Assembly (NCBI GenBank): GCA_030432025.1
Contig: JAUIIA010000002.1
Coordinates: 1-64,000, forward strand
Reading direction: 5' to 3'
Origin: Alphaproteobacteria bacterium
GTDB lineage: Bacteria > Pseudomonadota > Alphaproteobacteria > Micavibrionales > Micavibrionaceae
Length of the DNA stretch: 64,000 nt
Below the pieces are notes generated by a model. It was not told where the DNA came from and did no database searches. It was given only the letters and a program-made list of their open reading frames with translations. Positions 1 through 64,000 of the stretch are shown here, one piece after another (the first letter of the stretch is position 1; the number at the start of each line of letters is the position of its first letter). Made by a program: the position numbers and the translations under genes.

Positions 1-434
1 GGAACATGTACCGTGACAACTTGTTACCTGTGCCGAACGCGCTCAAAATCGATGGCGTTGATATTGACGTGACAAAAATCAAAACCCCGAGTTACTTCCT
101 GTCCACGAAAGACGATCATATCGCCCCGTGGAAAGCGACATACCAAACAACGCAGCTATTTAAAGGGCCGATTAAATTCACCCTCGCCGCCTCAGGCCAT
201 ATCGCAGGCGTAGTAAACCCGCCTGAGAAAAAGAAATACTGCTATTGGAGCGCCGAAAAAACGCCTAGAAACCCACAAGCTTGGTTCGAAAGCGCCAAAG
301 AAACCAGCGGATCATGGTGGCCCGATTGGCATAAATGGTTGAAGACGCAAAGCGGTTCAAAAGTCACAGCGCGCAAAATCAAAAAACCGATAGAACCCGC
401 ACCCGGCTCTTACGTCAAAGTCAGAAGCGACTAA
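1..434 (+). CDS. phaC: Class I polyhydroxyalkanoate synthase, C-terminal part (cut by window edge)
   Basis: This is the last ~144 codons of a PHA synthase, which polymerises 3-hydroxyacyl-CoA into storage polyester on granules. The frame is open to the left edge and begins NMYRDNLL, matching the family RNMYLEN stretch, so the true start lies outside. Two of the three catalytic residues are visible: the Asp in STKDDHIAPW and the His in AASGHIAG. The catalytic Cys must lie upstream. The tail (SWWPDWHKWLK) also fits the family. phaA, phaB and phaR sit about 57 kb away at the other end of the window rather than beside it. Identity is confident; the class I assignment is inferred from the C-terminus only. 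Confidence 0.93.
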   Translation, partial: NMYRDNLLPVPNALKIDGVDIDVTKIKTPSYFLSTKDDHIAPWKATYQTTQLFKGPIKFTLAASGHIAGVVNPPEKKKYCYWSAEKTPRNPQAWFESAKETSGSWWPDWHKWLKTQSGSKVTARKIKKPIEPAPGSYVKVRSD

Positions 435-436
435 AG

Positions 437-470
437 AAAAAACGCTCCAACCGATAGGCTGGAGCGTTTT
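437..470. terminator. Bidirectional intrinsic terminator between phaC and rpsI
   Basis: A 10-bp perfect stem (AAACGCTCCA / TGGAGCGTTT) with a 10-nt loop lies in the gap between the convergent phaC and rpsI genes. On the minus strand it is followed by a run of six T, so it should end rpsI transcripts well. On the plus strand the T run is only four. Confidence 0.85.
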
Positions 471-516
471 CGTATCTTGTGAACCTTTGGTAGAGGAGAT
501 CACAAATCTCTTTAGG

Positions 517-1062
517 TTAACGTTTCGCCCACTGCTTGGTACGACGCGCTTTGTGCTTACCAACTTTCTTACGCTCAACAATACGTGCATCACGTGTCAG
601 CATACCGGCTTTCTTCAAAGCAGGACGCATCTCTGGGTCGAAGTTCTCAAGCGCACGGGAAATACCGTGACGAACCGCACCGGCCTGACCGGACAAACCG
701 CCGCCCTTCACTGTGCAGATAACATCGAACTTGTTAACGCCATTTACAATCAGGAATGGCTGGTTCAGAACCAGACGCTGTGTCTGACGACCGAAGTAAA
801 CTGCCTGATCACGGCCGTTCACGACAACTTTACCTGAACCCGGCTTGATCCATACACGGGCAACAGCGTCTTTACGACGACCTGTACCATATGCACGGCC
901 CTGAGCGTCCAGAACCTGAACACGCTCTTTAGGAGCGTTTTCGTCGCTTGGTGCTGCTTCAGCTCTAGTTTCCTGAGCATCAGCTTCAACTTTTACTGCA
1001 TCACCCAAAGCTTTCAGGTCTTTTACAGCTTCTTCTGTATTTTCTGTTTTCTTATCGGCCAT
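517..1062 (-). CDS. rpsI: 30S ribosomal protein S9
   Basis: S9 is a small-subunit protein whose C-terminal tail reaches the P-site tRNA. The 181-residue product has the family core from about residue 58 ([13 protein letters not shown]), then [23 protein letters not shown] and the basic tail ending KQWAKR. The first ~55 residues are an acidic, low-complexity extension; extended S9 N-termini are common in alphaproteobacteria, so this is not a start error. It lies 5 bp downstream of rplM, the usual rplM-rpsI operon, and ends at the hairpin at 437-470. Confidence 0.97.
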
Positions 1063-1067
1063 CGTTC

Positions 1068-1547
1068 TTAGCCTCTCTTATTCTTAGGGTTCATAGATGC
1101 AACATCGAGCACTTCAGGCTTCTGTGCCTCATGTGGGTGCTCTGTACCGGCGTAAACGCGCAGGTTGCTGAATACCTTGTAGCCCAGAGGACCGCGAGGC
1201 AACATACGCTGAACAGCTTTCTCAACTACGCGCTGTGGGTGCTGACCTTCGAGGATCTGACCTTTTGAACGCTGCTTGATACCGCCAGGGTAACCTGTGT
1301 GCCAGTAAAAGATGTCCTGATCACGTTTGTTACCTGTAAGGCGAACTTTATCAGCATTAATAACAATAACGTTATCGCCGCCATCTACGTGTGGTGTGAA
1401 GTCAGGCTTGTGCTTGCCGCGCAAACGCATGGCAACTACAGACGCCAGACGACCGAGAACGACATCCTCGGCATCCACGATAATCCACTTCTTTTCAACT
1501 TCAGCCGGTTTGGCGGATGTTGTTTGTCGTGCAAGAGTTTTGCTCAT
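1068..1547 (-). CDS. rplM: 50S ribosomal protein L13
   Basis: L13 is an early-assembly large-subunit protein. The 159-residue product carries the family marks [33 protein letters not shown], the [21 protein letters not shown] stretch and [20 protein letters not shown]. The ATG follows an AGGAAT ribosome-binding site. It is the first gene of rplM-rpsI and is preceded by a good sigma-70-like promoter at 1579-1607, giving a leader of only about 24 nt. Confidence 0.97.
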
Positions 1548-1578
1548 AATTCCTATTCCTTAATTTGAAATCATGCGC

Positions 1579-1607
1579 TTTATGCCGCAAGAGGCATAAA
1601 CTGTCAA
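1579..1607 (-). promoter_or_regulatory. Sigma-70-type promoter of rplM-rpsI
   Basis: On the minus strand a perfect -35 TTGACA (1602-1607) is followed by a 17-bp spacer and the -10 hexamer CATAAA (1579-1584, 4 of 6 matches to TATAAT). An inverted repeat TTTATGCC / GGCATAAA (1579-1586 and 1593-1600) overlaps the -10 and spacer. That repeat could be an operator or chance. Confidence 0.6.
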
Positions 1608-1659
1608 TAAAAATGAATAAAAACAGAAGGATAAAATTAGGGTATACAAATACCGCGCT

Positions 1660-2025
1660 TTATTCCAGTATCCAGTTTCGCTTCGCGTCTTGGCTTTCAC
1701 TTTCGTCTGAAACGACCTCCCCGGTGTGCTCCGCCACCCATGCAAGAAACGGCTTATGCCCGTCATGGATGGGCAACGCCACGATGCACGGCACGTCATT
1801 GCTGTGCAGCTCCTCGCAGTGGTCTTTAAAGCGGTCAAAAACTGCAGGCTTAGTCTTGTAGATCACCGCAACTTCCTCGCCCTGCTCAATCTTGCCTTCC
1901 CACCAATACATAGACTGATGTGCTGGCAATATATTCGCGCATGCCGCTAAACGGTTCTCAATCAAAGATCGGGAGATGCTTTTGGCTTCATCGAGGGAAT
2001 TATATGTGACGTAAATCAAATACAT
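1660..2025 (-). CDS. cutA: CutA-type divalent-cation tolerance protein
   Basis: CutA proteins are small trimeric PII-like proteins linked to divalent metal tolerance; their exact role is unsettled. The 121-residue product matches family length and carries the signature around SMYWWEGKIEQGEEVAVIYKT with the conserved Trp, Gly, Glu and Lys, preceded by AACANILP. It lies 36 bp downstream of the trehalase gene on the same strand and upstream of the rplM promoter. ATG start. No export signal, so cytoplasmic. Confidence 0.93.
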   Translation of the reverse strand: MYLIYVTYNSLDEAKSISRSLIENRLAACANILPAHQSMYWWEGKIEQGEEVAVIYKTKPAVFDRFKDHCEELHSNDVPCIVALPIHDGHKPFLAWVAEHTGEVVSDESESQDAKRNWILE

Positions 2026-2062
2026 CTTTCAATGGTATCTGTTTTTCGAAAGCTTTGAAATA

Positions 2063-4141
2063 CTAATGCAAAGCAAGCACAGGCGAACCTGCGTCTTCTT
2101 TCAAAAGCTTGGCAACGTTGTCTTTTAGCTGTTCGTCATGCAACTGGTTGAACCCGAGCCTATTCAGGTAAGCTGCCACACCGTCGGGCGCCAAATCATC
2201 ATCTTTCGCAAGGCTCGCAACCCCTTCGGTTTTCACCATAAAGTTCGTTGTGATATTGGCCTCATGCAACGGATACCCCTTTATCTTACGAACCAGCCTC
2301 TCAACAGACCTCAAGCCGTCAATATATTCGGCAATCGTCCAGCCGAAACCTCGGTCATTCTCGGCATACCCTACTCCGGCACCAATCAGGTCCCCTGTCT
2401 GGTTTGTTCCCCGTATTGAATGCATTTTCTCCCACAATGCGCCTGTACGGTCGAATTCTGATTCAATCGCCTTTAACCGCTTAACCCGCAAGCGCAAGGC
2501 AGTGTGGTAATACCCGTAACGTTCCGAGCCTTCAGCAGCCATAATCTCGTTCGGCGACCAGCTTATCGGCCCGTCCCACTGACACCCCGTGTCATCTCGG
2601 GTACTGGTCCTCAATCCGTTTTCTTCTTCATACAAAGGCAAGACATTGCGGATGATGTGATCAGCTTGCTCATCCTTGGCAATCCCCGTCCAAAGGGGAA
2701 TAACAGCCGCCGATATAAAGTTATAACGGCGAAAACGCCCGATATTAAATTCCTCGGCCAGCGGGTTAACGTTTAAATCGCGAAACGCTGCAAGCATCGG
2801 GTCCTTGGCGTTCGATGGGTCATCCCCTTCATACTGCGCGGAAGCATCATCCCATAAATGTTCCTGAATAGCCGCCTGAGTATCCCGTGCGGCTTCCTTC
2901 CATTTACTTTGGCCTTGCTTCCACTCCAGAACGGCAGGCTCCTCTTTCGCGAGAATCCCGTACATATCGGCGACATCATCTTCCATTTTCTTACGAAAAC
3001 AATTCAGACACACCGCCAAATGGTTTGAAATATCAACATTCATGAACCCGAAACGTCTGGACGGGTCGAAACCGCTTTCACGCATAGCCCAGTCACCGCG
3101 GAAAAAGTCTTCGGTCAAACCTGTGATCTGCCCTGTCTGAAGGTCCGCCGTATACGGCACAGGATTACCGTCCTCATCACGCTCCAGATATAAGGTCACG
3201 TAATAGGCATCTTTGCGCCCCTGATAATCCCTGTTCTCCAGCGGAACAGTGCTGGCTTTGCTATGCTCGAACATCTCCACCAGTGAATCATACGCCTGAC
3301 GGTAATGCTCGGGCTCGGCGTGCAGAACCTCAACCCCCGGTTTAGTGTGATTGGTGTTGAATTTCGACAGACCCGTCGCCTCATCATAATGCGGCGCGCT
3401 CGTCCAGTGACCATGATGGTCCTCGGTCGAACGTAAGGCCCGTTTCAACCATTCAACCTTATCTTCCTCGGGCGGATTTTTGAGCAAATCCCAGTTGTGA
3501 TAAAGCATCAACACCTTGGACGCGACCAAGGGCAACTGTGATCGGGGTTTATCCAACTCCCCTTCATCGTTAATACTAAGGCAAAATGTACTGTTTGCGT
3601 TCAACGGCCCGTTGTAATGATCAATCTCGTAAAGCAGGTTATCCAGCATATCTCTGGCCAGATCGGCACGTCCGGCCTGTATCTGGCCACGGATCATGAA
3701 CGCACTATCCCAATTATAGATCGTACCCTTTGAATATCTGTCCAAGCGCGGACTCACGCCCCGCGATGGAATGTGCAAAATACCGTGTTCATGCGGCTGC
3801 AAACTGATCTTCCCGTCCTCATCACGTGGCAAATGCCTGACTTCGATATCCAGAACATCATCTTCTGATACGCCATCAAGAGCGCCACCCCTGATCTTCT
3901 CCAAGAGCCCTTCCCTGACATCGGCGTAATATGTGCGCATCGCCGTGAGGTCTTCTTTGTCGGAAATATAGATATAGTAAGGGTCACCGGGCTTATGCGG
4001 AAGTAACGGGTTACGTACCCCGCCCAGAAACAAATCCTCATGATCAAATGTAAGCTCCGCCCAAGTATTACGGATATGATCCCTGATTTTTACTGGCTGC
4101 GCATTCTGCTGCGCTGCATTATTTATTGTACCGATATCCAC
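2063..4141 (-). CDS. Cytoplasmic GH37 trehalase
   Basis: The likely reaction is hydrolysis of trehalose to two glucose. The 692-residue product has the GH37 landmarks in order: an NWDSAFM motif (~143-149, the family YWDSYF signature), RESGFDPSRR (~354-363) holding the Asp that matches the catalytic acid of the ESGWDFSSR motif, RYNFISAAVIPLWTGIA, QWDGPISWSPNE (521-532, signature 2) and GFGWTIAEY near the C-terminus. No signal peptide, so a TreF-like cytoplasmic form. The start is GTG with no clear ribosome-binding site; no better upstream start is seen. The acidic, long middle part departs from classical trehalases, so substrate is inferred, not proven. No trehalose synthesis gene is present in the window. 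Confidence 0.82.
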   Translation of the reverse strand: MDIGTINNAAQQNAQPVKIRDHIRNTWAELTFDHEDLFLGGVRNPLLPHKPGDPYYIYISDKEDLTAMRTYYADVREGLLEKIRGGALDGVSEDDVLDIEVRHLPRDEDGKISLQPHEHGILHIPSRGVSPRLDRYSKGTIYNWDSAFMIRGQIQAGRADLARDMLDNLLYEIDHYNGPLNANSTFCLSINDEGELDKPRSQLPLVASKVLMLYHNWDLLKNPPEEDKVEWLKRALRSTEDHHGHWTSAPHYDEATGLSKFNTNHTKPGVEVLHAEPEHYRQAYDSLVEMFEHSKASTVPLENRDYQGRKDAYYVTLYLERDEDGNPVPYTADLQTGQITGLTEDFFRGDWAMRESGFDPSRRFGFMNVDISNHLAVCLNCFRKKMEDDVADMYGILAKEEPAVLEWKQGQSKWKEAARDTQAAIQEHLWDDASAQYEGDDPSNAKDPMLAAFRDLNVNPLAEEFNIGRFRRYNFISAAVIPLWTGIAKDEQADHIIRNVLPLYEEENGLRTSTRDDTGCQWDGPISWSPNEIMAAEGSERYGYYHTALRLRVKRLKAIESEFDRTGALWEKMHSIRGTNQTGDLIGAGVGYAENDRGFGWTIAEYIDGLRSVERLVRKIKGYPLHEANITTNFMVKTEGVASLAKDDDLAPDGVAAYLNRLGFNQLHDEQLKDNVAKLLKEDAGSPVLALH

Positions 4142-4302
4142 GATAAGTGTTTTTACTCAATTATTATTTGTTCTTGTTATGAGCGAAGAAGCTTAGTGAG
4201 TATTAGCTGAAAAATCAAAATTTACAGGCTACTTTTTGTACCGCAACGCAATATGGCCGTGCGTTTTACGCACATAAGAAAACAGTGATAAAAGCAGAGT
4301 GA

Positions 4303-4512
4303 CTAAAGGTTTTTGTTATGTTCGGCCATTACATATTCCAGCTCCGCAAGACCACTGGAAAACCCTGGACAAGGACCACTACGGATTGGCGCTGGCTCAC
4401 TCTGCGGGGCCTGAGAAAACTGCAATGGCTGTGCAAATGACGAATAACCATCCATCGTGCCTGCACATCCTGATAACACTAATAAAGCGGAAATACTGAT
4501 CAAGAATCTCAT
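4303..4512 (-). CDS. Small lipoprotein, function unknown
   Basis: A 69-residue product starts MRFLISISALLVLSGCAG: a short hydrophobic signal with lipobox LSGC, so Cys16 should be lipidated after signal peptidase II cleavage. The mature part is Pro/Gln/Ser-rich and ends with a possible helix (LAELEYVMAEHNKNL). The frame stays open to 4662, but that extension has no lipoprotein logic, so the internal ATG at 4512 is chosen. Divergent from the GH108 gene (176 bp between starts). I do not recognise the family; a role with the neighbouring muramidase is only conjecture. Confidence 0.6.
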   Translation of the reverse strand: MRFLISISALLVLSGCAGTMDGYSSFAQPLQFSQAPQSEPAPIRSGPCPGFSSGLAELEYVMAEHNKNL

Positions 4513-4687
4513 AACTTTATGATCACACGATCCGGTACATATCTCAGCCCCTAACTCGTAACTACTCACAAGAAAAAACGGCGCAAACACCACAACAAAA
4601 AACCAACAAAGCCCTCTGTCAGCGGAGGATACAACCAAATCAAAAACCTCTAATATTTGCAATTTTTTAACATATAATCGTCATAAT

Positions 4688-5974
4688 ATGCCCATGAGCA
4701 ACGAGCCATTTGTATATGACGGTACATACGCACAAGCATACGAAATCCTAATTTCGCATGAGAGAGGCTATTCCAATAACTCCGCGGACAGGGGCGGCCG
4801 CACAATTGATGGCATTGCCGAAAGATTCCATCCGGAAGCGTTTGCAACAGCTTACAGACTCTATCAGGCTGGTGACACAGAGGCGTTCGAAGCCTTTAAG
4901 TTCGACTTTTATAAACGCGAATTCTGGGACAAAAACAATATTGGTGAAATTGCCGATTACGGCGAAAGATTTGCAGCTTTTGATATCGCCGTTAACTCCG
5001 GTGGCAACACCTCCGAAAGACTACTCGACCGTGCAATCGGAAACGACGGAGTTTTGGGTGAAGGTGAGATGGGACAACGACAGCGGGCAAATTACGACCG
5101 TATCGTAGCCGCCGATCCACGTCAGGCTGTTTTTATTAACGGGTGGCACAACCGCGCGGATAATTTGGTAGAGATCAGCGGCCTTACGCGCCAATTCTGG
5201 AACGCAAGAGACCAGAGATATTTTGATGAATTGATGGGCGCGACAGAGGTCGCAAAGGGCGATCCATGGCAGTTGGTAGAAAGATCAGAGGTTAATTACG
5301 TCGACCCAGTATCCGCTAGCAGAGCCCGACTCCTCATGAATCAGGAAACACTCAAGCTCTTCATGCAACCCCGATTAGGTGAAATGGACCCACAAGAAGC
5401 TGAAGCCAAACTGGCTGAATATGAAGCTACAATCGAAGCCGGCGAAGTTGAGGAAGGCTTCTTCACGTGGATACACAGAAACACTATTACCGAGGCCATA
5501 GACGGCGCGCTTAACGACATAGGAGAAAGTGTCTTTGAGCAAGATGCAACCACGCTGGAAGGCGGTCTGCATGTACTTGATGTCGTTAATCAAGTCGTGA
5601 ATGACATGGACCTACCTGACTGGCAAGCAGCAAAAATGAAATATGCCCTCGCCCGCGAATTAGGTATAGAAGCCGAGAACATGCTGATCGTGCATTATGA
5701 CGCACAACCCGGTGAAGAAGGCGGTCACCGTATAGGCATTCTTTATTTCTCACCCGAAGACACCCGCCAATACTATGTTTTGAATGGGTCAGAAACCTTG
5801 GTAAACGAGACTGAGTTTATAGCCGAGAATGAAGTGCCCTGGGGCGGGTACAACGAAAATGTTGCTGTTTACAGCCCGAATTTCGACAATGACTTCGGCA
5901 CTTACATTAATGACCCTGAAGAGACACTGGTTGCCGAAAACACAGGTGCAAAGCCGGAAACATTAGAAATCTAG
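4688..5974 (+). CDS. GH108-type N-acetylmuramidase with long unknown C-terminus
   Basis: Residues ~14-105 match the GH108/ZliS lysozyme fold: HERGYSNNSADRGGRTIDGI carries the catalytic Glu (Glu25) of the family EGGYVNDPxDPGG motif. Residues ~110-195 (QRANYDRIVAADPRQAVFINGWHNR) resemble the peptidoglycan-binding domain that follows GH108 in phage endolysins. The remaining ~230 residues are acidic and unrecognised. No signal peptide is visible, as in phage-type or holin-dependent lysins, yet no holin or other phage gene lies nearby. It ends in a shared CTAG stop with the gene on the other strand. Function as a murein hydrolase is likely; physiological role unknown. Confidence 0.8.
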   Translation: MPMSNEPFVYDGTYAQAYEILISHERGYSNNSADRGGRTIDGIAERFHPEAFATAYRLYQAGDTEAFEAFKFDFYKREFWDKNNIGEIADYGERFAAFDIAVNSGGNTSERLLDRAIGNDGVLGEGEMGQRQRANYDRIVAADPRQAVFINGWHNRADNLVEISGLTRQFWNARDQRYFDELMGATEVAKGDPWQLVERSEVNYVDPVSASRARLLMNQETLKLFMQPRLGEMDPQEAEAKLAEYEATIEAGEVEEGFFTWIHRNTITEAIDGALNDIGESVFEQDATTLEGGLHVLDVVNQVVNDMDLPDWQAAKMKYALARELGIEAENMLIVHYDAQPGEEGGHRIGILYFSPEDTRQYYVLNGSETLVNETEFIAENEVPWGGYNENVAVYSPNFDNDFGTYINDPEETLVAENTGAKPETLEI

Positions 5975-7011
5975 TCAGCCACCTTTAGGTTTGCCCCACC
6001 CAATTCTCTCAACGTGAAATACCACCTCAAATCCCGCTCTCGTTTTTCTTCTTTATGAACCTCTTTCGCGTCACTAAAAACGTCGAGAAAGTTACCCAGA
6101 TACGGCACGGGTGCCGTAAGAACAGTTACAATAGCCTTAAAATGTATTACTTGCACTTGCGGCTCGGCCATGCCGACAAACAGATCCGTAGCGGCAAGTA
6201 TTTCATCATTCAGAGCCTCCACCGCCTTCTTCGGGGTATTACCTTGCAAGCTGTAAAGATGTGTCGCCTTTGTTCTGAGCGCATCAAAATCACCTGTTCT
6301 CTTAAGTTCAACAACGCGCTCCCAACTCATCTCTTTGAGCAAAGGTACCTTCAATTGCAGGACCCGCTGCACACCTAAACTCAAATTCTTTTCACCATTA
6401 GCGTCAGAGGACAGATCTTCCACCTCTTCCATGACAAGCTCTATACCGGCCTGTGAAAATTGATCTCCAATAAACTCACAATCAAACTTCTGATTTAAAA
6501 CGGCCCAATTGTGAATATTGCGGAAAGGAATATTATAGTGTTCTTGACTAAGAGCGGTCTTCTCCTGAATCTTTTTCTGCTGGTGAAGACTCATCTCATC
6601 ATGGTCGCGCCAAGAACTTGTCCTGATAGGACCATGATCAGCCATTCTCCGTACTTCTCTCTCAGGAATATGATCCACCAGCAAAGTAAAGGGGACCTGC
6701 TCAAGAGCCCATAATTCCTCGGTCTCATCATGCAGCTTCTTGCCAAAACTACTCAACTTTCCTCTCAAGGCATCATCCTCGATACGATCAGACATTTTTT
6801 GCTGTGACAAGAAGGCATCAAAAGACAAAGCTACATCGGTGAGGTCGTTGCGGCGCCTCTTTGATAAGTTCTCTTTTTCAATAATTGATTTAATCGCCTT
6901 GCCACCATCCATAAAAACAACGCGGTCGTACCAGAGAAAACAAAACTTTGCGTAATTATCCGTAAAGTCAGGACTACTGCTTTCACTCGAGCTTACATAG
7001 GCTATCTGCAT
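5971..7011 (-). CDS. Hypothetical protein, weakly DUF6236-like
   Basis: A 346-residue soluble protein with no signal peptide or membrane segment. The N-terminus (YAKFCFLWYDRVVFMDGG) and a later MSWERVVELKRTGDFDALR resemble, from memory, the opening and the WxxVLxFR region of DUF6236 proteins, whose function is not known. A mildly hydrophobic segment (VQVIHFKAIVTVLTAPVPYLGN) lies near the C-terminus. The ATG has no ribosome-binding site and a TTGACC / CATAAT pair sits just upstream, compatible with a nearly leaderless transcript. Convergent with the muramidase, sharing 4 bp; divergent from the cysteine hydrolase. Confidence 0.65.
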   Translation of the reverse strand: MQIAYVSSSESSSPDFTDNYAKFCFLWYDRVVFMDGGKAIKSIIEKENLSKRRRNDLTDVALSFDAFLSQQKMSDRIEDDALRGKLSSFGKKLHDETEELWALEQVPFTLLVDHIPEREVRRMADHGPIRTSSWRDHDEMSLHQQKKIQEKTALSQEHYNIPFRNIHNWAVLNQKFDCEFIGDQFSQAGIELVMEEVEDLSSDANGEKNLSLGVQRVLQLKVPLLKEMSWERVVELKRTGDFDALRTKATHLYSLQGNTPKKAVEALNDEILAATDLFVGMAEPQVQVIHFKAIVTVLTAPVPYLGNFLDVFSDAKEVHKEEKRERDLRWYFTLRELGGANLKVAD

Positions 7012-7163
7012 AATCTATATTATGCCCCTATACTTCATCATAAGGTCAACATTTTACTGAAACCCCTGATAAAAAAGCACCGGCAACACAGCCTAACCCA
7101 CTGAATAAAATCACCTTTTATTTTATTCTGGAAGTATCTGGAATGTTTTTGTTACATTGCATT

Positions 7164-7811
7164 ATGAAAATAGCATTCTTGGGTATCGACGTGAACAGGG
7201 CAAGCTGCGATCCTGGCCTTTATTTCAAAAAAGGCACCTTTGAACATAGCAATGCCCAACACTTGGATAAAACAGCGCAAAATATTGCCGACTTCATTGA
7301 TGATGCACGTGACTTCGTCGAAAGCGTAGGCTGGGCAATGCAGTATGCAGACACGCGCCCAGGTCAGGAACAGGATTACACACCAGAAGAATGTGCCTTT
7401 CACCGTGTGCGTCCCATCCCGACAGAAGATGACTTCCTGCCCAAGACGCGCATGTCCCCATACGAGGAACACAAAGTCTATTTCGACAGGTTAAAAGAGG
7501 ACGGCGTCGACACCATAGTACTGACAGGGTTCTATGCCGAGCACTGTATCTACTGGACCCTCGACGACCTCATGAGCAATGGGTTCAAAGTCATTGTGCC
7601 GATGGATCTGGTGGCGGCCATGACACCACACAACCCGATGTATTCTTTGACCGATTTCTCGCGGGAAGCCTACGAAGGTAAAGTCATTTTTACGGATAGT
7701 GAAAAGACACTGGATATGCTCTACGAAGATGAAACTAAACGTAAACCCCCGCGTGAACGCTATACGTGGAACGATATCCATCAGGCAAATTTCGACACAC
7801 TTGGAATGTAG
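7164..7811 (+). CDS. Isochorismatase-like cysteine hydrolase
   Basis: A 215-residue Rossmann-like hydrolase of the isochorismatase/nicotinamidase superfamily. The catalytic Cys is in LTGFYAEHCIYWTLDDLM, the usual strand-plus-Cys motif, followed by GFKVIVPMDLVAAM. A candidate catalytic Lys is in FLPKTRMSPYE, and FLGIDVNRASCD takes the place of the usual IDMQNDF, with the Asp kept. Substrate cannot be read from sequence. The frame is open from an ATG at 7143, but MKIAFLGID at 7164 fits the family N-terminus better; neither start has a strong ribosome-binding site. Confidence 0.8.
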   Translation: MKIAFLGIDVNRASCDPGLYFKKGTFEHSNAQHLDKTAQNIADFIDDARDFVESVGWAMQYADTRPGQEQDYTPEECAFHRVRPIPTEDDFLPKTRMSPYEEHKVYFDRLKEDGVDTIVLTGFYAEHCIYWTLDDLMSNGFKVIVPMDLVAAMTPHNPMYSLTDFSREAYEGKVIFTDSEKTLDMLYEDETKRKPPRERYTWNDIHQANFDTLGM

Positions 7812-7815
7812 ACTT

Positions 7816-7848
7816 AAGGCGCTAAAGCGCCATGCCCACCCCCGGCAT
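7816..7848. other. Two adjacent small hairpins
   Basis: Just after the cysteine hydrolase stop lie GGCGCT-AA-AGCGCC (7818-7831) and ATGCC-N7-GGCAT (7832-7848). Neither is followed by a T run on the plus strand. They may protect or weakly terminate the upstream message; otherwise unexplained. Confidence 0.35.
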
Positions 7849-7917
7849 CTTCGGCATAACAATAATTGATAAAAAAACATTGGAACTCTTCGACCGCGCC
7901 ACATATTGGTAGCAATA

Positions 7918-8649
7918 ATGGGCACGGAAAAAGCAAAACTGTACAGAATGGTGATGGACAAGCATATTTGTCCGTATGGCCTGAAGTCTCTCGACTTACT
8001 CAAAAGTAAAGGCTTTGAAGTCGAAGATAATCATCTTACGACCCGCCAAGAAACTGATAACTTCCAAGATAAACATGATGTCAAAACAACACCGCAGACA
8101 TTCATCGATGGTGTTCGTATCGGTGGCTACACTGAGTTACGCGAGTATTTCGGCCTTAGCAATAACGGTGGAACGACATATGCGCCAATTATTGCCATTT
8201 TCGTGACAACGTTTTTAATGGCTATATCAGCGAGTTACGCAATATCCGGACTCGCGCCGGTAAAAACACTTGAGCTGTTCATCGCGTTCAGTATGTGCGT
8301 CTTAGCAATACAAAAACTCAGAGATCTGGAAGCATTTAGCCTACAATTCCTGAATTACGATTTACTGGCTCAGAAGTGGGTTAAATACGCCTACATATAT
8401 CCGTTTGCCGAGGCTGCTGCCGGAATCTCTATGATTTCAATGTTTGCAACGCCAATATTCGCCCCAATTGCATTCTTTATCGGTGCTGTCGGCGCATATT
8501 CTGTTTTTAAAGCCGTCTATATAGATAAACGAGAATTAAAATGCGCGTGCGTAGGCGGAAACAGTAATGTCCCGTTAGGTTTTGTTTCGTTAACTGAAAA
8601 CATTATGATGGTCGCTATAGCGATCTGGATGATCATCAAGCTATTCTAA
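7918..8649 (+). CDS. Glutaredoxin-MauE membrane fusion protein
   Basis: Residues 1-~80 are a glutaredoxin domain with a monothiol-type CPYG active site (Cys18) and the TTPQTFIDG cis-Pro region that binds glutathione. From ~95 there are four to five hydrophobic segments of the MauE/DoxX-like family, ending in CACVGGNSNVPLGFVSLTEN, a hallmark CxC-GG-VPLGF stretch of that family. The fusion should pass reducing or oxidising equivalents at the inner membrane; the partner is unknown, and no mau genes are present. The frame could open at TTG 7906, but the ATG at 7918 is preferred. Confidence 0.82.
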   Translation: MGTEKAKLYRMVMDKHICPYGLKSLDLLKSKGFEVEDNHLTTRQETDNFQDKHDVKTTPQTFIDGVRIGGYTELREYFGLSNNGGTTYAPIIAIFVTTFLMAISASYAISGLAPVKTLELFIAFSMCVLAIQKLRDLEAFSLQFLNYDLLAQKWVKYAYIYPFAEAAAGISMISMFATPIFAPIAFFIGAVGAYSVFKAVYIDKRELKCACVGGNSNVPLGFVSLTENIMMVAIAIWMIIKLF

Positions 8650-8655
8650 ATTTGC

Positions 8656-8685
8656 GAGAATGGTCGGAACGAGAGGATTTGAACC
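8656..8685 (-). repeat. Partial duplicate of the tRNA-Pro 3' end (att-like repeat, copy 1)
   Basis: Thirty bases are identical to 8777-8806, covering the CCA end, acceptor 3' strand, T-loop side and five flanking bases of tRNA-Pro. Beyond it the T-stem partner is lost, so this copy cannot fold as a tRNA. The spacer between copies holds an imperfect hairpin (GCGAAGCAACGC / GCGTTGTTCGC). The pattern is what a tRNA-targeted integration or a small duplication leaves behind. Confidence 0.85.
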
Positions 8686-8776
8686 CGCGAAGCAACGCCA
8701 AAGCGTTGTTCGCACAAAAAATGCCGGAGGTTCACCTCATCGTAAATGCGGGCTGTTTTTGAAGATAAGCATTCTG

Positions 8777-8806
8777 GAGAATGGTCGGAACGAGAGGATT
8801 TGAACC
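8777..8806 (-). repeat. tRNA-Pro 3' end (att-like repeat, copy 2, inside the intact tRNA)
   Basis: Partner of the repeat at 8656-8685. It includes the 3' 25 nt of the functional tRNA-Pro plus five downstream bases, the part of a tRNA gene that tyrosine-recombinase elements normally use as attachment site. Confidence 0.85.
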
Positions 8807-8858
8807 TCCGACCCCTTGCACCCCATGCAAGTGCGCTACCAGGCTGCGCCACGTTCCG
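8782..8858 (-). tRNA. tRNA-Pro(GGG)
   Basis: A 77-nt cloverleaf on the minus strand: acceptor stem CGGAACG / CGTTCCG, D-arm with AGCCTGGTAGC, anticodon stem CTTGC / GCAAG closing the loop ATGGGGT (anticodon GGG), T-arm GGAGG-TTCAAAT-CCTCT, discriminator A and an encoded CCA. It sits downstream of plsX-fabH-ihfA-merR, its usual alphaproteobacterial place. Confidence 0.97.
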
Positions 8859-8924
8859 ACTAGCAATGTGTGTAAAAGATTAGGCCTAAAAAAGCAAACA
8901 GTTAAACCAAATAGTGAATTGGTT

Positions 8925-9467
8925 TTATTCGCCTGTGATGATCTCGCGTAAAGCTTTGAGCTCGTTCACCATCCCTTTAAGAGCTTTGCGCTCGGGACTA
9001 CCAATTCCACCTGCAAGTGAACCTTTTACAGTCGCACTTACACTCGGCTCGTTATTATTCTGTGCCGGAGTGGCCTTGGATTCTTCTAAAAGCTGGGCTT
9101 TACCCTTTTCACGAAGAAGTTTTTGAACACCTTTGATCGTGTAGCCTTCGGTATACAGCAAATGATGAATTTTCTTGAGCAGCTCAAGATCTTCAGGGCG
9201 GTAATAACGGCGCCCACCGCCACGTTTGAGCGGACGGATCTGTGAAAACTTGGTTTCCCAAAAACGCAACACATGCTGTTGCACATCCAAAATGTCTGCA
9301 ACTTCACTAATTGTACGGAAAGCCGAAGCTGACTTACGGGATTTACGGCCACTGACTTTAGGCGTCTGAGCAGCTTTTTGCTCTACAGGCTTGCCAGTCA
9401 TTGGCCCAGTCTGCTGCGTACTCTCTTCTTGTGCCGGTTTGCCTGCAGGAAAAGATTGTTCACTCAT
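8925..9467 (-). CDS. MerR-family transcriptional regulator
   Basis: A 180-residue protein with a MerR-type winged helix at ~50-118: [20 protein letters not shown], then the basic wing [17 protein letters not shown]. The flanks are low-complexity. The start overlaps the ihfA stop by one base (TAATG), so translation is coupled. A MerR protein directly after ihfA and before tRNA-Pro is a conserved alphaproteobacterial arrangement; its target is not known to me. It lacks an obvious Cys-based metal site, so not a classical metal sensor. Confidence 0.88.
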
Positions 9468-9778
9468 TACTCAGTCCCCTGCTCCGTGCCTTCGTTAATA
9501 CGATCCTTGAGTACGTGAGAAGCACGGAAAACTAAAACTTTGCGTGGCAAGATCGGCACTTCAACACCTGTTTTCGGGTTACGGCCAATACGCTCGCCTT
9601 TTTCACGAACTGAAAAACTGCCAAAAGAGGAGATTTTAACATTCTCACCCTTCACAAGCTCGTCCGAGATCTCGTCCAGCACAGCCTCTACAAGCTCTGC
9701 GGATTCATTGCGTGACAAACCAACCTCTTCATAGACGGCTTCAGCCAGATCGGCTCGAGTGATGGTGGTATTTTCCAT
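9467..9778 (-). CDS. ihfA: Integration host factor alpha subunit
   Basis: IHF-alpha pairs with IHF-beta to bend DNA at specific sites. The 103-residue product has [20 protein letters not shown], then the [23 protein letters not shown]-binding arm with the intercalating Pro nearby ([12 protein letters not shown]). A strong AGGGAGG ribosome-binding site precedes the ATG. The 150-bp gap to fabH holds a perfect TATAAT, so it is probably transcribed from its own promoter with merR behind it. Confidence 0.96.
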
Positions 9779-9826
9779 TGAATAACCTCCCTTTTATGAC
9801 GGATATATAATTACAGTAGCTTCCTT

Positions 9827-9832
9827 ATTATA
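9827..9832 (-). promoter_or_regulatory. Candidate -10 element of ihfA
   Basis: TATAAT on the minus strand, about 49 bases upstream of the ihfA start. The -35 hexamer 17 bases further up (CTTAAT) is poor, so this is a moderate call, possibly activator-dependent. Confidence 0.4.
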
Positions 9833-9928
9833 GCGCGTCAATCTATTGGATTAAGTTAACCCCAAAAAATGATTCATCTTCAAGGGTATAGCGGAAAGTT
9901 TTAAGAGGCTGATATGCGCTGAACGGCC

Positions 9929-10903
9929 CTAAAAGCGCACCAATGCGGAGCCCCATGTCAGGCCGCCGCCCATCGCTTCGAGCAATAATAGATCGCCTTC
10001 TTTGATACGACCGTCTTCCACAGCCTCGTTCAAAGCTAACGGAATAGAGGCCGCAGATGTGTTACCGTGGTGATCTACTGTCACGACAACCTTGTCCATA
10101 TCCATATTCAGCTTCTTGGCCGTAGCCTCAATAATACGGATATTCGCCTGATGCGGCACCAGCCAATCAATATCCCCCGCCGATACGTCATTCTCGGCCA
10201 ACGCATCATTCACTGCCTGAGCCATAAAAGTAACGGCATATTTGAAGACTTCACGTCCCTGCATAACGATACTGCCGCTATCTCCCGTACTGGACGGCCC
10301 ACCGCTAGTGTAAAGCAGGTCTCTCAACTCGCCCTTGGCATATAGATGTGTGGAATGAATACCCTCAGAGCTTACGGAATCCTCTGCTTCTTGCGCGCTC
10401 AAAACAACCGCGCCTGCACCGTCAGCAAACAAAACACATGTCGTACGGTCTTCCCAATCGATGATGGAAGACATCTTCTCCGCCCCGACGACAATGATGT
10501 TCTTGGCTTGGCCTGTTTTAATGAAGTTATCAGCCACACTTAGAGCATAGACAAAGCCCGTACACACGGCTTGTACATCAAAAGCCAGCCCTGCACCGAG
10601 ACCCAGCGCGGCCTGTACCTTCACTGCGACAGCAGGAAATGTCTGATCCGGTGTAGTTGTCGCAACAATAACTCCATCAACATCCTCTGCACTCACGCCA
10701 GAACGCTCGAGAGCCTGCTTGGCTGCTGCGATAGCTAAATCCGCAGTTGTCTGGTCATCCGCCGCGATATGGCGGGTTTTAATACCGCTACGCTGCTGTA
10801 TCCACTCATCCGATGTATCGACCATCTTTTCAAGGTCAGCATTGGTCAGGACTTTTTCAGGCAGATAAGCGCCGGTGGCTTTAATTACGGATTTTACGGG
10901 CAT
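9929..10903 (-). CDS. fabH: 3-oxoacyl-ACP synthase III (KAS III)
   Basis: FabH starts fatty-acid synthesis by condensing acetyl-CoA with malonyl-ACP. The 324-residue product has full length and the Cys-His-Asn triad: Cys in VQAVCTGFVYAL, His in VPHQANIRI and Asn in DHHGNTSAAS. The N-terminal TGAYLPEKVLTN is typical. It starts 7 bp after plsX in the conserved plsX-fabH pair; an alternative acyl primer cannot be excluded. Confidence 0.96.
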   Translation of the reverse strand: MPVKSVIKATGAYLPEKVLTNADLEKMVDTSDEWIQQRSGIKTRHIAADDQTTADLAIAAAKQALERSGVSAEDVDGVIVATTTPDQTFPAVAVKVQAALGLGAGLAFDVQAVCTGFVYALSVADNFIKTGQAKNIIVVGAEKMSSIIDWEDRTTCVLFADGAGAVVLSAQEAEDSVSSEGIHSTHLYAKGELRDLLYTSGGPSSTGDSGSIVMQGREVFKYAVTFMAQAVNDALAENDVSAGDIDWLVPHQANIRIIEATAKKLNMDMDKVVVTVDHHGNTSAASIPLALNEAVEDGRIKEGDLLLLEAMGGGLTWGSALVRF

Positions 10904-10910
10904 AGTTTTT

Positions 10911-11948
10911 TTAAGAGAGGAACGATTCTTCTTGTTGCATTAAATGATTTATATCACGCGCAACGGTTTCAATATAGGCATGTTCGGCCAAATTCGCCGC
11001 AAGTTTCATCGCCGATGAAAAAGCAACAGCATCGCAGCCACCATGACTTTTAACACATAGGCCGTTTAAGCCCAAAAACACCCCCCCGTTATACAAACGC
11101 GGATCAACATAGTTCTTGAACCGTTTCAGTGCAAAAAACGCCAACATACCGCCCAAAATCGCCAGCGGGTCGCTCGTCATATACTTCTTGAACATCTTTC
11201 CGGTCAGGGAACCGACACCTTCCGCAGTTTTAAGTGCGATGTTACCTGCGTAACCGTCACTAACAACAACATCAACGGTACCTTTGGTAATGTCATCGCC
11301 CTCGACAAAACCGCTGTAATGACCCGGAAAGTCAATGTCGGACAGGATTGCGCCCGCCCCGCGCACATGATCCGGCCCCTTCATTTCTTCGGAACCCACA
11401 TTCAGCAAACCAACAGTCGGCACAGGCACATCAAAATGTACCTTGGCAAAGACAGAGCCCAAAACCGCGAACTGCACTAAGTTCTCCGCGTCGACCAAGA
11501 CATTGGCCCCCAAATCGAGCATAATCGTCTTGCCGCGAAGTGTAGGAAAAATACTGGCGATTGCTGGGCGGTGAATACCTGCCGACGGCTTGAGCACCAT
11601 TTTGGCCAAAGCCATAAGCGCACCGGTATTACCCGCCGATACGATTGCTTCCGCATGGCCGTCCTTAACGGCCTCAATAGCCATACGCATCGAACTGCCC
11701 TTACTCGCACGCAAAGCGGCAGAAGGCTTCTCATCACTACGAATCTGCTTGTCCGTGTGGTGAACAACGGATACGGCTTTTAACTTTGAGTGCTTGTTCA
11801 GCAACGGGTTAATTCGGTTTTCATCACCATAAATCAGGAATTTAAGGTTCGGGTGCTCCTCCAGACATAGCGCCGCACCGGGAATCGTGCTTTCCGGCCC
11901 GTTGTCCCCGCCCATTGCGTCTATCGCGATTGTCTTTGAATCCGCCAA
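10911..11948 (-). CDS. plsX: Phosphate acyltransferase PlsX
   Basis: PlsX turns acyl-ACP into acyl-phosphate for phosphatidic-acid synthesis. The 345-residue product carries IAIDAMGGDNGPESTIPG at the N-terminus, SAGNTGALMALA and DLGANVLVDAENLVQFA. The start is TTG, supported by a GGGACGGAT ribosome-binding stretch and by the family N-terminus. It is followed by fabH. A terminator lies between rpmF and plsX, so plsX may depend on read-through or its own promoter. Confidence 0.95.
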   Translation of the reverse strand: MADSKTIAIDAMGGDNGPESTIPGAALCLEEHPNLKFLIYGDENRINPLLNKHSKLKAVSVVHHTDKQIRSDEKPSAALRASKGSSMRMAIEAVKDGHAEAIVSAGNTGALMALAKMVLKPSAGIHRPAIASIFPTLRGKTIMLDLGANVLVDAENLVQFAVLGSVFAKVHFDVPVPTVGLLNVGSEEMKGPDHVRGAGAILSDIDFPGHYSGFVEGDDITKGTVDVVVSDGYAGNIALKTAEGVGSLTGKMFKKYMTSDPLAILGGMLAFFALKRFKNYVDPRLYNGGVFLGLNGLCVKSHGGCDAVAFSSAMKLAANLAEHAYIETVARDINHLMQQEESFLS

Positions 11949-11982
11949 AATCCGTCCCTTGAATTGTTCTTAGAAGTTTTAT

Positions 11983-12014
11983 CCAAAATAAAAGCCCTTC
12001 TGTAAAGGGCTTTT
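11983..12014 (-). terminator. Intrinsic terminator after rpmF
   Basis: Stem AAAAGCCCTT / AAGGGCTTTT with a 5-nt loop (11990-12014), followed on the minus strand by TTTTATTTT. It separates the ribosomal rpmF from plsX-fabH and may act as an attenuator, since the two are often co-transcribed. Confidence 0.8.
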
Positions 12015-12044
12015 GGGAAAGGAATAGAAGTTTTGAAGAAGCGC

Positions 12045-12224
12045 TTAGTCGCGTTCCTCAATAACTTGCTTACCTTTATACATGCCTGTTTTCAGGTCGA
12101 TGTGGTGGCGACGCTTAGGTTCGCCAGTATGTGAGTCTTCAACCCAGTTCTCTGTGCTCAAACGGTCGTGTGCACGGCGCATATTGCGCTTGGATTGTGT
12201 TGTTTTACGCTTTGGAACAGCCAT
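12045..12224 (-). CDS. rpmF: 50S ribosomal protein L32
   Basis: A 59-residue product, [20 protein letters not shown] at the N-terminus, which is the strongly conserved L32 opening. The C-terminal half ([12 protein letters not shown], then [13 protein letters not shown]) also fits the alphaproteobacterial type; the zinc-binding Cys of some L32 proteins are absent. It lies downstream of yceD as usual, with an 84-bp gap that may hold its own promoter. Confidence 0.97.
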
Positions 12225-12308
12225 AGCAAGTATCCTTTATTCTTAATTGAGGTGATGATTTAACGAATTTGGCCCGTAAAGGCAAGATATTTCTTTGAAA
12301 AAGACACC

Positions 12309-12920
12309 CTATGGGTCTTCACCACGCATCATCTTGTCTTTCCAGTCTTTAAGCTTGGCAAAGGGGTTATCCACCTCGGCCTTCTCCTCATTCTCCTTAA
12401 CCTGCGCTTCCATGACCTCTTCGGCCCCTTCAGCATGCGGATAAGGATTAATCGAAAGTGCCAAATACTGCGAAACCAACTCCCCGAGATCGATTTTACC
12501 GTCTATCAACGGCTCAGGGGCATCACGCTCCTCCAATATAGGCAATTCGCCGTGGCCCTTCTCGTTCAGCTTCTCATGACGGGCCTTGGCAAGCGGGATA
12601 GCCGCATCCGGGTCGGCATACCATGCCTCAAACTCGTCCTCAGGTTCACTTTTCACCGGGTCCAACGTCACAACGCATTTTTGAGTGACCTCGGCCTTAA
12701 AATGCCCCTGCAGGTGATATGTCACCTCGCCGGAACCATGTGTCACAGCAATCTCCGCCTCAAGCTTATCCAGAGATATGAGCCCGAGCCGTTGCGCCAG
12801 GCGCCCGCGCTCTTCTTCATTGGGTGAAATTGTGATGGTCGTCCGTCCGCTCTTTAGCTCGTCAACAGACCAAAAATGAGACCATTCGGTCTCAACTATA
12901 TTTATGGATGTATCGTTCAT
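12309..12920 (-). CDS. yceD: YceD/DUF177 family protein
   Basis: A 203-residue member of the DUF177 family, found beside rpmF across bacteria and linked to 23S rRNA/ribosome maturation in plants and E. coli. Visible marks: an early Trp-rich helix, VTQKCVVTLDPV with the single conserved Cys, and an acidic C-terminal stretch with DLGELVSQYLALSINPYP. The gene starts 4 bp after the CBP3-like gene, so the two are one operon. Confidence 0.88.
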   Translation of the reverse strand: MNDTSINIVETEWSHFWSVDELKSGRTTITISPNEEERGRLAQRLGLISLDKLEAEIAVTHGSGEVTYHLQGHFKAEVTQKCVVTLDPVKSEPEDEFEAWYADPDAAIPLAKARHEKLNEKGHGELPILEERDAPEPLIDGKIDLGELVSQYLALSINPYPHAEGAEEVMEAQVKENEEKAEVDNPFAKLKDWKDKMMRGEDP

Positions 12921-12924
12921 GATT

Positions 12925-13446
12925 TTACTCGAATTTTATTTTACCGCTAAGGATGTCATCAATGCTTTGTTTCCTTAAAGCAGCTTCCATGGCTAGAACC
13001 TTTTGTTCCATCTTCAATATCGTATCAGGTGCGACATCTTCAACAGTTCCGTAAAGGTTATTTTTAAGCGCGAACGACAGCGTGTTCTCTTTAATCGCGA
13101 ACTGATAGCTGTGCATACGCCCGTTAAAGGCTTTCATCATCTTGCGCATATGTTTGGGTACGCCCATATCGCCGATGCCCATCTCACGCAATGTCTGATC
13201 CATATCCTTGAAAGTTTCATCAAACAAAGCCTGATTAAAACTTTCCGCCGCGACTTCATTTTCTCTCAGCATGCGATTGAGAATCAAAAAGATATGCAGC
13301 AACAGCAAATCAAAACGGCCATCAAAGGTATCAGGAACCCCGAATTCCGTGTAGAACGTCGTATCACGTGTGTGTTCCAACGCCTCTGCGTACACATTGT
13401 GTACGGCTTGTTCATAAGGATTTTTCTTTTTAAAGAGTCCAAACAT
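12925..13446 (-). CDS. Ubiquinol-cytochrome c chaperone (CBP3-like)
   Basis: A 173-residue protein of the CBP3/UQCC1 family that helps assemble cytochrome bc1. It has the family core FGVPDTFDGRFDLLLLHIFL, then FDETFKDMDQTLREMGIGDM and a GVPKHMRKM stretch. It pairs with yceD and faces bamE divergently with only 67 bp between starts. Its presence implies an aerobic bc1 chain, though no bc1 genes are in the window. Confidence 0.92.
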   Translation of the reverse strand: MFGLFKKKNPYEQAVHNVYAEALEHTRDTTFYTEFGVPDTFDGRFDLLLLHIFLILNRMLRENEVAAESFNQALFDETFKDMDQTLREMGIGDMGVPKHMRKMMKAFNGRMHSYQFAIKENTLSFALKNNLYGTVEDVAPDTILKMEQKVLAMEAALRKQSIDDILSGKIKFE

Positions 13447-13513
13447 TGATTTTACTTTATTGCCCGCGCATTATCTTTCCCTAAAGCATAACAGAAAATA
13501 AGGGTTTGCAAAT

Positions 13514-13993
13514 ATGATTCAATCCTCAAAATCATTCCTGATGGTTTCACTGTCTTTGTTGGCATTGGGAACGGCAGCGTGTTCGCCGACCGTGGCGCAA
13601 CGTGGAAACTTGCTGGAGGACTATCAACTCGCAGAAATCAAGGTGAATGAAAGCACACGATCCGACGTCTTACGCAGCGTCGGCTCACCAACAACGCAGT
13701 CCACGTTCGATCCTGACGTTTGGTATTATATCGGTCAGGAAATGGAAAAACGCGGCATCCTCGACCCTGAAGTCGTAAAAGAGCGCATCGTATTGGTTGC
13801 ATTCAATGATGATGGATATGTCGAAGCCATTCAGGACATCGACCGTGAACGCCTGAACGTTCCCTATTCCAAGGACCAGACACAAACACGCGGTAACGAA
13901 GTCACCGTCATGCAGCAATTCCTCGGCAACCTCGGTAAATTCAACCCGAACACGAATGATTCAGCCGCAACAGCTGGCGGCGACGGCATTTAA
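13514..13993 (+). CDS. bamE: Outer-membrane assembly lipoprotein BamE
   Basis: BamE is an accessory of the BAM complex that inserts beta-barrels. The 159-residue product has a signal peptide ending LGTAAC (lipobox, lipidated Cys at ~23), then the SmpA/OmlA fold: ESTRSDVLRSVGSPTTQSTF, WYYIGQEMEK and VAFNDDGYVEAIQDID. The position divergent from the CBP3-like gene is common in alphaproteobacteria. ATG start with an AGGG site; ends at a strong hairpin. Confidence 0.93.
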   Translation: MIQSSKSFLMVSLSLLALGTAACSPTVAQRGNLLEDYQLAEIKVNESTRSDVLRSVGSPTTQSTFDPDVWYYIGQEMEKRGILDPEVVKERIVLVAFNDDGYVEAIQDIDRERLNVPYSKDQTQTRGNEVTVMQQFLGNLGKFNPNTNDSAATAGGDGI

Positions 13994-14020
13994 ACCGAGC
14001 GGATACGGATACAGAATCAA

Positions 14021-14050
14021 AAAAGCCCCGCACATGCGGGGCTTTCTTTT
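14021..14050. terminator. Bidirectional terminator between bamE and hppA
   Basis: Stem AAAGCCCCGCA / TGCGGGGCTTT with a 2-nt gap at the tip, between convergent genes. T-rich sequence follows on both strands (TTTCTTTT on plus, six T on minus). Confidence 0.88.
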
Positions 14051-14064
14051 GGGCTAAGGCTGGC

Positions 14065-16203
14065 TTAAGAGCCAACCTCGGCAAATTTAGCAACGATCGC
14101 TACGAGCAGGATTGCAACAATGTTGGCAATCTTGATCAACGGGTTAACCGCAGGACCGGCAGTGTCTTTGTACGGGTCACCGACAGTGTCACCTGTTACG
14201 GCGGCCTTATGGGCTTCGGAGCCCTTACCACCATGGTGACCGTCTTCGATGTACTTCTTCGCATTATCCCATGCACCACCACCGGCAGTCATGGAGATAG
14301 CAACAAAGAGGCCTGTCACAATTGTACCCAGCAACATCGCACCCAAAGCCTGAAAGGCCGGAACCATGTCACCTGTCAATTTAAAGACAACGATGAACAG
14401 AATGATCGGCGCCATAACGGGTAACAATGAAGGCAAGATCATCTCGCCGATTGCCGCCTTGGTCAGAAGGTCAACAGCCTTACCGTATTCCGGCTTGGCT
14501 TTCCCTTCCATGATGCCCGGAATGTCCTTGAACTGACGACGCACCTCAACAACAACAGCAGCCGCAGCGCGACCAACAGCCGTCATCGACATGGCACTGA
14601 ACAGGAACGGCAACAAACCACCAAGGAACAAACCAATCACTACATATGGATCCTGCAACGGGAACGTAATGTCCGCGTATTGAGGCAGATAGTGTTTGAT
14701 TTCCTCGGTGTAGCCCGCGAACAGAACAAGCGCAGCCAGGCCGGCAGAACCGATGGCATAGCCTTTCGTCACAGCTTTAGTTGTGTTACCAACCGCGTCC
14801 AAGGCATCTGTCGTATTACGTACACCTTCAGGAAGCTCTGCCATCTCGGCAATACCACCTGCGTTATCCGTAACCGGACCGTAAGCATCCAACGCCACAA
14901 CCATACCGGCCAGTGACAACATAGATGTTGCCGCCATCGCGATACCGTAGAGGCCAGCCAGATCATAGGAGATGTAAATACCACCACAAATGATCAGAAC
15001 GGGAATTGCCGTCGCCTCCAAAGAGATCGCCAGACCTTGAATCACGTTGGTTCCGTGACCCGTTTCTGATGCTTCCGCGATGATGCGAACCGGACGGTAC
15101 TCCGTTGAAGTGTAGTACTCTGTAATCCAAACGATCAGGCCTGTTACAACCAAACCAGTCAAGATACACATATACAATTCAACCAGAGTAATTGACCCGC
15201 CATTGGCAAGGAACAACACTTCATCAATACCGATATTGGCAAACATCGCCGCAATCAAAAGCGCAGAGAAAATCGCACTGGCGAAAAACCCTTTGTAAAG
15301 CGCACGCATGATATTGTCGTCGTTCTTTCCCAGCTTGACGAAGAACGTCCCGCCGACAGAACCGAGAATACACACGGCACCGACCAGAAGCGGCAACATC
15401 ATCATGCTTTCAACGGATGTAGCGGCAAACGTACTGAACGCGATCAGCATCGTCGCAACAACAGTCACGGCATAGGTTTCGAAAAGGTCAGCGGCCATAC
15501 CTGCACAGTCACCAACGTTGTCACCAACATTATCGGCAATCACAGCGGCGTTTCTGGGGTCATCCTCGGGAATTCCCGCTTCCACTTTACCAACCAAGTC
15601 AGCACCGACATCCGCACCTTTCGTGAAGATACCGCCACCAAGACGGGCAAAAATAGAAATGAGGGACGCACCAAAGCCGAGAGCCACAAGCCCTTCAAGG
15701 ATATGCCTAAGAATTGCCAGACGTTCCTCTCCGACGGCCTCGCTTAAGCCAAGGTCATATTGAAGATAAACGTAGTACCCGGCGACACCTAGCAAGCCCA
15801 GACCAACCACAAGCATCCCTGTGATCGCACCGGCCTTAAAGGCAACATCCAATGCTTTATCGATATTTTCCGTCGCGGCCTGCGTCGTACGTACATTCGC
15901 ACGGACGGATACGACCATGCCGTTATATCCGGCAACACCGGATAAGACAGCACCGATAATAAACCCGATCGCAACATGCGGTCCAAGTAATAGATATAAG
16001 AGACCTGCGGCAAAGGCACCGACGAATGCAATCGTTTTATACTGGCGTGAAAGATACGCGTATGCACCTTCCTGGATCGCACCTGCGATCTCTTGCATAC
16101 GCTCGGTACCGGCATCGAGCCCCATAATTTGCCGCGATGCCGCTGCACTGTATAACAGCGCTAACAGCCCGCAACTGAAGATAAGTAATAGAAATACGGT
16201 CAT
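14065..16203 (-). CDS. hppA: K+-independent proton-translocating pyrophosphatase
   Basis: This membrane pump couples pyrophosphate hydrolysis to proton export. The 712-residue product has about 16 hydrophobic segments and the PPi-site motifs [39 protein letters not shown] and [10 protein letters not shown]. The motif GNTTKA has Lys where K+-dependent enzymes have Ala, which marks the K+-independent H+ type. The frame is open to 16314, but the ATG at 16203 ([12 protein letters not shown]) begins the first membrane helix and is preceded by a G-rich site. Likely single gene. Confidence 0.95.
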
Positions 16204-16347
16204 GAATTTACCCCACTCGTTATTGTTATAAGGTTTTGTAATACCTAACTTTTTAATACTAAACGCTAAACACCTGAACGCAAGCCGTTTCCAGACTTTT
16301 CCACACTGGGCCATTGTTCACTGCAGCATCTGAACGGAGCTTTAAAC

Positions 16348-16375
16348 AAAAAAAACCCCGCTCAATGGCGGGGGT
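16348..16375 (-). terminator. Terminator after fliL
   Basis: Stem ACCCCGC / GCGGGGGT with a 6-nt loop, followed on the minus strand by eight T. It ends the fliL message before hppA. Confidence 0.85.
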
Positions 16376-16428
16376 AGTGTTTTTGATGTATAGAGGGTTC
16401 ACATCAAGGTTAAAACTGATTATGGCGC

Positions 16429-16908
16429 TTAGATGGGTCTTTGTTGAACCACCTGCAGGAGAACATCATTCACATCCTCCTCGCCAAGAATTCCTTTGCT
16501 AACGTACGTTAAGCGCTTCTTCAACATACCAACCTGCAATACGCCACCTTTGAGCGCTGCGTGTTTGTTGAGAACGCCGTACATATCCTGAATAAATGCA
16601 TCCTTTAATTTCGGCTCCAGTGTTTCCGCACGGGAGCGTGCGAACGAGCCATTAACTTCAAGAGCAATCACAATGCTCACTGTCTGGCTTACGCCATTGT
16701 TATCTATAATCGGAAGAATGAGGGGATCGAGTTCAACATACTCGTAATGGCCTGAATTATCGCCATGAGAATCGGCAATCTCATGCGAGCTTTTTTCAAC
16801 ATCATCCCCGCCGGACGCTTCCGCGGATTTGGAGAAATAGAAATACGCACCGGCACCACCGCCGCCAAGCAGTACTAAAACTCCTACAATTAAAAGCAGT
16901 AAACGCAT
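16429..16908 (-). CDS. fliL: Flagellar basal-body protein FliL
   Basis: FliL is a single-pass inner-membrane protein that rings the stator and supports torque. The 159-residue product has one N-terminal helix with a Gly-rich end (LLGGGGAGAYFYF), a His/Asp-rich linker, then the FliL fold: YVELDPLILPI, SIVIALEVN, LEPKLKDAFIQDMYGVLN. No fliM or other basal-body gene adjoins it here. motA/motB lie 13 kb away. A TTAA-N7-TTAG sequence at 16964-16978 upstream is close to, but not, a CtrA box. Confidence 0.88.
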   Translation of the reverse strand: MRLLLLIVGVLVLLGGGGAGAYFYFSKSAEASGGDDVEKSSHEIADSHGDNSGHYEYVELDPLILPIIDNNGVSQTVSIVIALEVNGSFARSRAETLEPKLKDAFIQDMYGVLNKHAALKGGVLQVGMLKKRLTYVSKGILGEEDVNDVLLQVVQQRPI

Positions 16909-17034
16909 GAAACCCTATACCTATTACATGAACCCTTATATTACTATCTTACGATGTAAATCATTAAGGTCACGTTAGATTTAGGTCATATTTAGATAAA
17001 ATTTTATCTTTAACGGCCGGCTTAGCCGTTGTTT

Positions 17035-17505
17035 TTATTGAAAAATCGTTGCCACTGAATCCAGCACACCGTTAATAAGTGCGACTTCTCCGCGATCATA
17101 GAAACTATGAGCAACATTAAGATAGTCATTAATGACAATCGGAGAATCGGTCTCTCCAATCAGTAATTCATAGGTCCCGCAGATCAGAATCGCCTTCAAT
17201 AACGGCTCGACAGAGCGGTCTTCCGCATCTTTCTTTAGATTTGCGTCAATAACGCTCTCTAATTCAGGCCTGCGCTCTTCTACACCGTACAAAATCTTCT
17301 GAAACAATGCTCCGTCAGGTCTGACAAGCTTTATACCGTCAATTTCGAAATCTTTCCTGTATCGCAGATATTCATCAACCACGGAGCGCATAGACTGTTT
17401 ATTTTGGGTGGCCTGATAATACGCTTGTACCGCATATAGGCGAGCTGACAGAACAGCGGCCTTATTGACGTCCTTAGCACGCTTTTCTGGTGTCTCTTCG
17501 CTCAT
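17035..17505 (-). CDS. nusB: Transcription antitermination factor NusB
   Basis: NusB with NusE binds boxA RNA and supports rRNA antitermination. The 156-residue product has the all-helical family pattern with SARLYAVQAYYQATQ near the N-terminus and a C-terminal LLIGETDSPIVINDYLNVAHSFYD and GVLDSV. Its start overlaps the ribH stop by one base (TAATG), the usual ribH-nusB coupling. Confidence 0.94.
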   Translation of the reverse strand: MSEETPEKRAKDVNKAAVLSARLYAVQAYYQATQNKQSMRSVVDEYLRYRKDFEIDGIKLVRPDGALFQKILYGVEERRPELESVIDANLKKDAEDRSVEPLLKAILICGTYELLIGETDSPIVINDYLNVAHSFYDRGEVALINGVLDSVATIFQ

Positions 17506-17936
17506 TACGCGCCCATCTCGGTCTTAAGTGCATATAGCGCCAGAGCGGCCTGCACGGCATCTGCCCCCTTATTCTTCTGGGCGGGGTCAGCACGAACAAT
17601 AGCCTGAGCTGTGTTCTCAGTAGTCAAAATACCGTTTCCGATGCAAAGACCGTCATTAATCGTCAAATCCATGATGGCGCGCCCGCTCTCTCCGGCAACA
17701 ATGTCGTAATGCGATGTCTCACCGCGAATAACGCACCCCAGCGCGACAAAAGCATCATATTTTTCGGAAGCAAATTTAATAACAGCGGGAATCTCGAGCG
17801 CACCAGGAACGGTAATACGGTCAAAATCTATGTCTTCGGCTTTCAATGCGGCTTCGGCACCGTTCACAAGATGATCAGCTATGTGATCATAAAAACGGGC
17901 TTCAACGATCAGAACACGTGGTTTTGCGTCAGACAT
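17505..17936 (-). CDS. ribH: 6,7-dimethyl-8-ribityllumazine synthase
   Basis: RibH makes lumazine from the pyrimidine and the butanone phosphate. The 143-residue product has VVEARFYD-like opening (LIVEARFYDHIADHL), VPGALEIPAVIKF, GCVIRGETSHYDIV with the catalytic His, and GILTTENTAQAIVRA. ATG at 17936 chosen over the upstream TTG because it gives the family N-terminus. It lies 21 bp after ribBA. Confidence 0.95.
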   Translation of the reverse strand: MSDAKPRVLIVEARFYDHIADHLVNGAEAALKAEDIDFDRITVPGALEIPAVIKFASEKYDAFVALGCVIRGETSHYDIVAGESGRAIMDLTINDGLCIGNGILTTENTAQAIVRADPAQKNKGADAVQAALALYALKTEMGA

Positions 17937-17957
17937 ATTCAAAATTCCAAGAACGAG

Positions 17958-19076
17958 TTAAGCCGAAATCGGCCTGTGACCAGATATATACAGCCCATAG
18001 CCTTCCAAACCAACTACATTTTTCGGATGATCTGTCAAAAGTGTCATTTTGCTGACACCGATATCTTTCAATATCTGCGCCCCGATACCGTATTTACGCA
18101 AATCTCCTTGCGAAGCAGGCTGTGGCTCTTCGGACTTGGCGAATTTTCTGGACAGAGCTTGCGGCGAGCTTTCGCGCAAGATCACAACGACACCCCGCCC
18201 TTCTTTTTCAATCAATTCCATTGAGCGGTGCAGAACAGAGTCTTTTTCATCGCCAAGGATATCCGCCATGAAGTCAACGGCATGCATACGCACCAACACC
18301 GGTTCATCCGAACCCTGTATATCCCCCTTAACCAGCGCGACATGCTCCGCGTATTGAACCGTATTCGCATAAATGCGGAAACCAAACTCGCCGCCATATT
18401 TACTGGTAAACGGCTCCTCATGGATCAGCTTGACCAAGCTTTCCTTCTCGGATCTATACGCAATCAAATCCTCGATCGTACCGATCTTCAGAGCATGCTT
18501 TTGCGCAAAACCCACAAGATCCGGCAGTCGGGCCATCGTCCCGTCATCATTCATAATCTCGCAAATCACGCCAGCACCTGAAAATCCGGCCATCTTGGCC
18601 AAATCAACTGCCGCTTCGGTGTGGCCTGCACGCACCAAAACACCGCCATCACGCGCCATCAACGGAAACACATGACCCGGTGTTGCTATATCATTCGCGG
18701 TGCTTTGTGGATCAATCGCCGCCTTAATCGTCGTTGCGCGATCTGCCGCGGAAATCCCTGTCGTTACGCCTTCCTTGGCCTCAATAGAAACAGTAAAGGC
18801 GGTACGGTGATGCGTATTATCGCCGCGCCCCATCAGCTCCAGGCCCAAACGCTCAACCATTGCCCGCTCCATCGGCAAGCAGATCAAGCCACGACCATCC
18901 TTTGCCATGAAGTTGATATTCTCCGCTGTCGCCATTTCGGCCGCGATAATCAAATCACCTTCATTCTCACGATCTTCATCATCGACCAGAATAACGGGCT
19001 TACCCGCCTTCATATCTGCGAGAAGCTCATCAATCGAGGATAATGCACTTTGGTACATTTCAGCAGCTTCACTCAT
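17958..19076 (-). CDS. ribBA: DHBP synthase with GTP cyclohydrolase II-like domain
   Basis: Residues ~10-210 are 3,4-dihydroxy-2-butanone 4-phosphate synthase: [16 protein letters not shown], the acidic metal-binding loop, and [22 protein letters not shown]. Residues ~215-372 follow the RibA fold, but the zinc-binding triple Cys of active GTP cyclohydrolase II is not seen, and the stretch reads [16 protein letters not shown] instead of the usual VRxHSxCxTGD. The second half may therefore be non-catalytic. ATGA overlap with ribE. Confidence 0.92.
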
Positions 19077-19675
19077 GCGGCAGCCTCCCCCTCGAATTGA
19101 AGAGCTCTGGCTACGTACCGCGCCAGCATATCAATCTCGATATTGATCATGTCGTCTTCCTTCAGTTCAGCCAATGTTGTTTTCTCCCAAGTATGGGGAA
19201 TGATGTTCACGCCGAACATATCACCTTCAACCTCATTCACCGTCAGGGAAATGCCGTTCAACGCCACCGAGCCTTTCGGTGCAATGAATTTCGACAGCTC
19301 TGCTGGCACCTGAATTTTCAAACGGTATGAATCGCCGTCTTGCGTTACGGACTTTAGTACCGCAAGTCCATCGACATGGCCCGACACAATATGCCCGCCC
19401 ATTTCATCACCGAGCTTCAATGACGGTTCAATGTTAACCGAATAACCTTCTTCCCATTGCCCGATAACGGTTTTAGACAGGCTTTCGGCTGAAACATCAA
19501 CCGCAAACCAGTTATCGCCTTTCTCAACCACCGTCAGGCAGCACCCCGAGCACGCAATTGATGCGCCAAGCGGCGTGGCGGACAAATCCAGCCCCGTTTT
19601 AATGACAATCCGCCAATCGCCCGATTTCTCGATCGACTGTATGGTGCCGATATCTTGTATGATGCCCGTAAACAT
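19073..19675 (-). CDS. ribE: Riboflavin synthase alpha chain
   Basis: Riboflavin synthase dismutates two lumazines to riboflavin. The 200-residue product begins [12 protein letters not shown], the family opening, and shows the two tandem lumazine-binding barrels, with [15 protein letters not shown] in the first and [19 protein letters not shown] in the second. The frame stays open to 19702 but the internal ATG at 19675 gives the conserved start. It lies 10 bp after ribD and overlaps ribBA by ATGA. Confidence 0.95.
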
Positions 19676-19685
19676 AAAGCGCAAC

Positions 19686-20687
19686 TTAGTCCGCGCGCGC
19701 ATAGATTTCCAGTGTATCTTCGCCTAAATGCCTTGTTTTTTGCAGTTTCAGGCCACCCGCCCCCTTAATATCGTCCTTTGTAACGCCTAAAACGCCCTCA
19801 CCACCCAGCCTGTGCGTGGAAATGCAGAGCTGGAATTCATCCACCAAGCCACTATCCAGAAAGCTCTTATGAATTTTCGTTCCGCCCTCCACCAGCAATC
19901 GCGTCACGCCCTTTAGCGCCAGATAATTCAAAACGGCTCCTATATCCTTCGTATTCACAGTGGTATCCGTTAGCACCTCAAAGCCTTGAGCATCACTGAC
20001 CCGCCCCTGACCGTCCAGAACAGCGCGCAATGGCTTATGCTCAAGCCCTTTGACCCGCGTAGTCAGCTGAGGCTGATCCACAAGATACGTCTCACTACCG
20101 ACCAGAATGGCATCATGGCGCGAACGCTGTAGATGCGTATGCCTGTTGGCCAGACTACCGGAAATCGCAGTGCGCTCACCCTCTATCGCCGAAATCTTGC
20201 CGTCCGCCGAAACTGCCAGCTTGCATGTAACATATGGCCGCTTTTGCTCAACGGTTAGAAAGAATCCCTGATTGACCTTGCGTGCTTCTGCCTCACAGAC
20301 ACCGACGACAACCTCGATACCAGCTTGCTCAAGTATATGAATACCCTTGCCATCCACTTGCGGAAACGGGTCACGACACGCAATCACGCAACGTTTAACA
20401 CCCGCAGCAACCAACGCATCTGCGCATGGCGGTGTCCGTCCCTGATGCGCGCAGGGCTCCAATGTTACATATGCCGTTGCACCCTTGGCTTCCGTTCCCG
20501 CAATTTTCAAAGCGGCTGCCTCCGCATGGGGTTGCCCGCCATCCCCTGTTCGTGCTGCCGCCACGATATTACCTTTACGAACCAGCACACAGCCGACTGA
20601 AGGTCGCCCCTGCTTTACAAAACCAAGGCCGCGCCGCGCAAAATTCAACGCGGTCTTCATAAATTGTTCGTCTGTAGAAAGGGTCAT
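19686..20687 (-). CDS. ribD: Bifunctional riboflavin deaminase/reductase RibD
   Basis: The 333-residue product joins a zinc deaminase (HAEAAALKIAG, then TLEPCAHQGRTPPCADAL, the HAE and PCxxxxxxPxC zinc site) to a reductase from ~145 (KLAVSADGKISA, LVGSETYLVDQP, LLVEGGTKIH). It catalyses steps two and three of riboflavin synthesis. It lies 9 bp after nrdR in the conserved nrdR-ribD run. No FMN riboswitch fits in the short gaps upstream. Confidence 0.95.
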   Translation of the reverse strand: MTLSTDEQFMKTALNFARRGLGFVKQGRPSVGCVLVRKGNIVAAARTGDGGQPHAEAAALKIAGTEAKGATAYVTLEPCAHQGRTPPCADALVAAGVKRCVIACRDPFPQVDGKGIHILEQAGIEVVVGVCEAEARKVNQGFFLTVEQKRPYVTCKLAVSADGKISAIEGERTAISGSLANRHTHLQRSRHDAILVGSETYLVDQPQLTTRVKGLEHKPLRAVLDGQGRVSDAQGFEVLTDTTVNTKDIGAVLNYLALKGVTRLLVEGGTKIHKSFLDSGLVDEFQLCISTHRLGGEGVLGVTKDDIKGAGGLKLQKTRHLGEDTLEIYARAD

Positions 20688-20696
20688 GTTGGTGCG

Positions 20697-21164
20697 TCAC
20701 GCACTCTTTTTCTGAAGCTTTTTAACGTCATCAAGAAACGCATTAAAGTCTTCAGGTTTGCGGAAGTCCTTATACACACTGGCATAGCGGATATATCCGA
20801 TCGCGTCTACGTCCTGCAATGCTTCCATTACTTCTGAACCGATTGTATCGGAAGTGATCTCCTGTTCACCGCGTGCCTCTAGTTTACGCACGATCTGCGT
20901 GGCGACCTTCTCAATTTCTTCAATTTCAACGGGACGTTTCTGCAGAGCAATCTGCATGGACTTGATAATCTTGTCACGGTCAAACGGCTGTTTGCGTCCG
21001 CCTGACTTCAACACTGTCATCTCACGAAGCTGTACACGCTCGAAAGTCGTAAAGCGCTCCTCACATTCAGGGCAAGAGCGACGGCGGCGAATAGCGCCGC
21101 TGTCTTCGGTAGGACGGGAGTCCTTTACCTGAGTCTCTTCATTGCCACAAAACGGACAGCGCAT
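20697..21164 (-). CDS. nrdR: Ribonucleotide reductase repressor NrdR
   Basis: NrdR senses ATP/dATP and represses nrd genes. The 155-residue product opens [18 protein letters not shown], a zinc ribbon closed by [14 protein letters not shown], and continues with the ATP cone ([19 protein letters not shown]). It has the best ribosome-binding site of the operon (AGGAGGTG). No nrd genes lie in the window, so targets are elsewhere. Confidence 0.97.
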
Positions 21165-21188
21165 TACGCACCTCCTGTATTTCTAACC

Positions 21189-22496
21189 TTAAAGGTTAGG
21201 GTAAATCGGGAAGCGCGCACACATGGCTTCCACTTTAGCTTTGATTGCGTTTTCAACGTCGGCATTGCCTTCAGGACCATTGGCAGCCAGACCATCGAGA
21301 ACCTCGATCGCCCACTCACCAACCTGACGGAACTCTTCCTGACCGAAGCCACGAGTTGTCCCCGCTGGTGTACCCAAACGAACACCGGAAGTCACAAATG
21401 GCTTCTCAGGGTCGAAAGGCACAGCGTTCTTGTTACAAGTCATACCTGCACGCTCGAGCGCTTCTTCCGCACGGTTACCTGTCAGACCTTTAGGACGCAG
21501 GTCAACCAATACAATGTGACTGTCCGTACCGCCTGAAACGATGTCCAGACCGCCGTCAATCAATGTCTTTGCCAATACACGGGCATTATCAACGATTGCT
21601 TGGGCGTAGTTCTTGAAGCTCGGCTTCAATACTTCACCATAAGCAACAGCCTTCGCCGCCATCACGTGTGCCAAAGGCTTACCTTGCAAACCAGGGAAAA
21701 CCGCTGTGTTCAATTTCTTACCAAGATCCAAATCATTAGACAGGATCATACCGCCGGAAGGACCACGCAAAGTTTTGTGCGTTGTCGTTGTTACAACATC
21801 GGCATACGGCAATGGTGAAGGATAAGAACCACCGGCAACAAGACCGGCATAGTGCGCCATATCAACCATCAATTTCGCACCAACCTCATCCGCGATTTTA
21901 CGGAAGCGTGCCCAGTCAATGACCCGTGGATAGGCCGACGCACCGGCGATAATCAATTTCGGCTTATGTTCACGTGCCAGCTCTTCCATCTGCTCATAAT
22001 CAAGCAGAGCGTCTTCTTTGCGCACACCGTACTGAACGGCATTGAACCATTTACCAGATTGCGCAGGTGCCGCACCGTGGGTCAAGTGACCGCCATGTGC
22101 CAGGCTCATACCCAGAATTGTATCACCGGGCTGAAGCAGCGCCATGAACACCGCGCCGTTGGCTTGCGCCCCTGAGTGCGGCTGAACGTTTGCGTATTCA
22201 CAGTTAAAAATCTTCTTCGCACGATCAATCGCGAGTTGCTCGACAACATCAACATGCTCACAACCACCGTAGTAACGCTTACCCGGATAACCTTCAGCAT
22301 ATTTGTTCGTCATCACACAGCCATTAGCTTCGATAGTCGCCAAGGACGCGATATTCTCGGATGCAATCAACTCGATCTGGTTTTGCTGACGGTGCAACTC
22401 ACCATCAATAGCGGCCTGTACTTCAGGGTCAGCTGTCTTCAGGTGCTCGGTGAAGTAATTGCTTTCAAGATATTCGGGAAGTTTTTCTGCGCTCAT
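21189..22496 (-). CDS. glyA: Serine hydroxymethyltransferase
   Basis: This PLP enzyme turns serine and tetrahydrofolate into glycine and methylene-THF. The 435-residue product has [29 protein letters not shown], and the PLP Lys in [15 protein letters not shown]. Length and motifs are standard. It heads glyA-nrdR-rib-nusB and follows rpiB by 19 bp. Confidence 0.97.
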
Positions 22497-22515
22497 TGTT
22501 CAATCGTCCTTTCAA

Positions 22516-22941
22516 TTAGCCTAATTTTTCAACCCGGCGGGCATGGCGTCCGCCTTCGAAGTCTGTCGTTAAAAACATCTGTACGATGTCAAAAGCTGTC
22601 TCGGGGCCTGTAACCCGTGCGCCGAGGGCCAAGACATTGGCATCATTATGCTGTCTCGTCAATCGTGCCATAGTCGTGTCTGTACATAGGGCTGCGCGAA
22701 CAGCTGGGCTGCGGTTCGCCGCGATGGAAATGCCGATTCCGGTACCGCAAATAAGAATACCGCGCTCGACATCACCCTTCTCGATTGCCTCAATCATGGC
22801 TTTTCCGAATTCGGGGTAATCAACCGATTCTTCTGAATTCGTACCGAGATCCATCCACTCGAACGAAGAGAACCGCTCTTTTATAGCTTCTTTTAGAGAA
22901 TATCCGCCGTGATCACAGGCAATGGCAATTTTTTCAATCAT
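22516..22941 (-). CDS. rpiB: Ribose-5-phosphate isomerase B
   Basis: RpiB interconverts ribose-5-P and ribulose-5-P. The 141-residue product has IAIACDHGGYSLKEAI (catalytic-site Asp/His), GILICGTGIGISIAANR with the catalytic Cys, and ARLTRQHNDANVLALGAR. The ATG at 22941 is chosen over 22947 because MIEKIAIACDHGG is the family start. rpiB before glyA is a common alphaproteobacterial order. Confidence 0.93.
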   Translation of the reverse strand: MIEKIAIACDHGGYSLKEAIKERFSSFEWMDLGTNSEESVDYPEFGKAMIEAIEKGDVERGILICGTGIGISIAANRSPAVRAALCTDTTMARLTRQHNDANVLALGARVTGPETAFDIVQMFLTTDFEGGRHARRVEKLG

Positions 22942-22965
22942 GCACATTATATAGAGTGTGCGGCC

Positions 22966-23169
22966 TTAAGAAATCAATCCCTTCTTTTTCAGGACATATT
23001 CAAGCCGTTTAACCGCATTTCGTTTCAGGGTTTCCTGCGGCGCTGTCGTCGGGCCTTGAATCGAAATTTCCGTGAGTGTCTGGACATCCATTGCCGAGAC
23101 TTTGACAACGTTTCCGACGGGAAAAAATTCGATAATGACTTCGCGGCCCTGTAATATCTCTCGATTCAT
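22966..23169 (-). CDS. Small conserved alphaproteobacterial protein (DUF6898-like)
   Basis: A 67-residue protein reading EVIIEFFPVGNVVKVSAMDV, then TEISIQGPTTAPQETLKRNA and VKRLEYVLKKKG. From memory this matches small proteins upstream of rpiB/glyA in alphaproteobacteria labelled DUF6898; the number should be checked. No signal or helix; predicted small beta domain plus C-terminal helix. Function unknown. Either ATG at 23169 or 23178 could be the start. Confidence 0.7.
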   Translation of the reverse strand: MNREILQGREVIIEFFPVGNVVKVSAMDVQTLTEISIQGPTTAPQETLKRNAVKRLEYVLKKKGLIS

Positions 23170-23213
23170 GCTAAGCATTTAATAAGACACAATAAGACTG
23201 GTAAAGGAAAAAT

Positions 23214-24401
23214 ATGGCCAAAGACGTAAAGCGCGCTGCATTTGACTGGGAAGACCCCCTACTCCTTGATGAATTGCTCACCGAAGATGAACGCATGATC
23301 ATGAAAACTGCTCGTGACTATGCACAAAACAAGCTGCTGCCGCGCGTGCTCGAAGCCTACCGTACCGAAGAATTCGACCGCAACATCATGAAGGAAATGG
23401 GTGAGCTCGGCCTGCTCGGCCCGATGATCGAAGGTTACGGCTGCGCAGGCGCGTCCTATACTGCCGCCGGACTTATCGCCCGTGAACTGGAGCGCGTCGA
23501 TTCCGCTTACCGCTCTTGTTACTCCGTTCAATCCTCCCTCGTCATGCTCCCGATCTACATGTTTGGCACAGAAGAGCAAAAAGAAAAATTCCTGCCCAAA
23601 CTCGCCAGCGGTGAATGGATCGGCTGTTACGGCCTGACAGAACCCGATGGCGGTTCTGACCCATCCGACATGCGCACCCGCGCTAAATCCGTTGACGGCG
23701 GGTATTCCGTATCGGGCGCAAAGCAATGGATTTCCAATTCTCCTATCGCCGATATATTCATCGTCTGGGCCAAATGCGACGACGGTCACATCGCTGGCTT
23801 CATCCTTGAAAAAGGCATGGATGGTTTAAGCGGCCCGAAAATCGAAGGTAAAATGTCCTTACGTGCCGCGCCAACCGGCGGAATTGCCATGGACGAAGTC
23901 TTTGTTCCTGCTGAAAACAAACTACCAGATGCCGCAGGCATCAAAGCACCGTTCATGTGTCTGAACTCCGCGCGCTTCGGGATTGCTTGGGGCGTTATGG
24001 GCGCAGCGGAGGATTGCTGGCACCGTGCTCGTCAATATGTGATGGACCGTAAAGTGTTTGGCAAGCCACTGGCCGCGCAACAACTCATCCAAAAGAAACT
24101 CGCCGACATGCAGACCGAAATCACACTCGGCCTCGCAGCCTGCCATCGCTTGGGCCGCCTACGTGATGAAGACCGTGCCGCACCCGAAGCGATCTCGCTG
24201 CTGAAACGTAATAATTGCGGTAAAGCTCTTGAAATAGCGCGTGTTGCGCGGGATATGCATGGCGGCAACGGTATCGCGGACGAATACCACATCATGCGTC
24301 ATATGTGTAACCTCGAGGCCGTAAACACTTACGAAGGAACGCATGACATCCATGCGCTTATTCTCGGCCGCGCAATGACAGATGAACAGGCTTTTAGTTA
24401 A
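23214..24401 (+). CDS. gcdH: Acyl-CoA dehydrogenase, glutaryl-CoA dehydrogenase type
   Basis: Glutaryl-CoA dehydrogenase oxidises and decarboxylates glutaryl-CoA to crotonyl-CoA in lysine/tryptophan breakdown. The 395-residue product begins [18 protein letters not shown] as that subfamily does, has [20 protein letters not shown] for FAD/substrate binding and the catalytic Glu in [21 protein letters not shown] clear AAAGGA site precedes the ATG. Its stop shares TTAA with the convergent gene. No CoA-transferase partner is adjacent. Confidence 0.92.
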
Positions 24402-24802
24402 AGCTCGGTCTGCGGAGCTCCGCTATCGAGTCGCTCGCCATTGTCCTCAGCCTTAATAGACGCCAGAACCTCACGCGGGCTTTCGCCGTCTAACAAACGC
24501 TCGATTACATCCTGCTTCATACGAAACCGTTCATAGGCATGATCGTGCGTATTGCCGTCCGCCTCACATGTTTCAACAAACTCTCTGACAGCATTAAGTG
24601 ATAATTGTCGAACTTGTGCTTTATCACTAGAGGGTAAGCTTTCCCGCCCCTCTACAATTGCATCGACCTTGTCCAATATACTGTTGAAAAAGATATAAGG
24701 CTCACCACCCGTCTGCTGCGGGGTCTGCGGATACGATGCCGCGCGGATCTCGTTAACGTAATTACGAATAGCTTCAAACGTAAAAAGCGCCGGCAACGAC
24801 AA
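24398..24802 (-). CDS. Hypothetical protein downstream of marR
   Basis: A 134-residue acidic, helical, soluble product with no recognised domain ([40 protein letters not shown]). The best available start is TTG; a stop precedes it in frame. In another frame an ATG seven bases after the marR stop runs 20 codons across the same place, so a frameshift at the 5' end is possible. It lies 40 bp after the MarR gene and shares a palindromic TTAA stop with gcdH. Confidence 0.5.
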
Positions 24803-24842
24803 TGCCGTTGACGTTATCTGCGGACTGATCTGTCATTGAAAA

Positions 24843-25304
24843 TTAAAAGCCGGCGGCAAAGTTGGTTTGCTGTGCCCAGAAACGCTCAAGCATTTTCATG
24901 GTCTCACTGACTTCGTTCAAACGGTCATCAGTAAGGTCAGAGCCTTCAATCTCCGCCTCATGGCGTTTGAACATGTCGGAAATAGCGTTCTTAAGATCCA
25001 AACCTTTGTCAGACAACTTCACGCGTATCGAACGTTTGTCATGAACTGAGCGTTCCTGCACCAAATAGCCGTTCTCGACCATCTTCTTCACATTGTAAGA
25101 TACGTTGGAGCCAAGATAATACCCGCGGATTGTCAATTCACCGACGGTCATCTCATCATCACCGATATTGTACAAAATCATACTCTGCACGTTGTTGATG
25201 TCCTGAATGCCCTTCTTATCCAACTCCACCTTCAAAACGTCCAGAAAATGACGGTGAAGGCGCTCAATCAGTTGAATGGCTTCATAATAGGGAGTTGTAA
25301 TCAC
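24843..25304 (-). CDS. MarR-family winged-helix regulator
   Basis: A 153-residue protein with the MarR order of elements: an N-terminal dimer helix, MTVGELTIRGYYLGSNVSYN as the helix-turn-helix, then VENGYLVQERSVHDKRSIRV as the wing. From memory it resembles the LdtR group of alphaproteobacteria, which controls an L,D-transpeptidase gene. An L,D-transpeptidase gene is present at 42110-43801, but not adjacent. GTG start with a GGAG site. Target and ligand unknown. Confidence 0.87.
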   Translation of the reverse strand: MITTPYYEAIQLIERLHRHFLDVLKVELDKKGIQDINNVQSMILYNIGDDEMTVGELTIRGYYLGSNVSYNVKKMVENGYLVQERSVHDKRSIRVKLSDKGLDLKNAISDMFKRHEAEIEGSDLTDDRLNEVSETMKMLERFWAQQTNFAAGF

Positions 25305-25403
25305 GAATTTGGCTCCAAAACTTGAGTGAATTATATGTTTATATCAGTCTGTTAGTGTGAATTGATGTGAAGTGCAGGTCAAGACTTTATAAACGGCGAT
25401 AGA

Positions 25404-26486
25404 TTAAAATATTTCGACATCAGATAAATCATATCCCGTCGAAGTAAAATAACCTTTAACAGCATCTTCATCTATTTTCTCAATATCTTGCGGGAACCAA
25501 TTGGGTTTATTGTCTTTATCGATTAACCGCGCACGAATACCTTCATACATATCGCTTTGTTTGACGAAATGTTGGACAAGAATAAAGTCTTGGGCAATGA
25601 CCTCGTCAAAACTCATACCACCTACAGTCCTAATGCATTCCGATACGATTTTCAGGCTTGTCGGTGAAACAGATCGCAAAACAGCAATTATGTCCTTGGC
25701 CTCTTCTGAACCATCATCTTCGAGGGCCGCAATAACCTCAGCAACACAAGTATTCGCAAAAGCTTTCTCAATCAATTCAGCGTTGGGCAGCGGTTCTGAA
25801 ACGACCACACCATCAAGAGCAGCCTTCAGCGCAGCCTCAAAATCAGCCTCATCCAAAACACCATGAACAGCCGAGACAACAGCATCCTCATTTACATCAT
25901 CAAGATAAATATCGCCTAACCCAAGGGCCACGGCTTGCTTGCCGTTAACGGAATCCCCCGTCAAAGCCATATAACGGCCATAATGGTGAGGACATTGATT
26001 AAGATGATACATACCACCGATATCGGGGAAAAAACCGATGATCACTTCGGGCATAGCCATCATAGTGCGATCGCCGCAAATCCTGACATTGCAATGCCCG
26101 GCAATACCGTAACCGCCGCCCATAGTAATACCATCCATGATCGATACGGTCGGTTTGGGGTAATTGAAAATTTGTTTGTTTAGTGAATATTCTTCGGCAA
26201 AAAATAACAGAGGAACACGCGGGCTCACAGCACCTCTTCGCGAATCCATACCGGCACTGTAAAAAGCTTTGATATCACCGCCCGAGCAAAAAGCACGGTC
26301 ACCGGTACCCATAAAAACGACAGCCTTAACATCATTATTGCTCTGCCAATGATGCAGGGCCGCTGCAATCTGTCGGATCATATCAAGCGACAGCGCATTC
26401 AAAGCCTTTGGTCTGTTCAAGGTAATCAACCCCAGACCATCACGCGTTTCAATAATAACTTCGTTTTCGGGAAATTCTTGATCCAT
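25404..26486 (-). CDS. 3-hydroxyisobutyryl-CoA hydrolase (crotonase fold)
   Basis: The 360-residue product is a long crotonase: ITLNRPKALNALSLDM, then AFCSGGDIKAFYSAG (oxyanion hole), the MDGITMGGGYGIAGH stretch and PEVIIGFFPDIGG with the acidic residue used by HIBYL-CoA hydrolases. The C-terminal extension (VRARLIDKDNKPNWFP-like, here GIRARLIDKDNKPNWFPQD) is the mark of this group rather than plain enoyl-CoA hydratase. Role: valine catabolism. It is divergent from hemB with 45 bp between starts. Confidence 0.9.
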   Translation of the reverse strand: MDQEFPENEVIIETRDGLGLITLNRPKALNALSLDMIRQIAAALHHWQSNNDVKAVVFMGTGDRAFCSGGDIKAFYSAGMDSRRGAVSPRVPLLFFAEEYSLNKQIFNYPKPTVSIMDGITMGGGYGIAGHCNVRICGDRTMMAMPEVIIGFFPDIGGMYHLNQCPHHYGRYMALTGDSVNGKQAVALGLGDIYLDDVNEDAVVSAVHGVLDEADFEAALKAALDGVVVSEPLPNAELIEKAFANTCVAEVIAALEDDGSEEAKDIIAVLRSVSPTSLKIVSECIRTVGGMSFDEVIAQDFILVQHFVKQSDMYEGIRARLIDKDNKPNWFPQDIEKIDEDAVKGYFTSTGYDLSDVEIF

Positions 26487-26531
26487 GGTGGATTAGAGCC
26501 TATTTATGTCCAAAAGAAATATGGTGACACG

Positions 26532-27581
26532 ATGAAACAACATTCAAACAATACGGCAAGCCCGACTGCGGAGCAAGCATCAGAAAAAAATACTGCACCC
26601 GGCTATCCCCAGACCCGTATGCGCCGATTGCGCGGCTCCACGTGGATGCGCGGCATGGTTGCGGAAAATGAACTTAAACCTGCTGACCTGATCTGGCCGG
26701 CGTTTATTCTCGAAGATGCGGATAAAGTCGAACCCGTATCAACCATGCCGGGCGTTGAAAGGCTGGGCATCGAAAAACTCGTCACAAAAGCACAAGAGGC
26801 ACAGGAACTAGGAGTTTCCGCTATTGCGCTATTCCCCGTCGTCCCACCATCGAAAAAGACCGACCGTGGTGACGAAAGCGTGAATCCCATGAACCTGATC
26901 TGCAACGCGGTCAAGCGCATCAGAGACGCAGCCCCTGATATAGGCATCATTACAGACGTCGCACTTGATCCTTACACGACCCATGGTCACGACGGAATTT
27001 TGCACGATGACAAGATCGCAAACGACGAGACAGTCGAAATACTATGCGAGCAAGCCCTGAACCAAGCACGCGCAGGTGCGGACATCATCGCCCCCTCCGA
27101 CATGATGGACGGGCGCGTAGGTGCCATTCGCAAGGCACTGGACAATGAAGGTTTCGAGGACGTCGCCATCATGTCATACGCAGCGAAATATGCGTCATGC
27201 TTCTACGGTCCGTTTCGTGACGCCGTTGGTTCAAAAGCCGCACTGAAAGGTGATAAGAAGACATATCAAATGAACCCCGCCAACAGCGATGAAGCGCTAC
27301 GTGAAGTCGAACTGGATATTCGTGAAGGTGCAGACATGGTCATGGTCAAGCCGGGTATGCCCTATTTGGACATCGTCCGCCGCGTGAAAGAAAAGTTCAG
27401 CGTCCCGACCTTTGCTTACCAAGTCAGCGGTGAATACGCCATGCTAAGGCATGCAGCAAACGAAGGCTGTTTCGACTTCGACACGGCTCTGATGGAAAGC
27501 TTACTTGGCTTTAAGCGCGCAGGATGCAATGGAATTCTGTCCTACGGCGCCATAGACGCGGCAAAGCTGCTGAAAGCCTAG
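26532..27581 (+). CDS. hemB: Delta-aminolevulinic acid dehydratase, Mg-type
   Basis: HemB condenses two 5-aminolevulinates to porphobilinogen for heme. The 349-residue product has both Schiff-base lysines: Lys219 in YAAKYASCFYGPFRDA and Lys273 in MVMVKPGMPYLDIV. The metal loop reads DVALDPYTTHGHDGI, with Asp instead of the zinc-binding Cys, so it is a Mg/no-zinc type typical of alphaproteobacteria. The frame is open from 26349, but the ATG at 26532 gives family length with a ~28-residue low-complexity lead. Confidence 0.95.
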   Translation: MKQHSNNTASPTAEQASEKNTAPGYPQTRMRRLRGSTWMRGMVAENELKPADLIWPAFILEDADKVEPVSTMPGVERLGIEKLVTKAQEAQELGVSAIALFPVVPPSKKTDRGDESVNPMNLICNAVKRIRDAAPDIGIITDVALDPYTTHGHDGILHDDKIANDETVEILCEQALNQARAGADIIAPSDMMDGRVGAIRKALDNEGFEDVAIMSYAAKYASCFYGPFRDAVGSKAALKGDKKTYQMNPANSDEALREVELDIREGADMVMVKPGMPYLDIVRRVKEKFSVPTFAYQVSGEYAMLRHAANEGCFDFDTALMESLLGFKRAGCNGILSYGAIDAAKLLKA

Positions 27582-27663
27582 AAGCATTGCAAAACAAGCG
27601 GGTGCGCGAGAAGCGTTTTTCGGGTATTCTATATGTTCGATACTTTCGTCCAGCTGATCCCGC

Positions 27664-29706
27664 ATGTTCAACTTCAAAAAACAAAAAAAGCTCAAACAAC
27701 AAAGAGACCGCTTTTTAGCGTACGCTTTTGCATCGGCTGATTTGTTCATTGAGGTCGACGCGGAAGGGGTAATTCTTTACGCAACGGGGGCGGTGAAATC
27801 ACTGACGGGTATTGATCACGACGCCCTACCCGGTAAAAAATGGCTGACCATTTTTGAGCCCAAGCACCACGCCCTCCTCATGAAGCTCAGGAAGACCGCT
27901 ATGCCCGGCCTGCGACAAGGGCCATTCCTAATCGAGCTCAATCAGAAATTCGGTGGTAAAAGAGGAATCTTAACCACCATTAAACTGCCCAACAGTAAAA
28001 ACTTCTATATCACTCTGGGCGTTAGCAGCGTTCTTCTGAACGCTCTTTCAAAGCTCATGGAAGATCACGAAGACGGTCCTATGCTCACAGGGTTCGTAGC
28101 AGAGGACCTGACCGAAGAAGAACCGTTAACCACAGATTTTGTGCCCGAGGATGAAAGCCAGCCCGAGACTGAAGCGACGGAGGCCACGTCGGGCGAAGAA
28201 GAACCAGTCACGACGGACTTACCGCCTGAAGATAAATACATCGATGACCTTTTGCCCGAAGGTTTTCACGACCTGCAAGATGACGGAATGGTCGTTACGG
28301 ACTTTATTGCCGATGACCTCATGGAAGACGAGGCCATGACCACAGGTTTTGTGGCGGATGATAGTGATGAAGACGTCCTGACGACAGGGTTCGTCGCTGA
28401 CGATCTGGACAATGAAGCCATGACACCGGACCTAAAGCCGGAAATCGAAAATGATCAAATTCTGACGACTGACTTCTCAGGTGAGACAGGCGGCGCGGAT
28501 GACATGCTGGAAGAACGCTCCGATTTTCACGACGAAGCCAAGCGCGTATTCAAATACGCAAAAAGAAACAATGTCGGCGCATCAATGACTGTATTCGATT
28601 TTGGTTCAACCGAAACCATCCCCGAAGAAAACTGGTCGGAAATACTTGGCCGCATCGCCGAACTTATGCGCAACGAATCTCTGGCCGACTGCCCGCCCGT
28701 ACACATCAAAGGAAACACCTACGGCCTTCTCCATAACAGCGACAGACAAATGGAAAAGTTCAAGGGACACATCGAAAAGATGTCAAAGGAACTTGACCCC
28801 GCCGGGAACGGTATCGATGTTTCATTAAAAACAATCGACGCGAGCCTTCACGAAATCTCGAGCGATGAGGCAACACGCGCCCTTTTGCATACAATCAACG
28901 CCTTTAAAGAAGACAAGGACGAAACGATTCAAATGTCACTGGCCCAGAACATGAAAAAGCTGGTGACTACAAACCGTGACAAACTCTCCGAATTCAAGGC
29001 CATCATCGAACGTGTGGACTTTAACATTAACTTTCAGCCGATCGTCGCCGCTAAGACAGGAGAAGCCGAACACTATGAGGTCTTGTGCCGTGTGAACTCG
29101 GGCGATATTGGCGATTGGGTCCTATTCGGCGAAGATAATGGTTTGGCCCCGAACTTCGACCTGGCGGTTCTGGAACGGACAATGAATTACATACACTTCA
29201 AAGCCGGAACGACCCGCACCCGGTTTGCCATCAACATCTCCAGCAAATCCATTGAAGACAAAAACTTCTTTGAAAAATTCCACGAACAACTCGCACGCAG
29301 AGACCTCAACACGCGCCTGTTGATCGAGATAAACAACCCCAGAACCATCGAGGACTTCAAAACGCTTGAAAGCTTTGTTTTCTCACTCACCGATCTGGAT
29401 TACCCCGTGACGCTCGATAATATCGTCTTCGAAAAAGATTTGCCCGATTTTCTGGAAAAACTGGATGTCTCTTACATCAAAACCAACCACAAGATGCTAA
29501 AGCGCCTTTACGAAGAGCCGGATGGTCAAGAAATTCTCGATGAAATCATCTCGGTCTGCAAGAACCGAAACATTAAAATCATTGGCCAATTCATTGAAGA
29601 AGAAGAGCAATTGGAGTTTTTGAAACAAATCGGAATTCCATGCGCTCAGGGATACCTCTTCGGACATGCCGAGTCCGCGCCCAAATTCATACCGCCGAGA
29701 AGTTAA
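27664..29706 (+). CDS. PAS / acidic-repeat / degenerate EAL signalling protein
   Basis: A 680-residue cytoplasmic protein. Residues ~15-130 look like a PAS domain (ADLFIEVDAEGVILYATGAV). Residues 140-272 hold about eight copies of an acidic motif with consensus TTxFVADD. Residues ~290-440 are unassigned. Residues ~444-675 are an EAL domain: FQPIVAAKTG, EVLCR (Glu472), INIS, LLIEINN and QGYLFG are kept, but DDFG is DNIV, KID is KTN and AEGVE is GQFIE. It is probably a non-catalytic c-di-GMP-related domain. The gene precedes motA by 193 bp on the same strand, suggesting motility control. Confidence 0.8.
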   Translation: MFNFKKQKKLKQQRDRFLAYAFASADLFIEVDAEGVILYATGAVKSLTGIDHDALPGKKWLTIFEPKHHALLMKLRKTAMPGLRQGPFLIELNQKFGGKRGILTTIKLPNSKNFYITLGVSSVLLNALSKLMEDHEDGPMLTGFVAEDLTEEEPLTTDFVPEDESQPETEATEATSGEEEPVTTDLPPEDKYIDDLLPEGFHDLQDDGMVVTDFIADDLMEDEAMTTGFVADDSDEDVLTTGFVADDLDNEAMTPDLKPEIENDQILTTDFSGETGGADDMLEERSDFHDEAKRVFKYAKRNNVGASMTVFDFGSTETIPEENWSEILGRIAELMRNESLADCPPVHIKGNTYGLLHNSDRQMEKFKGHIEKMSKELDPAGNGIDVSLKTIDASLHEISSDEATRALLHTINAFKEDKDETIQMSLAQNMKKLVTTNRDKLSEFKAIIERVDFNINFQPIVAAKTGEAEHYEVLCRVNSGDIGDWVLFGEDNGLAPNFDLAVLERTMNYIHFKAGTTRTRFAINISSKSIEDKNFFEKFHEQLARRDLNTRLLIEINNPRTIEDFKTLESFVFSLTDLDYPVTLDNIVFEKDLPDFLEKLDVSYIKTNHKMLKRLYEEPDGQEILDEIISVCKNRNIKIIGQFIEEEEQLEFLKQIGIPCAQGYLFGHAESAPKFIPPRS

Positions 29707-29835
29707 GGGTATTATGCCTACATACATGCTTATGCCCTTGATCTTACGCGCAAAAAACAGCACACTCGTATAAGCGCTGTTATTCAGGAACTTCGGATAC
29801 TCAACGCCGTCTGCGTCAATTTCAATCATTGCCAA

Positions 29836-29850
29836 TTAAGAGCTTTTTAA
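29836..29850. promoter_or_regulatory. CtrA-box-like sequence upstream of motA
   Basis: TTAA-GAGCTTT-TTAA matches the CtrA half-site consensus TTAA-N7-TTAA and lies 50 bp upstream of motA, in an intergenic gap. CtrA controls flagellar genes in many alphaproteobacteria. About one such match is expected by chance in 64 kb, so position is the main support. A GANTC site (29856-29860) adjoins it. Confidence 0.4.
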
Positions 29851-29899
29851 TTGTGAATCGCATATCCTGCATATCTGACAAAGGATTTGGACAGACTTT

Positions 29900-30793
29900 A
29901 TGAAACTCGTCGGTTTAGCACTCGTTTTTGTATGTACCTTTGGCGGTCTTTTGATCGCTATGCATTTCGATATCCCGAAATTCATGAAGCTGATGACCCT
30001 AATCCTCAGCGCGATGCCCGGGGAAATGGTCATTATTTTGGGCTGTGCTATTTCAGCTTTCCTGATTGCGAACTCGACGGAAACCATTAAGGGCACCATC
30101 AAATATATGGGCGCCCTAACAAAACCCGCCGCCCACTCCAAGGAAGACTACGTTGAGTTGATGAGCGGCCTGTACACAGTATTCAAGCTCGCACGAACAA
30201 AGGGCTGGCTGGCTTTGGAACAGCACATAGAACAGCCGGAAGAAAGCGACCTGTTTAGCCAATTCCCTGCCCTACAGCATAACCACCACGCCATTGTGTT
30301 CTTATGTGACTATTTGCGCATCATCTCCCTAGGAAATGAAAACCCGTTTGAGCTCGAAGCTCTGATGGACGAAGAAATTGAAACCATAGCCCACCATGAA
30401 GGACATCCCGGCCATGCCGTTCAAACTATGGCGGATGGTATCCCTGCTCTAGGGATCGTGGCAGCTGTTTTGGGCGTGATTAAAACAATGGCATCCATTT
30501 CCGAGCCGCCCGAAGTTCTTGGAAAACTTATTGGTGGTGCCTTGGTGGGTACATTCCTCGGGGTGTGGTTATCTTACGGCATGGTTGCCCCGATTGCGGG
30601 CGCTATGTCCAGCAAGGCTGAATCCGAAGTCATGTATTTCAAATGTATAAAGGTCGCCATCATCGCGTTCCTGAATGGTGCAGCACCGCAAGTCGCCGTA
30701 GAATTCGCGCGTAAGTTCCTTCCCCATGATGTCCAGCCGACATTCCAGGAACTTGAAGAACACTTGAATGAATTGCCATCCCCGACTGCATAA
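29900..30793 (+). CDS. motA: Flagellar motor stator protein MotA
   Basis: MotA with MotB forms the proton-driven stator. The 297-residue product has four membrane segments, the cytoplasmic loop with ARTKGWLALEQHIEQPEES (matching the Arg90/Glu98 rotor-contact region of E. coli MotA), and the paired helices GIPALGIVAAVLGVIKTM and GALVGTFLGVWLSYGMVAPI with the conserved prolines. motB follows 37 bp later. Possible CtrA site upstream. Confidence 0.95.
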   Translation: MKLVGLALVFVCTFGGLLIAMHFDIPKFMKLMTLILSAMPGEMVIILGCAISAFLIANSTETIKGTIKYMGALTKPAAHSKEDYVELMSGLYTVFKLARTKGWLALEQHIEQPEESDLFSQFPALQHNHHAIVFLCDYLRIISLGNENPFELEALMDEEIETIAHHEGHPGHAVQTMADGIPALGIVAAVLGVIKTMASISEPPEVLGKLIGGALVGTFLGVWLSYGMVAPIAGAMSSKAESEVMYFKCIKVAIIAFLNGAAPQVAVEFARKFLPHDVQPTFQELEEHLNELPSPTA

Positions 30794-30830
30794 GCGCTAG
30801 GGAACATTAAAGCTTAAGGATCACACGAAA

Positions 30831-31913
30831 GTGTCCGAAGAAGATAAACTCGAACAGCCCATAGTAATTAAGAAGATCGTCAAAGGCGGCGGTCACCATG
30901 GTGGTGCGTGGAAAGTTGCATATGCCGACTTCGTAACCGCGATGATGGCGTTCTTTCTCCTTCTGTGGTTGCTGAACGTTTCAACCGATGAACAACGTGA
31001 AGCGATTTCGAACTTCTTTGACCCGACACACCCGACCGTATCCCAACGTGAAAGCGGTGCGGGTGGTGTACTCGGAGGTCTGACAATGGCCACGGAAGGG
31101 GCAATGACCTCCAACGTACAGCCAATTGCCACCCCTACTCCTACAGGTAGCGCCGGCAATGTCCCTAACACGAAAAAGAATAAGAACCTGAAAGGCGGCG
31201 CACCTGAAGAAGGCATCTCCGAATTGGAAAAAGCGAAAGAAAAACTCCGCCAGCAAGAGCAGGAACGGTTCAAGAAAGCAGAAAACGCGCTTAAAGAAGC
31301 CATTGAAAACAATCCTGACCTCCAAAACATCAAGGATAACATCCTGATCGACCAAACACCGGAAGGTTTGCGTATTCAGGTTATCGATAAAGACGACAAT
31401 CCGATGTTCGCAACCGGAAGTGCACAAATGTTTGAAAAGACAGAAAAACTGTTCCGTGAAGTCGCCGCGATTATTAAAGAACAGCCAAACGATCTATCTA
31501 TTCGTGGGCATACAGACAGCGCCCCTTACGGCGCAGGTGCAACCTACACAAACTGGGAGCTTTCGGCCGACCGTGCGAATTCCAGCCGACGAGTCTTACT
31601 GGATTCGGACTTTCCTGCTGAACGTGTCCACGATGTTGTCGGTAAAGCCGACACTGAACCTCTTATCCCCGAAGACCCTCGCGCTGACAGTAACCGTCGT
31701 GTTTCCATCATCCTGCTGAAAGAAGAACTCACAAATCCTGATTTCGAGGAAAAAGCCAAGGAGTTGGTCCCTGATCCGGAAAGCACGACACCTGTCGAAG
31801 AACCAACCGTACCCGTACAAATCGAAGAAGGTGAAGTCGAAGATTCCGGTATTCCCGGTATTCCAAAGCTCGGAACCTTCAAAAAGACCCCGGGCAAAGT
31901 CGAATTTCCTTAA
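30831..31913 (+). CDS. motB: Flagellar motor protein MotB
   Basis: The 360-residue product has one N-terminal membrane helix with the proton-binding Asp33 in AYADFVTAMMAFFLLLWLLN, a plug-like amphipathic stretch, a charged linker (~105-160) and an OmpA-like peptidoglycan-binding domain (LSIRGHTDSAP, NWELSADRANSSRR, DPRADSNRRVSI). A Glu/Pro-rich tail ends the protein. GTG start. It closes the motAB operon. Confidence 0.95.
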   Translation: MSEEDKLEQPIVIKKIVKGGGHHGGAWKVAYADFVTAMMAFFLLLWLLNVSTDEQREAISNFFDPTHPTVSQRESGAGGVLGGLTMATEGAMTSNVQPIATPTPTGSAGNVPNTKKNKNLKGGAPEEGISELEKAKEKLRQQEQERFKKAENALKEAIENNPDLQNIKDNILIDQTPEGLRIQVIDKDDNPMFATGSAQMFEKTEKLFREVAAIIKEQPNDLSIRGHTDSAPYGAGATYTNWELSADRANSSRRVLLDSDFPAERVHDVVGKADTEPLIPEDPRADSNRRVSIILLKEELTNPDFEEKAKELVPDPESTTPVEEPTVPVQIEEGEVEDSGIPGIPKLGTFKKTPGKVEFP

Positions 31914-31931
31914 ATTACGGATAACTGATGC

Positions 31932-32105
31932 AAACGGTTTCCTCCAAACTCACACTTAACGGCGATATATGACCGTTAAAGCCACTGCTTAACGCCTGCA
32001 CATCCGCACACATTAAGCTGCTGTTTTAAAACAACTTTATTCCGTTACTAACGGTTTAAAACTCCCGCGCGCAGTCTGTTCCTGCTTCAATATAAATATA
32101 AACGG
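31932..32105. promoter_or_regulatory. Intergenic AACGG/CCGTT cluster (candidate operator region)
   Basis: Between motB and the small gene at 32130 lie six copies of AACGG or its complement (at ~31933, 31958, 31973, 32042, 32050, 32101), some as dyads: TTAACGG-N10-CCGTTAA and CCGTTA-C-TAACGG. A random 175-bp stretch would hold fewer than one. This gap holds no other gene. It may bind a regulator of the downstream pair. Confidence 0.4.
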
Positions 32106-32129
32106 AAATAATTTGTAGAGGACCCGAAT

Positions 32130-32399
32130 ATGAACACCAACATTGCAGAACAGAACGAACTAAAAGAGTTTTCACATGCTATCGAAGCTCAAATCATTAA
32201 GGCAGAAGAACTACAAAAGACATGCCTTAGCGCCCTTCTGAAAAATGTAAAAAGAGACATGGACCGATGGATTAGAGCACACGCGGAAAACCTGAAGTCT
32301 TTTGAAGATGTCTATGAAGACCTGACACATCTTTATGTGTTCAGTGTTGCTTACTTAAGCCCTGAAAGCGTCGAAGTTGCCTTTGCAGAAACTGCATAA
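32130..32399 (+). CDS. Small hypothetical helical protein
   Basis: An 89-residue soluble protein, mostly helical (ELKEFSHAIEAQIIKAEELQ), with no recognised motif. A GAGG ribosome-binding site precedes the ATG. It is followed 38 bp later by a CheY-like receiver and preceded by the AACGG cluster, so it may form a two-gene signalling unit. Function unknown. Confidence 0.65.
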   Translation: MNTNIAEQNELKEFSHAIEAQIIKAEELQKTCLSALLKNVKRDMDRWIRAHAENLKSFEDVYEDLTHLYVFSVAYLSPESVEVAFAETA

Positions 32400-32437
32400 A
32401 CAATCAAAAAAACAAACAAAAAGAAAAGCATAACGCC

Positions 32438-32836
32438 ATGAAAACGCTATTACTCGTTGACGACTCTGAAGCAGACCAGTTTCTTAACACCAGCCTAATT
32501 GAAGCATATGCGCCACAAGTCACCATCGTGAAGGCGTATGACGGCTCAGAGGCCATAAAACTGCTATCGCGACGAAACTTCAATCCGGATTTAATTCTTC
32601 TGGACCTCAACATGCCGATTTTAAATGGATTTGAATTCTTGAGTAAATACGAAGGTTCCCCGCATATGGGCAAAGCCCCCGTAGTTGTGCTGACATCGTC
32701 GAATTTGAGAACAGATAAGGCCGCAGCGCTGGAATATGAGTGCGTCAAAAAATACCTCACAAAGCCTATAGCTACTCAAAATCTTGATGAAATCGCAAGT
32801 ATCATAAATTGCCCTAAAGAAAAATGCCTCCACTAG
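32438..32836 (+). CDS. Single-domain response regulator (CheY-like, Rcp1 type)
   Basis: A 132-residue stand-alone receiver: acidic pair in LLVDDSEADQFL, phosphoacceptor Asp in ILLDLNMPILNG, Thr/Ser in VVLTSSNLRTD and the Lys in KKYLTKPI. No output domain. The DSEADQ opening is like the Rcp1-type receivers that pair with hybrid kinases or phytochromes. No kinase is adjacent. The motAB genes upstream hint at a role in motility, but this is inference. Confidence 0.88.
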   Translation: MKTLLLVDDSEADQFLNTSLIEAYAPQVTIVKAYDGSEAIKLLSRRNFNPDLILLDLNMPILNGFEFLSKYEGSPHMGKAPVVVLTSSNLRTDKAAALEYECVKKYLTKPIATQNLDEIASIINCPKEKCLH

Positions 32837-32942
32837 CAGCACCAGCCTGCATCCCTCCCCTTAGGTAAAATTTATATCCGGAACATTCTTCACACTTATG
32901 CGTTTGCGTAATTGTGAAGAGTTTTTGAGAAAGGATATAGCC

Positions 32943-33302
32943 ATGAAAACTAAAAGCATAATAGCCATAGGCGCTGGCGCTATTCTATTGATCGGTGCGA
33001 CAGCCGGAGCAAGCGTATACGTCATGGAAAATATGGACGGCAATGAGCCCTCCGATATGAATAAAGCTCGAGTATCGTCTAATGAAACGATTACTTACAA
33101 TCAACCACGCCAAGTAAGCACTCAGCCCGCGTGCGATGACGATAATATCGTCGGTAAGGTCGTCGGTGGTACTATTGGCGGCATTGCCGGTAACCAGATT
33201 GGTGGCGGCAGCGGTAAAACCGCAGCGACCATTGGCGGTTCCGTTGGTGGTACAGTTCTCGGAGAGGAATACATTCCAACCGATAACGTGACCTGTAGAT
33301 AA
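32943..33302 (+). CDS. Glycine-zipper 2TM surface protein
   Basis: A 119-residue protein with an N-terminal membrane anchor or uncleaved signal (IIAIGAGAILLIGATAGASV), a polar linker and a C-terminal glycine zipper (VGGTIGGIAGNQIGGGSG and IGGSVGGTVLGEEY), as in SlyB/RickA 17-kDa-type envelope proteins. Two Cys (in PACDDD and near the end) may pair. The frame opens at 32898, but ATG 32943 has a good AAGGAT site. Likely outer-membrane or periplasmic, role unknown. Confidence 0.8.
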   Translation: MKTKSIIAIGAGAILLIGATAGASVYVMENMDGNEPSDMNKARVSSNETITYNQPRQVSTQPACDDDNIVGKVVGGTIGGIAGNQIGGGSGKTAATIGGSVGGTVLGEEYIPTDNVTCR

Positions 33303-33317
33303 TCACTATTAAAAACG

Positions 33318-33345
33318 CAAAGCGCCGGAGTTTACTGGCGCTTTG
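33318..33345. terminator. Terminator between glycine-zipper gene and the 380-residue gene
   Basis: Stem CAAAGCGCC / GGCGCTTTG, 10-nt loop, in the gap between convergent genes. A run of five T follows on the minus strand only, so it chiefly ends the minus-strand message. Confidence 0.75.
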
Positions 33346-33348
33346 CCG

Positions 33349-34491
33349 CTATTCCCGACAAAGATTAGCCCAGCTAACCTGCTTATTCTCGAACGGGAAG
33401 CTCCCATCACCACCGTCCACCCATGCGATTGTGCATGCGCCCACTTGCTCAAAATACCGGGCATTCTCGGGCAAAGATAGCACCTGCTCCCACGCATCCT
33501 CTGCAAGCCTGTAAATACCACGATGTTCATCATCAATGGCCCACCCTGAGGCGATCAGGTGCAGATCATCGCCGATCAAGGCCATATTCAAATGCTGATA
33601 ACAGCTGCAGCCACAGGAAAAGCAGCTCAAATCCTTAAAAAAATCACCATCCTTGATAAACGGACCAACAGGCAACGACACGGTCTGCTGTTCACCGTCA
33701 GGTTTGATCACATTCACTGTAAGCGGCCATTCCTCCCTGCGCTCAGTACTGCCGATCAACTGCACGGTGTCACGGCCCGTAAAGTCCAGATCCTGCACCT
33801 CAAACCTGACCACACCGTTGCTGTTCTCCGGCGCCTCATAACACGTAAATGGCAAATTCATCTGACCGCAGCTTTTCTCGGCAACCTCGACATATTTCTT
33901 CGCCACCTCAACCCTGCAGCCCTTAAAAGCTGACAGATAAAACGGGTCATATCCTTCAATATATCCCGTTCCCAAAATTTCCGCAGTATACAGCTCATAC
34001 TCCGCACCATCCGGTGAGATAGAAAGCAAAACCCGCTCCCCTTGATTGTAATAGGCACCTTTCTTGAATTTATGCGCAATCTGGTAAATCTTTTGATCGT
34101 CATTGGAATAGCAAGGCGCAAGGAACCGCGTCAGATTAAAACGCTCCTTACTCGGCTGCCCGTCAACACGGGTAACACCACCTTTAAAGCTAAAGCGTTT
34201 CAGACTGCTTGCGCCTATCTCCGGCTCCAACAACCCCAGTTTCGAGTAATAGCTTTTGTTGTAATACCTATTCAGCGCCTCATTGTCGTCCTCTGCGCCT
34301 CTATAAGGCTCTTTGAACCCTACAAGCAACTTCCCCTGAACGTCATCAATAACCGTATAGTTACCAGCCAGCTTACTGACAGAACCTTCAGGATACGCAA
34401 ACGGCTTTTTAAATTGCTGTGCGAATACCGTGAGAACAACAAGAGCCACCAGCCCTAAACCGATAGCCAGTGAAATCTTGAATGCAGACAT
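33349..34491 (-). CDS. Hypothetical membrane-anchored periplasmic protein with Cys cluster
   Basis: A 380-residue protein with one N-terminal hydrophobic segment (ISLAIGLGLVALVVLTVFA) and a large, probably periplasmic, beta-rich part. About residue 292 there is a Cys cluster, CFSCGCSCYQHLN (CxxCxCxC), plus at least five other Cys, suggesting disulfides or metal binding. The C-terminal part (DDLHLIASGWAIDDEHRGIY) looks like a beta-propeller blade, but this is weak. It lies 20 bp after parC on the same strand. No family recognised. Confidence 0.65.
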   Translation of the reverse strand: MSAFKISLAIGLGLVALVVLTVFAQQFKKPFAYPEGSVSKLAGNYTVIDDVQGKLLVGFKEPYRGAEDDNEALNRYYNKSYYSKLGLLEPEIGASSLKRFSFKGGVTRVDGQPSKERFNLTRFLAPCYSNDDQKIYQIAHKFKKGAYYNQGERVLLSISPDGAEYELYTAEILGTGYIEGYDPFYLSAFKGCRVEVAKKYVEVAEKSCGQMNLPFTCYEAPENSNGVVRFEVQDLDFTGRDTVQLIGSTERREEWPLTVNVIKPDGEQQTVSLPVGPFIKDGDFFKDLSCFSCGCSCYQHLNMALIGDDLHLIASGWAIDDEHRGIYRLAEDAWEQVLSLPENARYFEQVGACTIAWVDGGDGSFPFENKQVSWANLCRE

Positions 34492-34511
34492 AGCTTAAGC
34501 CTTAAATAGCG

Positions 34512-36755
34512 CTAATCGAATTGATTGTTTTTTGGGAAGCCGTTCGGCGGCAAACGTCCTGCAGCGGCACGCTTACCAACCCATGGATTAAGATCCTCAA
34601 CGGTTGTCATTCCGGTACCGTATTTGAACTCCAGACCGCCATCCCAGTTAAAGGTCTTGGCATCTGATAATCCACCATCCTTGAATTTCTGTAAGATCAC
34701 ACCTTTACCACGACTCATTTCGGGCAATTCATCCAGCGGGAAGACCAGCATTTTGCGGTTTTTCCCGATCGTCGCGATATGGTCGTGATCCTCGGCTACA
34801 GGCTGACACAAAACAGCCTTCACCTTACCTTTAACATTCAGGATTTGCTTCCCGTTCTTGGTTTGGGCCAAGACATCGTCACTCTTTACAATAAAGCCAT
34901 GCCCGCTGCTAGCTGCGACAAGGATTTTTTGCTCGGGCTGATACAGCATCATATCCGTCACATCACTCTCATTCGGCAAATCAACCATAATTCGTAATGG
35001 CTCACCAAACCCGCGCCCGGGCGGCAATTTGTCACAACCAATCGTGTAGAAGCGACCGTTCGTGCCAAACACCAGCAACTTGTCGGTCGTCTGCGCTTCC
35101 AGCACAAAGCCTTCCTTATCACCGTCCTTGTATTTGAAGTTCTTGGCGTCCAGACCATGACCCTTCATTCCACGAACCCAACCTTGCTTGGAACAAACAA
35201 TCGTAATCGGCTCTTTCTCGATCATGGCTTCATCAAGATCAACCGTAATCGGCGCAGGTGGCTGACCAAGAACCGTTCTGCGTGCACCAAGATCGGTATC
35301 ATCGCCGAACTGCTTACCCAGCTCCTTGATCTGCTTTTTCACCTTAGTCCACTGACGAGCATCGGACTTAATAAGCTTCTCAAGGTCATCGCGTTCCTTG
35401 GTCAGCTCGTCATGCTCACCTCTGATCTCCATCTCCTGCAGCTTGTGCAAACGACGCAAACGCAAGTTTAAAATGGCTTCGACCTGTACCTCGGACAGCT
35501 TGAACGCCTTCATCAACTCAGCTTTAGGATCGTCCTCGAAACGGATAATACGGATCACCTCATCAATATTGAGGTAAACAACAAGATAACCTTCCAGTAC
35601 TTCGAGACGGTGAATAACCTTCTCAAGACGGTGTTGTGAACGGCGAACCAACACTTCTTTCTGGTGGTTCATCCAGGCCTGCAAGACCTCTTTTAGGTTC
35701 ATCACGCGGGGCACCAGACCGTCTTCCAGCACGTTCATATTCAGTGAAAAACGGCTCTCAAGGTCGGTATTGCGAAACAAAGCCTCCATCAGCAACGTTG
35801 GGTCAACATTACGGTTCTTTGGCACAAGAATGAGACGGATATCTTCTGCCGATTCATCACGAACATCATCCAACATCGGCAGTTTTTTAGTGGTGATCAG
35901 GTCCGCAATCTTCTCGATCAATTTCGATTTCTGCACCTGATACGGAATTTCTGTGACAACCAGCTGGTAGGCACCTTGTTTCAGATCTTCCTTTTCCCAC
36001 TTCGCCCGAACACGGAAAGAACCGCGGCCCGTTTCATAAGCGCTAACAATGTCCGCTTTATCCTCGACCAACGTCCCGCCAGTCGGGAAATCCGGTCCAC
36101 CGACAATATCAACCAGCTCGGCGACACTGACATCTTTATTTTCCAGCATGACTTCCATCGCCCCACAAAGCTCGGCAACGTTATGCGGAGGAATTGATGT
36201 CGCCATACCCACGGCGATACCGCTAGAGCCATTGGCCAGCAAATTCGGGAATGCACCGGGCAGAACCACAGGCTCATTCTCTGACCCATCATAAGTCGGG
36301 CGGAAATCGACAGCGTTCTCTTCAATACCATCGAGTAACAGCAACGCCACATCGGTCAGGCGTGCTTCCGTGTAACGCATCGCGGCTGCATTATCGCCAT
36401 CAATGTTACCGAAGTTCCCCTGCCCGTCGACAAGCGGGTAACGCTGTGCAAAGTCCTGTGCTAAACGCACCATCGCGTCATACACCGCCGTATCACCGTG
36501 CGGGTGGAATTTACCAATCACATCACCAACCACACGGGCGGATTTCTTCGGAGCGCCTGCGGGGTTCAGCTTCAACTGGTACATCGCATACATCAAACGG
36601 CGATGCACAGGCTTCATACCGTCGCGCACATCGGGTAACGATCGGCTCATAATCGTTGAGAGCGCATATGACAGATACCTGTCGGAGAGAAGCTCGTTAA
36701 AAGGCTGGTCTACAATATTATGTTCGGTTTCGGCGGCGGAATTATCCTGCGGCAT
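34512..36755 (-). CDS. parC: DNA topoisomerase IV subunit A
   Basis: ParC cuts and rejoins DNA to unlink daughter chromosomes. The 747-residue product has [18 protein letters not shown], the [19 protein letters not shown] drug-resistance region, and the catalytic Tyr in [10 protein letters not shown]. Length and the C-terminal end ([13 protein letters not shown]) mark ParC rather than GyrA. At the position of E. coli Ser80 it has Thr. It overlaps the end of recO by 14 bp. Confidence 0.95.
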
Positions 36756-37521
36756 GTTCTTTATTTACTTCCAAGTCTGACGATAAGTGTGATGACTCAA
36801 CAGTTTTGGCAAATCGCTCTTCAAAAAGCAAGCGTGCTGGCGGAACGCCGCGTGAATGATGTGTAAAAACCCAATGCTCTAAAAAATATCCGGTCATGCG
36901 AAGGCCATCCAAAACGCCCTGCTCGTTAATCTCCCCCGACTCTGGTTTCAAAAACGGCGGCAGGTTGAGCAGCTTCTCTTTATACGGCTCGCCCTGTTCC
37001 GCACTCACAGCACGCCCTGTTTTCGGACTGACGTAGGTTAAAGCGCCATTATCACCGCCGCCCGCGCATTGCGTAAGGTCGAGCGAGAACCCGAGTTCTT
37101 TCAGGAACGCAATCTCCCACATCACATAGGCCGCTCCCCAGATATCACTCTCAAGCGTTTCAAACAGCGCACACAAGCCGTGATAGAGCCCCGCATGCTT
37201 TTCGCGCTCGGGCAGCGCCTCATCACATAACGCGCACGCAGATTGAAGCGCAGAGAGCTTTATGGGGTCCTGCATAAATAGCGCTGCCGTCCCGCGCGAT
37301 AATTCCAGAGAGAATGAGCCAAGCGAGTCGCTGGTGCGGCTTTGCCAACTCGCATCGACGATATTCCCGACCTCTAAAGAGCCGCGCAGCTTGGTTCCCT
37401 GCGCCCCGCGCACATACCCGGCATGCCGCCCCTGCTCTTCGGTCAGTAACGACACAATCGCCCCGTTCTCGCCATGCGGACGGGCCGAGAGCACAATTCC
37501 CTGATCTTTCCAACTTTCCAT
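36742..37521 (-). CDS. recO: DNA repair protein RecO
   Basis: RecO loads RecA with RecR in RecFOR recombination. The 259-residue product begins with the OB-fold signature [35 protein letters not shown], followed by the helical domain ([26 protein letters not shown]-like stretch). The ATG at 37521 is chosen since this is the conserved start, though the frame stays open to 37590. It is divergent from the Ldh2 gene (52 bp). Confidence 0.93.
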
Positions 37522-37573
37522 GTCTTTCAAAATATGCTTTCTATGCTCTGAAAGCGAGGGCAAGCATACATTT

Positions 37574-38569
37574 ATGGCAAACATCTCCACAGACGAATTG
37601 AAAACACTGTCAGAACGCGCGCTTGTAAATGCAGGCCTGCGCGAACGAGACGCTGTAATCGTCGCCGACCATTACTGGGAAAACGAACTATCAGGCAAAG
37701 CATCACACGGCATGGTACGGGTCATAGAGGCCGTTAAAAGTGCACAAAAGAACCATGCCGCCCAGCAAGACGCTGAAATAGAACATGATTCAGGATCCAT
37801 GGTGCGGTTCAACGCAAACAGCCAAAACGGTGCAGTCGCGGGCCATACTGCCATGACCGAAGCCATAAAACGTGCCAATGAACACGGCATCGCGCTGGTC
37901 GGTATACACAATTACATCGCCTCTAGCGGCTCCATGGCCTATTACCTTCGCCGTTTCGCCGACGAAGGACTGATTGCCTTTATGGGCTGTAACTCCATCG
38001 CGCTTGTTTCTCCCCCGGGCTCCAAAGAACGTATGATCGGCACCAACCCGATCGGCGTATGCATACCCGGTGAAAACGGTCAGCATTTAATTGCCGACCT
38101 CGCCACATCCGCGTACGCCTACGGCAAGATTATGGTCCATAAAGCTAAAGGCGAACCCGTACCGCAAGGTGTCATGATTGACGAAAGCGGTTCACCGTCA
38201 ACCGACCCCAAAGACGCGGATGACGGCGCTATACTGCCGCTTGCAGGCTATAAAGGATTTTCCCTTGGTCTCATGATTGAACTTATGGCGGGTCCGTTAA
38301 TTGGCGCCAAAGCCATCAAGAAAGACCTGTGTGATGAAGACGGATTATTCATCATCACCATCGATCCGAAGGCTATGGGACACGCTCCTTTTTACAAAGA
38401 CATCGCCGAAGCTTTGAGCAAAATCAAAAATGCCGAGCGCATACCGGGCATCGACCATATCAGCGTCGCGGGCGAGCGCTCAGCATCCACATTGCAAAAG
38501 AATTTAGCCGCGGGCGAAATCGATGTTGCGGACACAACCCTTGAAAAACTAAGAGAACTGGCAAAATGA
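37574..38569 (+). CDS. Malate/L-lactate/ureidoglycolate dehydrogenase family (Ldh2)
   Basis: A 331-residue NAD(P)-dependent oxidoreductase of the Ldh2 fold, unlike classical LDH/MDH. Marks: ASHGMVRVIEAV near the N-terminus with the conserved His, GTNPIGVCIPGENG, LADLATSAYAYGKIMVHKAKG, and LPLAGYKGFSLGLMIELMAG. Substrate cannot be fixed. It overlaps the next gene by ATGA, so it is co-translated with an aspartate dehydrogenase. ATG 37574 gives the usual length. Confidence 0.9.
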   Translation: MANISTDELKTLSERALVNAGLRERDAVIVADHYWENELSGKASHGMVRVIEAVKSAQKNHAAQQDAEIEHDSGSMVRFNANSQNGAVAGHTAMTEAIKRANEHGIALVGIHNYIASSGSMAYYLRRFADEGLIAFMGCNSIALVSPPGSKERMIGTNPIGVCIPGENGQHLIADLATSAYAYGKIMVHKAKGEPVPQGVMIDESGSPSTDPKDADDGAILPLAGYKGFSLGLMIELMAGPLIGAKAIKKDLCDEDGLFIITIDPKAMGHAPFYKDIAEALSKIKNAERIPGIDHISVAGERSASTLQKNLAAGEIDVADTTLEKLRELAK

Positions 38570-39345
38570 CACAGACAGTAGGTATTGCAGGCTTAGGCGC
38601 CATCGGCAGCGCCGTGGGACGCGCTTTGGTTAAAGGCATAGACGGGCTTGAATGGATCGCGGCCAGTGATCTGGAAGCCAAAGACGAATTCGACATCCCG
38701 CTCATGAGCTTTGAGGAGCTGGCAGAGCGCTGCGACATCATCGTCGAAGCCCTGCCTCCGAAAGCTGTTCCTGAACTCGCCGAAATCACCCTCAAAAAGC
38801 AAAAGACCCTTGTTTTGATCTCTAGTTGCGCTTTGCTTATGTATCCGGAGATTTCAGATATCCACAAAACGACTAACAGTCGCATTCTGGTCCCCTCCGG
38901 CGCCTTGTCAGGAATAGATGGTGTAAAATCATTGTCCAAGCTCGGTATCTTGAATTCTAAAATCAAGTCAACGAAACATCCACGCGGTTTTTCCGGCGCA
39001 CCCTATGTGGAAGAAATGGGGATAGATCTAACCTCCATCACCGAAATGACCCAAATCTTTGAAGGCAACGCTTTAGAGGCGGCAAAAGGCTTCCCCGCCA
39101 ATGTAAATGTTGCCGCAACACTCTCGCTGGCAGGAACGGGGCCCGAGAATACGCGCGTGGAAATCTGGGCCGATCCGGATGCAAAGGGCAATTCGCACGA
39201 ATTCGAAGTTACAGGCACGTACAGCACCATTACCTCCAAAGTCTCGAACATGCCTGACCCGGCCAACCCGAAAAGCTCGATGTTGGCCGCGCAAAGCATT
39301 GTCGCCGTGCTGGAAGATATGAACAGCGCCCTTGTCGTGCTGTAA
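38566..39345 (+). CDS. nadX: L-aspartate dehydrogenase
   Basis: The 259-residue product has a Rossmann start (VGIAGLGAIGSAVGRALV), VEALPPKAVPELAE, SSCALLMYP, VPSGALSGIDGVKS and the C-terminal FPANVNVAATLSLAG, all typical of NadX-type aspartate dehydrogenases, which release iminoaspartate/oxaloacetate and ammonia. It could feed NAD synthesis, yet no nadA/nadC is here. The ATGA overlap with the Ldh2-family gene suggests a paired reaction on a C4 acid; that is inference. Confidence 0.88.
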   Translation: MTQTVGIAGLGAIGSAVGRALVKGIDGLEWIAASDLEAKDEFDIPLMSFEELAERCDIIVEALPPKAVPELAEITLKKQKTLVLISSCALLMYPEISDIHKTTNSRILVPSGALSGIDGVKSLSKLGILNSKIKSTKHPRGFSGAPYVEEMGIDLTSITEMTQIFEGNALEAAKGFPANVNVAATLSLAGTGPENTRVEIWADPDAKGNSHEFEVTGTYSTITSKVSNMPDPANPKSSMLAAQSIVAVLEDMNSALVVL

Positions 39346-39366
39346 CACCGTGTTATATTCACTTCG

Positions 39367-40011
39367 ATGTTGCCTAATAAACCTTTCTACATGATCCGTC
39401 ACGGCCAAACAGAGGCCAACGCCGCACGCGTAATGGCGGGCAGCATGGATTCCCCGTTAACCGATATGGGAAGGCAACAAGCCTATGAAGTACAGAATGT
39501 TATAAACGCGTTGGAAATAAAGCCGAGCGCCATTTTCCACAGCCACCTCTCACGCGCACGCGACACCGCGACCATTATTAATAAAGTGCTGAATGTCGAA
39601 CTGTTCGAAGATGCGGATCTGGCCGAGCTTCATGCCGGCATATTGGAAGGCGCCCCTTATGATGAATGTCAGGAGCTGTTCACAACATGGCCCGATATTC
39701 CCGAAGGTGAAACGGCAGAAGAGTTCTTTGAACGGGTCAAACGTGGAAAAGCCAACGCTATCAATGCTTACCCTGACCCGGTTTTGATCGTTTGCCACGG
39801 CGGTGTCATGCGTGCATTTGGTGAAATTCACGGTGTAGATACACCCGGCCGCTTTGAAAATGCGCATTTATACGGATTTTTCCCGAATGACAATAAACCC
39901 CATTTCCCATGGGATGTTTTTGATTACCGTTTTTGCGAAGAAACACAGAGTTTGAAAAAATCTCCGTCTAAAATTTACGAAGCCTCTTTGACCGAAGCTA
40001 TCGCATTGTAA
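39367..40011 (+). CDS. Histidine phosphatase (phosphoglycerate mutase-like)
   Basis: A 214-residue member of the RHG superfamily: MIRHGQTEANAARVMAG with the catalytic His, SHLSRARDTA, a Glu in LAELHAGILEGAPYDE, and VCHGGVMRAFGEIHG with the second His. Substrate is unknown; cobC- or gpmB-like functions are possible. It follows nadX by 21 bp and overlaps the convergent folP by 37 bp at the 3' ends. Confidence 0.88.
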   Translation: MLPNKPFYMIRHGQTEANAARVMAGSMDSPLTDMGRQQAYEVQNVINALEIKPSAIFHSHLSRARDTATIINKVLNVELFEDADLAELHAGILEGAPYDECQELFTTWPDIPEGETAEEFFERVKRGKANAINAYPDPVLIVCHGGVMRAFGEIHGVDTPGRFENAHLYGFFPNDNKPHFPWDVFDYRFCEETQSLKKSPSKIYEASLTEAIAL

Positions 40012-40835
40012 ATTTTAAATGCCTGCACAGTTTCCTTAACATCGTGCACGCGAAAAATTTGCACCCCTTGTGACAGTCCCCAAATCGCCGAAGACAGTGA
40101 ACCCGGAATCCGTTCATCGGCCGGTTCATCATTCGAAACCTTGCCAATAAAGCTTTTTCTGCTTGTCCCGAGCAGAACAGGCACACCTAAATCATGAAAA
40201 TGCTTTATATTTCTGAGTAGTAGCAAATTATGCTCAACTGACTTACCAAAACCTATCCCGGGATCAGAAATAAGCAAGCTAGCATCGATACGACGCGTCT
40301 CGCATATAGATATACGCTGTTGTAAATATTGAAAAACTTCTTCAACCACATTGTTATAGCTTGGTTTTTTTTGCATCACCTGCGGATTCCCCGCCATATG
40401 CATCAAAAACACAGGAACCTGCGCTTCTGCGGCCACATCAAGACTATCAATATCATGCTCTAAAGCACTGATATCGTTTAGGGAGGTAGCGCCCGCTTTC
40501 AACGCCGCCTCCATAGTCTTGGCGTTTCTGGTATCAATGGATATATCAACGCTTTCCCCCTTTAACTCAGACGCTAATCCTTCGATAACGGGCACAATAC
40601 GGCGGATTTCTTCTTCTATATCAACCACTTCCGATCCGGGCCGGGTAGACTCACCGCCAATGTCCAGAATAGCTGCACCTTCATTGAACAATTGAAGGCC
40701 GTGCTCTATCGCCTTGTCAGCATTAAAAAACTCCCCACCATCGGAAAAACTGTCGGGTGTCACATTGACCACCCCCATAATGTGGGGACCGCCGGAAAAA
40801 CGATGCTTAGGTGAAACGGTGCATTTTGGGGTCAT
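39975..40835 (-). CDS. folP: Dihydropteroate synthase
   Basis: FolP joins p-aminobenzoate to the pterin, the sulfonamide target. The 286-residue product has GVVNVTPDSFSDGG, AAILDIGGESTRPGSE, MHMAGNPQVMQ and LLGTSRKSFIG. All active-site loops are present. It lies 6 bp after folK on the minus strand. Confidence 0.96.
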   Translation of the reverse strand: MTPKCTVSPKHRFSGGPHIMGVVNVTPDSFSDGGEFFNADKAIEHGLQLFNEGAAILDIGGESTRPGSEVVDIEEEIRRIVPVIEGLASELKGESVDISIDTRNAKTMEAALKAGATSLNDISALEHDIDSLDVAAEAQVPVFLMHMAGNPQVMQKKPSYNNVVEEVFQYLQQRISICETRRIDASLLISDPGIGFGKSVEHNLLLLRNIKHFHDLGVPVLLGTSRKSFIGKVSNDEPADERIPGSLSSAIWGLSQGVQIFRVHDVKETVQAFKIYNAIASVKEAS

Positions 40836-40841
40836 CTGGAA

Positions 40842-41342
40842 TTAGGCAGCAAGCGGCAAAGACTTTTCACTGTCCTCTTCCGTGGGTAAGGCCTGGATTA
40901 AATCATCTATAGAGCGCTTAAGAACGGGATGCCTCCAGCTTGGAGCAACCTCCTGCAAAGGCCTCAGCACAAAACTACGATTATGCATACGCGGGTGCGG
41001 AATATATACGCCATCTTCATCGATAATCTCGCTGTTATAAGCGATAAGATCAAGATCCAACACTCTTGGCGCATTTTTAACTGTGCGGATACGTCCAAAG
41101 CTCTCCTCTATCGAATGCAATAACTGTAAAAGCTCTAACGCCTGCAGGTTCGTCTCTACACGAATGACGGCATTGCGGTACCACGGTTGGTCAGAAACAG
41201 GGACGGGCGCAGTCTTCCATATGCTGGATTGCTTAATCACACGAACGCCACGAGCCTGAATATCCGCTACAGCGCGCTTTAAGGTCTGCTCGGGCTCACC
41301 AAAAGAACTCGGTAAATTGGCACCTAAAGCAATCAAAATCAA
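40842..41342 (-). CDS. folK: HPPK, folate pyrophosphokinase
   Basis: FolK pyrophosphorylates hydroxymethyl-dihydropterin, the step before FolP. The 166-residue product has ALGANLPSSFG, SSIWKTAPVPVSDQPWYRNAV, RVLDLDLIAYN and the PHPRMHNRSFVLRPL signature. The start is TTG, well supported by an AGGGAGG site seven bases upstream. Confidence 0.95.
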   Translation of the reverse strand: MILIALGANLPSSFGEPEQTLKRAVADIQARGVRVIKQSSIWKTAPVPVSDQPWYRNAVIRVETNLQALELLQLLHSIEESFGRIRTVKNAPRVLDLDLIAYNSEIIDEDGVYIPHPRMHNRSFVLRPLQEVAPSWRHPVLKRSIDDLIQALPTEEDSEKSLPLAA

Positions 41343-41409
41343 AACAGCCTCCCTAAATCAACTTAAGAAGGCTGCACTCTAGCTTATTATTTTTAAATGA
41401 TAAAGTGAA

Positions 41410-41991
41410 TTACCAGCTACGGATGGCTCCGGTGTCCACGTGCACAAAGTCACTCTTAGGATAATAACCAACACCGCCGGCTTTAAGGCTTTTCGCAATG
41501 TCGCGCAAATTGCGCGTACGGTAACCTTTAATGTGCAAGTCAATCGCCTGTCCGTACATGTGGAAAGAGTTACGCGCAACACCGCTTGTATTCTTACGAA
41601 GGCGTGCGTTTGTTTTCGGACTGCGGTAACCGGACAAAACTTCAACAGGTTGTCGTTGGTTAGCTTTTTGCTGGATCAGCGCCATAATATCGATAACACG
41701 TGGATCCATCGGAAAGACCTCACCTGTTCTAAAATCACGAAGCACGTAGTTCATGCGCTCAAAAGCTTCAGGCATATATTTGTTACCTACGCGGTAAACG
41801 CCGTTAAAGCTGTCACCTGTGTGGGCATTGCGAAAACCAATACGCCATGTATTCTTCTTTGCTTGAGCATCCGAGGCAAAGCCTAGAGGAACAGTCGTAG
41901 CCAGTACACCAGCCAAACCCATCTTGAGAACGTCGCGGCGCTCGATCAAATTTCTATCAGCATTGCCAGAAACAATGTTTTGGATCGTCAT
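41410..41991 (-). CDS. M15/DUF882 murein peptidase-like protein with Tat-type signal
   Basis: A 193-residue exported protein. Residues ~18-44 form a twin-arginine-like leader (RRDVLKMGLAGVLATTVPLG, then an AQA site). The mature part is DUF882/peptidase M15_2: EVLSGYRSPKTNARLR, SFHMYGQAIDLHIKG and DFVHVDTGAIRSW, giving the His/Asp/His zinc triad. The family includes the E. coli 3-3 crosslink hydrolase MepK, which fits the neighbouring L,D-transpeptidase that makes such crosslinks. It lies 118 bp after that gene. Confidence 0.88.
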   Translation of the reverse strand: MTIQNIVSGNADRNLIERRDVLKMGLAGVLATTVPLGFASDAQAKKNTWRIGFRNAHTGDSFNGVYRVGNKYMPEAFERMNYVLRDFRTGEVFPMDPRVIDIMALIQQKANQRQPVEVLSGYRSPKTNARLRKNTSGVARNSFHMYGQAIDLHIKGYRTRNLRDIAKSLKAGGVGYYPKSDFVHVDTGAIRSW

Positions 41992-42109
41992 TTTTTACCT
42001 ATAGTATTTAGTGAGTAGTAAGACCTACCAGAATTTTCGAACGAGTAAAGGGATAAAGAATTTTCCCTTCAATGTCATCGTTAATTTTCAATAAATTTAT
42101 ACCGATAAC

Positions 42110-43801
42110 TTAAGTATTATCCACTGGAATGAAGATTCCGTCAATATCTCTGAGCATTTTTATCAAATTTGCATCAAAATCGTAGAGATCCTGGCCGTAA
42201 ATAACGCGGCCATCCGAATCAAGCCAGGCGGTGTAGTAAAGGACATAGACAGGAAGCGGCTCCTGAATATAGAGATCTGTTTTCTTGCGACTGTCTAACA
42301 CACCGTCAGTGCGGCTATCATTCCAGCCCGTCTTGCGCTTCAGTATAAAGTCAGCCATGCGTCGCGGGTCTTTCATCCGCACGCAGCCAGATGAAACCGC
42401 TCTAGACGCTCTATCGAATAGATATTTCTCGTTCGTATCGTGCAAATAAATATTATAGCTGTTCGGCATATGCACCCGAAAGCGTCCCAACGGGTTGTTA
42501 TCGCCAGGTACCTGCACCATACGTAGGGCTATCAACTCCTCTTCCGGCATGGTTTCCCAATCCATCACTGACGGGTCAAGCGTCATAGCACCCTCACCGC
42601 GCCCGCTGATCAGTTGCATACCTTTTTGTGTAAGGTATTCAGGGTCTTCCTGCAATTTAGGGACAATATCCTCTTTCTTGATTGTCGGTGGAACGGTCCA
42701 ATCGGGGTTCAGGCGAATACCCGTAATATTCGTCACAAAGATATTCGTTGGCCTCTTGGCGCGCCCGACAATAACCGGCATCTCGAATGCGACCCTATTA
42801 TCCTCGACAGCCCAAAGCGTCGCAGACGGAATGTTCACCACCACGAAGTCCTTCGGCTTCTGATCTTCGACCCACCGCAGGCGCTCAAGGTTCGCAATAA
42901 CCTGATTAATACGGTCTTTGCGTGATTTATTGAGAATGGCAAGCGTCTGCCGGCCGACAATACCATCATCGGTCAGGTCATTTTCTCTTTGAAACCGGAT
43001 AACAGCCGCCGAGAGCTTGTCATCATACAAATATTCATCCTCCGTTTGCGGAGCTTCAATTCCCAAACGCGCCCTTAAGGCAGGCACACCAGGATCTCTG
43101 GCTGCTGGATGCAAAAGTCCCTCTACGCGGAGCGGTAATAAATGCTCATACGGTTCAGGCTCGGCCTCAACCAGATTAACCAACTCTTTTTGCAGGGTTT
43201 TATAGGTTCGCCCTTGCGGCGCAAAGGACTCAATAAGGTCATCGGCATCATCACGGTTTTGACTTAAGCGCAACAGCAACTCTTCAGATGTCAGAGGCTG
43301 TTTCCAAAAGCGTCTATGAGACTTAAGGCTGGCCGGATTAACACGAATACCGCTTAAGTCATGCCCAATGCGCAAATACGCATCAGTAAGCAACAACTCC
43401 AGCTCGGCCAATATGGCCTGATCGCGACTATCAATACGCGTCTCTATAGCTTCGAGATGATAAACATGCGGGTTAAGGCCATGCATCCAGCTTTCCTGCA
43501 CAACATCCAGAACATCACGCGCATCTGACTTCGCACGCGACGAGCTGACCCAAAGTGGCTCATACGCTCTTTGCGCATAAAACTCTTGAGTATCATTAGG
43601 ATGGCTAAGAAATTTACGGAGAGCAGAAGAGTTCAAATGAGATTCAACTGCACCTGCGATCCCTGCATTTTGGGTCAACAGGGCTTCGGCTGATATACCA
43701 TCATACTCCGCCGTGCGATCAGCAAGCGCAGGTGCGGCTATCGAAAAAACAGCCGCCGTACAGGTTAATAAAATAGTCTTTCTGAAATTACTTCGCGCCA
43801 T
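42110..43801 (-). CDS. YcbB-type L,D-transpeptidase
   Basis: The 563-residue product has a signal peptide (cut near PALA-D), a long helical scaffold, a peptidoglycan-binding motif (AVIRFQRENDLTDDGIVGRQTL, ~265-286) and a YkuD catalytic domain with HDTNEKYLFDRASR and the catalytic Cys in AVSSGCVRMKDP. It makes meso-DAP 3-3 crosslinks in the periplasm. A DUF882 protein follows. A MarR regulator of the LdtR kind exists at 24843, not linked by position. Confidence 0.92.
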   Translation of the reverse strand: MARSNFRKTILLTCTAAVFSIAAPALADRTAEYDGISAEALLTQNAGIAGAVESHLNSSALRKFLSHPNDTQEFYAQRAYEPLWVSSSRAKSDARDVLDVVQESWMHGLNPHVYHLEAIETRIDSRDQAILAELELLLTDAYLRIGHDLSGIRVNPASLKSHRRFWKQPLTSEELLLRLSQNRDDADDLIESFAPQGRTYKTLQKELVNLVEAEPEPYEHLLPLRVEGLLHPAARDPGVPALRARLGIEAPQTEDEYLYDDKLSAAVIRFQRENDLTDDGIVGRQTLAILNKSRKDRINQVIANLERLRWVEDQKPKDFVVVNIPSATLWAVEDNRVAFEMPVIVGRAKRPTNIFVTNITGIRLNPDWTVPPTIKKEDIVPKLQEDPEYLTQKGMQLISGRGEGAMTLDPSVMDWETMPEEELIALRMVQVPGDNNPLGRFRVHMPNSYNIYLHDTNEKYLFDRASRAVSSGCVRMKDPRRMADFILKRKTGWNDSRTDGVLDSRKKTDLYIQEPLPVYVLYYTAWLDSDGRVIYGQDLYDFDANLIKMLRDIDGIFIPVDNT

Positions 43802-43889
43802 GGCTCACAAATGGAATGATTCTTCACTCAACACTCATAAGTCTATCACAAAAAACGTTAAATTTCTGTGCAGTAAGCGCTCTTATACC

Positions 43890-45629
43890 TTAAAGATCGA
43901 CAAAAGTATGCGTTTCTTCTTTTGCACCCGGATGCGTAACTGCGCCATCACGAGCCGAACCGACCAGAGCCGCATATTTCTGTAACGCGCCGCTGTTGTA
44001 ATTTGTCTTACGTGGCTTCCAGTCTTTACGACGCTCTTCCAGCTCTTCGTCAGTAAGCTTGACTTCCAAAGTACCTTTATCCGCATCAATGCTAATCACA
44101 TCGCCATCTTTAAGCAGGCCGATCGGACCACCCACAGCGGCTTCAGGACCGACGTGGCCGATACAAAAGCCGCGCGTACCGCCGGAAAAACGCCCATCGG
44201 TAATCAAAGCTACATTCGCACCCTGCCCGTATAAAGCCGCAGTCGTGGACAGCATTTCACGCATGCCCGGACCGCCTTTCGGCCCCTCCTGACGGATAAC
44301 AATCACTTCGCCCTCTTCATATTCGCGGGCCTGAACGGCATCGAAAGCTGCCTGTTCACCGTCAAATACACGGGCCGGACCTTCAAACTGTAATTCCTCA
44401 AGACCTGCAATTTTAACAATCGCACCTTCCGGCGCCAAATTGCCATGTAAGCCAACAACGCCGCCAGTCGGGCGGATCGGGTTGGAACACGGGAACACAA
44501 CATCCTGATCTTCCGGCAAAGTCACATCAGCATAATTCTCAGCCAACGTTTTACCTGTCACGGTAATGCAATCACCATGCATATGGCCATTATCAAGCAA
44601 TTCTTTAATGACAACGCCAACACCACCAATATCGAACAGGTTTTTAGCGACATATTTACCACCGGGACGCAAATTCGCGATCAACGGGGTCTTCTTGAAA
44701 ATCTCCGCCACATCAAACAAATTGAACTCAATGCCTGCTTCGTGCGCAATTGCCGGCAAATGCAGAGCTGCATTGGTTGAACCGCCTGTCGCGGCAACAA
44801 TCGCCGCCGCATTTTCGAGGCTTTTACGGGTCACAATATCACGTGGATACGGCCCACCGTTTTTGATCAAATTCATCACCGCTTCGCCTGAAGCCTTCGC
44901 ATATTCATCACGCGATTCATATGGCGCAGGGGCACCCGCGGAGTGTGGAATTGCCAAGCCCATAGCTTCGGAAACACACGCCATTGTGTTGGCAGTAAAT
45001 TGCCCACCACAAGCGCCCGCAGACGGACATGCTACACATTCCAGCTCTTTCAGGTCTTCGTCTGTAAACTCACCTTTGGAATGCTTACCGACACCTTCGA
45101 ATACATTAACAATATCAACATCCTGACCACGGAATTTACCGGGCAAGATTGTGCCGCCATACATAAAGACGGATGGAACATTCAAACGCACCATCACCAT
45201 CATCATACCGGGCAGGGATTTGTCACAGCCAGCAAGGCCAACAAGCGCATCATAACAGTGACCGCGCATCGTCAATTCAACGGAGTCGGCAATTACTTCG
45301 CGTGACGCCAGTGATGAGCGCATACCTTCATGCCCCATCGCAATACCGTCGGTCACAGTGATCGTCGTAAATTCGCGCGGCGTGCCCTTGGCTTCCTGAA
45401 CACCGACCTTAACGGCCTGTGCCTGACGGGAAAGCGCGATATTGCAAGGCGCAGCCTCATTCCAACATGTCGCAACACCGACTAGAGGCTGATGAATTTC
45501 CTCCTCTGTCAGGCCCATAGCATAATAATAGGCACGGTGCGGAGCACTCTCCGGACCTTCAGTTACATAGCGGGAAACCAGCTTATCTTTGTCCCATCCA
45601 TTAGGGTGTGCGCGTTTTTCGTCGTACAT
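43890..45629 (-). CDS. ilvD: Dihydroxy-acid dehydratase
   Basis: IlvD is an Fe-S enzyme of branched-chain amino acid synthesis. The 579-residue product has the cluster Cys in [14 protein letters not shown] and [20 protein letters not shown], and [18 protein letters not shown] near the C-terminus. The ATG at 45629 has an AAGGA site 7 bases ahead; the TTG at 45635 is too close to that site. It stands alone, without other ilv genes. Confidence 0.95.
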
Positions 45630-45689
45630 AATCAAATCCTTCGTTTGAGGATGTTTTTAATCACAATTTAGAGGAAAGGTAAACGGGGC

Positions 45690-46214
45690 TTATTCGTCTT
45701 CTTTTGCTTCGAGCTCTTCTTCAGCCAAAGTCATGCGATTATACGCCTGACGAATTTCCAGACCGTTCGCCACATAAGGGATCACCACATAACGCTGGCC
45801 GGTACCCATAATGACAACATTGGAATAACCCATAATATAACCCGGCGGCATGCGCTCGATCTCAATGCTCTCAATCTTGGAGAAACGCATATCAACCACG
45901 TCGACCTGCAAAATACCGTATCGGAACAGCATCCGCTTATTGGTCAGCGCCAACATCAAAATCTGTTTCTTAATCACCGCATAGGCAAAATAGCAAAGCG
46001 AAGCAATCGCTAGCAGTAGCCCCAATTCAAAAGCCAGAACCAAAGCCACAAACACAGCAAGAATAAACAAAGCAGCGGCTTTCCAGTAAATGCCCCAGTG
46101 AATAACTGCGCGTTCAACAACGTGCTCGCCTTTAACGAGCATATCGTCAATCTGCACTTCGTTACTACTTTTGCGCGGTTTTGACTGTTTAGGGGCTGCT
46201 GAAGGATTGCTCAT
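45690..46214 (-). CDS. PH-domain membrane protein (bPH2 type), second of pair
   Basis: A 174-residue protein with a polar ~35-residue lead, two adjacent membrane helices (~45-90) and a bacterial PH domain with LALTNKRMLFRYGILQVDVVDM and KIESIEIERM. It lies 15 bp after a gene of the same architecture; the two look like paralogues from tandem duplication. YdbS/YdbT-like proteins of this kind are of unknown or envelope-stress-related function. Confidence 0.8.
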   Translation of the reverse strand: MSNPSAAPKQSKPRKSSNEVQIDDMLVKGEHVVERAVIHWGIYWKAAALFILAVFVALVLAFELGLLLAIASLCYFAYAVIKKQILMLALTNKRMLFRYGILQVDVVDMRFSKIESIEIERMPPGYIMGYSNVVIMGTGQRYVVIPYVANGLEIRQAYNRMTLAEEELEAKEDE

Positions 46215-46229
46215 AATGAATTCCTACTC

Positions 46230-46760
46230 TTAAATCGCTCTGGCTTTTTCAATCGCCTGTCTGAATGTGATCGGGTCTTCGATCGGCGGCAAAACAACCT
46301 CACCAATACCCATACCGCGAATAGCTAAGCGGCCGTAATTAAAAATACGTCCTAAAATCGTCTGCAAGACATTCACACCTTCAATACGGTCAATGCTCAT
46401 CTCCCCGACATGACGGGCAACAAGACCGCGCTTATAAACGAGACGTGTGTTCGTAATCGCAATTTCAGTTGTCGCCTTGATGACCATCATTTGCGCGAAA
46501 CTCAACAACCCTAGAATAAAAGCAACGAAAGCACCAATGCGCACACCGGGGTGCAGATATTTTAAACCTTCGTAAATCGTCAACTCAGGCGGAAACCAAC
46601 CCATTTTCTTGTAAATAAATACAGAACCTACGAGGATCATAATGCTGATGATCATGCCCCATATAATGGACATGAAAGCCTGCAACGTATACATCCAGTG
46701 AAACGCGCCGACATGGACGAGCTCTTCATCCGGCCCTAAAGATTGTTCGACATATAGCAT
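46230..46760 (-). CDS. PH-domain membrane protein (bPH2 type), first of pair
   Basis: A 176-residue protein with two membrane helices (~25-50 and ~75-100) separated by an aromatic loop, followed by a PH domain: EIAITNTRLVYKRGLVARHV, then IDRIEGVNVLQTILGRIFNYG and a GIGEVVLPPIEDP stretch, the classic bPH2 ending. It is 58 bp downstream of the phosphofructokinase gene and leads the two-gene unit. Confidence 0.85.
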   Translation of the reverse strand: MLYVEQSLGPDEELVHVGAFHWMYTLQAFMSIIWGMIISIMILVGSVFIYKKMGWFPPELTIYEGLKYLHPGVRIGAFVAFILGLLSFAQMMVIKATTEIAITNTRLVYKRGLVARHVGEMSIDRIEGVNVLQTILGRIFNYGRLAIRGMGIGEVVLPPIEDPITFRQAIEKARAI

Positions 46761-46817
46761 AGACGGTGTGTACTCCCTCTCTAAGGTAACGCGAAAAATG
46801 CTTGCGCATCAACTGCT

Positions 46818-47894
46818 TTAATCACCAAAGGATATACCAAGAGAGCGTGCTGTGTGGACTAAAAATCCGTCTTTCTTAACAATTCTACACTCTTTAATTG
46901 CGTCTTCTATCGGCACAGCAACAGCAGCACGGTTTTGCCAGGCAACCATTTTGCCGTATTCGCCGGCCTCTATAAGGTCAACAGCCTTCACGCCAAGCGC
47001 CTGTGCGAGCAGACGATCATTATGCGTCGGATTACCACCGCGTTGAACATGCCCCAGAACAGTAACCCGTGTTTCAAACCCTGTAGCTTCGGCAATTTTA
47101 GGGCCTAGAAACTCGCCAATACCGCCGTAACGGGTCTCGCCGCCGTGATACACCACCTGATGCTTCTTACCTTCAGGTGTTTTTACCGCTTCGGAAACAA
47201 TAACAAGCGCGAAGTTACGCCCACTGTCTTTAACGCCCTGAATTTTCTTCGCTATACTTTCAATTGTGTACGGAATTTCAGGGATAAGAATAACATCGGC
47301 ACCGCCCGCAATACCTGCACTCAGGGCAATATGCCCCGCATCACGCCCCATAACCTCCAAAATCATAACGCGGTCGTGGCTGGCAGCTGTCGGCTGCAAA
47401 CGGTCCAAAGCTTCGGTCGCCACTTCAACAGCTGTATCAAAACCAACCGATAAGTCCGTCATATCTAAATCATTATCGATGGTCTTGGGCACCCCGACCA
47501 TGCTGATGCCGCCTTTAGTAGCCAAACGGCTCAAAATATCGAAACTTCCATCTCCACCGATGCCGATAAGTGCCTCTATATTCAAATCTTTCAGCGCAGC
47601 AATAACCTCGCCGGAACGGTCCTTAACCTCACCATCATCCATCGTATATTCAAACGGATTACGGCTATTTGTTGTCCCGAGAATTGTCCCCCCACGACGC
47701 ATGACAAACCCGTCAAAATCATCCGGATGCAACTCCCTTACTCTATAAGGTGTCTCCAGAAGTCCGGCCGTACCGTTTTCAATACCAATCACTGTCCAGC
47801 CCAGCATATGCGCTCGACAAACAACCGCACGCATAACCGCGTTCAATCCTGCGCAATCGCCGCCACTGGTTAAAATACCTATAGTTTTGCTCAT
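46818..47894 (-). CDS. pfkA: 6-phosphofructokinase
   Basis: The 358-residue product has SGGDCAGLNAVMRAVV, GIGGDGSFDILSRL, VPKTIDNDLDMTD (catalytic TIDND), GRDAGHIAL and VLGHVQRGGNPTH. The GGDGS motif, with Gly where pyrophosphate-using enzymes have Asp, points to ATP as donor. Length and motif spread fit the group III (mixed) PFKs. A gene symbol is given by family, not by close orthology. Confidence 0.9.
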   Translation of the reverse strand: MSKTIGILTSGGDCAGLNAVMRAVVCRAHMLGWTVIGIENGTAGLLETPYRVRELHPDDFDGFVMRRGGTILGTTNSRNPFEYTMDDGEVKDRSGEVIAALKDLNIEALIGIGGDGSFDILSRLATKGGISMVGVPKTIDNDLDMTDLSVGFDTAVEVATEALDRLQPTAASHDRVMILEVMGRDAGHIALSAGIAGGADVILIPEIPYTIESIAKKIQGVKDSGRNFALVIVSEAVKTPEGKKHQVVYHGGETRYGGIGEFLGPKIAEATGFETRVTVLGHVQRGGNPTHNDRLLAQALGVKAVDLIEAGEYGKMVAWQNRAAVAVPIEDAIKECRIVKKDGFLVHTARSLGISFGD

Positions 47895-48037
47895 GAAATT
47901 ACCCTTATGAAGACTTGAGAGATGGGGTTAAGAAACACAAAGATACCATTCCTTATATTGCACAGCAACGATTTGTATTTTTTGTTATCAAACAAGTGAT
48001 TATATGATAAGATTGATTTTTAAATTGGGTAAAAATA

Positions 48038-48259
48038 GTGTACGATTTCTCTCCGATGGAAGATCAAGAAGAACTGCAACTGAAACTCGCAGAATACAAA
48101 AGCGAGCATAAAGCGCTCGACGAAGTTATCGAGCGTGCCCTTACGAGCAACCAGCCCGTTAACCTTCTTCATATGCAACAGCTCAAGAAGAAGAAATTGT
48201 GGCTTAAAGACATGATTCAACAAATTGAATCCGCTTTAATCGACGATATTATTGCCTAA
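48038..48259 (+). CDS. DUF465/YdcH-like small protein
   Basis: A 73-residue highly charged helical hairpin: KLAEYKSEHKALDEVIERAL, then MQQLKKKKLWLKDMIQQIES, which is the DUF465 pattern, a family of unknown role. The start is GTG at 48038, or an in-frame ATG at 48056. It leads into purE after 27 bp. Confidence 0.8.
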   Translation: MYDFSPMEDQEELQLKLAEYKSEHKALDEVIERALTSNQPVNLLHMQQLKKKKLWLKDMIQQIESALIDDIIA

Positions 48260-48286
48260 CCCTCTTCCTTTCCGTATAAAACATTC

Positions 48287-48781
48287 ATGACACACAGCGA
48301 TCCAAATCCACAAGTTGGTATTATTATGGGTTCCCAATCCGATTGGGAAACAATGAAAGAGGCTCACGACATCCTTCACGGGCTGAATATCCCACACGAA
48401 GTTAAAATCGTATCCGCACACCGCACACCTGACCGTCTCGTTCAGTATGCCAAAGGCGCTAAGGATAAAGGGCTTAAGGTGATTATCGCCGGTGCGGGCG
48501 GCGCGGCGCACCTTCCCGGTATGGCCGCAAGCATGACCCCCCTTCCCGTTTTGGGCGTTCCGGTTGAAAGCAAAGCTTTAAAAGGTATGGACAGCCTACT
48601 CTCCATTGCGCAAATGCCCGGCGGTATTCCCGTTGGTACTCTCGCAATCGGCAAGGCGGGCGCTAAAAACGCAGGATTACTAGCCGCTGCTATTCTGGCC
48701 ACGACCGATGATACTATCGCGGACGCACTCAACGCATACCGCGAAAACCAAACAGATTCAGTAGCCGAAACCCCCTCATAA
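48287..48781 (+). CDS. purE: N5-carboxyaminoimidazole ribonucleotide mutase
   Basis: PurE class I shifts the carboxyl group made by PurK. The 164-residue product has [50 protein letters not shown] and a [13 protein letters not shown]-like stretch. It lies 10 bp ahead of purK, the standard purine pair. Confidence 0.97.
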
Positions 48782-48791
48782 AGACAGTAGC

Positions 48792-49847
48792 ATGAAGCAG
48801 ATTAAACTAGGCATCGTAGGAGGAGGACAGCTCGGACGGATGAGCGCTCTGGCAGCTGCCAACCTAGGCATCGAAACCGTTATATACTGCCCAGAACCCG
48901 ACAGCCCCGCTTCACAAGTTGTAAAAACAACCATCAACGGCGCCTATGACGATGAAGCGAAGCTCAAGGAATTCGCCGATCAAGTTGATTACATCTCCTA
49001 CGAATTTGAAAACATCCCTGTTAGCACAGTCGAATTTCTGGAAAAAAACAAACCCGTTTATCCAAAAGCATCTCTTCTGCAGGCCTCTCAAGATCGCATC
49101 GAAGAGAAGACATTCCTGAACAATATCGACATCCCGACGGCACAATGGGCCGCCCCTAAAAAGCCGCAAGATGTGCTGGACACCCTTAACGTATGGGATG
49201 CAAAAGAATGCATATTAAAAACGGCACGTTTCGGATATGACGGGAAGGGTCAAGCCCGCCACACAGGCGATACAGATATCGAAACCCTATGGACTCAATT
49301 CGAAGGCCAGACGTTAATCATGGAGGAAATCGTCGCTTTCACATGTGAGGTTTCGGTCATTGTTGCCCGTGATGTCAACGGGAAGATCGTCCACTACGGC
49401 CCCATGCTGAACGAGCATAAAAACCATATTTTGTCGAAAACCGTTTTGCCCGCTCCGTTGGATAAAGACATTTGTGACGAAGCCATTCACCTCACAGAAC
49501 GTCTGGCCAAACACATCGGCCTCAAGGGCGTTTTGACCCTAGAACTCTTCGTTACAGCTGATAACGGCCTTCTGGCCAATGAAATTGCCCCCCGCACACA
49601 TAACTCCGGCCACTGGAGCATAGACGCTTGCGCCCACTCGCAGTTCGAAAACCACGTCCGTGCCGTATGCGACCTTCCCGTTCTTGGGCCTGCGCGCCAC
49701 AGTGACTGTGAGATGCTTAACCTGATTGGCGATGACGTAGAAAAACTCGATGATATGCTCCAAACTGACAAAGCCTGTGTCCATATCTACGGCAAGCATG
49801 ATGTAAAGCCCGGTCGTAAAATGGGCCACATCACAATCCTCAAATAA
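48792..49847 (+). CDS. purK: N5-carboxyaminoimidazole ribonucleotide synthase
   Basis: PurK is an ATP-grasp enzyme that carboxylates AIR with bicarbonate. The 351-residue product has GIVGGGQLGRMSALAAANLG, YEFENIPVSTVEFLE, the ATP-grasp core (KTARFGYDGKGQARH, EEIVAFTCEVSVIVARD) and NEIAPRTHNSGHWSID. Standard length; co-transcribed with purE. Confidence 0.97.
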   Translation: MKQIKLGIVGGGQLGRMSALAAANLGIETVIYCPEPDSPASQVVKTTINGAYDDEAKLKEFADQVDYISYEFENIPVSTVEFLEKNKPVYPKASLLQASQDRIEEKTFLNNIDIPTAQWAAPKKPQDVLDTLNVWDAKECILKTARFGYDGKGQARHTGDTDIETLWTQFEGQTLIMEEIVAFTCEVSVIVARDVNGKIVHYGPMLNEHKNHILSKTVLPAPLDKDICDEAIHLTERLAKHIGLKGVLTLELFVTADNGLLANEIAPRTHNSGHWSIDACAHSQFENHVRAVCDLPVLGPARHSDCEMLNLIGDDVEKLDDMLQTDKACVHIYGKHDVKPGRKMGHITILK

Positions 49848-49915
49848 AATTATTTACATAAACAAAAAGCCATGCTAGAAACTGCGACTTCTAAACTGAG
49901 TAGGAGTAACGGGTG

Positions 49916-50758
49916 ATGTCACAGAACATATCTACTTTTCGCGGCGCAGCCTTAGAGGCCGTCAGATTCGACACTGCAGCGCATGATCAAAAAGGCTATA
50001 CTTTTGTTACAACCGACCCACGTGGCTCCGGTAAGATGCGTTTTTACGGCGCGCAAGGAAAGCCTGCAGGCTCACATTTCAGCTTCGTGGAAGATGCCTC
50101 CAGCGTTTATGGTGGACCGGCTGTCCTGTTTCAATTCCCTGGTGGCGATACATATGGCCTGCAACTGGACAACAGTCAATTTGGTATCTCAGCACTCGAC
50201 TTCATTGAGCACTGCCTTGATGAGAAAACAGGTGATTTATTAAACGTCAAACGCCTTAGCGATCAGGAAATCGCCTACTACCATAATAGACGCAACTATG
50301 TTCTGGCCGGCAAACATCCTACCGATGAACAAATTGCAATGGATAGGCTGGATGTAAACTACAGCAAAACAGGCCATACATTCACAAAAACAGATAATCG
50401 CGGCTACGGAAAACTTAGACTTTACGGACACAACGGCAACAAAACTGGGCACTCATTCGAAAGCGTAACAAACGCCTCCCCCCTCTTTGGCGGCGTACCG
50501 AGAGTAGTTGCCCAATTCCAGAGCGGTGAATTTTACCGTATAGCGGTCGACAATGCCGGTGTGGATGTTCACAGCTTTGCAAAAGAAGCAGCGCAAGGCA
50601 TAGATATGCGCGCCAAGCGCATGTCACAGCAGGAAGTAACCGAATTCCTGCTTGCCAGAAACTTCCTCACCATACGTGATCGTCCTGCCAGTGCCGCAGA
50701 AGCCAGGCAAATGGCCGCACAACAGCAAGTAGGTGCTGGCGTCGACGTCCGCCGCTAA
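49916..50758 (+). CDS. Unknown protein with tandem internal duplication
   Basis: A 280-residue soluble protein of no recognised family. Two ~115-residue copies align: residues ~14-130 and ~142-258, best seen as GYTFVTTDPRGSGKMRFYG against GHTFTKTDNRGYGKLRLYG, and a shared FxSVxxAS-x-x-(Y/F)GG stretch. Each copy is beta-rich then helical. The end is Ala/Gln-rich. An AGGAG site supports ATG 49916 (GTG 49913 is also possible). No signal peptide. It follows purK by 68 bp but the functional link is unclear; ends at a terminator. Confidence 0.72.
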   Translation: MSQNISTFRGAALEAVRFDTAAHDQKGYTFVTTDPRGSGKMRFYGAQGKPAGSHFSFVEDASSVYGGPAVLFQFPGGDTYGLQLDNSQFGISALDFIEHCLDEKTGDLLNVKRLSDQEIAYYHNRRNYVLAGKHPTDEQIAMDRLDVNYSKTGHTFTKTDNRGYGKLRLYGHNGNKTGHSFESVTNASPLFGGVPRVVAQFQSGEFYRIAVDNAGVDVHSFAKEAAQGIDMRAKRMSQQEVTEFLLARNFLTIRDRPASAAEARQMAAQQQVGAGVDVRR

Positions 50759-50778
50759 GTAACCTTCTAAAACCACAA

Positions 50779-50806
50779 AAAAAGGCCCGAAAATTTCGGA
50801 CCTTTT
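50779..50806. terminator. Bidirectional terminator after the duplicated-domain gene
   Basis: Imperfect stem AAAAGG-C-CCGAAA / TTTCGG-A-CCTTTT with one mismatch, between convergent genes. T-rich on both sides. Confidence 0.7.
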
Positions 50807-50829
50807 CACCGTTCTCCGCAACTCTGTTC

Positions 50830-51045
50830 TTACATCGCTGCTTCCATGCCACCAGGCTCTTGCCCGCCATTGCGGTCAAATGGGTCATGGTGGATGATCA
50901 TGCGCTTATCGCCATCCCATGTCGGGTACCCCTTACCGGGCTCAGGGCTGCGCTCTCTTCTGATGACTTCTTGAAGTGCTTCTCCGGCACTATCAAAGGT
51001 AACAACCAAATTACCCCTATCATCTTTCGTACATTTACTAGACAT
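50830..51045 (-). CDS. Small hypothetical protein
   Basis: A 71-residue charged protein, Gly/Asp/Pro-rich at the end (TWDGDKRMIIHHDPFDRNGG). A regular helix EALQEVIRRERS sits in the middle. No family recognised. ATG start with a GGAGAA site. Convergent with the duplicated-domain gene and divergent from fumC. Confidence 0.6.
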   Translation of the reverse strand: MSSKCTKDDRGNLVVTFDSAGEALQEVIRRERSPEPGKGYPTWDGDKRMIIHHDPFDRNGGQEPGGMEAAM

Positions 51046-51246
51046 TTGCTTCTCCGTTCATAAAAGTTAATATCTTAACTAATGGCAGTATTAGTACGAA
51101 AAATTGGTACACTTTGTCAAATTTTATATCATATTTCTGTGCTGCATCGCAGTGAGCGCGCCATTCACCTATGTTTTGGAAGGGTGGTTGTTTTTTTTAT
51201 CTGGCGCTTTAATGTAGCTTCACGTTTAATTTTCAAGGAATCATCA

Positions 51247-52668
51247 ATGCTTGCGAAAGAACAGAATATGCCGTCCGAAGACATAAGAATTGAAACAGAC
51301 TCTCTTGGTGAGGTCGAAGTCCCTGCCTCTGCCTATTACGGTGCGCAAACACAGCGTAGCCTCGAAAACTTTGATATCGGGACGGAAAAGATGCCCACAC
51401 CTGTTGTGCGCGCCCTTGGCATTCAAAAGAAGGCCGCTGCACTGACCAACCTCTCCCAAGGTTCAATCGATGAAAAAGTGGGTAAAACCATTGTTCAGGC
51501 CGCTGATGAAGTTATAGACGGCACTTTGGCCGACCAGTTCCCTCTCGCTGTGTGGCAGACGGGCTCAGGTACACAAAGCAATATGAACGCGAATGAAGTC
51601 ATCGCGGGCCGTGCTAACGAGATCCTGACAGGAACACGTGGCGGCAAGGACCCTGTTCACCCGAATGACCATTGTAATATGAGCCAAAGCTCGAACGATA
51701 CATTCCCGACCGTAATGCACATCTCCGCAGTTGAGGAAATCCACCACCGTCTGATCCCTGCTCTAGAGCAACTTCATAGCTCACTGAACAAAAAGGCCAA
51801 ATCATTCGAAAAGCTGGTTAAAAACGGCCGAACACACTTACAAGACGCGACACCGCTTACATTGGGGCAAGAATTCTCCGGTTACGCCAAGCAAATCGAA
51901 TACGGTATCGCCCGCGTCAAGGATACGCTGCCGCGTCTATACCAACTTGCACAAGGCGGCACAGCCGTCGGTACAGGTATCAACTCCAAGGCCGGCTTTG
52001 CTGAAGGATTTGCAAAGCATGTCGCGGATATCACAGGCCTGCCTTTCATTACGGCTGAAAACAAATTCGAAGCACTAGCGGCGCATGACGCTCTTGTTGA
52101 AACCTCGGGTGCAATGAATACGGTCGCTGTGTCCTTGATGAAAATCGCCAACGACATCCGCCTGCTCGGCTCCGGCCCACGTTCGGGTATCGGTGAAATC
52201 ATCCTGCCTGCGAACGAGCCCGGTTCATCAATCATGCCGGGCAAGGTCAACCCGACACAATGCGAAGCCCTGACCATGGTCTGTGCGCAAGTGATGGGCA
52301 ACCATACAGCCGTCAGCGTCGCGGGTTCTAACGGTCACTTTGAGCTCAACGTGTTCAAGCCCGTAATGATTTACAACGTGCTTCAATCTATCCGCCTCAT
52401 AGCAGATAGCTGCGTCAGCTTCACCGAACGCTGCGTCGACGGCATCGAAGCGAACGAGAAGCAAATCAAATCACTGATGGAAAACTCATTGATGCTGGTC
52501 ACGGCCCTGAACCCGCACATTGGCTATGACAATGCGGCGAAAATCGCCAAAAAAGCCTACAATGACGGCACAACGCTGAAAGAAGCGGCTCTGGAGCTGG
52601 AATTGCTCACAGCTGACCAATTCGACGAATGGGTTGATCCGCTAACGATGATCAAACCCAGAGATTAA
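51247..52668 (+). CDS. fumC: Fumarate hydratase class II
   Basis: FumC interconverts fumarate and malate without iron. The 473-residue product has [37 protein letters not shown], the catalytic His in [16 protein letters not shown] and the signature [14 protein letters not shown]. The frame is open from 51082, but the ATG at 51247 has an AAGGA site and family length; MPSEDIR at 51268 is an alternative. Confidence 0.96.
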
Positions 52669-52673
52669 GAGAT

Positions 52674-53069
52674 TCAGGCCTTCTCGTTTACGGGGAGGCC
52701 TTTATTCACCCAAGCTTTGATCCCGCCGGCCATTGAAAATACGCCGGTATATCCCATCTTTTGTAAGTTATCCGCGGCTAAGGCCGAACGGTTCCCACCG
52801 CCGCAATACAGTACAATAGGCGTCTCCTTACTGCCCGCAAGCGTATGGATCTTACATTCGATCCAGCCTTTACTTAAGAATTCCGCGCCTTCAATAGCAA
52901 ATCTTTCGAATTCATCGCGGTCACGAACGTCAATCAGCAGAAAATCTTCCTGCGCCTCGCGTTTCGCGTGCACCTCCTCCACTGAAATTTCCTGGATACG
53001 GGTCTTTGCGTCATCGCAAAGAGCATCTAATTCTGGCGGATGCTGCAAAGGTTTAGTATCTATAGCCAT
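52674..53069 (-). CDS. Rhodanese-like sulfurtransferase
   Basis: A 131-residue single-domain rhodanese: FLLIDVRDRDEFERFAIEGA, then the active-site Cys in VLYCGGGNRSALAADNL and the closing GGIKAWVNKGLPVN. The loop CGGGNRS is the six-residue sulfurtransferase type. Cytoplasmic, sulfur carrier unknown. AAGGAG ribosome-binding site. Convergent with fumC (5 bp between stops). Confidence 0.92.
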   Translation of the reverse strand: MAIDTKPLQHPPELDALCDDAKTRIQEISVEEVHAKREAQEDFLLIDVRDRDEFERFAIEGAEFLSKGWIECKIHTLAGSKETPIVLYCGGGNRSALAADNLQKMGYTGVFSMAGGIKAWVNKGLPVNEKA

Positions 53070-53101
53070 GGTAAGTTCTCCTTGTTAAACACATTAACCG
53101 C

Positions 53102-53326
53102 ATGAAAAAACATTCAGTCAACATACACGGTCACCAAACCAGCATCACACTTGAGGATGAATTCTGGGATGCCTTTAAGCGCGAAGCTAAAGATGCAGGC
53201 CTGTCGATAAATGCACTCATCAGCAAAATCGATGACACCCGCGGCGAACATAACCTATCGAGCGCCATTCGACTTTTTGTGCTGAAAAAGTTGCAAGACC
53301 GCCTTACTGCTTCAACAGACCTTTAA
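53102..53326 (+). CDS. Ribbon-helix-helix domain protein
   Basis: A 74-residue protein matching the RHH_4 type: HGHQTSITLEDEFWDAFKRE with the beta-strand then helix, and LSINALISKIDDTRGEHNLS. Such proteins may bind DNA but targets are unknown. No clear ribosome-binding site. Its 3' end overlaps the AsmA gene by 23 bp on the opposite strand; it is divergent from the rhodanese (32 bp). Confidence 0.8.
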   Translation: MKKHSVNIHGHQTSITLEDEFWDAFKREAKDAGLSINALISKIDDTRGEHNLSSAIRLFVLKKLQDRLTASTDL

Positions 53327-56300
53327 TCAAACCACCGATCGCTTCCTCTTTTGTCATCGGACGCTCTTGCGTTTGCTGCTGGGTTTCTGTGTTGTCACCT
53401 GATGCAGGCTCGGTTCCGGAAGTATTGTCATTCGCTGGCTGCTGTTGTGCTTGCGGCAAGATACCGAATTTCTGCAGCTTTTCAGTCGCATCGTCACCAA
53501 GCAGGTCAGGCAGCTTTTCAACCGCCTTTTGCTGTAGACGTTGACGGATAAACGTATCAAACAAACCACTACCAAATGTATTACCCGGATTACTGAGTGG
53601 TCCCTTGATAGCGATATCAAACGGCTGAACCTCCGGTGCATTTTTCAACGTCACAGTATGAACCGTATCAATAGTCCATGCCGGCAAACTGGCCGCACCT
53701 TTCGAAACAATCGCCGCGGCAGGTCCGTCCATATTCATACTGGATATGCTCACAACACCATTATTGATCAGATATTCACCGTTAATGGTATCGAAAGCAG
53801 TCTCACCACCACTCGTGGAAGCCGAGATGATCTGCTGAATACGCGGCAACGGCTTGTTACTCTCCATCAAGGCTTGTGCAAGGCCTGCAAGATCAAAGCC
53901 TTTCATTACCACATTACTACCTGTCAGCTTTGAACTGCCGCCGAGCGAACCAATGATCGCTTTTTGCGACTTCCCCTGCCCGTTGACATTATATTCAAGT
54001 GATACGGTGCCACTCGTCTGCAACCGCTGTGACCCTGACAAAGCAAGCGCCAGCTTACCCATATTAATGTCCCTGATGACACCGTCACTGGCCAACACCA
54101 ACGGCGCATCTGCAGAAGCTGCTGAAACAGATGCATTCGCAAGCAGGTCTCCGTCATATAAACCCGCTTTAATGCCCGTCATCGCCAGTTTTCCGTTCTG
54201 CATAACAATCTTGATGCCCGGGTTTTTCAAATCCCATGTTTCATACAGGATCGAATTCGCATTCAAATCCAAATTTAACTGAAAGGCATGTAGAAATGCT
54301 GCATCGATCGGGTCAGAGGACCATTTACCCCCAGAACCACCCCCGGATTGACCCACAGATGAACCTGATCCGCTTTTAAGAACCAAATCCCCTACATTCA
54401 ATGCACCGGCCAACACAGGAACCGACTGTCCTGCATCATAAGCAAGATTTCCCGAAACTGTTGCACCGGCAACATTCGCGTTAATGTCATTCAGACGGGT
54501 AACCGAACCATCCATCTCTAATTTGGATGCAAAGGTCAAAGGTTTTGCCAAAGACGCATAATTCGGGGCATCAGGTGCAAATGTTGTAATCGCCTTCGCC
54601 GCATTCGGGTGGCTTACATTAACCGACAACCCGCTCACTTTCAGATTATTCAGCGGTTCCGCTACTTTACCTTTAACGTTAACCGTCGCGCTCATCGCTT
54701 GCGCCGTGGCATCCACATCCATATTTTTCAGATCGCCCGCGGCCTTAACATCCGCATTAACAGCTTTCAGATCAGCCGGCCATGCACTGCTATCCACGCT
54801 CAAAACATCTGCAAGCTTACGGATATCGGTACTTTTCAGTGAACCTGTTACATCCAGGCCAGACAAAGATTTAAGATCGCCAACGGAACCGGAAAGCTTG
54901 AAAGATGACCCAGCCAGATTTTGAAAGCCTACATTCTCGATCTCAAGTGTATTCGGTTTAACAAGTAAAGCCGCACGCGCCCCTTCAACAGCCTGACCGT
55001 TTATGGTGGTTTTATTCAGCGTGACATCAATATCCGCATCAAACGGCAAAGCAAACGCTTTCACTGCCTCTAAAGGATCGCTTGACGATTGCCCCGCATC
55101 AGAACCCGCCAAAAACGGATCAAGATTGAGAGAGTCCGCGACCACCTTCGCTTTCAGCAATGAACGCTTACTATCTTTTTGACCCGTCCATGACCCATCA
55201 ACGGAAACAGCCAGATCATCCAGATTAACTGTCCCTTTATCCAAATAAAGCCCTGACGGCTTCAAAGAACCGCGCAAATCAAATATGCCGACGCGGGCAT
55301 CCTTGATAATCGGCATATCTTTGACATCTACGAATGCGCCAAGGGTCTCTGTTACTTTCTGCGCTTGTCCTTTCACAGAAAAAGCCGCAACAGGCCCCGT
55401 GTAGATAGCCGTGTTTGTCTTTTGTGAAACTGACTTTTCAGCAAAGCTTAATACGCCTTGCGTCTGCACACGTCCCTGCCCCGGCAAATTATCTGCAGCC
55501 AAACTTACAGCAAAGCTCTTATCCGTGTTTGTCACACTGACATTCACGTCACGGTAGACATGGCCACCATACGTCACGCCGGGCATTGATAACTCAACAT
55601 TTACACTACCAAGAACAGGCAGCTCCAGAGTTTTTGGCAAAACAGCACCAAGCCCCGCAGGGTCCATAGGGGCGGCTTCAGCGGAACCGGAAGACGTTCT
55701 CAACCACTGATCCGCATTCAAAATATCTTTACCTGTAAACTTACCACTCACACTCATCGGGTTCATGCCTGCCTCAACAGAGCCGGTCAAAACCGTATCA
55801 CCCAGCTTGATCTCACCATTTGTTAGGGCTGCCTTCTCAGGTGTCGCCGTCAATAGGCCACTCAAGGATAGCCCAGCATTCGGGATGCCGGCAGCATCCT
55901 GCTTAGTGTGATTTTTCACAAGCTCTGCCAACGAGTTCACAATAATAGAGGTTTCACCTTGCACCTCTGGTGCGTCACCACCTGAAACAGCTCCGGCGAA
56001 AGTCAAACCTAAGCCGCCCATATCAGCGCGCAGGGAAAGACTCGTGGACATCAACTCCATATCAATCTCGCCCGTTTTCGCCTCGAACCCGAGTTGATGC
56101 CCTTGATTAAGAACAGAACCACTAACATCAAACGGACCATTGAACCCGTCGCCGCTTGCAACCAGTTCAATTTCTTCGAGTTTCAGCGGTTCGGCCTGAT
56201 TGGCCGCAATATAGGTAACCTGTCCGTCATAAACGCGGATCGTATCAAAGCTGATTGCGACCTGCTGAGAGGCGGATGTACTGTTATCCTCCTTACCCTC

Positions 56301-56708
56301 GGACATAGCCTTCAACTCTTCTGTCATAAAGTTGAACTCACCTTGCGCATCCTGCGTCACATAAATTTGCGGCTTATTAAGGTTAACGGAGGTGATTTTT
56401 ACATTCCCCGAAAGCAACGGCATAAGCTCCAATCGTACATCCAGCAAATCAAACGCGACAAAAGCGGGAGCCTCCGCCTTACCGCTCGATCTGGGATCTT
56501 CCACCCTAACCTTTTCCGCATAAACACGGGGACTAGGCAAAAGCGCAAGGGAGATATCGCCACCGATAGACACGTCATAACCGGTCGCCGCTTTAATTTG
56601 TTCAATCGCCGGCTCTTTATACTGGTTCCAGTCGTAAAAGCTGGGCGCCATCAGCAACCCGACAATAATCAAAGCAAACAGTGAACCGATAGCGATGAGC
56701 CATTTCAT
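53304..56708 (-). CDS. AsmA-family envelope protein
   Basis: A 1134-residue protein with one N-terminal membrane helix (WLIAIGSLFALIIVGLLMAP) and the AsmA opening YDWNQYKEPAIEQIKAATGYDVSIGGD. The rest is beta-rich and repetitive, with the C-terminal AsmA_2 part, ending in a Gln/Pro/Thr-rich tail. Related proteins form bridge-like lipid conduits between membranes (YhdP, TamB, AsmA). A role in lipid traffic is inferred. Standalone gene. Confidence 0.9.
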   Translation of the reverse strand: MKWLIAIGSLFALIIVGLLMAPSFYDWNQYKEPAIEQIKAATGYDVSIGGDISLALLPSPRVYAEKVRVEDPRSSGKAEAPAFVAFDLLDVRLELMPLLSGNVKITSVNLNKPQIYVTQDAQGEFNFMTEELKAMSEGKEDNSTSASQQVAISFDTIRVYDGQVTYIAANQAEPLKLEEIELVASGDGFNGPFDVSGSVLNQGHQLGFEAKTGEIDMELMSTSLSLRADMGGLGLTFAGAVSGGDAPEVQGETSIIVNSLAELVKNHTKQDAAGIPNAGLSLSGLLTATPEKAALTNGEIKLGDTVLTGSVEAGMNPMSVSGKFTGKDILNADQWLRTSSGSAEAAPMDPAGLGAVLPKTLELPVLGSVNVELSMPGVTYGGHVYRDVNVSVTNTDKSFAVSLAADNLPGQGRVQTQGVLSFAEKSVSQKTNTAIYTGPVAAFSVKGQAQKVTETLGAFVDVKDMPIIKDARVGIFDLRGSLKPSGLYLDKGTVNLDDLAVSVDGSWTGQKDSKRSLLKAKVVADSLNLDPFLAGSDAGQSSSDPLEAVKAFALPFDADIDVTLNKTTINGQAVEGARAALLVKPNTLEIENVGFQNLAGSSFKLSGSVGDLKSLSGLDVTGSLKSTDIRKLADVLSVDSSAWPADLKAVNADVKAAGDLKNMDVDATAQAMSATVNVKGKVAEPLNNLKVSGLSVNVSHPNAAKAITTFAPDAPNYASLAKPLTFASKLEMDGSVTRLNDINANVAGATVSGNLAYDAGQSVPVLAGALNVGDLVLKSGSGSSVGQSGGGSGGKWSSDPIDAAFLHAFQLNLDLNANSILYETWDLKNPGIKIVMQNGKLAMTGIKAGLYDGDLLANASVSAASADAPLVLASDGVIRDINMGKLALALSGSQRLQTSGTVSLEYNVNGQGKSQKAIIGSLGGSSKLTGSNVVMKGFDLAGLAQALMESNKPLPRIQQIISASTSGGETAFDTINGEYLINNGVVSISSMNMDGPAAAIVSKGAASLPAWTIDTVHTVTLKNAPEVQPFDIAIKGPLSNPGNTFGSGLFDTFIRQRLQQKAVEKLPDLLGDDATEKLQKFGILPQAQQQPANDNTSGTEPASGDNTETQQQTQERPMTKEEAIGGLIKGLLKQ

Positions 56709-56761
56709 GGTGAAAATCCCTTAAAAATTGAATGTAACTTGTGTGCAAAGATATAGAACAA

Positions 56762-56785
56762 ATGCCCCTACAATTAAAGGGGCAT
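56762..56785 (-). terminator. Hairpin after the cyclic-nucleotide-binding gene
   Basis: Stem ATGCCCCT / AGGGGCAT with an 8-nt loop, downstream of the gene at 56812; a modest T-rich stretch (TTTGTT) follows on the minus strand. Confidence 0.65.
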
Positions 56786-56811
56786 GGAGGTTCCGGACGA
56801 TAGAAAGATAT

Positions 56812-57324
56812 TTAAACGACGTCTTTGAACTTTTGGATGGCAGACAAGAAAGCCTTTAACTTAGGCAATACGTCGGATTTGAAATCGTCCTGCTTGTCTT
56901 CAGGCAAGTGGGTCAAAACGGTCTGATAAACGACATTCGCTCCGGCCGCCAGCTCATCAACATTTTGCTTACGTTTTACCCGCGAGTTATTCGCTGTCAG
57001 AATACGCTGACTGAGCATTTCCACGATCGCCTTGATCGTAGGATCGGTTTTATCAAGCTTCTGCTTCAAAGCTTCACGCGTAATGACAATGACATTGCTG
57101 TTCTCGAGTGCACGCACCGACGCTGTGCGCTTTTCATCAAACACAAGCGCCATCTCGCCGAAGATCTGCCCGGCCTTTAATGTTGCATGCACTGTCTCTT
57201 TGCCCTCATGGGCAGAGAAAACTTCCACACTGCCAGACAGCAGTAGGTAAGCGGAACTCCCCGCTTCGCCTTCTTCAATGATTAATGTGTCTTTCGGAAT
57301 AAACCGACGCTCATGAATGCTCAT
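56812..57324 (-). CDS. Cyclic-nucleotide-binding domain protein
   Basis: A 170-residue protein with a cNMP-binding fold at ~5-120: IIEEGEAGSSAYLLLSGSVE and the phosphate-binding cassette FGEMALVFDEKRTASVRA, in which the Glu and Arg that hold ribose and phosphate are kept. No DNA-binding domain follows, only a helical tail, so it is not a CRP-type regulator. It lies 35 bp after phaB on the same strand and may be co-transcribed. Confidence 0.85.
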   Translation of the reverse strand: MSIHERRFIPKDTLIIEEGEAGSSAYLLLSGSVEVFSAHEGKETVHATLKAGQIFGEMALVFDEKRTASVRALENSNVIVITREALKQKLDKTDPTIKAIVEMLSQRILTANNSRVKRKQNVDELAAGANVVYQTVLTHLPEDKQDDFKSDVLPKLKAFLSAIQKFKDVV

Positions 57325-57359
57325 ATAACCAGATTAGCAGGTTCTCTGACCTCTGCCTA

Positions 57360-58085
57360 CTAGTCCATATACTGGCCGCCATTGGCCGAGAATGTAGCGC
57401 CGGTCACAAACGCAGCTTCCTTTGAAGCAAGGTAAGCAACCAATGACGCGATCTCGCCCGGCGTACCCATGCGGCCAACCGGAATTTGCTTAATAATGCT
57501 CTCCAAAACTGCTGAATCCATCGCTTCAGTCATCTCGGTCTTGATATAGCCCGGACAAATAGCATTCACGGTAATACCCTTACGTGCACTTTCCAGTGCC
57601 AAAGCTTTCGTAAAACCAAGCATGCCCGCTTTAGCAGCAGAGTAGTTAGTCTGACCCAACTGACCCTTTTGACCGTTAATAGAGCTAATATTGATAATGC
57701 GACCAAAACCACGGTCGCGCATCCCCGCCATAACGGAGCGGCTCATATTGTAGCAAGAGGTCAAGTTCGTCTCGATCACACTGTGCCAGTTTTCTTCAGG
57801 CATTTTGTGCAACATACCATCACGGGTAATCCCCGCATTGTTCACAACAACGCTGATCGGTCCCAGCTCTTTTTCTATTTTCTGAATGCCGGCTTCGCAT
57901 TTCTCAAACTTACAGACATCAACTTTGGCCGCCATGTGCCCAGTCTCGGATTTAAACGCCTTTGCTGCTGCTTCATTGCCCGCATAAATAGCGGCAACCT
58001 TATAGCCGTCTGCAATCAACTTCTTTGAAATTTCCAGACCGATACCACGCGTACCGCCTGTTACTACTGCTACTAATTCAGTCAT
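57360..58085 (-). CDS. phaB: Acetoacetyl-CoA reductase
   Basis: PhaB reduces acetoacetyl-CoA to (R)-3-hydroxybutyryl-CoA with NADPH. The 241-residue SDR has VTGGTRGIGLEISKKL, NNAGITRDGMLHKM, the Ser/Tyr/Lys active site (INISSINGQKG, NYSAAKAGMLGFTKAL) and the end ANGGQYMD, typical of PhaB and FabG. Position 23 bp after phaA settles the assignment. Confidence 0.95.
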   Translation of the reverse strand: MTELVAVVTGGTRGIGLEISKKLIADGYKVAAIYAGNEAAAKAFKSETGHMAAKVDVCKFEKCEAGIQKIEKELGPISVVVNNAGITRDGMLHKMPEENWHSVIETNLTSCYNMSRSVMAGMRDRGFGRIINISSINGQKGQLGQTNYSAAKAGMLGFTKALALESARKGITVNAICPGYIKTEMTEAMDSAVLESIIKQIPVGRMGTPGEIASLVAYLASKEAAFVTGATFSANGGQYMD

Positions 58086-58108
58086 TTACTTGTCCTTTAA
58101 TAAACCGT

Positions 58109-59287
58109 TTATCGTTCAACACACATGGCGATACCCATACCGCCACCAATACATAATGTCACCAGACCTTTGTTAACGTCGCGGCGCTTCATTTCGTACA
58201 ACAGTGTGATCAAAACACGTGTACCGGATGCACCAATCGGATGCCCCAGAGCAATCGCCCCGCCATTCACATTTGTCTTATCAGGATCAAACCCTGCCTC
58301 TTTCAAAACACAACAGGCTTGCGCAGCAAATGCCTCATTTGACTCGACAAGGTCCAGATCACCAACCGACCAACCTGCTTTTTCCAAAGCTTTGGCAGAT
58401 GCCGGAATTGGACCCGTCCCCATTACTTCAGGATCAACCCCGGAAGTAGCCCACGATGCAATTGTCGCCAATGGCGTAAGTCCACGTTTTTCCGCCTCGC
58501 TTTTGCGCATCAGAACGGTCGCTGCTGCACCGTCATTGATACCGGATGCGTTACCCGCGGTAACTGTTCCATCCTTTTTAAATGCGGGACGAAGTTTACC
58601 AAGCGCTTCGGCAGTAACACCTGCTCTGGCGAATTCATCCTGATCAAACACAACTTCTTCTTTGCGCTTCTTCACAGTGACGGGAACAATCTCGTCTTTA
58701 AACTTACCTTCATTAATAGCCTTCTCGGCACGCTGTTGTGATTGTGCGGCGAACTCATCCTGATCCTGTCTGGAAATCGAATATTGTTCCGCAATATTTT
58801 CCGCCGTCGTACCCATATGGTAGTCATTGAAAATATCCCACAGACCATCAACGATCATCGTATCCTTCATATCGACATTGCCGAATTTTACGCCATCACG
58901 CATGTGAAGACAGTGCGGTGACAAGCTCATATTCTCCTGACCACCTGCAATAACAATGTCAGCATCCCCGGCCAGAATGGACTGCATACCCAAGGCAACT
59001 GTTCTCAAACCTGAACCACAAACCTGATTAACCGTCATTGCCGTTTTCTCTTTCGGAATACCGGCATGAATAGCGGCCTGTCTTGCAGGGTTCTGTCCTA
59101 CACCTGCAGTCAGTACCTGCCCCATCAGAACCTCATCAACGTCCTCGGCTTTAATTCCGCTATTACTGAGAACTGCTTCAATTACACTTTGGCCCAATTG
59201 CGCAGCAGGCACCGTGCTGATCGATCCTCCGAAAGCACCTATCGCTGTACGTTTAGCTGCAACAATCACTACTGGATCCGAACTCAT
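58109..59287 (-). CDS. phaA: Acetyl-CoA acetyltransferase
   Basis: PhaA condenses two acetyl-CoA. The 392-residue thiolase has the nucleophile Cys in [14 protein letters not shown], the His in [18 protein letters not shown] and the second Cys in [12 protein letters not shown]. It is the first gene of phaA-phaB and is divergent from phaR, sharing a 175-bp TGC-rich control region. Confidence 0.96.
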
Positions 59288-59379
59288 ATTCTATACTCCT
59301 TATATAAGGTCACGTGGCGAAAATCTGGGCTAACAATATTGCGCTTGCGAAGGGAAGTAAAGGTATTGCTTAGGTGCGC

Positions 59380-59397
59380 TGCAAAAAATTCTTTGCA
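59380..59397. promoter_or_regulatory. TGC-rich dyad between phaA and phaR (candidate PhaR site)
   Basis: TGCAAA-N6-TTTGCA sits in the divergent gap, with many further TGC/GCA words on both sides (e.g. TTGC at 59366 and GCAGCAA at ~59437). PhaR proteins of alphaproteobacteria bind TGC/GCA-type symmetric sites, so this is a natural operator candidate. A 6-bp dyad by itself is not rare. Confidence 0.4.
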
Positions 59398-59462
59398 TGC
59401 GAATCTGATTTGTGCGAATATTGGGGCAATCCAAACGCAGCAATTTAACGAATAGGTGCAAC

Positions 59463-59993
59463 ATGGCCAGAACTAAAGCCGGCGCTGATGAGCCGACCAT
59501 TATTAAAAAGTACGCGAACCGCCGTTTATATGACACGGGCCGCAGCAGTTATGTAACTCTTGATGATTTGTGCGAAATGGTAAAAGACGGCATCGACTTT
59601 GTTGTCATTGATGCCAAAGGCGGTGACGATATTACACGCTCCGTGCTGACACAAATTATCGTCGACCAAGAATCCAAAGGTGAAAACCTTCTGCCTACGG
59701 GCTTCCTGAAAAACCTTATCGGTTTTTATGGCGACAGCATCCAAGGTGTTGTTCCGAATTACCTGGAACAAACTCTGGAAGTCTTCGTCAAGAACCAGGA
59801 AAAAATGCGTGAGCAGATCAACAAATCTTTCGAAGGCATGAACACCATGCAAGGCATGTTTACGCAAATGCCGGGCGCACAAAACCTTGAAGAGATGAAC
59901 CGCAAGAACATGGAAATGTTTGAAAAGACAATGAAGATGTTCATGCCATTTAATCAGGAATTTCCGAACAACAACGACAAGACACAAGACTAA
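59463..59993 (+). CDS. phaR: PHA synthesis repressor PhaR
   Basis: PhaR binds PHA granules and DNA, releasing phasin genes when polymer forms. The 176-residue product has the family N-terminal domain IIKKYANRRLYDTGRSSYVT, then ITRSVLTQIIVDQESKGENL, and a Met/Gln-rich C-terminal part with the NLEEMNRKNMEMFEKTMKMF helix. ATG 59463 gives the conserved start. Divergent from phaA; no phasin gene is seen in the window. Confidence 0.95.
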   Translation: MARTKAGADEPTIIKKYANRRLYDTGRSSYVTLDDLCEMVKDGIDFVVIDAKGGDDITRSVLTQIIVDQESKGENLLPTGFLKNLIGFYGDSIQGVVPNYLEQTLEVFVKNQEKMREQINKSFEGMNTMQGMFTQMPGAQNLEEMNRKNMEMFEKTMKMFMPFNQEFPNNNDKTQD

Positions 59994-60021
59994 GTCTTCT
60001 CGACATTTTATCCCTATATAG

Positions 60022-60056
60022 AAAAAAGGCTTTCAAGAATTTGAAAGCCTTTTTTT
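60022..60056. terminator. Strong bidirectional terminator
   Basis: Fifteen-bp stem AAAAAAGGCTTTCAA / TTGAAAGCCTTTTTT with a 4-nt loop, between convergent phaR and the coiled-coil gene. T runs on both strands. Confidence 0.92.
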
Positions 60057-60079
60057 GCGACATATTCTTTTTGGAACAA

Positions 60080-63000
60080 CTATCCGCCGACCACAACACG
60101 ACGCACCTGATTACGTGCAGAAATCGCACTATCCAGTTTTTCTGCAGGTGCCTCGTGCGCAACAACGGTAAAGGTTCCGCCTTGACTAAAGAACAGCAAC
60201 GACGCGCCGGAACTAACCTCGCTACCGACACATGCTACCTCATAGCTATCCGCGCGCAATTGACCACTACCGACAGACCCGTCAGGCACAATAGCGAATT
60301 CACCCGGACAACGGCTTTGCGTGCGCTCCAGATAATCCTGCACCAAAGTATCAAACTGTGATGGTGACGGCAGTGAACGCTGCTCCGCTGAACCGTAGAT
60401 CGAGCCGCCGTTCCATTGATAAGCCACATCATACGATTTTGATGCCTTGCTTACGCGCTGAATTCTCTCAGGCGTGGACACGCGCGCCGCGGTGACCAAC
60501 TCCTCGATAGAGACATTACCGGCAACCGGCGCCATTGCTGCTGGCTCAGGCGCCGCTTGCTCAAAGCTAAGTTCAGTTGCAGGCTGGACAGGTTGCTGTG
60601 GTGTCTGCAACTGAACTTGGGAAATAGGTTCTTGAACAGGCGCCTCGGCAAGGACCTCTCCTTCTTCGCTTTCAACCTTCATATCGGCAAACGGATCGGC
60701 ACTCTGTGATATCGTCACAGGCTGTTCGACCTCTTGCTCAAATTGAGGTAATTCTCTCGGTTGCTCAACCTGCTCGACAACATCAACAACATTCTGCTCG
60801 GCTTTGAGCGACGCCTCATATTGCTGTGCTTCATTAATACTGGAAGCACCGGATAAATCTTGCTCAATATCTCTCGCTGCATAAACACGCTGCTCTTGTA
60901 TCGGCTCTTGCGCTACCACCTGCTCAGACTCAGGCTCTGCTTGTGGAGCTTCTAATGCTTCTACCGATGCCAGCTCTTGAGGATTTTCAGCCTCTCCACT
61001 TTGCTCCAGCAAATAGTCACGCTGCACACCAAGGTAGGCATATTGACGTGCCAACTGCTCCATACGCTCTTTTTCGTCCTTGGTCGTGTTTTGCATTTCC
61101 TCTTCCAGAACAGCCATCGCCGCATCAATCTTGCGAATACTCTCAACCGCGCTACTTGCTGCAGGCTGCTCATCGAGCTCTGCGACGTCAGTGACAGGTG
61201 CCAAGTCCTGTTCAGCTGGCTCGGCCATAGCCACCTCTGTTTCCACAGCCTTTAAAGCTGTTGCAGGAACGCTCGGTTTAACAGAAGGGATCGGAACAAC
61301 TTTAGCCACCCTTGGCTGCTCTTTTGGTGCAGGCTCGGCCGCCGCTTGTACAGGTTGCTGCGCTATCGGCTGCTCTTCAGGCTCTGGTTGCTGCGCCTGC
61401 ATCGCGGTTGTTGCACCGACATCCCCAAGCACAACACTACGCACAGGTTCATTTCTTTGCCCTGCCTCAGCATCATCCTCAGGGGCTCTTGCCGCCACCC
61501 TGATCTTCTCGGCTTGCTCTTCAATTCTTTGCTGAAGGTCGGAGTTTTGTGCAACAAGCTGCTCTTTTTCCCCCATCAAAGATGCAATCTGGCTATCCTT
61601 CTTCTCGTTATCAGCCTTAAGCGTCTCAGCCAGAGTAATGACTTCCTCTAATGAAGTTTTAAGCTGTGCCTTTTGCTCTTCCAGTTTGGCCAGTTGCTGC
61701 GAATATTCTGCATCCATACTGCCACTGGCATCCTGCTGCTGCGCAAAATCCGACTTTAGTTTTGCAATCTGCTCGTCCTTAGCTTGCAATGCACTTTCAT
61801 TCTCGGCTTTTAAAGCAGCAATCTGCTCCTGCTTCGCTTCCAAATCTTTTTGGCTTTGCGCCTGCAATGCAGCAAGCTCCTGTTCCTTACTGTCCAAACT
61901 GGCTTGCGTCTTCTCAGCTTGCGCCTGTAGATTTTCCGACTGCTTACGAAGATCAACATTTTCGGTTTGCGCCGTGGCCAATGCCTTCTCGGTATCACCA
62001 AGACTGGCGATCAACGTTTCCTTGGCTGATAAGTCCGCACGCAGCTCCTCATTCAAGCTCAGCGCAGATGCAAGCTCCGTCTTCACCTCGTCGAGACTTT
62101 TCTTTAATGAGGTGTTCGTATTTTCCAGCTCCGTAACGTGTTCATGCAAATCTGCAATCTTTTGACTGCTGAGCGCATGTGTTTCTGACTGTGTTTCGGC
62201 CACAGCACTCACCTGTTCAAGAGCTTTCTTTTTATCAGCCTTGAGTTCATTCACATTCGCCATAGACGCGGCAAGTTCGTCTTGTAGAGCCTTATTCTCA
62301 CCACGTAGCTTTTCAATCGTGTCGAGCTGTTTATCCATCGCAGCTATTTCGCTGTCCTTGGCATCCTGTGTGCTCAACAAATTCTCGATCTCTTTTTCAA
62401 GCGCTGCAATATCCTGAGCAGCTGCAGATTTAAGCTCGGCAATTTCCTTTTGATGCTTACTCTGCAACTCTTGCTGCATACTGGCCGATGCCTGAGATGC
62501 CGTTTCTTTAAGCAAACGGTTTTCATTTTCTGTTTTTGCAATCTGCTCACGCAATTGATCCAGCAACTGGCTATCTACATTTTGTGCAGCCTGCTGGCTT
62601 TGCATAGCTTTTTGAGCATCCTTTAACGACGCATTCTCACGTTCCAGCGCGGCAAGCTGACTTTCATAGTTATTCTTGATGTTCTCACGCATGGTCAGAA
62701 TGTCGCTACTCAAGCGCTCGTTTTCATCTTCCAACGCAGAAACCTGAGATTCCAACTCGGCAACCGCCGCATCATCAACACCGGAAGACACAGGTGACGC
62801 AATCGCCGCCTCTAACTGTCTGTTGGCACTTTTAAGCTCCTTAACTTGATCCATCAGCACAAGAATTTGCTCAGAATCCGACTCGCCTGACTGCAGCTTA
62901 GCTTCCAGCGTCAATTTCTCTCTACGGATTTGCTCCAACTCCGTCTGCAACTTGGAAATCTCTGAAAGACTTTCCGTGTCAGGCTCGACAACGGCAGTTG

Positions 63001-63799
63001 TCTGCGCCTCGGCCAACCTGCGTTTCAACAACACATTCTCGTCTTCCAGCTGTCGTAATTCCGCCGACAGTTGAGTAACAGATGAAGAAACTTCGCTGAC
63101 ACCTTCCCCGCTGCTCTTCAGCTGGGTTTGTAGTGCTGTGTTTCTTTCCTTCAGTGTATTGATCTGTTTACGCAGGTTATTGATCTCGCTACGGAATGAC
63201 TTCGTCGCATCGGCAACCCGCGCTTCAAGGTCCGCGCTACTGATAGTCGAGCTGGCACCAGGGGAGACAACAGGGTTCTCTTCGCCCGCCGCCGGCATAA
63301 CCGCACTGGCTATGCAAGCATCAAGCTGGGATTGCCCTGTATCAATGTCCGAAACATTAAAATGAAATGATTTTTCAGCAACCTCTATACGCAATAGCCC
63401 TGTGCGTTCCATCGCACCGAAAAAGCTCGGGTCTCGCCCCATACGCACAACAAAGGCTTTGTTGGAAACAGGTTTGATAGTGTAAGCACGCTGCTGCCCC
63501 GCTCCGGGGTCGAGCATGATTTTAACGTCCTGCCCGCTGCTAAATACTGGCTGCTGAAAATCCAGCGCCATTGATGTTTCGGAGCTGCTATTACGCGCAA
63601 CTGTAAGAACCGTGTCCTGATTAAACTTTTTAGCCAACGCACAATATGGATTGGCCTGATTATCGACCTTGCTGACAGCCCATGAAGTAGACGGGCTCAT
63701 GAACGTGCCCTTTTGTGCCAATGCTGTGTTAACGAGAGCCGAGCTGGCCAAAAGACTTCCTACAAGTGCCGCAGATGAGACAAATGAGCGAATGCGCAT
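60080..63799 (-). CDS. Large secreted coiled-coil protein, function unknown
   Basis: A 1239-residue protein with a signal peptide (VNTALAQK cleavage). Residues ~30-170 form a compact beta-type domain with two Cys (NPYCALAKKF; QLDACIASA). Residues ~185-780 are a long heptad coiled coil with recurring Glu/Lys/Leu/Ala/Gln words. Residues ~790-1110 are Gln/Glu/Pro-rich, disordered. The last ~110 residues form a second folded domain with two Cys (RCPGEFAI; YEVACVGSEVS). It looks like an extended periplasmic tether between two domains. No family recognised; base use is normal for the window. Confidence 0.75.
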   Translation of the reverse strand: MRIRSFVSSAALVGSLLASSALVNTALAQKGTFMSPSTSWAVSKVDNQANPYCALAKKFNQDTVLTVARNSSSETSMALDFQQPVFSSGQDVKIMLDPGAGQQRAYTIKPVSNKAFVVRMGRDPSFFGAMERTGLLRIEVAEKSFHFNVSDIDTGQSQLDACIASAVMPAAGEENPVVSPGASSTISSADLEARVADATKSFRSEINNLRKQINTLKERNTALQTQLKSSGEGVSEVSSSVTQLSAELRQLEDENVLLKRRLAEAQTTAVVEPDTESLSEISKLQTELEQIRREKLTLEAKLQSGESDSEQILVLMDQVKELKSANRQLEAAIASPVSSGVDDAAVAELESQVSALEDENERLSSDILTMRENIKNNYESQLAALERENASLKDAQKAMQSQQAAQNVDSQLLDQLREQIAKTENENRLLKETASQASASMQQELQSKHQKEIAELKSAAAQDIAALEKEIENLLSTQDAKDSEIAAMDKQLDTIEKLRGENKALQDELAASMANVNELKADKKKALEQVSAVAETQSETHALSSQKIADLHEHVTELENTNTSLKKSLDEVKTELASALSLNEELRADLSAKETLIASLGDTEKALATAQTENVDLRKQSENLQAQAEKTQASLDSKEQELAALQAQSQKDLEAKQEQIAALKAENESALQAKDEQIAKLKSDFAQQQDASGSMDAEYSQQLAKLEEQKAQLKTSLEEVITLAETLKADNEKKDSQIASLMGEKEQLVAQNSDLQQRIEEQAEKIRVAARAPEDDAEAGQRNEPVRSVVLGDVGATTAMQAQQPEPEEQPIAQQPVQAAAEPAPKEQPRVAKVVPIPSVKPSVPATALKAVETEVAMAEPAEQDLAPVTDVAELDEQPAASSAVESIRKIDAAMAVLEEEMQNTTKDEKERMEQLARQYAYLGVQRDYLLEQSGEAENPQELASVEALEAPQAEPESEQVVAQEPIQEQRVYAARDIEQDLSGASSINEAQQYEASLKAEQNVVDVVEQVEQPRELPQFEQEVEQPVTISQSADPFADMKVESEEGEVLAEAPVQEPISQVQLQTPQQPVQPATELSFEQAAPEPAAMAPVAGNVSIEELVTAARVSTPERIQRVSKASKSYDVAYQWNGGSIYGSAEQRSLPSPSQFDTLVQDYLERTQSRCPGEFAIVPDGSVGSGQLRADSYEVACVGSEVSSGASLLFFSQGGTFTVVAHEAPAEKLDSAISARNQVRRVVVGG

Positions 63800-63875
63800 A
63801 ACTAAACCTTTAAATTCGATGGTGAAAAATAAGAATCGAAATTACCCTATGTAAATTTTAAAGCCTGCCCTTAGT

Positions 63876-63918
63876 GAGTCAAACTTATTCACATTCTGTG
63901 GGTTAACGCTGTGGATAA
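63876..63918. promoter_or_regulatory. Inverted DnaA-box pair with GANTC site
   Basis: TTATTCACA (63885-63893) and its inverse TGTGGATAA (63910-63918, i.e. TTATCCACA on minus) are both perfect TTATNCACA boxes 16 bp apart. Between them TGTGGGTTA is a degenerate third. GANTC methylation-type sites lie at 63833, 63876 and 63923. The gap 63800-63925 is AT-rich. It could be part of an origin or a DnaA/CcrM-controlled promoter. Confidence 0.45.
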
Positions 63919-63925
63919 GTGGGAA

Positions 63926-64000
63926 TCACATACCTTCGACTACGCGAACGACCAAAGTCTTTACGTTGGTTTCAGGATCAACATGAAGCGTCGCGACCGG
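63926..64000 (-). CDS. C-terminal fragment of an unknown gene (cut by window edge)
   Basis: On the minus strand a frame open to the right edge reads PVATLHVDPETNVKTLVVRV and ends with EGM and a TGA at 63926-63928. The other two minus frames have stops in this stretch. Twenty-four codons are too few to name it. The true start lies beyond the window. Confidence 0.4.
   Translation of the reverse strand, partial: PVATLHVDPETNVKTLVVRVVEGM

Follow-up and report, generated by a model that had tools for sequence, protein, structure and literature searches.

Does a gene that encodes a degenerate EAL protein directly before the stator genes motA and motB code for a c-di-GMP receptor that acts on swimming? 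We found such a gene in the window, by which we mean the whole 64,000-nucleotide stretch of alphaproteobacterial DNA analyzed here, taken from a genome of 2.44 Mb in the family Micavibrionaceae. Degenerate EAL proteins are common. What the present locus adds is a variant beside motAB in which the ligands of the second metal site (M2) are lost and the predicted c-di-GMP pocket appears to be kept. Among the titles and abstract openings listed by searches of open-licence literature, none names an EAL gene beside motAB. The lineage includes predators: Micavibrio aeruginosavorus swims in its attack phase and loses motility once attached to prey (PMC3189940; this and the other papers below are cited from excerpts).

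A protein with a degenerate middle domain

The sequence-only reading of this DNA had placed a PAS-EAL gene just upstream of motA and motB, which is borne out by the open reading frames and by Pfam and NCBIfam matches (Table 1). The stop codon of the gene lies 193 bases before the motA start, and motB follows motA. For the upstream neighbor hemB, the profile match begins only at residue 87, and its true start may be downstream.

Table 1. Features of the hemB-motB region of the window (position 1 is the first letter of the window)
Feature	Position	Strand	Basis or remark
hemB (porphobilinogen synthase)	26349..27581	+	498 bits vs cut-off 297
PAS - degenerate GGDEF - degenerate EAL gene	27664..29706	+	680 aa; ORF, Pfam, models
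N-terminal helix and PAS domain, residues 1-133	27664..28062	+	family consensus QRDRFLAFAFASADLFLE
Disordered acidic linker, residues 138-278	28075..28497	+	diverged TTGF-x-A-D-D type repeats
GGDEF-fold domain without GGDEF motif, residues 285-415	28516..28908	+	IKGNTYGLLHN at motif place
EAL domain, residues 446-668	28999..29667	+	Pfam, structure match
D586N, M2 ligand lost (second Asp of DDFG)	29419..29421	+	homology to PMC5301497
D608N, M2 ligand lost (Asp of KID)	29485..29487	+	homology to PMC5301497
E642Q, M2-side Glu lost (first Glu of AEGVE)	29587..29589	+	homology to PMC5301497
Promoter-like element CTTGAT-N18-CACACT before motA	29737..29766	+	pattern common to several relatives
motA (MotA1 type)	29900..30793	+	Pfam and NCBIfam MotA1 passed
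motB	30831..31913	+	Pfam passed; NCBIfam MotB 272.8 vs cut-off 277

The EAL domain is recognized by Pfam above its cut-off (residues 448-668, E 3.2e-37). Pfam PAS matches at residues 24-109 stay under the cut-off; the general NCBIfam PAS model passes (25.7 vs 22.9 bits). An AlphaFold2 model built on a 55-row alignment (the window protein and 54 of 74 aligned relatives; mean pLDDT 77.8) lays the chain out as a PAS domain (1-133), a stretch below pLDDT 50 (138-278), a globular region (about 285-415), a helix (426-449) and an EAL barrel (454-668). The globular region, overlooked in the sequence-only reading, belongs to a degenerate GGDEF domain at residues about 282-425. A profile of this domain (58 rows) searched against the PDB matched GGDEF chains, with MorA on top (E 1.3e-5), and the domain modelled alone (pLDDT 88.7) matched GGDEF domains with a best Z of 11.1 (rmsd 4.0, 137 aligned) and a Z of 9.1 at rank 50; from these profile and model matches, we therefore read the protein as PAS - degenerate GGDEF - EAL. 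The Pfam GGDEF model matches just one of 55 family members, and GG[DE]EF occurs in none of the aligned members. The place of the motif is taken by IKGNTYGLLHN in the window and by DGRYSVIHD-like sequences in relatives, the nearest approaches being GGERF (L118) and GGGHF (L086).

Comparison of the modelled EAL domain with active EAL domains, which had been suggested as a check, gave a divided answer. In VIA-align, the closest matches include LapD (3pjt; Z 27.6, rmsd 2.2, 233 aligned) and FimX (3hv8; Z 26.5, rmsd 2.5, 235 aligned), next to a Pseudomonas fluorescens EAL domain (3pfm; Z 27.7), but the catalytic EAL domains of PdeA (25.5) and MucR (25.4) score within about 2-3 Z of LapD and FimX. 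As, in addition, the best whole-chain Foldseek match is PA0861 (RbdA; E 4.0e-24), a catalytic GGDEF-EAL protein, the fold decides little. PA0861 has the same PAS-GGDEF-EAL order, whereas the window protein has lost both catalytic motifs.

Other known systems resemble the protein in part. The order PAS, degenerate GGDEF, degenerate EAL is that of FimX in Pseudomonas and Xanthomonas; the N-terminal REC domain of FimX was not found here by a Pfam scan, and the acidic repeat linker of the window protein is a further difference. Nor did the Pfam scan find the HAMP domain that is a feature of LapD, and the NCBIfam LapD equivalog model gave 67.6 bits against a cut-off of 1020. LapD (Pseudomonas, Vibrio) is nevertheless a GGDEF-EAL receptor with an inactive EAL domain (PMC3989770), and FimX is an inactive phosphodiesterase without the DDFGTG motif (PMC5301497), although FimX serves pilus assembly (PMC3989770) and the gene here adjoins motAB. 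TipF is an alphaproteobacterial EAL protein tied to the flagellum according to its NCBIfam description, but the window protein reaches only 48.5 of the 600 bits of that equivalog cut-off; the best TipF match in this genome is a separate gene (L003), with 176 bits from its EAL part alone. YcgR and other PilZ motor brakes exert c-di-GMP control of motor speed (PMC12713396), whereas a Pfam scan found no PilZ domain in the window protein. Elsewhere in the genome, the c-di-GMP parts comprise seven GGDEF matches over the cut-off, two motif-complete EAL domains and two PilZ matches.

Gene order and expression beside motAB

A whole copy of the gene is present in at least 26 of the 57 genomes searched, the window's own among them, and G001 has a fragment at a contig end. 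The earlier proposal turned on whether the gene order is conserved, and the outcome is mixed. Among the matches listed, 16 of the 26 genomes have motA as the next gene downstream: 15 in the window's family (the window's own genome included) and G046, from another family of the same taxonomic order. Against this, many relatives that keep motA have no PAS/EAL gene among the matches listed, and some copies lie elsewhere: motA is not directly downstream in G006, G008, G020 (where the contig spans only 4051 bases), G021, G042, G043, G049, G052, G054 and G055. The recurrent order is hemB-PAS/EAL-motA-motB, with hemB as the usual upstream neighbor. Among same-family genomes without the gene (13 examined of 16), hemB sits directly before motA in nine; G009 and G023 have a larger hemB-motA gap, and no hemB was seen in G028 and G032. 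Elsewhere in the taxonomic order, in L087 (= G054), the gene lies between hemB and cheA-cheW. Outside the order, the neighbors differ among the few loci examined: kinases and a response regulator in L109 (Robiginitomaculum), a metallophosphatase and a small heat-shock protein in L113. As a neighbor of motility genes, the gene thus recurs but can be dispensed with, and it is no obligatory part of a stator operon.

The promoter-like element before motA bears on co-expression. Its pattern lies upstream of motA in 7 of the 24 loci where the EAL gene precedes motA, the set from whose sequences it was derived, and in 4 of the remaining 20, compared with 1.4% in sequence shuffled to preserve base composition only. 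Among those four, the fit is close in L166 and L167 and loose in L157 and L159; by genome, the EAL gene is located elsewhere in G006 and G021 and was not found in G011 and G035. It is plausible from this pattern that motA has its own separate promoter. Because the element sits just before motA, obligatory co-transcription with the EAL gene is doubtful, and a separate promoter would weaken the argument from co-expression.

Loss of the second metal site and fate of the pocket

We aligned 75 family members, namely the window protein and 74 of 80 fetched loci (L083, L084, L089, L092, L094 and L135, broken or short, were omitted). The relatives, as the best 80 of 111 loci in named genome records, come from Micavibrio and other, mostly uncultured, Alphaproteobacteria; the records from the same genus as the window include Micavibrio sp. 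TMED27 (L081), Micavibrio sp. ARS33 (L070), OFTM95 (L063), NORP248 (L062) and HKST-UBA23 (L082), which makes the source of the window a Micavibrio-like bacterium. Canonical EAL residues are present in nearly all rows. In PA3825, the M1 ligands are Glu39, Asn98, Asp130 and Asp160, and M2 is contacted by Asp161 and Asp183 with Mg and by Asp160 and Glu217 with Ca (PMC5301497). Because the spacings of 22 and 56 match, we equate positions 586, 608 and 642 of the window protein with 161, 183 and 217.

By this correspondence, the window EAL domain keeps four of four M1 ligands (E472, N524, E555, D585) and none of the three M2 ligands, although the second Glu of AEGVE (E645) is present. The losses noted in the sequence-only reading at DDFG, KID and AEGVE stand in the full alignment and do not realign as functional residues. 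Six members, the window protein included, are degenerate: L062, the sister of the window protein, has the same M1 4/4 and M2 0/3 and carries Lys at position 586; L074 and L065 have M1 4/4 and M2 1/3; L070 has M1 3/4 and M2 0/3; and L081, the most diverged member, whose alignment is less sure, has M1 3/4 and M2 1/3. Among the other 69 rows, M1 is complete in all and M2 in 68 (the exception, L130, has 2/3), so the M2 losses in the window are not due to chance. The two complete metal sites of a catalytic EAL phosphodiesterase are thus not found in the window protein, M2 being lost; what its sequence has are the traits of a degenerate GGDEF-EAL receptor, a motif-less GGDEF domain, M2 0/3 and retained contact residues. 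Slow hydrolysis of c-di-GMP at a one-metal or rearranged site would be compatible with the intact M1 site and K606, but with all three M2-side residues gone and Lys replacing D586 in L062 we regard residual phosphodiesterase activity as very improbable.

The contact residues were taken from BlrP1, in which Arg192, Asn239, Gln379 and Lys323 have published roles (PMC3989770) and correspond by motif to R476, N524, Q662 and K606; Q458, L474, E645 and G663 were picked for conservation. In the sequence alignment, the window protein, L062 and L074 each retain seven of seven other pocket positions, whereas L065 and L070 retain three each and L081 one. For the window protein, and likewise for L062, the probability of losing those three M2 residues yet keeping the four M1 residues among 37 conserved columns is ~0.009, the two figures not being independent of each other. 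The six degenerate members thus divide into a receptor-like group (window, L062, L074) and a pocket-poor group (L065, L070, L081), and the pocket-poor state argues for decay or adaptor use in those three.

The latter possibility also has to be weighed for the window protein itself. As an adaptor independent of c-di-GMP, the EAL fold would be a protein-binding scaffold, with the PAS domain and the acidic repeats doing the work. YdiV (PMC3510510) and YcgF (PMC3989770) are published precedents, the pocket-poor members have lost the relevant residues too, and acidic repeats form arrays both in the window clade and, built from a different unit, in L065. YdiV, by comparison, lost 8 of 10 conserved residues (PMC3510510), whereas none of the checked pocket positions is lost in the window protein or L062; for the window lineage, we consider an adaptor of this type rather unlikely.

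All six degenerate members adjoin motA, compared with 17 of the 69 others (Fisher p 0.0005), a figure that shows no causation because the rows share ancestry; adjacency as proof of function was rejected on this ground. Seen from the other side, 17 of 23 motA-linked copies have every metal ligand and are predicted to be active phosphodiesterases.

Repeated loss, selection and the acidic linker

On a tree of six neighboring proteins, limited to the 24 species of the named set that have motA, the degenerate rows require at least four changes, a count that is model-bound since the backbone is partly open and that leaves L083 aside. One inherited loss for all degenerate members was rejected, as placing them in a single clade is itself rejected (p-AU 0.0095). 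We infer from the residues four or more separate losses of catalysis, all of them in Micavibrio-like copies adjoining motAB. All six degenerate rows fall, with six others, into one 12-row half of the tree, the other half being intact throughout. L063, the nearest relative of the window/L062 pair, keeps 7/7 metal ligands and has DDFS in place of DDFG.

Each of the 16 conserved EAL positions that the window protein has lost is missing from L062 as well, and at nine of them the two share one replacement (F477V, G527S, T557N, E558N, S559P, F587I, D603S, G609H, E642Q). As all 16 coincide, the dead state is older than the split of the pair. Between the two EAL domains, pN is 0.16 and pS 0.86 (saturated), with an open frame and neither stop nor frameshift; pN is 0.17 in both the PAS and the GGDEF-like domain. 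With pN much lower than pS and the frame open, a pseudogene is ruled out for the window lineage, and the dead EAL domain of the window protein and L062 is under purifying selection. For L070/L081 and for L083, whose reading frame is broken, the pseudogene reading stays as a rival. The EAL domain is the most conserved domain in 6/6 pairs of intact members (71% vs 50% for PAS in L076/L077), compared with identities of 73% for both domains in window/L062 and of 35% (EAL) vs 52% (PAS) in L070/L081. Constraint on the EAL domain is relaxed in the degenerate pairs, yet far from gone in window/L062.

Such relaxation could mean that stator-linked phosphodiesterase activity became dispensable in this clade, and that the EAL domain is drifting in a gene heading for the loss seen in other genera. 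The repeated catalytic losses, the direct hemB-motA junction in most examined same-family genomes without the gene, the broken L083 and the low EAL identity of L070/L081 would all fit. For the window lineage, decay is harder to reconcile with the excess of synonymous change in an open frame, with a dead state that predates the split from L062 and with losses that fall on M2 and not on the checked pocket positions, and we hold it to be an unlikely account, though one to be taken seriously.

The linker between the PAS and GGDEF domains is disordered and acidic (net charge -43 over residues 138-278). It measures 25-27 residues in 19 of 23 motA-linked rows, as opposed to 168 in the window protein, 156 in L062, 134 in L063 and 90 in L065; three of these four are catalytically dead by their residues, L063 being the exception. 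L073, in which motA is not next downstream, also has a longer linker, which the TTGF motif does not match. In the window clade, the repeats have a period of 14-15 residues and are of the type LTTGYEAEDIDKDA, clear in L062 and L063 and diverged in the window protein, whereas L065 has a different 16-residue unit around FDDSLYN; two unlike acidic arrays have thus arisen at one place. A search of the window's genome for the linker repeats at E up to 10 returned none but the gene itself, and a composite repeat query had the PAS/EAL gene, in 3 of 57 genomes, as its sole target. Tandem Repeats Finder detected a DNA array in L062 and none within the window stretch. One may guess that the repeats are a docking arm. 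A broader scheme, in which stator-linked phosphodiesterases were repeatedly made non-hydrolysing by erasure of M2 and the window lineage became a receptor whose acidic arm docks on the stator or rotor, so that Micavibrio-like cells would have a PAS-gated c-di-GMP brake on swimming that works without a PilZ domain, is speculative and, we think, improbable.

A candidate c-di-GMP receptor near the stator

The reading that we prefer, at a probability of about one half, is that a phosphodiesterase turned into a non-hydrolysing c-di-GMP receptor, similar to FimX and LapD, with a motility output probably at or near the stator. The family itself would consist of c-di-GMP phosphodiesterases under PAS regulation whose GGDEF domain is inactive. 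In the window lineage, the EAL domain would have lost its M2 site, and hydrolysis with it, while retaining the M1 ligands and the c-di-GMP contacts. The PAS domain would sense a cue, c-di-GMP occupancy would shift the PAS-GGDEF-EAL arrangement, and the output would act on swimming. Loss of catalysis is suggested by the residues lost, ligand binding by the pocket kept and a motility target by synteny only. What the analysis shows directly is sequence, alignment, modelled fold, selection and synteny; hydrolysis loss, ligand binding, motility output and stator contact are inferences. The pattern of lost M2 and kept M1 and pocket residues, the LapD and FimX matches, the selection on the EAL domain, the other c-di-GMP parts of the cell, the motA linkage among the matches listed and the cheA-cheW neighbors in L087 count in its favor; the closeness of catalytic EAL structures, the full pocket in only three of six degenerate members, the relaxed EAL constraint and the motA relatives without the gene count against it.

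The sequence-only reading had gone further, to a dedicated sensor that binds MotA/MotB. Its core, a non-catalytic EAL receptor near the stator, fits the lost catalysis, the kept pocket and the recurrent motAB linkage. The further step, to a dedicated sensor that would bind MotA/MotB, fits poorly with the many motA relatives in which no such gene was found, the ligand-complete majority of motA-linked copies, the promoter-like element of motA itself and the copies before cheA-cheW or away from motA.

The same syntenic place beside motAB has kept the active type, a relative that is nearly intact and dead forms, and their coexistence makes the change from enzyme to receptor or adaptor testable. 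The locus also bears on the question of c-di-GMP regulators of stators beyond the PilZ proteins.

Response regulator downstream of motB

The single-domain response regulator that follows motB is fast-evolving: it shares 57% identity with its counterpart in L062, the window's sister locus, versus 94% for MotA in the same pair. At the other compared loci, response-regulator matches were weak (L060, L061) or absent.

Coordinates of the features described
Feature	Locus or genome	Position
Response regulator	window	32438-32836
PAS-EAL frame, interrupted near 9170	L083	7983-9606
MotA match, one stop (TAA)	G030, C13	111900-112787
MotA match, one stop (TAG)	G028, C1	1147245-1148132
PAS/EAL gene flanked by hemB and cheA-cheW	L087	1325-6384
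Degenerate EAL	L003	1501-2193 (G000 C5:254094-254786)
Gene with second acidic tandem repeat	L065	7995-9788

Interrupted frames and related loci

The interruption in L083 is either a broken gene copy or an assembly error. Two MotA matches, in G030 and G028, are reported with a single stop apiece. L087 belongs to a different family of the same order. The window gene shares its genome with another degenerate EAL (motifs SLDHV, KIE and VEKIE), whose top NCBIfam match is TipF, at 176 bits for the EAL part alone against a cut-off of 600 bits set for the whole protein.

Acidic repeats in the PAS-GGDEF linker

L065, another predicted enzyme-dead member, has this same linker filled by 16-residue units around FDDSLYN, unlike the repeat of the window clade.
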